Below, piece after piece: positions 1-34,696 of a stretch of 34,696 nucleotides of DNA. The DNA is from Chloroflexota bacterium (GTDB lineage: Bacteria > Chloroflexota > Dehalococcoidia > UBA2979). How positions within the stretch are numbered: the stretch's first letter is position 1; each line of letters starts with the position of its first letter. The stretch lies in contig VGPD01000025.1 in assembly GCA_016875635.1 (NCBI GenBank), positions 1 to 34,696 on the forward strand. Direction: 5' to 3'. A program made the translations under genes and the position numbers. The notes under the pieces are model-generated. The model saw only the letters and a program-made list of their open reading frames with translations, had not been told where the DNA came from and made no database searches.

Positions 1-1518
1 GCAGGGGCCGACCTCCCGGGTGTTCCCGGCATCGCGATCGGACACACCGCGGAGATCGCCTGGGGGATCACGGCCGGCATGGCCGATGTCGCCGACTGCT
101 ACGTGGAGTCGTTCGACCCGGCGTCGCCCCGGCGCTATCGCACAGCAGACGGCTGGGCCGAGGCCGACGAGGTGATCGAGCGCATCCACGTCCGCGCGTC
201 GTCCCCGGTCGATGAGCGCGTCCTCGTCACGCGACACGGCCCGGTCGTCGGGCCGGCGCTGGAGGGCGAATCTCGCGCGATCGCCCTCCGCTCGACCGCG
301 CTTGAACCCGGGGACCTGATCGAGGCGTTCTTCGCCGTGTTCCGTGCCCACTCCGTGGAGGAGTTCTCCGCGGCACTCGACCGCTGGCCGGGAACCACGT
401 TCAACTTCGTCTACGCGCACCGCGACGGGCGCATTGGGTACCGATTTGCCGGTCGCGTCCCACGACGTCTGGAAGGCGAAGGGTTGCTGCCGACGTCCGG
501 CGAACGCTCTCCCCGCGCACCTGACCCGTGGCCACCGGAGGCGATGCCGCGTCTCTCCTCGCCCATCCTTACCGGCTTCATCGTCAGCGCGAACCAGGCG
601 CCTGGCGGCAGCCTTGAACTCGGCGAGGAGTGGTGCCAGCCGGTACGTGCCGAGCGGATCGCGGCGCTCATCCAGGCCCAGCCGGCGCATGATCACGGCT
701 CGTTCCAGGCGATCCAGACGGACCGACATAACGCCAACCTCGTCCGGTTACGCGATATGCTGCTGGCGCGAGGGACGGTGGCACAGCCCGAAGGCCCGCT
801 CCTAGAGCGGTGGGACGGCCGCCTGGACCCGGCCAGCGCGGGCGCGGCGGTGGTGCAGGCGATCTACCGCGAACTCGCGCGGACGATGGCGATTCGAGCC
901 GCCGGGCCCTCCGCCGACATTGTCCTCGGGCGCGGGCTCTCTGGCGTGGCTCAGGTGGGTTCGTTCCACTTCCGCATCCAGGGTGAGATCGTCGCCGCCG
1001 CCGAGGCCGCCTCGGCACCCTGGTTCGACGGCCCCGTCGACCGGGACCGTCAACTTGCGGGCGCCGCTGCGCGGGCCGTGGAGCGACTGCGGCGCGATCT
1101 GGGCGAAGATCCCGGTCGCTGGCGCTGGGGCGCGCTCCACCAGATCGAGTTCGCCCACCCGTTGCGCGCGGTGCCGGTCCTCGGCAGGTGGCTCTCGCGC
1201 GGGCCGTATGCGTTCGGCGGTGACGTGAATTCGGTCGCCCAGAGCGCAGAGGCACTATGGCGAAACGACGGAAACGTGCTAGTCGCACCGGGCTACCGTC
1301 AGGTGCTGGACCTGGCGGACTGGGATCGCGCCCGCTTCATGCTCCCGACGGGGAACAGCGGCATCCCGGGCCACCCCCGGTACGACGACTGCATCGCCGA
1401 CTACCTGGCCGGCCGCTACCGCCCGCTGCTCTACACTCGAGCCGCCGTCGAGGCCGCCGCGGAGTCGCGCCTGGTCCTCGCATCCAGCGGCACGTCGCGC
1501 GTCACGGAGCCCGCATGA
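1..1518 (+). CDS. Penicillin acylase family protein, 5' truncated by window edge
   Basis: The reading frame is open from base 1 and stops at 1516-1518, so the N-terminal part, including the signal region, alpha chain and catalytic Ser of the beta chain, lies outside the window. What remains is the beta chain of an N-terminal nucleophile (Ntn) amidohydrolase. It starts with the typical segment PGVPGIAIGHTAEIAWGIT (residues 5-23), followed by DVADCYVE, an FNFVYAHRDGRIGY stretch and ISANQ-like VSANQAPGG, all characteristic of penicillin G acylase and cephalosporin/homoserine-lactone acylase relatives. Such enzymes are usually exported and cleave amide bonds of acylated substrates; the substrate here cannot be told (beta-lactam, acyl-homoserine lactone or another amide). 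The stop codon overlaps the next gene's start in ATGA, so the diphosphate synthase downstream is translationally coupled. Confidence 0.88.
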   Translation, partial: AGADLPGVPGIAIGHTAEIAWGITAGMADVADCYVESFDPASPRRYRTADGWAEADEVIERIHVRASSPVDERVLVTRHGPVVGPALEGESRAIALRSTALEPGDLIEAFFAVFRAHSVEEFSAALDRWPGTTFNFVYAHRDGRIGYRFAGRVPRRLEGEGLLPTSGERSPRAPDPWPPEAMPRLSSPILTGFIVSANQAPGGSLELGEEWCQPVRAERIAALIQAQPAHDHGSFQAIQTDRHNANLVRLRDMLLARGTVAQPEGPLLERWDGRLDPASAGAAVVQAIYRELARTMAIRAAGPSADIVLGRGLSGVAQVGSFHFRIQGEIVAAAEAASAPWFDGPVDRDRQLAGAAARAVERLRRDLGEDPGRWRWGALHQIEFAHPLRAVPVLGRWLSRGPYAFGGDVNSVAQSAEALWRNDGNVLVAPGYRQVLDLADWDRARFMLPTGNSGIPGHPRYDDCIADYLAGRYRPLLYTRAAVEAAAESRLVLASSGTSRVTEPA

Positions 1519-2543
1519 CCGAGAGCCTGAATGCCCGCGCCGACCGCTACCGAGCACTCGTGCGCGACGAGATGCGGACCGTGGTCGGCGACTCTCCGGA
1601 CGGCCTCTACGCATGGATGCGCTACCACCTCGGCTGGGAGGACCTCGAAGGGCGGCCAGAGCAGGCCTCCGGCGGAAAGATGCTGCGCCCGGTTGCGGTG
1701 CTGCTTGCCACGGAGGCCTGCGGCGGGCACGCCAACCAGGCCGTCGCGGCGGCGGTGGCGGTGGAGCTCGTCCACAATTTCTCCCTCCTCCACGACGACG
1801 TGGAGGACCGCAGCGATTTCCGGCGCGGGCGTGCGAACCTCTGGACCTTCGCCGGCGACGCGCAGGCGATCAACACCGGCGATGGCATGTTCACGCTCGC
1901 GCGCCTCGCAACCTACCGGCTCCTCGATGCGGGCGTCCCGCCCGGACGCGTGGTGGCCGCGATGCGCGAACTCGACGAGGCCTGCCTGCGCCTCGTCGAG
2001 GGCCAGTACCTCGACATCTCGTTCGAGACGCGGAACGACGTCACCCAGGAGGAGTACTGGCGGATGGCGTCGGGAAAGACGGCGGCAATGTTCGCCGCGC
2101 CGTTCGCGATGGGGGCCGCCATCGCGGGGGCGGAACCACGCATCGTCGAAGGATTCCGCGCATTCGGACACCACATCGGCCTCGCATTTCAGGCGGTCGA
2201 CGACATCCTGGGCATCTGGGGCGACTCCGCGGTGACCGGGAAGCCCGTCGGCGATGACCTGCTGTCGCGCAAGATGACCTGCCCGGTGATCGCGGCTCTC
2301 AACGCCGGCTGGGACGCCTCGGAGCTCCTCCGACGCGCGTACGCGCAGCCGGCACGGGCGGGCGAGGACGTTGTGCCGCTGGCTGCGCTGGTGGCGCAGA
2401 CCGGCGCTCGCGCGCTCACGCAGGCGATGGCCGAGCGGGAGGAGAATGCGGCGCTCGATGCCCTGCGAGCCGTCGATATTCCGGGGGACGTGATCACGCT
2501 CTGCACAGAGTTCGCGCGGGCTGCGGTTGCCCGTGTCACGTAG
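1515..2543 (+). CDS. Geranylgeranyl/polyprenyl diphosphate synthase (class I trans-isoprenyl transferase)
   Basis: 342 residues from the ATG at 1515, which overlaps the previous stop (ATGA). The protein condenses isopentenyl diphosphate with an allylic diphosphate in isoprenoid synthesis (quinone side chains, carotenoids or undecaprenyl precursors). The first aspartate-rich motif is DDVED at about 94-98, preceded by GGKMLRP (substrate-binding Lys/Arg) and followed by RRGR. The second aspartate-rich region is FQAVDDILGIWGD (about 225-237) followed by TGKPVGDD; the Gly after DDIL, in place of the usual Asp, is also seen in actinobacterial-type GGPP synthases. Chain length cannot be read reliably from sequence; family resemblance favours C20. 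No lysine-biosynthesis or glycolysis link is implied: a hairpin at 2576-2595 separates it from pgk. Confidence 0.9.
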   Translation: MTESLNARADRYRALVRDEMRTVVGDSPDGLYAWMRYHLGWEDLEGRPEQASGGKMLRPVAVLLATEACGGHANQAVAAAVAVELVHNFSLLHDDVEDRSDFRRGRANLWTFAGDAQAINTGDGMFTLARLATYRLLDAGVPPGRVVAAMRELDEACLRLVEGQYLDISFETRNDVTQEEYWRMASGKTAAMFAAPFAMGAAIAGAEPRIVEGFRAFGHHIGLAFQAVDDILGIWGDSAVTGKPVGDDLLSRKMTCPVIAALNAGWDASELLRRAYAQPARAGEDVVPLAALVAQTGARALTQAMAEREENAALDALRAVDIPGDVITLCTEFARAAVARVT

Positions 2544-2575
2544 CGCACGACCACTACATAATATGACAGGCACTC

Positions 2576-2595
2576 CGACGCGACCCTGAGCGTCG
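2576..2595 (+). terminator. Hairpin after the diphosphate synthase gene
   Basis: Perfect 6-bp inverted repeat CGACGC (2576-2581) / GCGTCG (2590-2595) with an 8-nt loop, 33 nt after the stop codon. No T-run follows, so it is at best a weak intrinsic terminator. It lies immediately before the -35 box of the pgk promoter. Confidence 0.4.
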
Positions 2596-2625
2596 TTGCC
2601 CCTCGAATCCAGGCATCTCTATCAT
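2596..2625 (+). promoter_or_regulatory. Promoter of the pgk operon
   Basis: -35 TTGCCC (2596-2601), 18-bp spacer, -10 TATCAT (2620-2625). The predicted start near 2632 gives a leader of about 34 nt before the pgk GTG at 2666. A second, weaker pair lies upstream: GTGTCA (2533-2538), 18 bp, CATAAT (2557-2562). Confidence 0.55.
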
Positions 2626-2665
2626 CCGGCGGTTCGCGCGCTCCCCGCGCTATGTGAGGTATTGC

Positions 2666-3853
2666 GTGCAGAAGCAGACCATCCGCGACATCGACGTCAC
2701 CGGCCAGCGCGTCTTCCTGCGCGTCGACTACAACGTCCAGTTCGACGACGGCACGATCATGGATGACTTCCGCCTCCGGGAGTCGCTTCCCACGATCCGC
2801 TTCCTGGAGGAGCGGGGTGCCAAGATCATCATCTGCTCCCACCGCGGCCGCCCGGGGGGGCGCGCGGTGGAGGAATTGCGGAACGAACCGGTCGCACGCC
2901 ACCTCTCCACGCTCCTCGGGAAGACCGTGAAATCAGTGCGCGACTGCATTGGGCCCGAGGTGGAACACACCGTCGCCGTCATGCAGCCAGGCGAGATCCT
3001 GTTGCTGGAGAACGTCCGCTTCTACCCGGAAGAGGAGACCAATGACCGGGAGTTCTCCCGGAAGCTCGCCTCGCTGGCGGACATCTTCGTCTCGGACGCC
3101 TTCGGGACGGCACACCGGGCGCATGCCTCGGTCGTGGGCATCGCGGAGTACCTTCCCGGGGTCGCCGGCCTGCTGATGGAGCGCGAGCTGAACTACCTGG
3201 GACGCGTCGCGGAGAACCCGGAGCGCCCCTTCGCGATCATCCTCGGCGGGGCGAAGGTCTCCGAAAAGCTCGCCATCCTGCGAAACCTGAGCGAGCACGC
3301 CGACCTGATCTGCATCGGCGGCGGCATCGCCAACACCTTCCTGAAAGCGCAGGGGATCGACGTCGGCGCCTCGCTGGTCGAGGACGAGCGGATCGAGGAC
3401 GCGCTGGAGATCATGCGACTCGCCGCGCGGAGGGACGATCTGCGGCTCCTCATGCCGACGGATGTCGTCATCGCCAATGCAGCCGGGGAACGGATCAATA
3501 CCGTCTCAGTGAACCGGGTCCCCCCGGGGTGGCGCATCCTGGACCTGGGTCGGCAGACGCTGGACGACATCCGCGAGGCGCTGGCGCCGATGAAGACCGT
3601 CGTATGGAACGGCCCGATCGGCTTCTTCGAGCGACCGCCGTTCGACAAGGGCTCGATCGATGTGGCCCGAATCCTGGCCGACCTGGTCGGTGCGACGACG
3701 GTGGTCGGCGGTGGCGAGACGGCAGCGGCCGTGGCGCGTGCCGGCGTGAGCGACCGGATCTCCCATGTCTCCACCGGGGGCGGCGCCTCCCTCGAAATGC
3801 TGGAGGGCAAAACACTGCCGGGCGTGGCGGTCCTCCGCGACCGCGTGGAGTAG
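2666..3853 (+). CDS. pgk: Phosphoglycerate kinase
   Basis: Transfers the acyl phosphate of 1,3-bisphosphoglycerate to ADP in glycolysis (reverse in gluconeogenesis); cytoplasmic. About 395 residues, the normal length. The N-terminal lobe has RVFLRVDYNVQFDDG (family norm RVDFNVP-DDG), a HRGRPGG loop and AFGTAHRAHAS; the C-terminal nucleotide lobe has ILGGAKVSEK, WNGPIGFFE, VVGGGETAAAV and STGGGASLEMLEG. I choose the GTG at 2666 because GAGGT (2656-2660) sits 5 nt upstream and the protein then begins MQKQTIRDIDVTGQRV, matching the family start; a GTG at 2654 in the same frame would add four residues and overlap that ribosome site. First gene of the pgk-apgM-tpiA run. Confidence 0.96.
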   Translation: MQKQTIRDIDVTGQRVFLRVDYNVQFDDGTIMDDFRLRESLPTIRFLEERGAKIIICSHRGRPGGRAVEELRNEPVARHLSTLLGKTVKSVRDCIGPEVEHTVAVMQPGEILLLENVRFYPEEETNDREFSRKLASLADIFVSDAFGTAHRAHASVVGIAEYLPGVAGLLMERELNYLGRVAENPERPFAIILGGAKVSEKLAILRNLSEHADLICIGGGIANTFLKAQGIDVGASLVEDERIEDALEIMRLAARRDDLRLLMPTDVVIANAAGERINTVSVNRVPPGWRILDLGRQTLDDIREALAPMKTVVWNGPIGFFERPPFDKGSIDVARILADLVGATTVVGGGETAAAVARAGVSDRISHVSTGGGASLEMLEGKTLPGVAVLRDRVE

Positions 3854-3880
3854 GCATGGGCGGACAGGCGGGCGCACAGG

Positions 3881-3886
3881 TACGAT
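3881..3886 (+). promoter_or_regulatory. Leaderless-type -10 box before apgM
   Basis: TACGAT, six nucleotides (all C) before the apgM ATG at 3893. There is no Shine-Dalgarno sequence between pgk and apgM. The placement puts the transcription start at or next to the A of the start codon, which suggests an internal leaderless promoter in addition to read-through from pgk. Confidence 0.45.
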
Positions 3887-3892
3887 CCCCCC

Positions 3893-5092
3893 ATGGAACT
3901 CGACCTCATCCGCCGCCTCTCTCAGCCCGCCGACACGAAGGTGATCCTCTGCGTCCTCGATGGCCTGGGCGGCATGCCCGGGCCACGCGGGCGCACGGAA
4001 CTCGAAGAAGCACGGACCACACATCTCGACCGCCTGGTCAGCGACGGTTGCGTCGGGCGGACGCTGCCGGTGGGGTACGGCATCACGCCGGGTTCCGGGC
4101 CCGGGCACATGGCGCTCTTCGGGTATGACCCGCTGGCGTTCGAGATCGGGCGCGGTGCGCTGGAATCCACGGGCATCGGTTTCGAGATCGGCCCGGACGA
4201 CATCACGGCCCGCGGCAATCTCTGCACGCTGGACACGGAGGGACGGATCACCGACCGTCGCGCCGGGCGGCTGCCGACGGAGCAGACGCGCGCCATCTGC
4301 GAACAGCTGCAGACGATCACGCTGCCAGGCGTCGAGACGTTCGTCCAGGTCGTGCAGGACCAGCGGTTCATCCTCGTCTTGCGCGGGCCCGGACTCTCCG
4401 ACCAGATCACCGAGACCGATCCTCAGCGGGAGGGCGTCCCACCGATCGTCTGCTCGGCGATCACGCCGGACGGTGACCGTATCGCCGCGCTCGTCCGCGA
4501 GTGGGTGACCCGCGCGACGGCGATGCTCGCCGCGCAGGAACGCGCGAACGGGGTGTTGTTGCGCGGCTGGTCCGGGCGTCCGAAGGTGCCGCCGTTTCCG
4601 GAGCTCTGGAAACTGCGTGCCGCTGCCGTCACCGTCTACCCGATGTACCGCGGCGTCGCGCGCCTCGTCGGCATGGACGCCCTCGATGGCGGGCATGACA
4701 TCCATGAGCAGATCGCCGCGATCCGGGCTCACTGGGACGAGTACGACTTCTTTTTCCTCCACTACAAGTACACCGACTCCGCCGGCGAGGACGGCGACTT
4801 CCGTCGCAAATGCGACGCCATCGAGGCGTTCGACCAGGCCGTGCCGGAACTCGTCGCGCTCAAGCCGGACGTCCTGGTGGTGACGGGAGACCACTCGACG
4901 CCGGCGCTAATGGCGGCCCACTCGTTCCACCCGGTACCCGTCCTTGTCTGGGGGCAGAACGTCCGCCGCGACCACCTGCACCATTTCAACGAGGTCTCGG
5001 CTCGCGAGGGAGAGCTGGGTATGTTCCCGGCGAAAGAAGTGCTCCCCATCGCGTTCGGTCATGCCGGGCGCCTCGCGAAGTTCGGCGCATAG
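3893..5092 (+). CDS. apgM: 2,3-bisphosphoglycerate-independent phosphoglycerate mutase, archaeal (ApgM) type
   Basis: Interconverts 3- and 2-phosphoglycerate without a bisphosphoglycerate cofactor, through a phosphoserine intermediate and two metal ions (alkaline phosphatase superfamily). 399 residues, matching the ApgM family (about 400) rather than the longer bacterial GpmI (about 510). Visible motifs: CVLDGLGGMPGP near residue 23 (metal Asp), GYGITPGSGPGHMALFGYDP around 62-81 (nucleophilic Ser in PGSGPGH), HYKYTDSAGEDGD and VTGDHSTP (metal ligands), and a C-terminal HAGRLAKFGA. It starts 39 bases after the pgk stop and is followed by tpiA with a 2-base gap. The archaeal-type enzyme is known from several bacterial phyla including Chloroflexota. 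Confidence 0.94.
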   Translation: MELDLIRRLSQPADTKVILCVLDGLGGMPGPRGRTELEEARTTHLDRLVSDGCVGRTLPVGYGITPGSGPGHMALFGYDPLAFEIGRGALESTGIGFEIGPDDITARGNLCTLDTEGRITDRRAGRLPTEQTRAICEQLQTITLPGVETFVQVVQDQRFILVLRGPGLSDQITETDPQREGVPPIVCSAITPDGDRIAALVREWVTRATAMLAAQERANGVLLRGWSGRPKVPPFPELWKLRAAAVTVYPMYRGVARLVGMDALDGGHDIHEQIAAIRAHWDEYDFFFLHYKYTDSAGEDGDFRRKCDAIEAFDQAVPELVALKPDVLVVTGDHSTPALMAAHSFHPVPVLVWGQNVRRDHLHHFNEVSAREGELGMFPAKEVLPIAFGHAGRLAKFGA

Positions 5093-5094
5093 CC

Positions 5095-5850
5095 ATGGCG
5101 CGCCGCCTGCCGGTCGTCGGCGGGAACTGGAAGATGCACACCACCCGGACGGAGGCGCGCGCGCTGCTCCAAGCGCTGCGCGCGGACCTCGACGGGCTCG
5201 CCGGCGCACAGATCGTGGTCTGCCCGCCCGCGCCATGGCTGAGCGACGCGGCGGACGCGCTTGCCGGCTCCACCCTCGAGGTGGGCGCCCAGGACGTGCA
5301 CTGGGAGCCGAACGGCGCATTCACCGGGGCGATCAGCGCACCGATGCTCGCCGGCGTTGCCTCCTGGGTGATCGTCGGCCACTCGGAACGCCGTCACCTG
5401 TTTGGCGAAACTGCTGAGGAGACAAACGCGAAACTGCGCGCCATCCTCGCGGCCGGGCTGCGGCCCATCCTTGCTGTCGGGGAGCGGCAGGAGGAGTCCG
5501 ACCGGACGGCGGACATCCTCCGGCGGCAGCTGGACGAGGGATTCCTCGGCTTCGATCGCCTGCCCGCAGATGTCGTGATCGCCTACGAGCCGGTGTGGGC
5601 GATCGGCACCGGCCTGGCGGCCACGCCTGACGACGCGCAGACGCGCTGCGCCCTGATCCGCTCGATGCTCGCCCAGCGGTTCGGCGCCGCAGCCGCGGAC
5701 AACTGCCGGATCCAGTACGGCGGCTCCGTGAACCCGCAGAACATCGGCGGCTACGCGAAGCAACCGGACATCGACGGCGCGCTGGTTGGCGGAGCCTCGC
5801 TGGACGCGGCGGCGTTCACCGCAATCTGTCGCGCCGTCGCCGCCGCGTAG
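5095..5850 (+). CDS. tpiA: Triosephosphate isomerase
   Basis: Interconverts dihydroxyacetone phosphate and glyceraldehyde 3-phosphate. 251 residues from the ATG at 5095, two bases after the apgM stop, so probably translated by re-initiation. Complete TIM-barrel signature set: GGNWKMH (catalytic Lys), IVGHSERRHLFGE (catalytic His), VIAYEPVWAIGTG (catalytic Glu), the IQYGGSVNPQN phosphate-binding loop and DGALVGGASL. Third glycolytic gene in the run; glyceraldehyde-3-phosphate dehydrogenase and enolase are not in the window. Confidence 0.97.
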   Translation: MARRLPVVGGNWKMHTTRTEARALLQALRADLDGLAGAQIVVCPPAPWLSDAADALAGSTLEVGAQDVHWEPNGAFTGAISAPMLAGVASWVIVGHSERRHLFGETAEETNAKLRAILAAGLRPILAVGERQEESDRTADILRRQLDEGFLGFDRLPADVVIAYEPVWAIGTGLAATPDDAQTRCALIRSMLAQRFGAAAADNCRIQYGGSVNPQNIGGYAKQPDIDGALVGGASLDAAAFTAICRAVAAA

Positions 5851-5861
5851 CGAGCCCTCCG

Positions 5862-6791
5862 ATGGCCACCGCACGCCACCTCGTCGCGCTCGTCGGGCCC
5901 ACCGCCGCCGGCAAGACCGCCGTGGCCATCGAGGCCGCTCAGCACCTTGGCGGTGGCGTGGAAGTGGTCTCCGCGGACTCGCGGCAGGTGCGCCGGGAGA
6001 TGCGCATCGGCACCGCCGCCCCGTCCGAGGCGGAACTGGCAGCTGTCTCCCACCATCTGGTGGGCATCGTCGCGCCTGACGCGCCGTATGCAGTCGTCGA
6101 CTGGCTCGCGGAAGCACGCTCCGCGCTCAACGGGATCTGGGCCCGAGGCAGGCTGCCGCTCCTCGTCGGTGGCACCGGGCAGTACGTATGGGCACTCCTC
6201 GATGGGTGGGTGATGCCTGCCGTCGAACCGGACCACGCCCTGCGCGCGAAGTTCGAGGCGTACGCCGGCGAGCGCGGTGCGCACGCGCTCCACGCACGGC
6301 TGGCCGCGCTCGACCCGGCTTCGGCGGTCCGTATCGACGCGCGGAACGTCCGTCGTGTGGTGCGCGCGCTCGAGGTCATCACACTGACCGGCGCACCCGT
6401 GCCCCCGCTGGAGCCCCGCCACCCCGGCTTCACCTGGCGAGCGGTCGGCCTCCAGTGGGAGCGCGCGGCCCTCCATGCACGTGCCGACATCCGCGTCCGC
6501 GAGATGTTCGCTGCGGGACTGGTGGAAGAGACCCGGACTCTGGTGGCACGCCACGGGCGTGCCTTTCCGGCGCTGTCCTCGATCGGCTACCGGGAGGCGC
6601 TCGGAGTGATCGACGGCCTGCTCGGCGAGGAGGAAGCGATCCGCCAGACGCAGATCGCGACCCACCGCCTGATCAGGATGCAGGCAACGTGGTTCCGGCT
6701 GGACGATCCACGCATCGACTGGGTACCGGGGGACGATATCGAGGCCGCCATGGCCGCTGTTGAGCGGGCAGCACGCGCCCCCGTACCATGA
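5862..6791 (+). CDS. miaA: tRNA dimethylallyltransferase
   Basis: Adds a dimethylallyl group to N6 of A37 in tRNAs that read codons starting with U. 309 residues, a normal length. The Walker A loop LVGPTAAGKTAVA is at the N-terminus, followed by VSADSRQV (the catalytic DSRQ motif), then VGGTGQYVWALLDG, which binds the isoprenyl donor and substrate, and later ARNVRRVVRALEV and SSIGYREALGVIDG. The family usually has DSRQVYRxMDIGTAKP; here the text is DSRQVRREMRIGTAAP, so the Tyr after Val is Arg. It lies 11 bases after tpiA. Its substrate dimethylallyl diphosphate comes from the same isoprenoid pool used by the upstream diphosphate synthase, but that link is inference. Confidence 0.95.
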   Translation: MATARHLVALVGPTAAGKTAVAIEAAQHLGGGVEVVSADSRQVRREMRIGTAAPSEAELAAVSHHLVGIVAPDAPYAVVDWLAEARSALNGIWARGRLPLLVGGTGQYVWALLDGWVMPAVEPDHALRAKFEAYAGERGAHALHARLAALDPASAVRIDARNVRRVVRALEVITLTGAPVPPLEPRHPGFTWRAVGLQWERAALHARADIRVREMFAAGLVEETRTLVARHGRAFPALSSIGYREALGVIDGLLGEEEAIRQTQIATHRLIRMQATWFRLDDPRIDWVPGDDIEAAMAAVERAARAPVP

Positions 6792-6819
6792 TCGCCCACA
6801 CCCGACCGGAGGGCTGACG

Positions 6820-7707
6820 ATGCCGAACCCCACGGGGCGGCCGTTCCCGTTCTGGAAGATGCACGGCGCCGGCAACGACTTCGTCGTCGCCGAGACGGAT
6901 CGTCTCGACATTTCGGATGAGGCGTGGGGCGCATTCGCCATTGAACTGTGCGAGCGCCATCAGGGGGTGGGCGCAGACGGCCTGATCCTCGTGCAGCCCT
7001 CGACGACGGCCGACCGGAAGATGCGCATCTTCAACGCGGACGGATCCGACGGCGAGATGTGCGTCAACGGCATCCGCTGCTTCACGAAGTTCTGCCTCGA
7101 CCGCGGCCTCGTGGCCGCACCGGACGGACGCATGCTGGTGGAGACGGGCCCTGGCCTGATCCCGACGACCGCCACGCGGGGCGCCGACGGTCTCGTCACC
7201 CACGTCCGCGTCGAAGCAGCCGTACCGAACCTCGACCCGCGCGCGTCGGGCGTGATGATCGATCGGCCTGCACCGGTCCTCGACTTCGAGGTCACTACGA
7301 AGGATGCGGCTGGGACAAGCACACAGCGAGTCGCCCTCATCTCCATGGGGAACCCCCACGCGGTGCAGTTCATCGACGGCTCCCCCGCGGACTACCCGCT
7401 GGAGCGGATCGGCCCACAGATGGAGCATCACCCGGCATTCACGCACCGCACCAACTACGAAGTGGTGCGCGTCATCGACCGCTCACACATCGAGATGCGC
7501 GTGTGGGAGCGGGGCGTGGGCGAAACGCAGGCGTGCGGATCCGGCGCCTGCGCGGTCATGGTCGCCGCGCGCGCGCGCGGACAGGCGGACGATGACGTGC
7601 AGGTGATCCTCCCCGGAGGCACGCTGCGCATTCAGTGGGGCGGCGAAGGTCCGGTGATCCTCACCGGGCCGGCCGCGTTCGTATTCGAAGCGGAGTGGAC
7701 ACGATGA
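6820..7707 (+). CDS. dapF: Diaminopimelate epimerase
   Basis: Converts LL- to meso-diaminopimelate for peptidoglycan and lysine. 295 residues from the ATG at 6820, chosen because CGGAGGG (6807-6813) is 6 nt upstream and the protein then begins near the family start FWKMHGAGNDFVV. The two catalytic cysteines are present: C81 in GEMCVNGIRCF and C239 in GETQACGSGACA. The residue after the first Cys is Val, where the family has Gly (MCGNG). Also visible: GVGADGLILV and ISMGNPHAVQF. It overlaps the next gene in ATGA. Together with dapL two genes downstream it covers the last steps of the aminotransferase variant of the DAP pathway. Confidence 0.95.
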   Translation: MPNPTGRPFPFWKMHGAGNDFVVAETDRLDISDEAWGAFAIELCERHQGVGADGLILVQPSTTADRKMRIFNADGSDGEMCVNGIRCFTKFCLDRGLVAAPDGRMLVETGPGLIPTTATRGADGLVTHVRVEAAVPNLDPRASGVMIDRPAPVLDFEVTTKDAAGTSTQRVALISMGNPHAVQFIDGSPADYPLERIGPQMEHHPAFTHRTNYEVVRVIDRSHIEMRVWERGVGETQACGSGACAVMVAARARGQADDDVQVILPGGTLRIQWGGEGPVILTGPAAFVFEAEWTR

Positions 7708-8588
7708 ACCAGCGGCAGCGAATCGCCGAGACTCAGACCTTCCCGCTCCGGAACGTCCCGCTGCGCCCGCGTGACCGAGAACGCCTTCTGCAGAAGCCCG
7801 GCACCGTCCACCTGACGAACGAACACGGGGAGATGATGCTGGTCGCCTGGCGCGGCCAGTACCAGTTGTACTGGGCCTACAGCGACCTCGAATCGATGCG
7901 CACGCTGTTCCCGAAGATGTGGACGCAGATCCGCAAAAAGGTCGACCCCGATCAGGCCGACCACGTGCAGATGGACCTGGTTGAGGTCCACAACCGCGAC
8001 TGGCTTGACCCGATGCTGAACGACGCGGACTTCTTCAAGTTCGCGGAGTGGATGGAGATGGTCCAACCCGACCTCGACCCCGCGAACGTCCCGGAGTTCC
8101 CCGACGGTGTGACGATGCGGCGCGCCACGGACGACGACCTGGACGCCTTTTCCGAGATCTGGTCGGACGCATACGGCGACTTGAATGACGGCGCGCGCGC
8201 CTTCGAGGCGATGGTCGAAGAAGTGACCTGGGCGGGCGCGCTGGAGCACGACGGCAAGGTGGTCGCCTTCGCAATGAACGGGGCCGTCGACGGTTCCGAG
8301 GGCGAGATCCTCGCGGCCTGCGTCGCGCCGGATGCCTGGGGGAACGGCTACGGCCGGCTCGTCCTCGCGGCGGCCGCCTACCGCCACGCATCTCAGGGCG
8401 CCGTCCGAGCTCGGATCAAGGTGCGGCCGGACATCAAGCCGGCGCTGAAGACGTGCGCCGATCTCGGCTTCCGGTTCCAGCGTGCGGGCATCGAATATCG
8501 CCGCCCGGTGGACGAGGAAGCCATCCGCCAGGCACGCGAGGAGCGCCGCGTCGTCGGCGTCAAAGCCCGCTTCGGCGGCTGGCGCTAG
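7704..8588 (+). CDS. GNAT family N-acetyltransferase
   Basis: 294 residues from the ATG that overlaps the dapF stop. The C-terminal half (about 130-280) has a GNAT fold: RRATDDDLDAFSEIWSDAYGD at its start and the acetyl-CoA loop ACVAPDAWGNGYGRLVLAA (pyrophosphate-binding Q/RxxGxG/A variant WGNGYG), then TCADLGFRFQRAGIEYRR. The first about 125 residues are a separate region with no motif I recognise (WRGQYQLYWAYSDLESMR), probably a second, degenerate GNAT-like half or a substrate domain. The acceptor is unknown; position between dapF and dapL may only reflect co-expression. Confidence 0.8.
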   Translation: MNQRQRIAETQTFPLRNVPLRPRDRERLLQKPGTVHLTNEHGEMMLVAWRGQYQLYWAYSDLESMRTLFPKMWTQIRKKVDPDQADHVQMDLVEVHNRDWLDPMLNDADFFKFAEWMEMVQPDLDPANVPEFPDGVTMRRATDDDLDAFSEIWSDAYGDLNDGARAFEAMVEEVTWAGALEHDGKVVAFAMNGAVDGSEGEILAACVAPDAWGNGYGRLVLAAAAYRHASQGAVRARIKVRPDIKPALKTCADLGFRFQRAGIEYRRPVDEEAIRQAREERRVVGVKARFGGWR

Positions 8589-8636
8589 CCTCGACCGTTC
8601 GACCCACAGAGGTAATTGCAGAGAGAGGCCCGACCC

Positions 8637-9815
8637 GTGAGGCTTGCACAGCGCGTGGAGCAACTGCCCCCGTACCTGTTCGCCCGTATCTCCCAGTTGA
8701 TCGCGCAGAAGCGCGCGGAGGGCGTCGACGTCATCTCGCTCGGCATCGGCGACCCGGACATCCCGACGCCTGACTACCTGCTCGACGTCCTGCGCCAGGC
8801 GACCGCCGACCCGGCCAACCACCGCTACCCGGAGTCGGACGGGCTACCGCAGTTCCGGCAGGCGATCGCCCGCTGGTACCAGAAGCGCCACGGGGTCGTC
8901 CTCGACCCGGACAAGGAAGTCGTGCCGCTCATCGGCTCGAAGGAGGGCATCGCCCACCTGCCGTTGTGCCTGATCGACCCCGGCGACACCTCGCTGATCA
9001 CGGATCCCGGCTACCCGGTCTACGAGGTGGCCACGATGTTCGCGGGCGGCGTCACGGTGAAAGTGCCGCTGCGCGAGGAGGACGGCTGGCTGCCCCGCCT
9101 CGACGAGATCCCGGCGGAGACCGCACGTGCCGCGAAGGTGATCTGGCTGAACTACCCGAACAACCCGACGGGGGCCATTGCCGACCGGGGGTTCTACGAG
9201 CGCGCCGTCGCCTGGGCGAAGCAGTACGACGTGGTCATCGCCCACGACCTCGCCTACGCGGACGTGGCGTATGACGGCTATGTGCCGATGAGCATCCTGG
9301 AGGTCGAGGGCGCGAAGGATGTGGCGATCGAGTTCAACTCGCTCTCCAAGTCCTTCAACATGACGGGATGGCGTCTGGGCATGGCGGTTGGAAACGCGAC
9401 GCTGGTGAACGCACTCACCCGTGTGAAGACGAACATGGACTCCGGCATCCCGCAGGCGATCCAGCAGATGGCGATCGCCGCGCTTGATGACCCACGGGAC
9501 ACGATTGATCTACATAACGATATTTACTCGAAACGGCGTGACCGGGCGATCACCGTCCTGCGACAGCTCGGCCTCCGCGTCGAGCCGCCAAAGGCGTCCC
9601 TCTACATCTGGGCCCGACTGCCTGAGGGTGAACGTTCCTCCGGCGAGTTCGCCGCACGGCTCATCGATGCCACGGGCGTCGTCGTGACGCCAGGCGCGTC
9701 GTACGGGACGGCGGGGGAGGGGTACATTCGCATCTCTCTCACGACGCCGGACGACCGGCTGGACGAGGCATTGCGGCGGCTGGCGGTGTTCGCGCAGGGG
9801 CAGCCCGCCCGGTAG
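8637..9815 (+). CDS. dapL: LL-diaminopimelate aminotransferase (class I/II PLP aminotransferase)
   Basis: Makes LL-diaminopimelate from tetrahydrodipicolinate and glutamate in one step, bypassing the acylated intermediates. 392 residues from the GTG at 8637; GAGAGAGG (8621-8628) lies 8 nt upstream and the resulting MRLAQRVEQLPPYLFARI matches the DapL start. A TTG at 8616 preceded by AGAGG is an alternative that adds seven residues. PLP Schiff-base Lys is K238 in SLSKSFNMTGWR; other class I features are SLGIGDPD, NYPNNPTGA, HDLAYAD and a C-terminal YIRISLTTPD. The generic family also contains other aminotransferases, but the DapL-like N-terminus and the dapF neighbour support the assignment. 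Confidence 0.9.
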   Translation: MRLAQRVEQLPPYLFARISQLIAQKRAEGVDVISLGIGDPDIPTPDYLLDVLRQATADPANHRYPESDGLPQFRQAIARWYQKRHGVVLDPDKEVVPLIGSKEGIAHLPLCLIDPGDTSLITDPGYPVYEVATMFAGGVTVKVPLREEDGWLPRLDEIPAETARAAKVIWLNYPNNPTGAIADRGFYERAVAWAKQYDVVIAHDLAYADVAYDGYVPMSILEVEGAKDVAIEFNSLSKSFNMTGWRLGMAVGNATLVNALTRVKTNMDSGIPQAIQQMAIAALDDPRDTIDLHNDIYSKRRDRAITVLRQLGLRVEPPKASLYIWARLPEGERSSGEFAARLIDATGVVVTPGASYGTAGEGYIRISLTTPDDRLDEALRRLAVFAQGQPAR

Positions 9816-9833
9816 GCACGCGCCTCCGGGGGC

Positions 9834-9860
9834 TACACTGGATTTAGCACGCATCAGGAG
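9834..9860 (+). promoter_or_regulatory. -10 box and ribosome site in the hflX leader
   Basis: -10-like TACACT (9834-9839) is followed by a strong Shine-Dalgarno AGGAG (9856-9860). No ATG, GTG or TTG follows at a usable distance; the only in-frame candidate 7 nt after AGGAG is ATT at 9868. No convincing -35 was found. Confidence 0.4.
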
Positions 9861-9957
9861 CAGACGTATTCCTCGACGCCGCCCTCACCTCGACACTGCC
9901 TCCAATGGGGCCTCCCGCCACTCGCTCGCACCCGACGACCACACGTCCGACGACTCG

Positions 9958-11220
9958 GTGGAGTTCATCGACGTCGAGTTTGAGCCTGCCCCACCGGCAC
10001 GCCGAGCGCCGCGCCTCGCCCACACGACCGCGCCGCGAGAGGAGTGCGCCTACCTCGTCGGCCTGGAATCAGGACGGCGGACAGACGGCTTCAGCGCAAT
10101 GGAGTCGATACGCGAACTCGGGCAACTGGTGAACACGGCTGGCGGGCGGGTCGTCGGGGCCACACTCCAGCGGCGTCCGCATCCCGATCCTGCGCAATAC
10201 GTCGGCGCGGGCAAACTCGAGGAGATCGTCGGGCTGCGCGAGGAGCTCTGCTACACCATGGTGGTCTTCGACGACCCGCTGTCGCCGTCCCAGCAGTTGA
10301 ACCTGGAGCAGGCGCTCGGGGCGAAGGTGCTGGACCGCTCCGCGCTGATCCTCGACATCTTCGCCTCGCGTGCCCGCACGCGAGAGGCGTCGCTGCAGGT
10401 GGAACTGGCACAGCACGAGTACCTGCTGCCGCGGCTGCGCGGCCAGTGGCAACACCTCGAACGCATGGAGGGCGCGATCGGCTCGCGCGGCCCAGGCGAG
10501 ACGCAGTTGGAGACGGACCGTCGCCTGATCGACCAGCGGATCACGCGGCTGAAGAAGCAGATCCAGCAGGTGCGCCAGCAACGTGAGCTCCAGCGCAGCC
10601 GCCGCCGCGCGACCGGCATTCCCGTCGTCGCGCTCGTCGGCTATACCAACGCGGGCAAATCCTCGCTGATGCGTGCGATCGCGGGCGCAGACGTACTGGC
10701 GATGGATGCCGTATTCGCCACGCTCGACCCGGTGACGAGGCGCGTCGGGTCGCAGAGCGGGGAGTGGTTCCTGCTCACCGATACGGTGGGATTCATGCAG
10801 AAACTCCCCACGCAGCTGATCTCCGCCTTCCGCGCGACCCTGGAGGAACTCGACACAGCCGACCTGCTGCTGCACGTCGTGGACGGCACGGCGAAGACGA
10901 TCGCCGCACAGATGGCGACCGTCCTGCACACGGTGGAGGAACTCGGCCTGGCGGGGACCCCGCTGCTCACCGTGGTGAACAAGGCTGACGGGCTTACGCT
11001 GGCCAACGGGAATCCCGTCACCACCGAGGCCGCCCTCGAGACGCTTGCGACGGAACACACGTTGCCGATCAAGGGCGAAATGATCTTCACGAGCGCCACC
11101 ATCGGCCTGGGCATCCAGGCGCTCCGCCAGCGTTTGCTCTGGGAGTTCTACGGCGAATCTGGCGTTACCCCACGCTATACAGAGCCGGCGCTCGCGGAAG
11201 CGGGTTCCGAGGCCGTCTAG
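9958..11220 (+). CDS. hflX: GTPase HflX (ribosome-associated, heat-shock family)
   Basis: Ribosome-splitting GTPase that rescues stalled or heat-damaged ribosomes. 420 residues from the GTG at 9958. N-terminal HflX domain about 35-190 (AYLVGLES, PDPAQYVGAGKLEEI, DRSALILDIFASRARTREA, GSRGPGETQLETDRR), a coiled linker rich in Q and R, then the G domain: G1 ALVGYTNAGKSSL, G2 FATLDPVTRR, G3 DTVGF and G4 NKAD. The start is uncertain: the frame is open upstream through an AGGAG site with only an ATT 7 nt behind it (9868), which would add 30 residues; the GTG has no good ribosome site but already includes the whole conserved domain. The stop TAG shares the palindrome CTAG with the stop of the convergent methyltransferase gene. 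Confidence 0.94.
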   Translation: MEFIDVEFEPAPPARRAPRLAHTTAPREECAYLVGLESGRRTDGFSAMESIRELGQLVNTAGGRVVGATLQRRPHPDPAQYVGAGKLEEIVGLREELCYTMVVFDDPLSPSQQLNLEQALGAKVLDRSALILDIFASRARTREASLQVELAQHEYLLPRLRGQWQHLERMEGAIGSRGPGETQLETDRRLIDQRITRLKKQIQQVRQQRELQRSRRRATGIPVVALVGYTNAGKSSLMRAIAGADVLAMDAVFATLDPVTRRVGSQSGEWFLLTDTVGFMQKLPTQLISAFRATLEELDTADLLLHVVDGTAKTIAAQMATVLHTVEELGLAGTPLLTVVNKADGLTLANGNPVTTEAALETLATEHTLPIKGEMIFTSATIGLGIQALRQRLLWEFYGESGVTPRYTEPALAEAGSEAV

Positions 11221-12401
11221 CCCTCGTCCCGTTCGCGCGCGCAGACCAGCGCCGTGTGTGTGCCTCCCACACGCGTCAGCGCCACGGTCAGCACCGGACC
11301 GTCCCCGGACAGCGTGGCGTTCAGACGCCGCTCAAGGGCGTTCGTGTCCACAGGGGAGGCGCGTCGCATCACCTCGACCCGCGATGCGCCCAGGGAATGC
11401 AGGAGGTCACGCAGCCGTCGCTCGGCGAACGGGACCGCCTCGATCATGCGAAACCGCCGTGCGAAGGGTGACGTAACAGCCGTGTCCCCGGACAGGTACG
11501 CCGTCCGCTCGTCCAGCCGCCACGCCTCGAGACCAGGTGCGACGAGGTCGACGAGCGATGCGCGCCCGACCGACACGTCCAGGTCGAAGAGGTACCGTCC
11601 GGCCGCTCCAAGCGGGGTCGCTCCCGTGTCCGGCTCACCCGCCACGGAGGCTCCCTGGGGCAGCACGGTCGCCCGCCGCGGTGCGCTGACCGCCTCACCG
11701 AACCACAGCACAGCCTCAACCAGCCCACCCCGATGCGAGATGAACTCCACCTCGCACCCCTCGGGTGCGTGCAAGAGGTCGAGTCCCGGCGCGGCCTTGA
11801 TGCCGCCGCGCGCGACAGCCGAGGCCATTCGCACCGCCTCGGAGAGTGGGGGCGACCACGCCTGCGGGTCGAGGGTGCGGCCCGATCCGTCCCGCCGTGC
11901 GGGGTCGAGCCAGACGGCGTCGATCTCCGCTGGCAACGGGTCGCCCACGTCCCCTTCGCACACGTCGATGCGCTGGCTGAGGCCACGCACTTCAGCATTC
12001 GCATGCGCCATCGCCACCCGGCCCGGGTTGCGGTCGACGGCGAGTACCGGTGCGACCTCGGCGAGGGCGAGCGCGTCCCCACCGGCGCCACATCCCAGGT
12101 CGGCGATCCGCCGTGCCCCCGCGAACCGACGCGCCGTCCAGCGGGCCACCACCTCGGCGGTCGCCTGCTCGGCAGCCTCCCGGTCGAGGAAGAGGCGACC
12201 GGCGTCTGTGAATTTGGCGGCGGCTGAGAGCCGTCCCGCGACGAGTGCGAGCGCCGCACGGGAGTGCCGAGCGCCATACTCAACCCTGAGCCGGTCGGCG
12301 ACGGTATGCGCCGCGGTGCCCGCGTCAATGCCTGCCTTCGCCTGCTCGACGGCGTGCATGCCTTCCGGCGTCAGCAGCAAGGCGACCTCTTCGGCATCCA
12401 T
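11217..12401 (-). CDS. Class I SAM-dependent methyltransferase with C-terminal THUMP-like domain
   Basis: 394 residues. A helical N-terminal region (about 1-95) precedes a Rossmann methyltransferase core: motif I IADLGCGAGGDALALAE near residue 100, an acidic VLAVDRNPGR motif, CEGDVGDPLP and the motif IV-like DAVWLDPARRDG. The C-terminal part (about 310-390, from SPFARRFRMIEAVPFAERRLR) resembles the THUMP-like ferredoxin fold found on such proteins. The DPARR form instead of DPPY suggests a nucleic acid base methyltransferase of unknown target, likely RNA. The upstream gene on the same strand ends 9 bases before its start, so the two form an operon. Its stop overlaps the hflX stop by 3 bases. 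Confidence 0.8.
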   Translation of the reverse strand: MDAEEVALLLTPEGMHAVEQAKAGIDAGTAAHTVADRLRVEYGARHSRAALALVAGRLSAAAKFTDAGRLFLDREAAEQATAEVVARWTARRFAGARRIADLGCGAGGDALALAEVAPVLAVDRNPGRVAMAHANAEVRGLSQRIDVCEGDVGDPLPAEIDAVWLDPARRDGSGRTLDPQAWSPPLSEAVRMASAVARGGIKAAPGLDLLHAPEGCEVEFISHRGGLVEAVLWFGEAVSAPRRATVLPQGASVAGEPDTGATPLGAAGRYLFDLDVSVGRASLVDLVAPGLEAWRLDERTAYLSGDTAVTSPFARRFRMIEAVPFAERRLRDLLHSLGASRVEVMRRASPVDTNALERRLNATLSGDGPVLTVALTRVGGTHTALVCARERDEG

Positions 12402-12410
12402 GGGACGAGG

Positions 12411-13226
12411 CTAACGGGGAGCGCGGAGGGCGTACGCCTCGGGGTCGCGCCACCACGGGCGGCTCCGCCAACGCTCGCCGACGACATCGCGTACCTCAGC
12501 CAGCGCCTGCTCACGGCTCGCGACCACGCGACGCCCGGCGGCACCGTCGCCTGCCACCGCTGCGCCGAGGTCGTCCAGCCAGACGCCGAGGCGCTTCCCG
12601 ATGCGGGTTTCCCGAGCGGCCCGCATCAGCAGTTCCGCCGGCGGGTAGGCGCCTTCCTCCAGCGAAACGGCAAGCCGTGCGATGGCCGCCGCAACCTCGC
12701 CCGCGACGGGAAGCGCAGCGCGCGGATGCGCCTCGATCGCGTCCAATGAGGCAGCTGCGGCGTGCAGGTCCAGCCAGAGCGCGCGGACGATCCGCTCCAG
12801 GGCATCCTCCGGCAGCATGTTGGCACGCACGTTGAACTCGTCCAGCCGGTGGAGACGGTCGGCGATCGCCTCCGCATGGCGAACACGCCAGCGCGCCTCC
12901 ACGGACGCGCGTGTCGTGCCCTGGAGCAATCGGTGGAGCGATGCGTCCGACATCACGATGAGCGAGCCCGGCGTCTGGGAACGGCGCTCAATCAGGACCT
13001 CGTCACGAGCGAGCGCCGCGTACTCGTTCGGAAGCGAGCGCGCGGCGGGGATATCGATCGTGAGCCAGAGCGTGATGGCGCGCGCGTCATCGTCGTACCC
13101 GGCAGCCGGGGAGACGATGAGCAGCGTGACACGGTCGGGGACGTCCGCCCATTGCGGCGCGTCGAGGAGGGCGCGGCCCCACTCGCGCGCCTGCTCACGC
13201 AGCGCGGACGTGGGGCCCGTCACCAC
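12411..13226 (-). CDS. Unknown protein, possibly degenerate nucleotidyltransferase fold
   Basis: 271 residues, GTG start (GTGGTG; either codon is possible). I cannot assign a function. The segment LLIVSPAAGYDDDARAIT followed by LWLTID (about 34-58) lines up with the GSxAxGxxDxxSDxDLxL signature of Pol-beta-type nucleotidyltransferases (DUF4037-like), but the GS pair is SP and the metal-binding DxD is missing. The rest is largely helical and rich in Ala, Arg and Leu (LHRLDEFNVRANMLPEDALE), ending with WWRDPEAYALRAPR, in keeping with the helical C-terminal half of such proteins. If this reading is right it is a pseudoenzyme. Its start overlaps the stop of the upstream 73-residue gene by one base (TAGTG), indicating translational coupling. 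Confidence 0.7.
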   Translation of the reverse strand: MVTGPTSALREQAREWGRALLDAPQWADVPDRVTLLIVSPAAGYDDDARAITLWLTIDIPAARSLPNEYAALARDEVLIERRSQTPGSLIVMSDASLHRLLQGTTRASVEARWRVRHAEAIADRLHRLDEFNVRANMLPEDALERIVRALWLDLHAAAASLDAIEAHPRAALPVAGEVAAAIARLAVSLEEGAYPPAELLMRAARETRIGKRLGVWLDDLGAAVAGDGAAGRRVVASREQALAEVRDVVGERWRSRPWWRDPEAYALRAPR

Positions 13227-13447
13227 TAGTCGGCGATCTGGCCAACGGCGACCAGGGCCGCCTTCACCTCGTCAGCGTTCTTGTACATCACGCCCTCGCG
13301 GAGAGCGTCGAAACCATCGATGACGTCGTCCGAGATCTCGTTCGCGTTGCAGATGTCCAGGAAGTCGGACCGTGTCGGAGTCGCCTGCGGCGCGACCCGG
13401 AAAATGTGCTCAACAACCTCGGCGTAGGCTTCCCACTTCGCGGCCAT
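13226..13447 (-). CDS. Small unknown protein, 73 aa
   Basis: Start ATG at 13447 with GGGAG about 7 nt upstream (TGGGAGCACGCC before the ATG). The protein is acidic and probably helical, with no membrane segment; the middle (DFLDICNANEISDDVIDGFDALREGVMYKN, read as two parts at about 28-57) is hydrophilic with one Cys. No family is recognised. The stop TAG and the GTG of the next gene share one base, so it is the first gene of a three-gene unit with the nucleotidyltransferase-like protein and the methyltransferase. A -10-like CATACT lies at 13481-13486 on the minus strand. Confidence 0.65.
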   Translation of the reverse strand: MAAKWEAYAEVVEHIFRVAPQATPTRSDFLDICNANEISDDVIDGFDALREGVMYKNADEVKAALVAVGQIAD

Positions 13448-13543
13448 GGCGTGCTCCCATCAAATCAGGCGGTCTTCGAGTATGCGCGATGGCGCGGGCG
13501 TCACCGTATCAGCGCGGCCGGTTGCGGGCTAGCCGACTGGTGA

Positions 13544-13561
13544 ACGGGATCCCGTACGGGA
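13544..13561. promoter_or_regulatory. Overlapping palindromes, alternating copies of ACGGGA
   Basis: The 18 bases read ACGGGA, TCCCGT, ACGGGA: three alternating-orientation copies of one hexamer, giving two overlapping perfect 12-bp palindromes (13544-13555 and 13550-13561). It lies between the 80-residue gene (stop at 13574) and the promoter region of the 73-residue gene on the same strand, so it could be an operator or a compact terminator. Confidence 0.4.
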
Positions 13562-13573
13562 GAGCGACCGGGC

Positions 13574-13816
13574 CTAGTCCGAGTGGTCCACGATGGTCTG
13601 GCGGGTGTGCGTCACGCGCTCCACCTCCACCTGGCCACCCTCGAGCCCCTCGCGGACCCGTTCCAGGAGCGCCGCCGCACCGCCATAGGCGACGAACCAC
13701 TCGAGGGCCTGCACCGCCGCGAAGAGCGGGGCGCGTTCGTCTCTCCGATGACGCAGATACCCCCAGGCGAGCCCAGCAGCAGCGGCGGCGAGAGCGAAGC
13801 GGATGGGCTGCTTCAC
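13574..13816 (-). CDS. Small membrane-anchored unknown protein, 80 aa
   Basis: Start GTG at 13816, 6 bases after the stop of the upstream zinc-motif protein gene, so the two are co-transcribed. The N-terminus is a hydrophobic stretch (IRFALAAAAAGLAWGYL, about 5-21) followed by basic residues RHRRDER, consistent with a membrane anchor; a second apolar patch (LFAAVQALEWFVAYGGAAALL) follows and then an acidic, hydrophilic tail. Codon use and gene packing support a real gene, but no family is recognised. Confidence 0.55.
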   Translation of the reverse strand: MKQPIRFALAAAAAGLAWGYLRHRRDERAPLFAAVQALEWFVAYGGAAALLERVREGLEGGQVEVERVTHTRQTIVDHSD

Positions 13817-13822
13817 GCCGCG

Positions 13823-14368
13823 CTACTCGCCCAGCAACGTGTCATAGCCGAGTGCCCGGATCTCCTCGACATACTCCGAGCGCCAGCCGGGGCTGGGGAT
13901 GCGGCGGTTCCGGTCACGGAACTCGCGGTGGTACCGGAGGTACTCCTCCTCCAGCCGCTGTCGCCACTGGGTCTCCTCCTTGAAGACGTCCTGGTCGACC
14001 TCTTCCAGGTTGGAGTCCAGTTCGTCTGCCGTCAGTTCGTAGTCGTCGCGCCAGTACTCGGCGAGGTAGTCCAGGGACTCCTCGAGGTCACGCCGGCAAT
14101 CGAGCATGTAGGTTTCGAGCGCCTGGACGGCGTCCATCGGCTGGCCTGGGAGCCCCTCCAGCCGCGCGCACGGCTCGCAGAGGGTGATCAGCTTGCGTGC
14201 ATCGCACTCGTCGCCACGCGGACAGTTCCGGTGACGCGGTGCGAACGCGTTCAGGCTGGGCTTCCGTGAGTAGCCCACGATCAGCGCTTCCTGCGGCTTC
14301 GTGCAGCGAGGGCACGTGAGCACATCGTGCAGGATCTTGTTGATCGTCTCTTCCCAGTCGATCTGCAT
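13823..14368 (-). CDS. Unknown protein with cysteine-pair (zinc-binding) N-terminus, 181 aa
   Basis: Start ATG at 14368 with a G-rich stretch upstream. Residues about 19-68 carry CPRC, CPRGDEC and CEPC, an arrangement that suggests one or two structural zinc sites. The remainder is highly charged and acidic (YLAEYWRDDYELTADELDSN, then EEYLRYHREFRDRNRR), probably helical or coiled. No enzyme motif is visible and I do not recognise the family. The downstream 80-residue gene begins 6 bases after its stop. A -10-like TACGAT (14397-14402, minus) sits about 28 nt upstream of the start, inside the loop of the hairpin at 14376-14412. Confidence 0.65.
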   Translation of the reverse strand: MQIDWEETINKILHDVLTCPRCTKPQEALIVGYSRKPSLNAFAPRHRNCPRGDECDARKLITLCEPCARLEGLPGQPMDAVQALETYMLDCRRDLEESLDYLAEYWRDDYELTADELDSNLEEVDQDVFKEETQWRQRLEEEYLRYHREFRDRNRRIPSPGWRSEYVEEIRALGYDTLLGE

Positions 14369-14375
14369 GCGGCAA

Positions 14376-14412
14376 GCCCCCCGGGAATGTCTGTCGATCG
14401 TAGCCGGGGGGC
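14376..14412 (-). terminator. Hairpin after the QueD-like gene
   Basis: Perfect 9-bp inverted repeat GCCCCCCGG (14376-14384) / CCGGGGGGC (14404-14412), 19-nt loop. It begins 32 bases after the stop of the QueD-like gene on the minus strand. It is very GC-rich but has no T-run, and it is also just upstream of the next start codon, so it might instead affect that gene's translation. Confidence 0.5.
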
Positions 14413-14444
14413 GTGGGGTGTCAACGCACCCGGGGCAGGGCGGG

Positions 14445-14933
14445 TTACGCGAGGTCCCGGGCGTACCCGCCGGCCTGGCCGGGCATCTCCTCCACCTCCA
14501 CCGCGATCCGGGCGATGTTTCCGTGTCCCCCGGCCGTCAGACGCTCGGCGACACGCTCCGCGATGTATTCCGCCAGCAGTTCTGCCGTGGTGTTCTCGAT
14601 CGGAAGCGCCCGGACGTCCGTCGCGGGGAACCGGTACGTCCGCCCGCGGAAGCTGACGATCCACGCCTCGCCATCGCGGGCAACGTCGAGCAACGGAGAT
14701 CGTTCCTGGAGCAGGAAATGATGGTCCAGGAAGTCGCACACCTCGCGCACATACGTTTTCAGGGCGGCGAAATCGATCACCCATCGGTCAGCAGTCAGCG
14801 TCCCGTCCACACGACAGCGGACCAGGTAGTTGTGTCCGTGGAGCGGCTCCAGCTCGTTGCCGAGCGTTGCCATGTGTGCCGCCGCGAACTTGAGGCGGAG
14901 CCGATCCACGCTGACGTGACGCTCGACGTTCAT
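14445..14933 (-). CDS. 6-pyruvoyl-tetrahydropterin synthase / QueD-like protein without the usual catalytic Cys
   Basis: 162 residues. The T-fold signature is clear: zinc-binding His residues at H20 (FAAAH) and H32/H34 (LHGHNY), VIDFAALK near 52-59, LDHHFLL near 69-75, ENTTAELLAEY near 113-123 and VEVEEMPG near the end. In QueD (6-carboxytetrahydropterin synthase, queuosine pathway) and PTPS the active-site Cys lies four residues before HGH; here that position is Leu (text NELEPLHGH). The middle also carries an extra strand segment IVSFRGRTYRFPATDV. So the fold is certain but the reaction is not: it may be a PTPS-type variant in folate or other pterin metabolism. No queC or queE is nearby. 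GAGG lies about 7 nt upstream of the ATG. Confidence 0.8.
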   Translation of the reverse strand: MNVERHVSVDRLRLKFAAAHMATLGNELEPLHGHNYLVRCRVDGTLTADRWVIDFAALKTYVREVCDFLDHHFLLQERSPLLDVARDGEAWIVSFRGRTYRFPATDVRALPIENTTAELLAEYIAERVAERLTAGGHGNIARIAVEVEEMPGQAGGYARDLA

Positions 14934-14973
14934 GCGTTGGCCTCGCGGGAACTCCGTTGTGTGATTTGCGACA

Positions 14974-15000
14974 GGAAGGGCGGCCAGTGGCCGCCCTTCC
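14974..15000 (-). terminator. Intrinsic-type terminator hairpin after korB
   Basis: Perfect 12-bp inverted repeat: GGAAGGGCGGCC (14974-14985) and GGCCGCCCTTCC (14989-15000) with a 3-nt loop, 22 bases after the korB stop on the minus strand. No clear T-run follows. It separates korAB from the QueD-like gene. Confidence 0.65.
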
Positions 15001-15022
15001 CGGTGCTCGCTGGCTGAGGGCG

Positions 15023-15898
15023 CTAGATCACCATCTCGCGGAGCAGGGCGTCCACGGACTTCTGCTCCACCTTCGTCCGCACCTTCGCGTCGCGCAGGCG
15101 AGCGTCCGCGGGCACGCTCTCGCCCTCGCGTCGGTAAACCAGGCCGATGGGGATGCGCGGGCCCTTCACCAGGTCCATCGCGGCATGCACGCTGGTCACG
15201 TCATGCGTGTCCGGGATCGGGAAGGCGAGGGGTTCGATCCCCTTCTTCTCGTCACCCTTGAGGAGCGCGTAGGTGTCGTTGTAGGTGGTGCAGGGCGACT
15301 GGACATGGACGACCGAGAAGCCCGGGTAGTCCATCGCGTCCTTGATCGCTTCGCCCAGCGGCTTCACCCGGGACGACAGTTCCGAGACGACGTAGCCGAC
15401 GCCGAGGCCGAGGTAGGCCATCAGCGGGTTCAGCTTGTCGTCCAGCTTGCCGTACCGCGTCGTGCTCGTGACGACGTCGACGTTCGTAGTCGGGGAGGCC
15501 TGGCCCTTGGTCAGGCCGTAGATGCCGTTGTCCATCACGATGGTCGTGATGTTCATGTTGCGACGCGCCTGCGGACCGATGTGCTCCGCACCGATGGAGA
15601 GCATGTCGCCGTCGCCACCGACGGTGAGTACGTTCAGGTCAGGGCGGGGGCCCTTTACGCCGTAGGCGATGGGGAGGGCGCGGCCGTGGATGCCGTGCAG
15701 CGCGAACGGCTGGGGGCCTTCCTGCAGGTGGACGAGGTTCCCGGAGCAGCCGATCCCGGCGATGATCACGGTCTTCTCGATCGACTCCTGCTTCTCGACA
15801 GCGCGCTTCGCCAGCGCCTGTTCGATGGCGACCTTCACGCCGAAGTCACCACAGCCCGGGCACCACTTGAAGTCGTACAGCGGGTTTCGCTTGCTCAT
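15023..15898 (-). CDS. korB: 2-oxoacid:ferredoxin oxidoreductase, beta subunit
   Basis: Thiamine-diphosphate subunit of a 2-oxoacid (probably 2-oxoglutarate) ferredoxin oxidoreductase. 291 residues from the ATG at 15898, giving MSKRNPLYDFKWCPGCGDFG; an upstream in-frame GTG at 15943 is less likely because AGGGA precedes the ATG by about 8 nt and the family begins near YDFKWCPGCG. The Cys pair of CPGCG plus a later Cys (GIGCSGN) are cluster-ligand candidates; the thiamine diphosphate motif is VGGDGDMLSIG followed about 20 residues later by VMDNGIYGLTKGQ. Other conserved text: HGIHGRALPIAYGVK and SPCTTYN. Pairs with the alpha subunit gene 50 bases upstream. The 2-oxoglutarate specificity is by family resemblance. 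Confidence 0.9.
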   Translation of the reverse strand: MSKRNPLYDFKWCPGCGDFGVKVAIEQALAKRAVEKQESIEKTVIIAGIGCSGNLVHLQEGPQPFALHGIHGRALPIAYGVKGPRPDLNVLTVGGDGDMLSIGAEHIGPQARRNMNITTIVMDNGIYGLTKGQASPTTNVDVVTSTTRYGKLDDKLNPLMAYLGLGVGYVVSELSSRVKPLGEAIKDAMDYPGFSVVHVQSPCTTYNDTYALLKGDEKKGIEPLAFPIPDTHDVTSVHAAMDLVKGPRIPIGLVYRREGESVPADARLRDAKVRTKVEQKSVDALLREMVI

Positions 15899-15948
15899 CT
15901 TTGGTCCCTGACTTCCCGTGCCAGCCCCTGCCGGGGCGGGCACTCGAC

Positions 15949-17649
15949 TTACTTGGCCAACGCGCCCATGCGTTCCCGGATGGCGGACTTCAGGTCAGCC
16001 TCCTTGAACGGCAGGCCGGTGTACTGGGTGATTGCCTGCGCGTTGACGCCCATGGAGCGCAGCCGCGACGCGAACTGTCCGAGGTAGTTGAGCTCCGGCA
16101 CGAGCACCAGACGCTTAGCCCTCAAGGCGTCCAGCAACGCCGGGGGCATCGGGTTCAGGAACATGGTGTAGTACCAGCCGAGGTCCGCGCCCTCGACCGT
16201 GAGTTCGCGCCATGCCGCCAGCGCGGAACCCTTTGAACCACCCCACGGAAGCAGGGCGACCGGGGCGCTGGTGCGCTCCGCCTCGAAGGTGCCGTCTTCC
16301 AGCACCTTCAGCTTCGCGAAGCGACGATCCGTCATTTGCACGTGGATGTTCGGGAGGTGAGTGGTGTCACCTTCCTCGTCGTGCTCGGAGCCGTTCGCCA
16401 CGTAGGCGCCGGGGCCGCCGGGTACCGGGAACGGCGTGACACCATCACCGGCGTACCGCCGGTTTCCTGCCTTGCCATCCGAGACCGTCCGGTATTCCTG
16501 CTTCACCTTCGAAGCATCGGGGATCACGATGTCCTGCGCGCGCTCCGCGATGGAGGCTTCCGAGAGCAGGATGACCGGCCCCTGGTATCGCTCCGCCCAG
16601 TTGACGGCGTGCCCGGCGGCCCAGAACGCCTCTTCCGGGTTGCCAGGGGCGATGACCGGAACGCTCATGTCACCGTGGCTCGGGTTGATGGCGGCGTAGA
16701 GGTCTGACTGCTCGGTCTTGGTCGGCAGGCCGGTGGCTGGCCCACCTCGCTGCACGTTCACCACGACCAACGGGATCTCCGCCATCCACGCGAGTCCCAA
16801 GCCCTCGCCCATCAGGCTGAGGCCGGGGCCAGCAGTGGAGGTCATGACCTTGCGGCCCGCGAAGCCCGAACCCACCAGCGCGCCGATGGACTCGATCTCG
16901 GAGGAGGACTGCCCGACGAACTTGTCCATGCCAACCAGGTTCTGCTCCATGAAGGTCAGCATGGTCGTGGCCGGCGAGATCGGGTAGCCAATGAACGTGT
17001 CGAGCCCGGCGGCCATCGCACCGAGGCAGGCGGCCTCGAAGCCCCGGATCATGACGCGCGGTTCGCTGTGCGTGGGCGGCGGGTCAAGCGGGGTCACGGA
17101 GAGGCCGGACTTCTTGCCCTCCTCCGCGCCCATCCGCAGGGCCGCGATGTTGCCGTCGATGATCTGCTTGTCGCTCGCGCGTCCTCGTGTCCACCGCTTG
17201 ACGATGAATGCCTCGATCGCGGCGATATCGATGCTGGCCATCTGCGCGACGGCGCCGATGAGGATGATGGTGGAGGCGAGCGGGTTACCTGCCTCACGCG
17301 CCATCTTGTCTGCGGCGATGCCATAGGCTCGGCTGTTGACCGTCACCTCGAACTCTTCCGAGTTGTAGACGACGATGCCGCCCTCACGGAGGTCCGGAAG
17401 GTTGGTGTCATACGCGTACTGGTTCTGGGCGACCAGCACGTCGAGCCAGTCACCCGGAGTCAGGATCGGCTCGCTGGAGACGCGCGCCTGGCCCCAGGCA
17501 GGGCCGCCCTTGATCTGCGAGGGGAACGTGGAGAAGGTCAGGATGTGATAGCCGCCCGTGGCCGCGGCGGAGGCCATCAGGTCGGCCCCGCCGACGACGC
17601 CCTGTCCGCCTTCACCCGCGAATCGGACGACGAGGTTCTTACTACTCAT
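15949..17649 (-). CDS. korA: 2-oxoacid:ferredoxin oxidoreductase, fused gamma-alpha subunit
   Basis: 566 residues. The N-terminal gamma domain (about 1-185) starts LVVRFAGEGGQGVVGGADL, with FSTFPSQIKGGPAWGQARVS, typical of KorA-type fusions. The alpha domain begins near 200 (IRGFEAACLGAMAAGLDTFIGYPISPATTMLTFM), with the pyruvate/2-oxoacid motif GYPISP-T, and continues with MTSTAGPGLSLMGEGLGLAWMAEIPLVVV, which is transketolase-like. The C-terminal part (LVLVPELNYLGQFASRLR) binds coenzyme A or the partner subunit. With korB it forms an oxygen-sensitive complex that makes succinyl-CoA, CO2 and reduced ferredoxin; succinyl-CoA specificity is inferred. Transcription is likely from the promoter at 17801-17830, with a leader of about 145 nt. 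Confidence 0.92.
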   Translation of the reverse strand: MSSKNLVVRFAGEGGQGVVGGADLMASAAATGGYHILTFSTFPSQIKGGPAWGQARVSSEPILTPGDWLDVLVAQNQYAYDTNLPDLREGGIVVYNSEEFEVTVNSRAYGIAADKMAREAGNPLASTIILIGAVAQMASIDIAAIEAFIVKRWTRGRASDKQIIDGNIAALRMGAEEGKKSGLSVTPLDPPPTHSEPRVMIRGFEAACLGAMAAGLDTFIGYPISPATTMLTFMEQNLVGMDKFVGQSSSEIESIGALVGSGFAGRKVMTSTAGPGLSLMGEGLGLAWMAEIPLVVVNVQRGGPATGLPTKTEQSDLYAAINPSHGDMSVPVIAPGNPEEAFWAAGHAVNWAERYQGPVILLSEASIAERAQDIVIPDASKVKQEYRTVSDGKAGNRRYAGDGVTPFPVPGGPGAYVANGSEHDEEGDTTHLPNIHVQMTDRRFAKLKVLEDGTFEAERTSAPVALLPWGGSKGSALAAWRELTVEGADLGWYYTMFLNPMPPALLDALRAKRLVLVPELNYLGQFASRLRSMGVNAQAITQYTGLPFKEADLKSAIRERMGALAK

Positions 17650-17736
17650 GTGGCGATCCGACTTCCCTGCTCCGCCATAGCGCTCCGCCAGCGGGGAGGA
17701 TGAGCCTCCCTCGACCGATGCGCCAACGTCAAGGCG

Positions 17737-17774
17737 GCGTCTGCGGTGGCTCCATCCGGCATGGCCTCAGACGC
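17737..17774 (-). other. Inverted repeat in the korAB leader
   Basis: Perfect 7-bp repeat GCGTCTG (17737-17743) / CAGACGC (17768-17774) with a 24-nt loop, inside the predicted korAB 5' untranslated region. A second hairpin, GGGAGG (17694-17699) / CCTCCC (17705-17710) with a 5-nt loop, lies nearer the start codon. Function unknown. Confidence 0.4.
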
Positions 17775-17800
17775 AAGCGCCTGTCGTGCATAACGCGTTC

Positions 17801-17830
17801 ATTATCGGCTTGAGCCGCACCTAGACTCAA
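17801..17830 (-). promoter_or_regulatory. korAB promoter
   Basis: On the minus strand: -35 TTGAGT (17825-17830), 18-bp spacer, -10 GATAAT (17801-17806). Predicted start near 17794, about 145 nt before the korA ATG. The rest of the 397-base gap up to the RAM gene (17831-18046) holds only the -10 region of that gene and the tandem decamer. Confidence 0.65.
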
Positions 17831-17976
17831 CGACGCGGGGAGGCGCGCTTCAGCGAGGTGCGATTCGAGGCTTACGGGGGGTCATGGTAACAGCGCCATG
17901 CGCCCCGCGCACGGGTGAAAGATTGCGCATTCCATCACCATCTCGAAGACGGCGACCGTGCCCGGGGCCGCCCTCC

Positions 17977-17999
17977 TACAATGTCGGCCAATGTCGGCC
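17977..17999 (+). promoter_or_regulatory. -10 box and tandem decamer before the RAM-domain gene
   Basis: TACAAT (17977-17982) is a good -10 hexamer. It overlaps two contiguous copies of the decamer AATGTCGGCC (17980-17989 and 17990-17999) at the expected transcription start. No good -35 is seen, which leaves room for an activator. Confidence 0.45.
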
Positions 18000-18046
18000 T
18001 CCCGCACAGGAGACGCCCGACAGGTCAGTGCGTCCCCGGAGCGCCC

Positions 18047-18280
18047 GTGATCAAAGCGTTCGTCCTGGTTGTCACGCACCCCGGCGCCACCCGAAAGGTC
18101 GCGCAGCAGATCCGGGCGCTGCCACACGTCCTGGAGGTCCACGAGGTGATGGGGCCGTACGACATCGTCGCGGTCATCGAGACGGATACCTTGCAGGAAA
18201 TCCCGGGCATCCTGGCCGACCGCATCCGCACGCTGGACGGCATCCAGTCCACCACCTCACTGGTGGCGTTCCCCCAGTAG
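18047..18280 (+). CDS. Stand-alone Lrp/AsnC ligand-binding (RAM) domain protein, 77 aa
   Basis: Start GTG at 18047 with GGAG (18038-18041) 5 nt upstream, giving MIKAFVLVVTHPGATRKV. An ATG at 17981 in the same frame would add 22 residues but overlaps the -10 box. The whole protein is one alpha-beta RAM domain (VKAFVLV-T.PG, VHEVMGPYDIVAVIETD, LADRIRTLDGIQSTTSLVAF) without the helix-turn-helix of Lrp/AsnC regulators. Such proteins bind amino acids or other small ligands and form oligomers, sometimes with full-length Lrp proteins. It is divergent from korAB and may sense a metabolite, but no target is visible. Confidence 0.88.
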   Translation: MIKAFVLVVTHPGATRKVAQQIRALPHVLEVHEVMGPYDIVAVIETDTLQEIPGILADRIRTLDGIQSTTSLVAFPQ

Positions 18281-18312
18281 ACCTCGATACGCGGTGGGCC
18301 CGGATAGGGACG

Positions 18313-18342
18313 GCCGGGACGCGCGGCGCGCGGCGTCCCGGC
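18313..18342. terminator. Bidirectional hairpin between convergent genes
   Basis: Perfect 10-bp inverted repeat GCCGGGACGC (18313-18322) / GCGTCCCGGC (18333-18342), 10-nt loop, in the 68-base gap between the RAM gene (+) and the MFS gene (-). It can act on both strands; there is no strong T-run on either side. Confidence 0.65.
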
Positions 18343-18348
18343 GGTTAC

Positions 18349-19638
18349 CTACCCGGTTGAGGCGCCCGCGGGCTCCCCGGCCGACATCGTGGACATCTGC
18401 CGCAGCGCAGGCGCCGAGGCCAGCACGATCAGCGCGAACGCCGTCACGGAAAGCGCACCAATCGCGACGGCCGCCGGAGCGCCGAGCCACTGGGCCAGCG
18501 CGCCGGCGGGGAGACCTCCCAGCTGCGCCATGAAGTAGGTCATCGACCACACGCCCATGACGCGACCCCGAAGCTCGTCCGGCACGCGTAGCTGCAACGT
18601 CGTCATCCCCAGGTTGAGGTACATCGAGGAGACGAAGCCGCCCGCGAAGAGCAGGACGAGCGACAGCGGGAACACGCGTGAGTATGCGAACCCGGCGATG
18701 CACACTCCGAACAGCGCCGCCGAGACCGACATCACCATCCCGGCATGGCCGCCCGTCCCGATGCGGATGATTGCGAACGTCCCGAGAAAACCGCCGACGC
18801 CGGCCGCAGCCTCCATCCACCCGAACCCGGTCGGCCCGACCTTGAGGATATCGTCCGCGAAAATCGGCAGCAGCGCCTGGTAGGACCCTCCAAACACAGA
18901 CGTGAAGAACGACAGCCCGATCGTCGCGAGGAAGATCGGTTCACGCGCGATGTGCCGGATCCCCTCGAGCATCCCGCCGTCCGGGCCAGCCGGCCGAGGT
19001 GCGACCGGCTTCAACGTGACCATCTGCAGCAGGAGGGTGGAAAGGGCGAATCCGGCCGCTGTCACGAAGAACGCCTGGCCGATGCCAATGACCGCGATCA
19101 GCACGCCGGCCGCCGCCGGCCCCACCACTCGCATCGTGTTCCATACCGTGGACACCATGGCCACCGCGCTTGCCATCGAACGCATGTCGATCAGCCTGGG
19201 CAGGATCGCGCTGTAGGCCGGGTTCGCCAGCGCCGCGAGGGCGCCGGTGAAGACGCCCCACGCGATCACCATCCAGATGTTGACCACACCACCAATGACC
19301 GCGAGCGCGAGCGCGAAACTGGAGACGGCCGTCAGGCTCTGCGACCAGAACAGGATCTTCCGGTGCTCGTACCGGTCGGCCAGAATGCCCGCTGGGACGC
19401 TGAGCACGATGGTGGGGATCGCCGAGGCGACGGCGACAATGCCGAGCCACAGGGGGTCCTTGTCGAGCCCGTCCTTGGATGCAACGAGCCAGCCGGTGCC
19501 GATGAAGCGGAACTGCAGGCCAAAAACACGCGAGAACATCGCCACCCAATAGCGGCGGAACGGTCCGGACGAGAGCGCACCCCAGCGCGAACCGCCCGTC
19601 GCAGGCGCACCGCCCGGCCTTGATCCGCTCCATGCCAT
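18349..19638 (-). CDS. MFS transporter (EntS/MFS_3-like)
   Basis: 429 residues, about 12 predicted membrane segments. Typical MFS features: FRRYWVAMFSRVFGLQ at the first helix, and the loop-2/3 signature PAGILADRYEHRKIL (variant of GxLaDRxGrR). Central loop near 205 (KPVAPRPAGPDGGMLEGI) is followed by the second six helices, with GGLPAGALAQWLGAPAAVAIGALSV near the end. This resembles the EntS group of exporters. The substrate is unknown; being the last gene of an operon with two alpha/beta hydrolases it may export or import their substrate or product. It starts 21 bases after the stop of the second hydrolase. Confidence 0.85.
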   Translation of the reverse strand: MAWSGSRPGGAPATGGSRWGALSSGPFRRYWVAMFSRVFGLQFRFIGTGWLVASKDGLDKDPLWLGIVAVASAIPTIVLSVPAGILADRYEHRKILFWSQSLTAVSSFALALAVIGGVVNIWMVIAWGVFTGALAALANPAYSAILPRLIDMRSMASAVAMVSTVWNTMRVVGPAAAGVLIAVIGIGQAFFVTAAGFALSTLLLQMVTLKPVAPRPAGPDGGMLEGIRHIAREPIFLATIGLSFFTSVFGGSYQALLPIFADDILKVGPTGFGWMEAAAGVGGFLGTFAIIRIGTGGHAGMVMSVSAALFGVCIAGFAYSRVFPLSLVLLFAGGFVSSMYLNLGMTTLQLRVPDELRGRVMGVWSMTYFMAQLGGLPAGALAQWLGAPAAVAIGALSVTAFALIVLASAPALRQMSTMSAGEPAGASTG

Positions 19639-19659
19639 GGGTCTGCCCTCGCCTGCCTG

Positions 19660-20511
19660 TTACGCGGACGCGTGTGCCGCGAAGAACGCGGAGGCGATGG
19701 TGATCCATTCGCGCTCCATATCGTGGTACGTCGAATGGCCGGCCTTCTCCAGCGTCACGGAGCGCGCCGGCCGAATCGCCATGTCCATGTCCTGCAGTGC
19801 CTGCGCGGACAGGACCTGCGAGCGGCCACCCCGAATGAAGAAGATCGGCCGGTTGATTGTCCGCGCGGCGTCCCAGAGGTCGGCGGGCTGCCAGTGCATC
19901 GGGGCGTTCGGGTCATGTTTCGGTGACCAGCCGCCGGGGACCTGCTTCAAGGCCTCACGCTCCATGAGTGCGTGCGCCCAGTCTGGCGTCAGCGGCACCG
20001 TCGGGCGGCGTGTCTCCGTCCACTCCGCGGGCGTCGCGAAGACCCGATGTCTGCCTCCCGGGTATTGCCTCTGGTTGTTTGCCTCCCGGTCGGGGGCGTC
20101 CAGATTCAGTGCGGGGGGAATGTCATTCGCGAGTGCGCAGATGATGCGGTCCGGGTGCTTCGCCGTGTACGCGATGGTGTGGTGCCCACCCATTGACTGG
20201 CCAACCAGGACGAACCGCTGGAACCCCATCTGGTCCACGAATGCCTCGAGGTCGGCGAGGTAGTCCTCCGTGCGATAACGGTCGGCGGGCGCCCATTCCG
20301 ACTCGCCGTGCCCTCGCTGGTCCAGCAGGTACACGTGATACTCGCCAGCGAAATGCTCCGCGACTCGGCGCCACGAGCCCCAGACGCTTGTCAGGCCATG
20401 CAGGAACAGCATCACGGGCGCACCGGCGCAAGGCGACGGGTACTCGACGTAGTGCAACTGCAGTCCGCTCACGGCTGTCGTCCGGTGGGACGGTTCAGTG
20501 GCTGTGGTCAT
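19660..20511 (-). CDS. Alpha/beta hydrolase (paralog 1)
   Basis: 283 residues from the ATG at 20511 with GAGGGGAG about 9 nt upstream. Alpha/beta hydrolase fold: oxyanion segment VMLFLHGLTSVWGSWR, LLDQRGHGESEW, nucleophile elbow VGQSMGGHH, and a C-terminal EKAGHSTYHDM that carries the catalytic His. The acid residue is not evident: the usual RGxxS segment reads RGGRSQVLS. By eye about half the residues match the neighbouring paralog, including the RGHGxSEW, GQSMGGH, NDIPPA, PGGxHRV, RGGxSxV and DMEREWI blocks, so the two arose by gene duplication. Substrate unknown (lactonase, esterase or haloalkane dehalogenase-like enzymes share this fold). Confidence 0.85.
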   Translation of the reverse strand: MTTATEPSHRTTAVSGLQLHYVEYPSPCAGAPVMLFLHGLTSVWGSWRRVAEHFAGEYHVYLLDQRGHGESEWAPADRYRTEDYLADLEAFVDQMGFQRFVLVGQSMGGHHTIAYTAKHPDRIICALANDIPPALNLDAPDREANNQRQYPGGRHRVFATPAEWTETRRPTVPLTPDWAHALMEREALKQVPGGWSPKHDPNAPMHWQPADLWDAARTINRPIFFIRGGRSQVLSAQALQDMDMAIRPARSVTLEKAGHSTYHDMEREWITIASAFFAAHASA

Positions 20512-20569
20512 ATCAACCCACTCCCCTCGTGCCTCGATCCCCGCCGAGCCCGGCGTGGGCGGCCACACC

Positions 20570-21448
20570 CTAGGCCATCGCGAGAGACCGTGGCGATCCA
20601 CTATCCCCGGCGTGTGCCGCGACAAACGCGGAGGCGACCGCTATCCATTCACGCTCCATGTCCTGGTACGTCGCATGCCCCGCTCGCTCGAGCGTGACCG
20701 AACGGGCATGGGGCGTGGCCATCACCATGTCCTGGAGCTTCTGCGCGCCCACGACCTCCGACTGGCCGCCGCGTATGAACAGCATCGGCCGGGTGATCTC
20801 CGGCATCATTGGCCACAGGTCCTGGGGAACCCAGCCCACCTGGGCGAGCGGATCCCAGTTCGGGATCCAGCCCTCGTCCGTCGGGATGAGTAGCTGCTCG
20901 GCGTCGAGCTGATGCGCCCATGCCGGTGTCGTGGGATTCGCCGCCTGCCGGCGTTCCATCCATTGCTCCCACGTCGCATAGACACGGTGTTTCCCGCCCG
21001 GAAGTCGCTTCTGTCGGGACTCCGGGTCAGTGGGGATCTTCTTCGCCGGGGGGATATCGTTGATCACGGCGCAGATCACGCGGTGCGGATGGCGCCAGGC
21101 GTAGAGCAGGGAGTTGTGTCCTCCCATCGATTGGCCGACCAGCACAAACCGATCCAGCCCAACCGCATCGACCCATGCCTCGAAGTCCGCCACGTACGAC
21201 TCGGTGTCGTACCACTCTGGAGTCGGCGACCACTCCGACTGCCCGTGGCCACGCTGATCCAGCGCCAGAACGTGATAGTCCGGTGCGAAGTGCTCCTGGA
21301 TCCGCCGGAAGCTCTCCCAGTTCGCGAACATGCCGTGTAAGAACACCATCTTGGTCGCATCAGGGTGGGGGGCGCCGAAGTCGACATAATGCAGGCGCAT
21401 CCCGTTTGCGATCACATTGTTATGCGCCGGCTGAACGGCGGTGGTCAT
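20570..21448 (-). CDS. Alpha/beta hydrolase (paralog 2)
   Basis: 292 residues from the ATG at 21448, with GAGGGGA upstream; longer upstream extensions are open but have no ribosome site. Oxyanion region VFLHGMFANWESFRR, LALDQRGHGQSEW, nucleophile elbow VGQSMGGHNS and His segment ERAGHATYQDM. First gene of the operon (paralog 2, paralog 1, MFS), likely transcribed from a minus-strand -10-like TATGTT (21496-21501) between it and the divergent peroxiredoxin. Compared with paralog 1 it carries a longer loop (KKIPTDPESRQKRLPGGK, LLIPTDEGWIPNW) and an extra C-terminal tail (GDSGSPRSLAMA). Confidence 0.85.
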   Translation of the reverse strand: MTTAVQPAHNNVIANGMRLHYVDFGAPHPDATKMVFLHGMFANWESFRRIQEHFAPDYHVLALDQRGHGQSEWSPTPEWYDTESYVADFEAWVDAVGLDRFVLVGQSMGGHNSLLYAWRHPHRVICAVINDIPPAKKIPTDPESRQKRLPGGKHRVYATWEQWMERRQAANPTTPAWAHQLDAEQLLIPTDEGWIPNWDPLAQVGWVPQDLWPMMPEITRPMLFIRGGQSEVVGAQKLQDMVMATPHARSVTLERAGHATYQDMEREWIAVASAFVAAHAGDSGSPRSLAMA

Positions 21449-21582
21449 CGTCCCCTCATTCACCAGATGCCTCGATCCCCCGCGAAACGCGCTCCAACAT
21501 AGCGCCCGACCTCCCACGCCGTCGCCCGGCGGTGGCATGCTGCGTCCCAAACCGACGGGCTCGCAGGCAGGGGAGGCCACCC

Positions 21583-22056
21583 ATGGCAGTGACACTGGAG
21601 GCGGGAGAGCAGGCGCCGGCATTCACCCTAAAGGACCAGGATGGCAGGACCCACCGCCTCGCCGACTACCGAGGCAGGACGGTCGTCCTCTACTTCTACC
21701 CGAAGGACGAAACGCCGGGCTGCATCAATGAGGCATGCTCGTTCCGCGACTACCACGATGAAATCCTGGCAACCGGCGCGGTGGTCCTCGGCGTCTCCAC
21801 GGACGACGCCGTCTCACACCAGAAGTTCGCCGCCCACTACGGGCTACCGTTCCCGCTGCTGGTCGACACCGAGGCGATGGTGGCGACGGCCTACGGCTCC
21901 TGGGGTGACAAGGTGTTGTATGGAAAGCACAGCATCGGCATGACCCGCTCCACGTTCGTCATCGGGCCAGACGGCAGACTGACCAAGGTCTGGAAGCGGG
22001 CGACCGCCGAGGGCCACGGCGAGGAGGTACTCAAACACCTGAGACGCGACTCGTAG
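21583..22056 (+). CDS. bcp: Thioredoxin-dependent peroxiredoxin (BCP/PrxQ type)
   Basis: 157 residues from the ATG at 21583, with GGGGAGG (21570-21576) 6 nt upstream. Reduces hydrogen peroxide and organic peroxides with electrons from thioredoxin. Peroxidatic Cys C47 in TPGCINEACSF with the resolving C52 five residues on, the PrxQ arrangement C-x4-C; other family text is APAFTLKDQDG, VLYFYPKDETPG, GVSTDD and GMTRSTFVI. Its ATG is divergent from the hydrolase operon. A hairpin-like element follows the stop. Confidence 0.94.
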   Translation: MAVTLEAGEQAPAFTLKDQDGRTHRLADYRGRTVVLYFYPKDETPGCINEACSFRDYHDEILATGAVVLGVSTDDAVSHQKFAAHYGLPFPLLVDTEAMVATAYGSWGDKVLYGKHSIGMTRSTFVIGPDGRLTKVWKRATAEGHGEEVLKHLRRDS

Positions 22057-22384
22057 TCACTCAACGTCGCGTTCTTCAGGCAGATGAACGGACGTCGACA
22101 ACCACCTCGGCTCAGACGTAATCATGTGATTCAAATTCAATGGATGCGTCAGTTATGGAGATAGTCGGCATCTCAAGCGATGTCGGTGTCACAGGCTGCG
22201 CAGCGATCAGAGCTGAGAGTCCCCATGACGGCGTCTGCCGCGCACGCGCTAGTGGAGGTTTCTGGAGCGTCGCCAACCCCGAAACGCAGGACAAGCATCG
22301 AGGTCTGGCGATCCAACCCCCGGCGAATGGAAGCGGGAGTGTGGATGAAACACTTCGCACTATCTATGTTATGTCCTTATGAGC
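22057..22384. other. Lower-GC intergenic stretch with no assignable gene
   Basis: 328 bases between the peroxiredoxin and mutM stops. The ends (about 22115-22180 and 22340-22380) are A/T-rich compared with the window. A plus-strand frame of 80 codons (22140-22382) and a minus-strand frame of 82 codons (22112-22360) are open, but neither has a ribosome site and neither product is recognisable; the plus frame has poor coding character. No tRNA, tmRNA or SRP RNA is seen. It may be the remnant of a lost gene or an acquired fragment. Confidence 0.5.
22065..22094 (+). terminator. Possible terminator after the peroxiredoxin gene
   Basis: Imperfect hairpin CGTCGCGTTC (22065-22074) / GAACGGACG (22086-22094): nine base pairs with one bulged G and an 11-nt loop, 9 bases after the stop. 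No T-run. Confidence 0.35.
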
Positions 22385-23206
22385 CTACTTCCGCTGGCAC
22401 CGGGGACAGAAGTGGGTACCCCGGCCAGCAACCCGAGCCTTGACGATGGTGGCACCGCAGCGCTCGCATGGCTGACCCTCACGGCGGAAGACATGGACAC
22501 GGAAGTGGTGCAGGCCCTCCGCGCCGAAGCCGTCGCGGTAGTCGCTGAAGGAAGAACCTCGGTCCGCCAGCGAGGCATGCAGCGTCTCCAGCACGGCTGC
22601 GTGGAGCCGCTTCGCGCGCGTCGGGCCGACCCGCGACGCCTCGGTACGCGGGTCGATCGAAGCGATCCAGCACGCCTCGTCGGCGTAGATGTTGCCCACG
22701 CCAGCGCAGACGGCCTGATCCAGCAGGACGGCCTTCACTGAGGTCTGTCGCCCCCGGAGACGCGAAAGCAGCCACTCCGGGGTGAATGCCTCGGATAACG
22801 CGTCCGGGCCGCTGTGTGGCATCGCCTCAGCAGCGTCCTCGACGAGGTGCCATGTCCCGAACTTGCGGAGGTCGTTGAAGCGCAGCGTGGAGCCGTCGTC
22901 GAGGTCGATCCGGGCGCGCTCGAAACGGCCGGGCGGCGCGTCAGAGGGCGCGTGAACGATCGAACCGGTCATGCGGAGGTGGATGACCCAGGTCAGCCCG
23001 TCATCCAGCCGAAGCAGCAGGTATTTCCCCTGGCGGTCAATGGCGGCCACTCCCCTGCCCCGCAGGCGCCGCTCGAGCGTCCTCGGCGGATCAGTCACCG
23101 CGAGGCGTTCGCCGCCCGCGTGGATACGGACGCGGGCGATGCGCCGGCCAACGAGCAGCGGCGTCAGGTCACGGCGGATCGTTTCGACCTCGGGAAGTTC
23201 AGGCAC
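22385..23206 (-). CDS. mutM: Formamidopyrimidine-DNA glycosylase
   Basis: Bifunctional glycosylase/AP lyase that removes 8-oxoguanine and formamidopyrimidines. 273 residues from a GTG at 23206, chosen because the enzyme must start (M)PELPEVET so that Pro2 becomes the catalytic amine after Met removal. Glu3 and a GKYLLLRL Lys are present, FNDLRKFGTW follows, and the helix-two-turn-helix is VKAVLLDQAVCAGVGNIYADE. The C-terminal zinc finger is C-x2-C-x16-C-x2-C (CERC ... CPRC). It begins 27 bases after the polA stop on the same strand, suggesting a repair operon polA-mutM. Confidence 0.96.
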   Translation of the reverse strand: MPELPEVETIRRDLTPLLVGRRIARVRIHAGGERLAVTDPPRTLERRLRGRGVAAIDRQGKYLLLRLDDGLTWVIHLRMTGSIVHAPSDAPPGRFERARIDLDDGSTLRFNDLRKFGTWHLVEDAAEAMPHSGPDALSEAFTPEWLLSRLRGRQTSVKAVLLDQAVCAGVGNIYADEACWIASIDPRTEASRVGPTRAKRLHAAVLETLHASLADRGSSFSDYRDGFGAEGLHHFRVHVFRREGQPCERCGATIVKARVAGRGTHFCPRCQRK

Positions 23207-23233
23207 CGCGCACCCGTTCACCCACCCGAGGCC

Positions 23234-26092
23234 CTACTCGAGCGCGCCCCAGTTCGTGCCCACCTTCTCTTCGAGATCGAGCGGGACTGCCAGTTCGATC
23301 GACGGCATTAGCCGGTGCGCGACCTCGCGGATCTCGTTGAGCTCGACGCGCGGGAGTTCGAAGATCAGTTCGTCGTGGACCTGGAGGATCATCCGGGCCT
23401 GCGCGCCACGCGCACGCCGCGCGGCAAGTTCGAGATCGATGCGGTTCATGGCGATCTTGATGATGTCGCTCGCGGCGCCCTGGATCGGCATATTCATCGC
23501 GACTCGCTCGGCCGCCTGGCGCACCACGCGGTTCTGCGAACGTAGTTCTGGGATATAACGACGGCGCCCCGTGAGCGTCTCCGCGTAGCCGCGGCTGCGG
23601 GACTCCTCCACCGTGCGCTCTCGCCACTCCTTCACCTTCGGATAAGCACCGAAGTAGTCGGCGATGAAGGCCTCGGCCTCGTCGCGGGGAATGCCCTCAC
23701 GCGTCGACATGCCGAAGGCGGTCAGGCCATAGAGCACGCCGAAGTTGAAGACCTTCGCACGGCGACGGTCCTCCGAGGTGACCTCGGACTCGGGCTTCTT
23801 GAACACGCGCGCGGCGGTGTCTCGATGAATGTCCTTCTTCGCGCGGAACGCTGCGCGCAGCTCCTCGTCTTCCGCGATATGCGCGAGGACACGCAGCTCA
23901 ATCTGCGAATAGTCGACGGACAGCAACACCGGGTCGTCACCACAGTCGCGCGCGACGAAGGCGCGGCGCACCAGGTTGCCAGCCTCCGTGCGGACGGGGA
24001 TGTTCTGCAGGTTCGGGTCGTTCGAGGAGAGCCGGCCGGTTGCCGCCGTGACCTGCGAGAAGACCGAATGCACTCGCCCCGTCCGCGGGTTCACCTGAGA
24101 CGGGAGCGTGTCCACATACGTCGACTTGATCTTCGTCAGCTCGCGCCAGTTCAGGATCGCATCGACGACCGGATGCAACGGCCGAAGCGGCTCCAGCGCG
24201 TCGGCGTCGGTCGTGTACCCCGTCTTGGTCTTGCGTGTCTTCGGCAGGCCCAACTCTTCGAACAATAGCGCGGAGAGTTCGAGCGGCGACCCGATCTTCA
24301 CCTCGTGCCCCACCGCGGCGTACACCGCGCGTTCGGCCGTCGTGATGCGACCTGAGAGGTCGCGTTCCATCTCGTGCAGCACGTCGATGTCGAGCGCGAC
24401 ACCGAAGCGCTCCATGCGCGCCAGCACCGACACATGCGGGAGGTCGATGTCGCGGAACACACGGTCGAGGTGGTCGCGCTCAAGCTCGGCACGCAGAACT
24501 CGAGCGGCTCGCTGGACCGCATCCACGCTCGCGGCCGCGTACGCACCGACCGCGTCGACCGACGCCGCCGAGAACACGGTCTCCTTCGCGCCCTTCCCGA
24601 TGACCGTCTCGGGCTCCGGAAGTTCCATCTCCAGACGCGTGTGTGCCACCCGCGCCAGCGACATGTTGGAGTCGCCGAGGAGGTACGCGGCGACCTGCGT
24701 GTCGAAGTCGATGCCGCGGATCTCGAGGCGGGGGTCCGCCTCCGCCAGCGCGATCGCGGCGAACTTCGCATCGTGCCCGGACCGCAGGATCGACGGGTCG
24801 GCGAAGAGTGGGACGAGCGCCTCAAACACCTGCCCCCGCTCGAGCTGCTCGGGGGTGCTCGGGCCATCGCCCATCAGCGCTCCCTGGCCCGAGGCGTGAT
24901 GCCCGAACGGGACGTAGAAGGCGACACCTTCAGCCGGACTGATCGCGATGCCAACCAGCGTGTCCGCCGCACGCATCGGATGGCTCGCGTCCGCGATCAC
25001 CTCGATTGCCATGCTCCGGGAGGCGCGCACCGCGGTGACGACACGCGCGAGCCCGGCGGCGTCGCGCACGATCTCGTAGGCACCCTCGATGATGGCCGCG
25101 GGGGCCGGCTCGGTCGGCGAGGTCTCGACTTCCACCGGCGCGTCGATGAGCCGTCCGGCCGGAAGCCGGGGGATCAGCGAGCGAAATTCCAGTTCGCGGA
25201 ACAGTTCCTCGACGCGCCAGCGGTCGTAGTCACGCAAGAGCGCGGCATCGAGGTCAAGTGTGACGTCGGGCACATCGCGCACGATCGTCGCCATCTCACG
25301 CGAGTGGATCGCGTCGGCGGCACCCAGTTCGAGGGCGGTGCGGGTCCGCTTCGGTTCGATCTCCTCGATGTGCGCCAGCATCTCGTCGATGGTGCCGTAC
25401 TGGGCGATGAGCGCCTTCGCGCCCTTCTCACCGATGCCCTTTACGCCCGGGATGTTGTCCGACGTGTCGCCGGTGAGCGCCTTGTAATCAACCATCCGCT
25501 CCGGCTCGAACCCCCAGCGTTCAAGGACCGCCTCGGTGTCGTACATCACGTAGTCGCGCTGATACGGGCGGTACATCCAGACGCGGACGCCCGGCTGGAC
25601 CAACTGCACGATGTCCGTGTCCAGCGTCACGATGACAACGTCCAACCCGCGATCGTGAGCCTGGGCGGCCAGCGTCCCCAGGACGTCGTCGGCTTCATAG
25701 CCAATCTTTTCGACCACCGGGATTCGGAACGCGTCCAGCATCGAACGGACCCGCCCGAACTGGGGCACGAGGTCATCTGGCACGGACTCGCGATGCGCCT
25801 TGTACCGTTCGTCCTTCTCCTTGCGGAAGGTCTGCTCGGAGGCGTCCCAGGCGGCGATGACGTACGTCGGATGGAGTTCGGTCAGCACCGAGAGCAACGT
25901 GTTCGCGTAGCCGAATACCGCCGCGATCGGCTCACCTGTGTGCCTCACGGTCAGCACGTCCCGCAGTGCGAAATACGACCGGAAAATGATCCCGTGCGAG
26001 TCGAGAAGCACGAGCAATCGCGCGCCGCCCTCCCCTGTCGCGGACGAAGGGGCGGCAACTGGTGCAGCGGTAGATGTGCGGGCGGGCGTCAT
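23234..26092 (-). CDS. polA: DNA polymerase I
   Basis: 952 residues from the ATG at 26092, which gives MTPARTSTAAPV and lies 8 nt after a TATACT box (26101-26106); an upstream in-frame ATG at 26134 overlaps that box. The 5' nuclease domain (about 30-310) has LVLLDSHGIIFRSYFAL, DTDIVQL and YKALTGDTSDNIPGVKGIGEKGA. The 3'-5' exonuclease domain is degenerate: AIEVIAD in place of DxE, AKFAA in place of KYD, and YAAASVDA, so proofreading is probably lost, as in Taq. Polymerase motifs: A SVDYSQIELR (about 730), O-helix RRRAKVFNFGVLYG (Phe in the nucleotide pocket, about 780) and C LQVHDELIFE (about 910). Acts in Okazaki fragment processing and repair. Confidence 0.95.
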   Translation of the reverse strand: MTPARTSTAAPVAAPSSATGEGGARLLVLLDSHGIIFRSYFALRDVLTVRHTGEPIAAVFGYANTLLSVLTELHPTYVIAAWDASEQTFRKEKDERYKAHRESVPDDLVPQFGRVRSMLDAFRIPVVEKIGYEADDVLGTLAAQAHDRGLDVVIVTLDTDIVQLVQPGVRVWMYRPYQRDYVMYDTEAVLERWGFEPERMVDYKALTGDTSDNIPGVKGIGEKGAKALIAQYGTIDEMLAHIEEIEPKRTRTALELGAADAIHSREMATIVRDVPDVTLDLDAALLRDYDRWRVEELFRELEFRSLIPRLPAGRLIDAPVEVETSPTEPAPAAIIEGAYEIVRDAAGLARVVTAVRASRSMAIEVIADASHPMRAADTLVGIAISPAEGVAFYVPFGHHASGQGALMGDGPSTPEQLERGQVFEALVPLFADPSILRSGHDAKFAAIALAEADPRLEIRGIDFDTQVAAYLLGDSNMSLARVAHTRLEMELPEPETVIGKGAKETVFSAASVDAVGAYAAASVDAVQRAARVLRAELERDHLDRVFRDIDLPHVSVLARMERFGVALDIDVLHEMERDLSGRITTAERAVYAAVGHEVKIGSPLELSALLFEELGLPKTRKTKTGYTTDADALEPLRPLHPVVDAILNWRELTKIKSTYVDTLPSQVNPRTGRVHSVFSQVTAATGRLSSNDPNLQNIPVRTEAGNLVRRAFVARDCGDDPVLLSVDYSQIELRVLAHIAEDEELRAAFRAKKDIHRDTAARVFKKPESEVTSEDRRRAKVFNFGVLYGLTAFGMSTREGIPRDEAEAFIADYFGAYPKVKEWRERTVEESRSRGYAETLTGRRRYIPELRSQNRVVRQAAERVAMNMPIQGAASDIIKIAMNRIDLELAARRARGAQARMILQVHDELIFELPRVELNEIREVAHRLMPSIELAVPLDLEEKVGTNWGALE

Positions 26093-26100
26093 GAGCAGCG

Positions 26101-26106
26101 AGTATA
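26101..26106 (-). promoter_or_regulatory. Leaderless-type -10 box of polA
   Basis: TATACT on the minus strand ends 8 bases before the polA ATG (26092), so the predicted transcription start is at the start codon. No Shine-Dalgarno sequence or good -35 is present. Confidence 0.5.
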
Positions 26107-26174
26107 CCGCCGCATGTTGATGATTATGTCGCATAACGATGCTCCACCGCGCAGTTCAGACCGCCTCGTCGCCC

Positions 26175-26180
26175 TACAGT
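26175..26180 (+). promoter_or_regulatory. Leaderless-type -10 box of the gene at 26188
   Basis: TACAGT, 7 nt before the ATG at 26188. No Shine-Dalgarno sequence. The 95-base divergent region also contains the polA box on the opposite strand. Confidence 0.5.
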
Positions 26181-26188
26181 TATCCACA
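26180..26188 (+). promoter_or_regulatory. Perfect DnaA-box match TTATCCACA
   Basis: Matches the canonical 9-mer and overlaps both the last base of the -10 box and the first base of the ATG at 26188, next to the divergent polA promoter. A single isolated copy; a chance hit is possible. Confidence 0.35.
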
Positions 26189-26793
26189 TGACTGAAACGC
26201 CTTCCGGGCCGCGTGTCGTCCATGTCGTCTGCGCGACCGTGCGGCCGGACGCCTCATCGGAAGCCGTCGGACACGCCCTTGCACTGGCGCGCGAGATGGA
26301 CCAGGCGCCCGGCGCACGACGCGTCCTCTGCGGCGCCGACGCCGGGCTCATCGTCGCCGTCACCTGGCTGGACAGCCGGGTGGCGCTGGAACCGTTCGCC
26401 GCCTCGCCTCCGCACATGGCGTTTGTGATGCGCGGGCTCGCGCCCTGCATCAGAGGGATGTGGAGCGCCGGCGTAGAGACCGACTCCCACCCGCCAGAGA
26501 CGGTGGAAGCGCTCTGGGTCTTCGCCATCCGCGATTCGGACACGTTGTACGAGTGGCAGGTCCGCGACCTCGTCCACGCGGTCGCGGCACTCCCGGGGCA
26601 CGCAGCCGCCGGGCCCACGTTCGAGGAGCGCGACCGTTACCGCGCGGGCGGTGCGGTTGCCCTCGCCGCCGAGGAGGTCGAGCCGTTTCGTGCCGCGCTC
26701 GCCGCGGCGCGCGCCGGGTGGGGCGATATCGCCGAATTGCTGACCGAAGGGTTCGTCAGGCTCGAACCGGCGAGGCGAGCGAACGATGTCTGA
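26188..26793 (+). CDS. Unknown protein, possibly dimeric alpha-beta barrel fold, 201 aa
   Basis: Start ATG at 26188, with a TACAGT box 7 nt upstream and no ribosome site. I do not recognise the family. The text has two roughly similar halves: each starts with strand-like segments (VVHVVCATVRPDASSEAV; ALWVFAIRDSDTLYEW) followed by an amphipathic helix with LAREMDQAPGARRVLCG or ALPGHAAAGPTFEE, the pattern of duplicated ABM/Dabb-type ferredoxin-like domains. No catalytic signature is visible. Its stop overlaps the next start by 8 bases (ATGTCTGA), so the thermonuclease downstream is translationally coupled. Confidence 0.7.
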   Translation: MTETPSGPRVVHVVCATVRPDASSEAVGHALALAREMDQAPGARRVLCGADAGLIVAVTWLDSRVALEPFAASPPHMAFVMRGLAPCIRGMWSAGVETDSHPPETVEALWVFAIRDSDTLYEWQVRDLVHAVAALPGHAAAGPTFEERDRYRAGGAVALAAEEVEPFRAALAAARAGWGDIAELLTEGFVRLEPARRANDV

Positions 26794-27418
26794 CCTGCCG
26801 CCGCTCCGCAGCAAAGGAGGTGGCCGCACGCGTCCGGCGCGACGACGCCCGCAGCGCATCACGCTGTCCACCCGCGATGTGATGCGTCAACAGTCGCTTT
26901 CGAAGGTGTTCTTCGTCATTGCCTCGCTGGTGGCGCTGATCTCACTGGCGACGGCCGGCCTCCGACAGACGGACCGTGTCACCTCGACCGAGTCGACCGC
27001 GGGCGGCACGCAGCCGGCCGAGTCGAGACTGCTCCCGGGGGCCGTGCTGGTAGACGTGGTCAAGATCGTGGACGGAGACACGCTCGACGTCCGTGCGTCT
27101 GAGACGGACTTGCGGGTGCGCCTCTACGGGGTTGATACGCCCGAACGCGGCGACCACTGTTTCAAGGAGGCGACGGAGCGCACGCGCGCCCTGGCTGGCT
27201 CACGGGTGCAGCTCGTCCCGGACGCGCGCCTGCAGGACTCATCCAAGCGCGAGCTGCGCTACGTTTACACCGTGGGCGGGGAATCAATCGATGCAGCGCT
27301 TGTGCGCGAGGGGCTGGCGCTGGCATGGCGCGAGGATGGCTCCCAGCGCACCGCGTTGATCGCCCTTGAAGATCAGGCGCGCGCGGCGAAGACCGGGTGC
27401 CTGTGGTCGGGCTCGTAG
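26786..27418 (+). CDS. Membrane-anchored thermonuclease (staphylococcal nuclease family)
   Basis: 210 residues. A basic N-terminus (about 1-36) and one membrane segment (about 38-58, SKVFFVIASLVALISLATAGL region) probably anchor it with the nuclease domain (about 86-205) outside the cytoplasm. Catalytic and calcium residues are in place: VDGDTLDV (D96, D98), VRLYGVDTPERG (R112, D117, E120) and ELRYVY (R158, the R87 equivalent). Secretion-type SNases degrade extracellular DNA or RNA; function in nutrient salvage or defence is inferred. Start ATG at 26786 overlaps the previous stop. Convergent with the lipoprotein gene: only 4 bases separate the two stops. Confidence 0.9.
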   Translation: MSDLPPLRSKGGGRTRPARRRPQRITLSTRDVMRQQSLSKVFFVIASLVALISLATAGLRQTDRVTSTESTAGGTQPAESRLLPGAVLVDVVKIVDGDTLDVRASETDLRVRLYGVDTPERGDHCFKEATERTRALAGSRVQLVPDARLQDSSKRELRYVYTVGGESIDAALVREGLALAWREDGSQRTALIALEDQARAAKTGCLWSGS

Positions 27419-27422
27419 GACA

Positions 27423-28187
27423 TCACCGCTTGCCGGTCGACTCCAGCTCGAAGATCACATCGCCGTTGTCCCACCGCACGACCTCATGCGGTGCGGCCAC
27501 GTTGACCCACGCCGTACGGACCGCGCGGCCGCTGCGGAAGATCAACCGCCAGACCTCGAATGTCCCAGCCGGCACCTGTACCGTCTCGCGCTGCGGGATG
27601 GTGAGGTTCACCACCTGCTGCTCCTGCTCGACAGCATTGGCGGAGACGTAAAAGCGGTTGTATCCCTCCGTGAAGTCCAGCGTGCGCCAGAGCCACAGCG
27701 ACGTTTCGTTGTCGTAGTAGTGCGACCGGAGCGTGATGTCCTTCAAGGACGGTGACTTCCCGTGCTCGACCGCCGTCGTGCGCAACACGTCCTTGCCGCT
27801 GACCTCACCGTACGTCCAGGTGTAGCCGTCCACCGGCGCGACATCGCCGTCCCGCCGTGCGATCTGGCGAGTGCCCCCGAGCGGCCGCAGCGTCTTCGCG
27901 TCCACTTCGACGGAACCGCCGTCCGTGCTGGGGGGGAGTCCGGAGGGCGGCGCGGCCTCTTCGTAGCTCTGGCGCAATGAGAGGTGCCCGTCCTGTTCCG
28001 CGACGACGAGCGTCCCCGTCCCGAGACGCGTCCCTGCCACGTCCCGGAGTGCGTAGACGAGCCGCTCACCTGGAGCGAACGGGATCTGGGTTACGACATC
28101 CTCGGCCTCCCCGCGCGGTGTCGCGCCGTCGCAACCTGCGAGGGCCAACGCCGCGACGAGAAGCGCAAGAGGGAGCAGGCGAGGCAT
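27423..28187 (-). CDS. Lipoprotein, DUF3108-like
   Basis: 254 residues from the ATG at 28187 (longer extensions are open but lack a ribosome site). A lipoprotein signal peptide is clear: MPRLLPLALLVAALALAGC with LAGC lipobox, lipidated Cys at residue 19. The mature part is beta-rich: PFAPGERLVYALRDVAG and GTGTLVVAEQDGH, SVEVDAKTLRPLG, TLDFTEGYNRFYVSANAV, VQVPAGTFEVWRLIF and VAAPHEVVRWDNGDVIFEL. These match the DUF3108-type layout, but the match is by eye. The gene follows the threonine aldolase with a 5-base gap and is probably co-transcribed with it. Function unknown. Confidence 0.75.
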   Translation of the reverse strand: MPRLLPLALLVAALALAGCDGATPRGEAEDVVTQIPFAPGERLVYALRDVAGTRLGTGTLVVAEQDGHLSLRQSYEEAAPPSGLPPSTDGGSVEVDAKTLRPLGGTRQIARRDGDVAPVDGYTWTYGEVSGKDVLRTTAVEHGKSPSLKDITLRSHYYDNETSLWLWRTLDFTEGYNRFYVSANAVEQEQQVVNLTIPQRETVQVPAGTFEVWRLIFRSGRAVRTAWVNVAAPHEVVRWDNGDVIFELESTGKR

Positions 28188-28192
28188 CCGGC

Positions 28193-29230
28193 TCACGCGG
28201 GGGGAAGCCCATCGAGCACCCGCGCGATCAGGGGGATGGCATCCTCGATGTCGGCCGCGCTCACGTCCAGGTGGGTCACCATGCGGATGCGTGACGGGGA
28301 GGTGCCCGAGCACAGCACGCCCTCCGCGGCGAGGCGCTTGCGGAACTCCGGGCCGTCTACCCCGATGAGGTCGAAGAAGACGATGTTAGTGTCGGTCCCC
28401 GCGGGGTCCATCCGGACGTGGGGCATCTCCGCAACCGCCGCCGCGAGGCGCCGGGCGCTGGCGTGGTCGTCGGGCAGCCGTTCGACATGGTGATCGAGCG
28501 CGTAGAGCGCAGCAGCGGCGACCACGCCGGACTGGCGCATCGAGCCACCGACCATTCGGCGGATCAGGCGCGCGCGGTCGATGAACACTCGCGGGCCAAG
28601 GAGGATCGAGCCAATCGGCGCGCCGAGGCCCTTCGAGAAGCAGAACTGCACCGTGTCGGCATCGGCGACAAGCGTGGCAGGCTCGGTCTCCAACGCCGCG
28701 GCTGCATTGAAAATCCGCGCGCCATCGACGTGCACTCGCAGGCCTGCATCATGCGCGGCACGCGTCATGTCCCGCATCTCGGTCGCGGTCAGTGCCGCAC
28801 CACCGCAGCGGTTGTGCGTGTTCTCGATGCACGCGAGGACGGTGCGCGGCCACGGGCGGGCGAGCGCCTTCAGCTCGGCGGGCTCCATGTACCCCCGAAC
28901 ATCGTTCTGCGCGACACGCACGGGGATCCCGCCGAGAGCACTGGACCCCATTCCCTCGTGGTTGCAGATGTGCGACTCCGAGCCAGCGATCGCCTCGTCC
29001 CCACGCTCGACGCAATGCGTCAGCAGCGCGACGAGGTTCCCCATCGTGCCGCTGGGCACGAAGAGCCCCGCCTCCTTGCCGATACGCGCCGCCGAGGCCT
29101 CCTCCAACACGCGCGTCGTGGGGTCATCCCCCATCAGGTCGTCGCCCACCTCGGCACGCGCCATGGCCTCCCGCATCCCGGGGGTCGGGCGCGTCACGGT
29201 GTCAGAGCGCAGGTCGATGACGCGTGGCAT
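28193..29230 (-). CDS. ltaE: Low-specificity L-threonine aldolase
   Basis: PLP enzyme that cleaves L-threonine and L-allo-threonine to glycine and acetaldehyde. 345 residues, the normal length. Start ATG at 29230 with AAGGA about 7 nt upstream. Motifs: IDLRSDTVTRPTPGMREAM at the N-terminus, DPTTRVLE, FVPSGTMGNLVAL, SHICNHEGMG, ENTHNRCGG, HVDGARIFNAA (D169 pairs with the pyridine nitrogen) and FSKGLGAPIGS, where K200 is the Schiff-base Lys. It is followed by the lipoprotein gene with a 5-base gap. Confidence 0.94.
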   Translation of the reverse strand: MPRVIDLRSDTVTRPTPGMREAMARAEVGDDLMGDDPTTRVLEEASAARIGKEAGLFVPSGTMGNLVALLTHCVERGDEAIAGSESHICNHEGMGSSALGGIPVRVAQNDVRGYMEPAELKALARPWPRTVLACIENTHNRCGGAALTATEMRDMTRAAHDAGLRVHVDGARIFNAAAALETEPATLVADADTVQFCFSKGLGAPIGSILLGPRVFIDRARLIRRMVGGSMRQSGVVAAAALYALDHHVERLPDDHASARRLAAAVAEMPHVRMDPAGTDTNIVFFDLIGVDGPEFRKRLAAEGVLCSGTSPSRIRMVTHLDVSAADIEDAIPLIARVLDGLPPA

Positions 29231-29300
29231 GGGATCCTTGTCGGTCGCGAGGGCGAGGGTAGCAGAGGACTACGCCACGTTCTGCCTCGACGGTCAACGG

Positions 29301-29744
29301 CTACGCGCGGGGACGCTCCCAGACCGTCTCGTAGCCCTCGCCGCCGCGGATGGCGGCGACGACGTCCGCCCGCTCCAGCCGCTCCGCCTCGCGGAAGACG
29401 CGCCGGGCTCGTTCGACTGCCGTGTCGCCACCCACACGCGCCACACGGGCCTCGATCCGGGTACAGACGCCAAGGTCACGCATGACCTGAAGCGCGCGCG
29501 GCCAGAAGAACACGGTGATCTGTTCCGGAAGCGGGACTTCCGGGCGAACTTTCTGGAGGTAGCGGTAGCGCTCCGCGGCGCCGCTCACCGGCGGGACGAT
29601 CTCGATGAACGGCTGGCCGTCGGCACCCGGCCGGGCGTCCACCAGCAGCCGCTGTTCGATGAGCGAAAAGCGCACGACGAACACCGGCGCTTCATCGATC
29701 ACGCGGAAGATCGCCTCAAGGTCGAGCCCGCGGTCAGCGTCCAT
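29301..29744 (-). CDS. Unknown protein, 147 aa
   Basis: Start ATG at 29744, preceded at 6 nt by TACGAT (29751-29756, minus) and no ribosome site, so probably leaderless. Text such as LEAIFRVIDEAPVFVVRFSLIEQRLLVDARPG and a C-terminal ARRVFREAERLERADVVAAIRG is mixed alpha-beta and soluble, with one Cys near residue 95 and no signal peptide. I recognise no family; it could be conserved within the phylum. The CcdA gene lies 39 bases upstream on the same strand. Confidence 0.6.
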   Translation of the reverse strand: MDADRGLDLEAIFRVIDEAPVFVVRFSLIEQRLLVDARPGADGQPFIEIVPPVSGAAERYRYLQKVRPEVPLPEQITVFFWPRALQVMRDLGVCTRIEARVARVGGDTAVERARRVFREAERLERADVVAAIRGGEGYETVWERPRA

Positions 29745-29750
29745 GTCGAA

Positions 29751-29756
29751 ATCGTA
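29751..29756 (-). promoter_or_regulatory. Leaderless-type -10 box of the 147-aa gene
   Basis: TACGAT on the minus strand, followed by 6 nt and the ATG at 29744. It is the same hexamer and spacing as before apgM. Confidence 0.45.
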
Positions 29757-29783
29757 GCGCGGCAGAGACGCGCGCGGGCGGTG

Positions 29784-30557
29784 CTAGACGCGAACCTGGA
29801 ACGTCCGGCCGAGATAGGGAAAGTGCAAGAGTTCGCTCATCTGGAGCCCCATCACAACGAGCACGAGCCCGCCGACACGCCCGAGGGTGTCCATGCGATC
29901 CGAGACGAGCGTCCCGCCGAACCCGGCGGACGCCCCCACCGCCGTAAAGACCACCCCGAAACCGAAGACAAACGCGCCCGCGTTCCGGAGGACGTGCGCC
30001 CGGCTCGCCTTCGCGCTGCCGGTCTCCAGTACCGCCTCACCCGCCATATTCACCAGGTAAGCGGGGACCAGCGGCAACACACAGGGCGACAGGAACGAGA
30101 CCACGCCTCCGAAGAAGGCGATGGCCGGCCCCATGCCGCCCGCGACGCTGCTGCTCAGCTCACCCTCCGTCTCCGCCGTGGCGGAGAACAGGAAGCCAGC
30201 GCGTTGAGCTGCGGCATTCAGTCGCTGGAACTCGCCGAAGATCATGAGGAACCCAAGGACGATGAAGATCAGTCCGGCACCCAATGCCAGCCTCGGCAGA
30301 TAGGGACCAAGTCGGCGCAGCCGCGGGGCGATCCAGCCGAAAAATGCCCCGAACGCGAGGAACCAGACGCCGAGGCCCGCTGAATATGCCAGCAGCAGCA
30401 ACGCACCCTGGGCGGCCGTCCCGGAAGCCGCGGCGAGCGTCAGCACGACACCGAGGATCGGTCCAATGCAGGGCGACCACGCGATCGCGAAGGCCGTACC
30501 CAGGACAAAGGACCGGGGGACACCTCGTTCGCGCCAGACACGTGGGATGGATGCCAT
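29784..30557 (-). CDS. ccdA: CcdA/DsbD-TM-type membrane protein with circularly permuted halves
   Basis: 257 residues from the ATG at 30557, one base after the stop of the upstream 65-residue gene (TGA, G, ATG). CcdA moves electrons across the membrane from cytoplasmic thioredoxin to extracytoplasmic thiol proteins in cytochrome c maturation, using two membrane cysteines. In CcdA of known bacteria (for example B. subtilis) the segment SF-SPC-LPL-PA comes first, and GWTPC-GPILGA follows. Here the order is reversed: residues about 17-123 read FVLGTAFAIAWSPCIGPILG (Cys 30), three membrane segments and MIFGEFQRLN, the usual C-terminal part; then an acidic linker (about 125-144); then VSFLSPCVLPLVPAYL (Cys 159) and three more segments ending GLQMSELLHFPYLGRTFQVRV, which normally leads into the GWTPC half. 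Both Cys and Pro residues are intact, so it should still work. A TTG at 30569 is an alternative start. Confidence 0.85.
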   Translation of the reverse strand: MASIPRVWRERGVPRSFVLGTAFAIAWSPCIGPILGVVLTLAAASGTAAQGALLLLAYSAGLGVWFLAFGAFFGWIAPRLRRLGPYLPRLALGAGLIFIVLGFLMIFGEFQRLNAAAQRAGFLFSATAETEGELSSSVAGGMGPAIAFFGGVVSFLSPCVLPLVPAYLVNMAGEAVLETGSAKASRAHVLRNAGAFVFGFGVVFTAVGASAGFGGTLVSDRMDTLGRVGGLVLVVMGLQMSELLHFPYLGRTFQVRV

Positions 30558-30558
30558 C

Positions 30559-30756
30559 TCAGCCGTCAATCCCGAGAAGGCGTCGGCGCGCCTGGTCGTA
30601 CTTCTCTTTGGCGCGCGCCTCCCGGTTCAGCAGGCCCTTGATCTGTTCCGGCGGGAGGCGCTTCCCCTCCAGCAACAGGTCATGCACACCGCTCAGCTGT
30701 TTCTGCCACGCCTCGTACGCCGCGCAGTACGCCTGTTTCTGATCATCGCTCATCAT
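30559..30756 (-). CDS. Small charged protein, 65 aa, upstream of ccdA
   Basis: Starts at one of two adjacent ATG codons (30756 or 30753). TACACT lies 6 nt upstream of the first, without a ribosome site, so it is probably leaderless. Helical and charged, rich in Lys, Arg, Glu and Gln: LLEGKRLPPEQIKGLLNREA and EKYDQARRRLLGIDG. No membrane segment and no known family. The stop is one base from the ccdA ATG, so translation is coupled and the two genes are likely functionally linked or at least co-regulated. Confidence 0.65.
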   Translation of the reverse strand: MMSDDQKQAYCAAYEAWQKQLSGVHDLLLEGKRLPPEQIKGLLNREARAKEKYDQARRRLLGIDG

Positions 30757-30762
30757 GCAGAC

Positions 30763-30768
30763 AGTGTA
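30763..30768 (-). promoter_or_regulatory. Leaderless-type -10 box of the 65-aa / ccdA unit
   Basis: TACACT on the minus strand, 6 nt before the ATG at 30756. It lies in the 24-base gap after the DUF1801 gene stop, so ccdA probably has this promoter. Confidence 0.45.
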
Positions 30769-30780
30769 GACGGTAAGTGC

Positions 30781-31230
30781 CTACTGCTTCCGCGCCTGCG
30801 CCGCCTTCGCAAGGGTTACGAACGACCGCACCGGCATCGACTTCACGGTTTTGCCGATGAGGTCGAGGGGAAGGTCTTCGAGCCTCCGGAAGCGCACGCA
30901 GGACTTCCCCACGTCGTATTGTTTCCCGGTCGCCCGATACGCACGCTCGAACGCTTCCGCCGACGCCTGGGACACGTAGATCGTGTTCAGGTAGAGGGCC
31001 ATGTAGTTCTTCTGGGACGCAAGAGCGGCGTACTGGAGCGGCTGCTTGTTGTAGGTGTCCGGGTACACGGCGAGTGGCACGCGGTACTCGATCATCCCGT
31101 GCCCCATCGCCTCCTCGTACCCCTTCGGCAGATGCCTGAGGATCGCCGCCCGCACCTCCGACAGCGCGACCCGGCGGTCGGCGGGAAGCGAAGCGAGGTA
31201 GGCATCGACTGTGGCAGCGTCTGAGTGCAC
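30781..31230 (-). CDS. DUF1801 domain protein (YdhG/YdeI-like)
   Basis: 149 residues from the GTG at 31230, with GGGGAG about 5 nt upstream. The text VDAYLASLPADRRVALSEVRAAILRHLPKGYEE, then MIEYRVPLAVYPDTYNKQPLQYAALASQKNYMALYLN (both read in parts) matches the small DUF1801 family, related to frataxin-like iron chaperone folds; SCVRFRRLEDLPLDLI is a typical C-terminal block. The function is not established. It lies after tRNA-Glu(CTC) and a terminator on the same strand. Confidence 0.85.
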   Translation of the reverse strand: MHSDAATVDAYLASLPADRRVALSEVRAAILRHLPKGYEEAMGHGMIEYRVPLAVYPDTYNKQPLQYAALASQKNYMALYLNTIYVSQASAEAFERAYRATGKQYDVGKSCVRFRRLEDLPLDLIGKTVKSMPVRSFVTLAKAAQARKQ

Positions 31231-31292
31231 GCGGGCTCCCCGACTGAGGATGGAAAGGCATACATCATAAATAGTCGATGACAGGCACAAAG

Positions 31293-31316
31293 ACGGCGCG
31301 CCTCACGGCGCGCCGT
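31293..31316 (-). terminator. Intrinsic terminator of tRNA-Glu(CTC)
   Basis: Perfect 10-bp inverted repeat ACGGCGCGCC (31293-31302) / GGCGCGCCGT (31307-31316) with a TCAC loop, 12 bases after the tRNA 3' end on the minus strand; CTTTG follows in the transcript direction. Confidence 0.7.
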
Positions 31317-31327
31317 CCGACCCTGAC

Positions 31328-31404
31328 TGGTGACCCATACCGGATTCGAACCGGTGGTTTCCGCCTTGAGAGGGCGGCGTCCTAGGCCGCTAGACGAATG
31401 GGCC
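31328..31404 (-). tRNA. tRNA-Glu (anticodon CTC)
   Basis: Minus strand. The acceptor stem pairs GGCCCAT with ATGGGTC; the T arm contains GGTTCGAATCC; the anticodon stem is CCGCC/GGCGG around loop CTCTCAA, giving anticodon CTC, which reads GAG. The 3' CCA is encoded (31328-31330). The 5' end is at 31404. The 12-base spacer to the terminator hairpin supports a monocistronic transcript. Confidence 0.95.
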
Positions 31405-31415
31405 ACGAAAGCGGC

Positions 31416-31488
31416 GGACGCTCACGCGTCCTCCATGTGTGTACACCATTTCCACCCACCGATCCAACACGGACATCCGGAGGACGCG
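31416..31488. other. Alternative stem structures beside tRNA-Glu(CTC)
   Basis: GGACGC (31416-31421) can pair with GCGTCC (31426-31431) to form a 6-bp hairpin with a 4-nt loop. The overlapping CGCGTCCTCC (31425-31434) can instead pair with GGAGGACGCG (31479-31488), perfect over 10 bp. The two stems are mutually exclusive. On the minus strand this is the tRNA 5' side; on the plus strand it precedes the membrane protein gene at 31628. A weak minus-strand promoter (-35 TTGGAT at 31462-31467, 18 bp, TACACA at 31438-31443) may drive the tRNA. Confidence 0.4.
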
Positions 31489-31627
31489 AAAGCGACCCAG
31501 CCCCCAGCGTGCGATTCTGTCGCCTTCATTTCAGCATTACGCAGATTCCGGCGCGGCTGCCGGACCTTCCGATTGCCCTTCACCCACGCGCACCGAATCA
31601 TCATGGCTACGCAACTAGGGGCACTCC

Positions 31628-32059
31628 ATGCGGTTCGTCCTCAGCAATCCACGGCTCTTCGCTGTGAAGACTGCTTCAGTCTTCGTGTTGTCGTTTGCGC
31701 TTGTCCCGTTACTCCAGTGGAAGGATGAGCTGCCCGCGATGCTTTACACCGGATCGCTGGTCGCGCTGCATGTGTTCATCCTGGGGATCTACTTGTACCG
31801 CGTACGGTTCCGTGACCTGGATCCGGATCGGCGGTCGCTGGTCGCCCGCGTCCTCGGCCTGGCGATCACCGTCTACCTGCTCTCCGCCATCTCGGCGTTT
31901 GACGCCAACTCTTCGGTCCCTCAGCTGGCGCTTCAGATGCTCGGCGTCTCGCTCGTGCACATGCTAATCCTCGCCTTGCTCATCCTCGCCTTGCTCATGG
32001 TGCGCGCCATCCCGGCAGGGCGGACTGGAACCTCGGCCTCGTCCCGCCAGTCGTCCTGA
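31628..32059 (+). CDS. Four-helix membrane protein of unknown function
   Basis: 143 residues from the ATG at 31628, with AGGGG about 8 nt upstream. Four apolar segments are visible, near 14-30 (TASVFVLSFALVPLLQW), 38-58, 76-95 and 99-125; the last contains the repeat LILALLILALL, encoded by a perfect 15-bp tandem duplication (31967-31981 and 31982-31996). Short basic loop RVRFRDLDPDRRS. No family recognised. A weak promoter TTGCCC (31573-31578), 17 bp, AATCAT lies upstream. Confidence 0.75.
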   Translation: MRFVLSNPRLFAVKTASVFVLSFALVPLLQWKDELPAMLYTGSLVALHVFILGIYLYRVRFRDLDPDRRSLVARVLGLAITVYLLSAISAFDANSSVPQLALQMLGVSLVHMLILALLILALLMVRAIPAGRTGTSASSRQSS

Positions 32060-32128
32060 TGCCTCGCCTCGCACGTCGAGCGCCGCCGCGCGGTAGCATC
32101 GCGCCTCCGCTTGCGGACGAGGGAGGCG

Positions 32129-33088
32129 ATGATGGACCTGGGCGTGATGATCGAGGGCCAGGAGGGGCTGACCTGGGATCGCTGGCGACGGATCATGCGC
32201 GCGACCGAGGACCTGGGGTTTGAGTCGCTCTGGCGTTCCGACCACTTCTTCTCACTCTCCGGCCCGCGCGACCGACAGGCCCTGGAAACTTTCCTGTCAT
32301 TCGTCCTCGTCGCCACGGAGACGTCGAGGATCCGTTTCGGCCCGCTCGTCGCCTCCTCGACCTTCCGCCACCCCTCGCTCGTCGCCCGGATGTCCGCTCA
32401 GATCGACGCCCTCTCAGGCGGACGGTTCATCCTCGGGATGGGCGCCGGTTGGAACGTGCCAGAGCACGAGGCGTTCGGACTTCCGTTCCCTCCAATCAAG
32501 GAGCGCATGGACCGGCTGGAAGAGAGCATCCAGGTGGTGCGGGCGCTCTGGTCGGATGGCCCGGCGAACTTCGAAGGGCGCCACTACACGCTGAAAGACG
32601 CGCTGTGCGAACCGAAGCCAACGCAGCGGCCACTGCCGATCGTGGTCGGCGGTTCCGGTGAACGGCGGACACTCAAACTGGTCGCGCAGTACGCGCAGGA
32701 GTGGAACGGCGTGGGACTCACGGTGGAGGCGTACCAGGCGAAGCGTGCCGTGCTGGAACAGCATTGCGCGGACGTCGGTCGTGACCCGAGAACGATCCGC
32801 CACTCCCAGATGACCGGGTTCATCATCGGCAAGACCGAGGCCGACCAGCGCGCCCACCTCGCACGCGTCGCCGAGACGCTCCCCGCCCTCAGCCGGAACG
32901 ACCCCGCGGAGGTCATCCGCGGCGTCAAGGCGCGCGGCTGGCTGGTGGGGACACCGGGTGAGGTGGTGGAGGAAATCGGCCGCCGCCAGGAGGCCGGGCT
33001 TTCCCGCCTGATGCTTCAGCACCAGGCTCAGGAGGACTTCGCGACCTTGGAGCTGATCGCGCGAGAGGTGATGCCGCAGGTGCGCTAG
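32129..33088 (+). CDS. LLM-class flavin/F420-dependent oxidoreductase
   Basis: 319 residues; two adjacent ATGs (32129 and 32132), with GGGAGG (32121-32126) before them. Luciferase-like TIM barrel: MDLGVMIEGQEGLTWDRWRR, GFESLWRSDHFFS, RFGPLVASSTFRHPSLVAR, GGRFILGMGAGWN and PLPIVVGGSGERRTL, all typical of the TIGR03560-type F420-dependent group. Uses reduced F420 or FMN to oxidise or reduce an unknown substrate. It ends in a GCGCTAGCGC palindrome at its stop, convergent with tRNA-Glu(TTC). Confidence 0.88.
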   Translation: MMDLGVMIEGQEGLTWDRWRRIMRATEDLGFESLWRSDHFFSLSGPRDRQALETFLSFVLVATETSRIRFGPLVASSTFRHPSLVARMSAQIDALSGGRFILGMGAGWNVPEHEAFGLPFPPIKERMDRLEESIQVVRALWSDGPANFEGRHYTLKDALCEPKPTQRPLPIVVGGSGERRTLKLVAQYAQEWNGVGLTVEAYQAKRAVLEQHCADVGRDPRTIRHSQMTGFIIGKTEADQRAHLARVAETLPALSRNDPAEVIRGVKARGWLVGTPGEVVEEIGRRQEAGLSRLMLQHQAQEDFATLELIAREVMPQVR

Positions 33089-33112
33089 CGCGATCGATGT
33101 GGCCGCGAGGGC

Positions 33113-33187
33113 TGGTGCCCCCAAGGGGAATTGAACCCCTGTCTGCACCTTGAAAGGGTGCCGTCCTAACCTCTAGACGATAGGGGC
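33113..33187 (-). tRNA. tRNA-Glu (anticodon TTC)
   Basis: Minus strand. Acceptor GCCCCTA pairs with TGGGGGC (one G-U). Anticodon stem GCACC/GGTGC around CTTTCAA gives TTC, which reads GAA (and GAG by wobble). T arm has GGGTTCAATTCCC. The encoded CCA is 33113-33115. Together with the CTC species 1.8 kb away this covers both glutamate codons. Confidence 0.95.
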
Positions 33188-33214
33188 GCGGCCACGCACC
33201 ACGCGTCGCATTCG

Positions 33215-33244
33215 AGGATAGCCCGCCTGCCGCTGCTCGGTCGA
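33215..33244 (-). promoter_or_regulatory. Promoter of tRNA-Glu(TTC)
   Basis: Minus strand: -35 TCGACC (33239-33244), 18-bp spacer, -10 TATCCT (33215-33220). Predicted start near 33207, about 20 nt before the mature tRNA 5' end. Confidence 0.5.
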
Positions 33245-33262
33245 CGCCCCAGCGTCGCGCAG

Positions 33263-33685
33263 CTACCTGGGTAAGCGCGGGTGCGGGTGTCCCGGCAGCG
33301 TGGGACGGACTGCGGGTACGGGCGGCGGTGCCGTGGACGGGCCACGGCCCAGCCTCCACTGCGGCCGGACCGGTGCGCTGGCCGCTGCTGGCCCCTGCAG
33401 GCGGCGCGGCTGGGCCCGGGGTGGCTCGTCCGGAGTCGCGGATGGCGCCGGCACGGTCGAGGCGGTCGATGGCGCATCGTCAGCGCCTGACCCCGTCTCC
33501 GCCGGAGGCGGCACCACTGGAGAGGGCGGGCGAGCATCCTCGGGAACCGACGGCCGCAGAACCGGACGAGCGACCTCGCGCCCGCGGCCCCGCCGCCATC
33601 GATATGCCAGCATCAGCGCGCCAGCCGCCAGCACGAGCAGCAGTACGCCAGCCGTCCGGCGATGGCGCCGGCGAGGTGGGCTCAT
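33263..33685 (-). CDS. Membrane-anchored proline-rich protein
   Basis: 140 residues from the ATG at 33685 (an upstream ATG at 33823 would add 46). Basic N-terminus MSPPRRRHRRTAG, one membrane segment (about 13-28, VLLLVLAAGALMLAY) and RWRRGRGRE after it; the rest is Pro-, Ala- and Ser-rich low complexity (VVPPPAETGSGADDAPST, then PAPSATPDEPPRAQPRR). It looks like an inner membrane anchor with a disordered extracytoplasmic or cytoplasmic tail. No domain recognised; it may be spurious at this GC content. Confidence 0.45.
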   Translation of the reverse strand: MSPPRRRHRRTAGVLLLVLAAGALMLAYRWRRGRGREVARPVLRPSVPEDARPPSPVVPPPAETGSGADDAPSTASTVPAPSATPDEPPRAQPRRLQGPAAASAPVRPQWRLGRGPSTAPPPVPAVRPTLPGHPHPRLPR

Positions 33686-33969
33686 CTCGATCGTGACACC
33701 CAGTAGATGTGGCAGACACAGCGAGGATGTCAGGTCGTCGAAACCCTCACGGATCTCGCCGCCATGCCGATACTCAGTGGCACGGAAGTCTTGCACTCGG
33801 TGTGGCAGCGGCATGAAGCCCATGGGCGCCCAGCTTTCGACTGGTTGATGCCTCGCGCCGCCGCCGTCGACGCAAGACCGTGGATAACGTTCCCGGCCCC
33901 GATAGGGAGGCGGAATCTACCACGGGTTGGGAAGGCGCGGGCTTCCGCGGGGCGCGGCCAGGGATTCGA

Positions 33970-34039
33970 GGTCGAACGAATTCGGATCGTCCGGCCTATT
34001 ATTTTCGGCTCGTCCGGCGTATTATTCGCCGGTTCGACC
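33970..34039. promoter_or_regulatory. Tandem direct repeats framed by an inverted repeat, upstream of the DUF1800 gene
   Basis: Two 17-bp copies TCGTCCGGC(C/G)TATTATT, at 33987-34003 and 34010-34026, period 23 bp (one mismatch). They are framed by GGTCGAAC (33970-33977) and its inverse GTTCGACC (34032-34039). Each copy contains TATTAT, a possible -10. The rest of the 33686-34087 gap shows only a 7-bp inverted repeat CATGCCG (33763-33769) / CGGCATG (33809-33815). Confidence 0.5.
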
Positions 34040-34087
34040 GAACGCAAGTCCGATTCCTTCGTTTCAGGGCCAGACAGGAGCACACGG

Positions 34088-34696
34088 ATGGCCCTCGACA
34101 CCGAACGCCAGAAGATCCAGCACCTGCTCCGTCGCGCGGGATGGGGATATTCCGCCTCCGAGTTGAAGGAATACCTGGCGCTTGGCCTCCAGGGAAGCAT
34201 CGACCGCCTGCTGGCCCCTGAATCCGTCGACGATTCAGCGACCGAGGCGCGGGTCGCCGGACTGGCTGCCGACCCGTACCAGGATCGCGCCACCCTCCTC
34301 ACCGCGTGGCACCTCCGCATCGTTTCCACCAGGCGTCCGCTGCTGGAGCGGATGACGTACTTCTGGCATGACCATTTCGCGAACTCGATCGACACCGTGG
34401 AGAGCCCGGCGTTCATGCAGGTACAGAACGACCTGTTCCGCGCGCGCGCCTTCGGACGGTTCGACGAGATGCTCACGGCCGTCTCACGCGACCCGGCGAT
34501 GATGGTGTTCCTGGACAACCGGCTGAACGTCCGCACGGCGCCGAACGAGAACTATGCGCGCGAGCTGATGGAGCTTCACACCCTCGGCGAGGGGAACGTC
34601 TACACCGAGAAAGACATCCAGGAGGCCGCACGGGCGCTGACGGGATGGCGGATCACCCTCGAATCCCTGACCAAGGAGCAGCTGGATGCGAGGCGG
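34088..34696 (+). CDS. DUF1800 domain protein, 3' truncated by window edge
   Basis: 203 codons are in view from the ATG at 34088; AGGAG (34076-34080) is 7 nt upstream. Start MALDTERQKIQHLLRRAGWG matches the DUF1800 family start; LLERMTYFWHDHFANSID, FDEMLTAVSRDPAMMVFLDN and NENYARELMELHTLGEGNVYTEKDI (in parts) are its hallmark blocks. Full-length members are about 450-600 residues and usually sit next to a DUF1501 protein. Function unestablished; the pair is often exported. The end of the gene is outside the window. Confidence 0.9.
   Translation, partial: MALDTERQKIQHLLRRAGWGYSASELKEYLALGLQGSIDRLLAPESVDDSATEARVAGLAADPYQDRATLLTAWHLRIVSTRRPLLERMTYFWHDHFANSIDTVESPAFMQVQNDLFRARAFGRFDEMLTAVSRDPAMMVFLDNRLNVRTAPNENYARELMELHTLGEGNVYTEKDIQEAARALTGWRITLESLTKEQLDARR

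Follow-up and report, generated by a model that had tools for sequence, protein, structure and literature searches.

A natural circular permutant of the membrane protein CcdA in a Dehalococcoidia bacterium of the Chloroflexota

The thiol-disulfide electron transporter CcdA, in its normal helix order, is taken to have both termini outside, on the basis of what is established for DsbD with its periplasmic soluble domains. CcdA itself consists of six transmembrane (TM) helices arranged as two inverted repeats, and TM1 and TM4 have been proposed to act as an elevator within a scaffold (PMC7329351). The protein described here shares with CcdA (Thermus 5VKV, 2N4X; PF02683) the predicted six TM helices, the two homologous halves, both cysteine motifs, the length and the predicted topology of each half, but its halves come in reverse order, its termini are predicted inside rather than outside, and it has a new acidic linker outside. 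The TM domain of E. coli DsbD (NF001419) also has homologous cysteine helices; however, it is of normal order and has a soluble domain at each end, an arrangement impossible outside at the termini of the permuted form. Permutation of helical membrane proteins is known from the TM domains of type I ABC importers and of the MacB type (PMC6588880), a similar case in that the helix order is altered and the fold kept. There, structural comparison of distant domains revealed the permutation; the two orders of CcdA, in contrast, are found in orthologous slots of a single class. A search of the open-access literature found no description of a permuted CcdA, in keeping with the supposition of an earlier note made from this DNA alone that no natural permutant had been described; subscription papers lay outside the search.

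The permuted ccdA, with the helix order TM4-5-6-1-2-3, lies on the minus strand at 29784..30557 (stop included) of the window, the whole stretch of 34,696 nucleotides that was analysed. The frame of 257 aa runs uninterrupted from an ATG (30555-30557) to a TAG stop (29784-29786), with an alternative TTG start possible at 30569, and the single intact frame of normal CcdA length described in the earlier note is thus confirmed. The former second half, TM4-6 (30234..30512, minus strand; PF02683 120-211), carries the motif WSPCIGPILG, with the Cys30 codon at 30468-30470. It is followed on the same strand by the new linker between the old C-terminus and the old N-terminus, predicted outside (30132..30233, from the homologue alignment), by the former TM1 with SPCVLPLVPAYL and the Cys159 codon at 30081-30083 (30051..30131, segment profile T1), and by the former TM2-TM3 (29820..29981, segment profile T23). 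Cys30 and Cys159 are the only cysteines in the protein, one per half, and are invariant in 30 homologues as part of a CcdA/DsbD signature that comprises W27, P29, C30, G32 and P33 in one half and P158, C159, L161 and P162 in the other. Directly upstream lies a small conserved gene without Pfam match, SM (30559..30756, minus strand, 65 aa), whose TGA stop ends one base ahead of the ccdA ATG. Directly downstream on the minus strand is another conserved gene without Pfam match, DN (29301..29744, 147 aa), and the conserved slot further includes a threonine aldolase-like gene (PF01212; 28193..29230, minus strand) and, in most genomes of this organism's family, f1, a DUF3108 gene (27423..28313, minus strand). 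Two tRNA-Glu genes are found upstream of the locus (31328-31404 and 33113-33187; anticodons CTC and TTC), and a peroxiredoxin-like Redoxin gene (PF08534), 8 kb away from ccdA, occupies about 21580-22056 of the plus strand.

The family match of the protein is significant (51.1 bits, cut-off 27.1) and falls into two stretches, the match to positions 6-99 of PF02683 (DsbD_TM) lying in the C-terminal half and that to 120-211 in the N-terminal half; the collinear order of TM1-3 then TM4-6 is not met, the order being reversed. Re-ordering the protein in silico gave a single stretch over 6-211 at 61.0 bits, compared with two stretches at 48.3 bits for the unaltered protein, and swapping a normal-order control in silico had the opposite effect, lowering its score from 56.5 to 47.4 bits. 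The case warns that such permuted proteins are split or given too low a score when domain searches and annotation depend on order. In a comparison of the family profile with the solved Thermus CcdA (5VKV), profile positions 145-244 aligned with 5-93 of the chain and 15-120 with 111-212 (E 7.8e-46). Against a normal-order relative (L145), residues 137-257 of the studied protein aligned with 4-120 and residues 12-123 with 148-259, so that its N-terminus falls just past the middle loop of normal relatives, as the earlier note had proposed for the ends. An apparent swap could also result if the two halves, as homologous inverted repeats, each matched the other's profile. The halves are indeed distant repeats, and a weak collinear alignment to L145 exists (28-212 to 24-210, 25% identity, E 2e-7), but the swapped blocks are far better, with identities of 45 and 42% and E values of 4e-29 and 2e-27. 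Segment profiles of TM1, TM2-3 and TM4-6 that had been made from normal-order relatives to call the helix order of loci likewise matched the studied protein in swapped order at 115, 46 and 65 bits, the highest score being that of the TM4-6 profile (T456) on the former second half. A profile artefact was rejected on the ground that the swapped blocks and segment profiles outscore the collinear alignment, and it is very improbable. The alignments to PF02683, 5VKV and normal relatives all give two swapped blocks in one frame, which upholds the central reading of the earlier note: the halves are placed in swapped, not normal, order, and homologues of both orders exist. The protein is thus supported as a natural circular permutant of CcdA, with both orders present in homologues, the old termini newly joined and the orders conserved. 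It is therefore a variant and not a standard PF02683 member, since the order is reversed although each half is homologous to its counterpart in CcdA.

The order of the studied protein, termed P1 (4-5-6-1-2-3; the normal order is 1-2-3-4-5-6 and a second permuted order, P2, is 2-3-4-5-6-1), was found in about 45 genomes from four families of the class, f1, f66, f50 and f31. A P1-type query gave a single match through both halves in 37 f1, six f66, one f50 and one f31 genomes, and segment profiles assigned P1 to every f1 locus read whole and also to loci in f66, f50 and one f31 genome. The homologue sample was limited to Chloroflexota; a contig scan with the studied CcdA as query gave matches from Chloroflexota only, and a plasmid search by tblastn gave no match. 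It remained conceivable, as the earlier note had cautioned, that an assembly or binning artefact had fused two gene copies. The assemblies are drafts of metagenome type and in this genome the locus rests on a single contig, but the junction recurs in dozens of independent assemblies, in homologues 36-82% identical to the studied CcdA, on contigs of up to 434 kb and with the same neighbours. Misassembly was rejected because homologues keep the junction in independent assemblies, and it can be regarded as practically ruled out. A dN/dS of about 0.11 in close-homologue pairs (dN 0.11-0.13, dS 1.1-1.2) also speaks against an artefact and shows purifying selection on the permuted gene. In genome G231, a P1 CcdA and one of normal order are present on separate contigs (L036; L057/L127).

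In f1, SM (65-94 aa) is followed in the slot by ccdA and DN (about 147 aa), in most cases by a threonine aldolase gene as well and frequently by a DUF3108 gene; in two f25 genomes (L145/L195 and L177) a normal-order ccdA occupies the same SM-ccdA-DN-threonine aldolase slot. Since one slot has a permuted ccdA in f1 and a normal ccdA in f25, the comparison shows that ccdA was permuted in place. Both helix orders in one genomic slot are rarely caught for many-helix membrane proteins. SM is followed by a normal ccdA in f16 and by a P1 ccdA in f66, while the f20 slot consists of SM, DN and threonine aldolase without ccdA (L183:4190-4990, L190:4310-5251), with a P2 ccdA elsewhere in those genomes. 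About half of the genomes sampled in the class have DN, frequently alongside genes for threonine aldolase and DUF3108. In f31, P1 is represented by one gene alone, on contig C193 of genome G031; each of its halves shares 53-62% identity with normal relatives (L223, L224), and a TlpA-like thioredoxin gene follows it, the same neighbour that follows the normal-order L224. This gene is a second case of permutation in place. The earlier note had suggested that a tandem duplication came first and that the outer halves were then lost. By this route ccdA would have been duplicated in tandem within its slot, the copies would have fused, with the acidic outside linker arising where the old C-terminus met the old N-terminus, and the fused pair would then have lost its outer halves. 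The old ends fit this route, and the change in place between conserved neighbours favours it, but a search for duplicated intermediates gave neither a tandem nor a 12-TM form among the genomes with several matches, and the route stands as inference only. No outer halves or remnants of them, which could have marked a truncated duplication, adjoin the studied ccdA.

If the chain is opened at the TM3-TM4 loop or at the TM1-TM2 loop and TM6 is joined to TM1, all helix orientations stay unchanged. In 30 P1 proteins, loops predicted inside contain on average 10.7 K+R compared with 2.6 for those outside, a bias seen in 30/30, and the new linker is acidic in the 30 homologues (mean D+E 3.8, K+R 1.2). 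From the charge bias, the acidic linker and the unchanged helix orientation, the termini of permuted CcdA are predicted to shift from outside to inside, with the linker outside. The AlphaFold model of the studied protein is all-helical (pLDDT 78.5, pTM 0.76), the loop charge bias fits an inverted-repeat topology, and the helices may keep the usual packing as two inverted repeats; a model of a P2 protein was moderate (pLDDT 71.3). A Foldseek search with the P1 and P2 models gave no match in the PDB at E <= 0.001, not even to CcdA, in an alignment bound to sequence order and without a normal-order control model, so that the outcome speaks neither for nor against the swapped fold. The permutants make insertion order and terminus location testable as constraints on membrane protein folding, and also the working of the elevator with a rewired chain.

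In the proposed mechanism, the helices bearing Cys30 (old TM4) and Cys159 (old TM1) would shuttle electrons from a cytoplasmic to an extracytoplasmic thioredoxin, the acceptor most likely being the CcmG-like protein of the genome's Ccm operon. On contig C4 of the source genome lies a Ccm cluster, with CcmF and CcmC confirmed by PF01578, a thioredoxin with WCVPC, and CcmE, CcmH, CcmA and CcmB read by eye from translations. The operon is apparently complete, with a CcmG-like thioredoxin and without ccdA (L232, G000:C4:5500-16000). No second PF02683 protein and no CcdA/DsbD beyond the studied protein was found in this genome, a draft of 85 contigs and 90% complete, so another CcdA could be absent from the data; in 19/19 f1 genomes with a match there is one PF02683 protein only. 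Given the Ccm operon and the lack of any other CcdA/DsbD found, the permuted CcdA is most likely the reductant of CcmG, or at least the best candidate, with electron transfer across the membrane inferred from genome context only. The protein could instead have changed its role and be another thiol membrane protein outside a CcdA-type reductant path, and in f1 it has no thioredoxin neighbour (in the source genome ccdA adjoins neither thioredoxin nor ccm genes), while SM and DN are of no known function. Such a change is unlikely, as the DsbD/CcdA signature positions are kept, no other CcdA was found in the genomes that have a Ccm system, a TlpA-like thioredoxin adjoins the f31 P1 gene, and P2 relatives lie near ccmC or tlpA. 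We consider it highly likely that the gene encodes a naturally circularly permuted, functional CcdA; no activity has been shown. The permuted CcdA is a new variant that probably works like CcdA, its function being inferred.

P2 is widespread in Chloroflexota: within this class it occurs in f20 and f5, and elsewhere in the phylum in f90, f107, f108, f137, f140, f146 and f147 (L038-L046, L054, L056, L061, L062, L064, L065, L071, L072, L076-L078, L081, L085, L121, L122, L124, L125). A CcmC-type gene lies within about 2 kb of P2 on the same contig in four genomes (G456, G477, G542, G609), and a TlpA/ResA-like thioredoxin adjoins P2 in L116, L121 and L122. P1 and P2 represent one helix ring, with the TM6-to-TM1 join in common and the cut in a loop predicted cytoplasmic, but P2 is cut between TM1 and TM2 and P1 between TM3 and TM4. 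Relatives about 40-62% identical per half thus differ in helix order, with two distinct cut points. In trees of segments restored to a common order, P1 requires three changes. A single clade for all P1 was rejected (AU p 0.013 in one test, 0.0002 in another), P1 without f31 as one clade was borderline (p 0.086 and 0.030 in the two tests), and P2 as a single clade was not rejected (p 0.153); the alignments are limited, with about 208 columns, and the P1 and P2 groups were named after a first view of the trees. That the normal order is ancestral rests on its occurrence in E. coli DsbD, Thermus CcdA and most sampled Chloroflexota, as well as on general knowledge. Unless normal order was regained, the trees suggest two or perhaps three origins of P1 and one or more of P2. 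Neither the several origins nor the second permutation could be seen from the DNA behind the earlier note. Repeated permutation in two ways is a rare natural test of membrane protein tolerance to rewiring. Three or more independent permutations of a polytopic transporter are probable (two or three for P1, one or more for P2), occurring in place in conserved neighbourhoods and always at loops predicted cytoplasmic, so selection may favour inside termini and a closed outside linker. In the P2 proteins of L061:1504-2562 and L064:868-2004, a hydrophobic insertion of about 100 residues separates TM3 from TM4.

Follow-up and report, generated by a model that had tools for sequence, protein, structure and literature searches.

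Can an electron conduit of the bacterial membrane exchange the order of its two halves and keep its orientation? The question is raised by a gene in the window, by which we mean the whole 34,696-nucleotide stretch of contig VGPD01000025.1 (a Chloroflexota genome of the class Dehalococcoidia) that was analysed. An earlier note on this DNA had proposed that the gene encodes a CcdA in which a Glu-rich linker joins the usual C-terminal half, now first, to the usual N-terminal half, and that the new termini would be cytoplasmic and the linker extracytoplasmic, so that the permutation would preserve the topology. The whole gene lies at 29784..30557 on the minus strand and encodes 257 aa from the ATG at 30557, with its stop codon at 29784-29786. 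An in-frame TTG at 30569 (minus strand) is an alternative start that would add four residues (261 codons versus 257), but we take the ATG as the start because an upstream 65-aa ORF (30559..30756, minus strand) stops 1 base before it.

A CcdA homologue with permuted helices

When the protein is compared with solved structures by phmmer, it matches the Thermus thermophilus CcdA (5vkv; E 3.4e-24) in two stretches whose order is swapped: query residues 150-246 align with residues 7-92 of the 5vkv chain, and query residues 20-119 align with residues 113-208 (query numbering from the TTG). Pfam finds the halves swapped likewise, with PF02683 (DsbD_TM) scoring 50.5 bits over two stretches against a curated cut-off of 27.1. 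From these swapped matches, homology places the helices in the order 4-5-6-1-2-3 (hereafter type I) and not in the 1-2-3-4-5-6 order of CcdA/DsbD_TM. As the protein is a CcdA homologue that departs from the helix order of the family, we file it as a permuted CcdA homologue and not as an ordinary PF02683 member. No NCBIfam model matches it at its cut-off, and a search of open-licence PMC full text returned no relevant title on permuted CcdA or DsbD.

All parts of the protein are encoded on the minus strand. The new N-terminal tail (residues 1-15, MASIPRVWRERGVPR, 30513..30557) has a net charge of +3, in keeping with the positive N-terminus that had been described, and is proposed to be cytoplasmic. 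It is followed by the CcdA C-terminal half, TM4-TM5-TM6 (residues 16-108, 30234..30512; bounds set from model helices and hydropathy), and by a stretch resembling a natural C-tail (residues 109-124, EFQRLNAAAQRAGFLF, 30186..30233), a likeness seen by eye and unscored. The linker, SATAETEGELSSSVAGGMGP, was found exactly where it had been placed, at 30126..30185 (residues 125-144 from the ATG, 129-148 from the upstream TTG); it contains three Glu and no Lys or Arg, is proposed to be extracytoplasmic, and joins the usual C-terminal half to the usual N-terminal half in both the phmmer and the Pfam matches. It thus connects TM6 to TM1, the two ends of ordinary CcdA. The CcdA N-terminal half, TM1-TM2-TM3 (residues 145-246, 29820..30125), comes second, and the new C-terminal tail (residues 247-257, 29787..29819; net charge +2, proposed cytoplasmic) corresponds to the start of the TM3-TM4 loop in ordinary CcdA. 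Both CcdA redox cysteines are kept and are invariant in 30/30 aligned proteins: Cys30 in TM4 (WSPCIGPIL, 30468..30470) and Cys159 in TM1 (SFLSPCVLPLVP, 30081..30083).

The protein therefore shares with CcdA (5vkv, PF02683) its six helices in two repeats, the TM1 and TM4 cysteines, and homology in both halves, whereas it differs in helix order, in the linker that closes the former ends, and in its termini, which are predicted to be inside in the permutant and are outside in CcdA. With the β domain of DsbD it shares a homologous transmembrane core. In DsbD, domains at both ends of the protein are described as facing the periplasm (PMC4460558); the permutant, by contrast, has no α or γ domain, is permuted, and has a closed linker in place of the extracytoplasmic ends.

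Conservation of the permuted gene

The window's group is represented by draft genomes in many contigs, in which a swapped order could stem from faulty assembly, from a frameshift, or from reading two half-genes as one. In searches of 60 relatives and then of 393 genomes of the class, however, the permuted protein was found, full length or nearly so and in a single uninterrupted frame, in at least 37 of 44 genomes in the family-level group to which the window belongs (f1), with one of the 37 genes ending at a contig end. Among the matches listed, the remaining 7 f1 genomes comprise one with a fragment and six without a match. The permuted protein also occurs in three further groups (f31, f50, and f66), in at least 8 genomes altogether. 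In the search of 60 relatives, the f1 matches are 37-93% identical to the window protein; 29 other f1 proteins align with it along its length at 36-82% identity, and this alignment of 30 proteins, the window's included, has 40 invariant columns, among them both cysteines. Purifying selection is evident at the codon level: dN/dS is 0.108 and 0.096 in comparisons with two congeners and 0.276 in that with a more distant relative. An artefactual origin of the swapped order is already refuted by these observations, and we assign it practically no probability. Five further loci under public names (L031-L035, from Dehalococcoidia or Chloroflexi bins) are, at least in some cases, the same assemblies and are not independent.

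The surroundings of the gene are conserved as well. An ORF related to the upstream 65-aa ORF adjoins the permuted gene in 25/26 loci of the group, and an ORF related to the downstream 147-aa ORF (29301..29744, on the same strand as the permuted gene) is present in 26/26. Neither ORF has a Pfam match; the downstream one is a possible operon partner of the permuted CcdA.

Two genomes of the window's genus, G003 (L066 and L067) and G002 (L068), also carry CcdA in the ordinary helix order. Both are drafts with 3-6% contamination, and the source of their ordinary CcdA genes is unsure. In G003, the ordinary CcdA is fused to a thioredoxin-like domain (named by eye). A segment before TM1 in L066 and L067 looked at first sight like TM6, and we considered it as a partial-duplication intermediate; this candidate was rejected, the segment being part of the thioredoxin-like fusion.

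Structure model and the orientation question

The AlphaFold model of the window protein (m929f5deab43f) was built from a 113-row alignment that included separate halves of ordinary CcdAs, of whose 75 partial rows one strayed from its expected half. It is a confident model, with a pLDDT of 82.8 and a pTM of 0.74, compared with a pLDDT of 61.8 for an earlier model from 30 rows. The linker region is modelled as helical (residues 110-120 and 122-137), with block mean pLDDT of 75-86 for residues 111-140. A Foldseek search of the PDB with the model gave no match at E up to 0.001. In the VIA ranking, an unrelated entry (Z 7.9) stands ahead of CcdA 5vkv, which takes second place with Z 7.4 over 185 residues at 4.0 A, and this CcdA match is no better than those to unrelated helical transporters. 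The sequential structural alignment lays model residues 10-251 on residues 6-212 of the 5vkv chain at 11% identity. Since CcdA consists of two inverted repeats (PMC7329351), we read this sequential match as pairing the first half of the model with the other half of a pseudo-symmetric fold.

The same symmetry allows another reading, in which the protein is inserted upside down, with the CcdA fold turned over, so that the linker would be cytoplasmic and the two termini outside. Swapping the halves of an inverted repeat could give the ordinary fold inverted, and the near-full-length sequential alignment with 5vkv at such low identity speaks in its favour. Given our reading of the structural match, we tested the upside-down insertion by charge. 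Within the window protein, 10/242 of the 20-residue stretches have a net charge of -3 or lower, and all of these overlap the linker. Across the 45 type I proteins (the window's included, as well as L003, which ends at a contig end), the TM6-TM1 linker is net negative in 45/45. Lys plus Arg are more numerous on the proposed cytoplasmic side in 37/38 rows (38 of the 45 were used for the count by side, with the N-tail left out), and the mean net charge in these rows is +4.3 inside and -2.7 outside. The N-tails, defined as everything ahead of the TM4 block irrespective of start codon, so that some may be untranslated, are net positive in 42/45 and neutral in 3/45. This distribution runs against the upside-down reading, which we regard as very unlikely. 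It agrees with the proposal of the earlier note that the termini are cytoplasmic and the linker extracytoplasmic and, holding across a diverse family, it supports a natural helix orientation and a preserved topology, as judged from charge.

The linker in relation to the natural termini

Both ends of ordinary CcdA lie outside the cell, an established feature of the family (compare DsbD), and the linker sits at the spot where these natural tails would meet. To the eye, it reads as a natural C-tail followed by a natural N-tail. Its length, counted from the TM6 block to the TM1 block, is 17-33 residues in the 45 permuted proteins (median 24), so that it can consist of the two tails and a few additional residues, the natural C-tails being short (median 9 residues past the TM6 match, n = 45). 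Closure of the natural ends by the linker appears feasible, as judged from the AlphaFold model and from the many natural linkers. Glu at residue 131 is kept in 37/38 aligned permuted proteins, with a gap in the other.

The acidity of the linker suits an extracytoplasmic position. A comparison with natural CcdA termini had been suggested in the earlier note. The C-tails of ordinary CcdAs are not acidic (13 negative, 16 neutral, and 16 positive; n = 45), and their N-tails are mildly so (22 negative, 11 neutral, and 2 positive; n = 35), so the linker is more acidic than the natural tails that it replaces. The TM3-TM4 loop of ordinary CcdA, which is the site of the cut in the permutant, is net positive in 38/45.

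A second permutation

A second order, 2-3-4-5-6-1 (type II), was first met in two loci of the class, L051 and L052. Type II loci now comprise these two, L079-L097, and L130-L154; they fall in at least nine family codes (f5, f20, f104, f121, f122, f151, f154, f160, and f161) and include single-contig genomes (G397, G492, G576, and G688). After removal of duplicates, the class and phylum searches together yield 45 type I and 46 type II genes along with 45 in the ordinary order, sorted by helix blocks with score floors applied to the rows; these loci were picked from the best and most telling matches among those listed, and the counts are not frequencies. Dropped before counting were L031-L035 and 14 re-fetched loci (L116-L129).

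The two types have in common the TM6-TM1 joint, both cysteines, and a cut in a loop taken as cytoplasmic. They differ in the site of that cut, which lies between TM1 and TM2 in type II and between TM3 and TM4 in type I, and in the family-level groups in which they are found. Of the 46 type II linkers, 37 carry a net negative charge, 7 carry a positive one, and 2 are neutral; in 44/46 proteins, the linker is less positive than the inner parts.

Some type II proteins depart further from the family. Two of them (L130:2007-3143 and L138:2602-3660) have a long hydrophobic insert between TM3 and TM4, perhaps of several extra helices. In L134, L135, L136, L139, L140, and L146-L154, PCVGFIL or PCIGATL stands in place of the TM4 motif PCIGPIL, with loss of the Pro after Gly.

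Number of origins

To place the three helix orders on one phylogeny, we inferred a tree of 93 proteins with their helix blocks restored to the ordinary order, leaving out 6 ordinary, 19 type I, and 18 type II rows. On this tree, type I requires 3 changes, type II requires 4, and all three labels together require 7, while the well-supported branches by themselves require at least 3 for type I and at least 2 for type II. The type I genes of f50/f66 group with ordinary L098 and L100-L102 (support 99/89), and type I L078 (f31) is sister to ordinary L103 (support 99/98). In AU tests, a single clade was rejected for type I (p-AU 0.0044), for type II (p-AU 0.0063), and for both types together (p-AU 3.7e-5); the labels come from helix order and not from the phylogeny, although a quick tree had been inspected beforehand. 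A single type I clade of f1 and f50/f66 is not rejected (p-AU 0.168, for a grouping picked with the tree already in view), so the origins of type I may number two and not three. The linkers of the f1 and f50/f66 permutants share the Glu. Trees of single halves have few columns and low resolution, and the types are scattered there too.

The tree is unrooted, and some of the changes could be reversals. We take the ordinary helix order as ancestral because T. thermophilus CcdA and the solved CcdA 2n4x (a weak match) have it. Relatives of the window's organism appear to have made such a rearrangement more than once.

Proposed route and function

As a whole, the findings are very probably best explained by a natural circular permutant of CcdA, a six-helix electron conduit. 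Its route would probably have begun with a head-to-tail duplication of CcdA and a fusion that linked the C-tail of the first copy to the N-tail of the second; the outer halves would then have been lost, with a new break in the TM3-TM4 loop. Each helix would keep its ordinary orientation. The two former free tails would be joined outside the cell as a linker that is acidic and in part helical, and the new termini, both positively charged, would lie inside. When the loci were sorted by helix blocks, no second ORF above 35 bits was found beside the permuted gene as a remnant of such a duplication-fusion.

The TM4 and TM1 cysteines would accept electrons from thioredoxin in the cytoplasm and hand them on to a thioredoxin-like protein on the extracytoplasmic side. 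The candidate for this partner is the CcmG-like protein encoded in the cluster for System I cytochrome c maturation. The window's genome encodes CcmB, CcmC, CcmE, CcmF, CcmH, and a CcmA-type ABC protein in a cluster on contig C4, together with a thioredoxin-fold protein with a WCVPC motif (CcmG-like). PF02683 hits the permuted gene as two half matches and finds no other CcdA/DsbD_TM gene in this genome, which is 90% complete, so that another could be missing. In such Ccm systems, CcdA or DsbD keeps CcmG reduced (PMC4460558). From the sole PF02683 gene, the System I genes, and this role of CcdA/DsbD, the permuted protein most likely acts as CcdA, its electron transfer being deduced from genome content, with the CcmG-like thioredoxin as its likely client.

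The near-complete System I cluster spans L165:6829-13725, in which no CcmD was identified, and adjoins ORFs that resemble cytochrome oxidase genes (named by eye).

A permuted protein of the DsbD/CcdA superfamily could instead serve other thiol clients or transport another substrate, outside cytochrome c maturation. The permuted gene lies apart from the Ccm cluster, on another contig, and its conserved neighbours are two unknown ORFs, a β-eliminating lyase, and a DUF3108 protein. However, both CcdA cysteine motifs are kept, and the genome, which has System I Ccm genes and encodes a CcmG-like thioredoxin, yielded no CcdA besides this protein, so we consider such another role improbable and retain that of CcdA.

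Implications for the CcdA family

Permuted genes of this kind may pass for missing or truncated CcdA in annotation, since the window protein has no NCBIfam match at the cut-off and is matched by Pfam in halves. Circular permutation has also been proposed in the evolution of another inverted-repeat transporter, the ZIP metal transporters (PMC13192868); for ZIP, the permutation is an ancient step deduced from symmetry, whereas in CcdA permuted and unpermuted forms occur within one phylum.

An elevator-type mechanism is postulated for CcdA (PMC7329351). Judging from helix order, the N-terminal end of TM1 would be free and outside in ordinary CcdA, with TM4 tethered at both ends, while in the permutant the N-terminal end of TM4 would be free and inside, with TM1 tethered at both ends. 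The presence of both helix orders in related bacteria offers a direct test of the importance of order, of N-tail translocation, and of loop connections, both for membrane insertion and for the postulated mechanism.

More broadly, we lean slightly towards the view that CcdA has been permuted repeatedly within one phylum, in all the cases observed by joining TM6 to TM1 outside the cell and reopening a cytoplasmic loop (TM3-TM4 or TM1-TM2), such that both ends move from outside to inside. If true, nature would have supplied a set of permutants of an elevator-type conduit built of inverted repeats, in which helix order and the placement of the termini would be inessential to insertion, folding, or the motion of TM1 and TM4, suggesting selection for cytoplasmic termini or against the need to translocate an N-tail.
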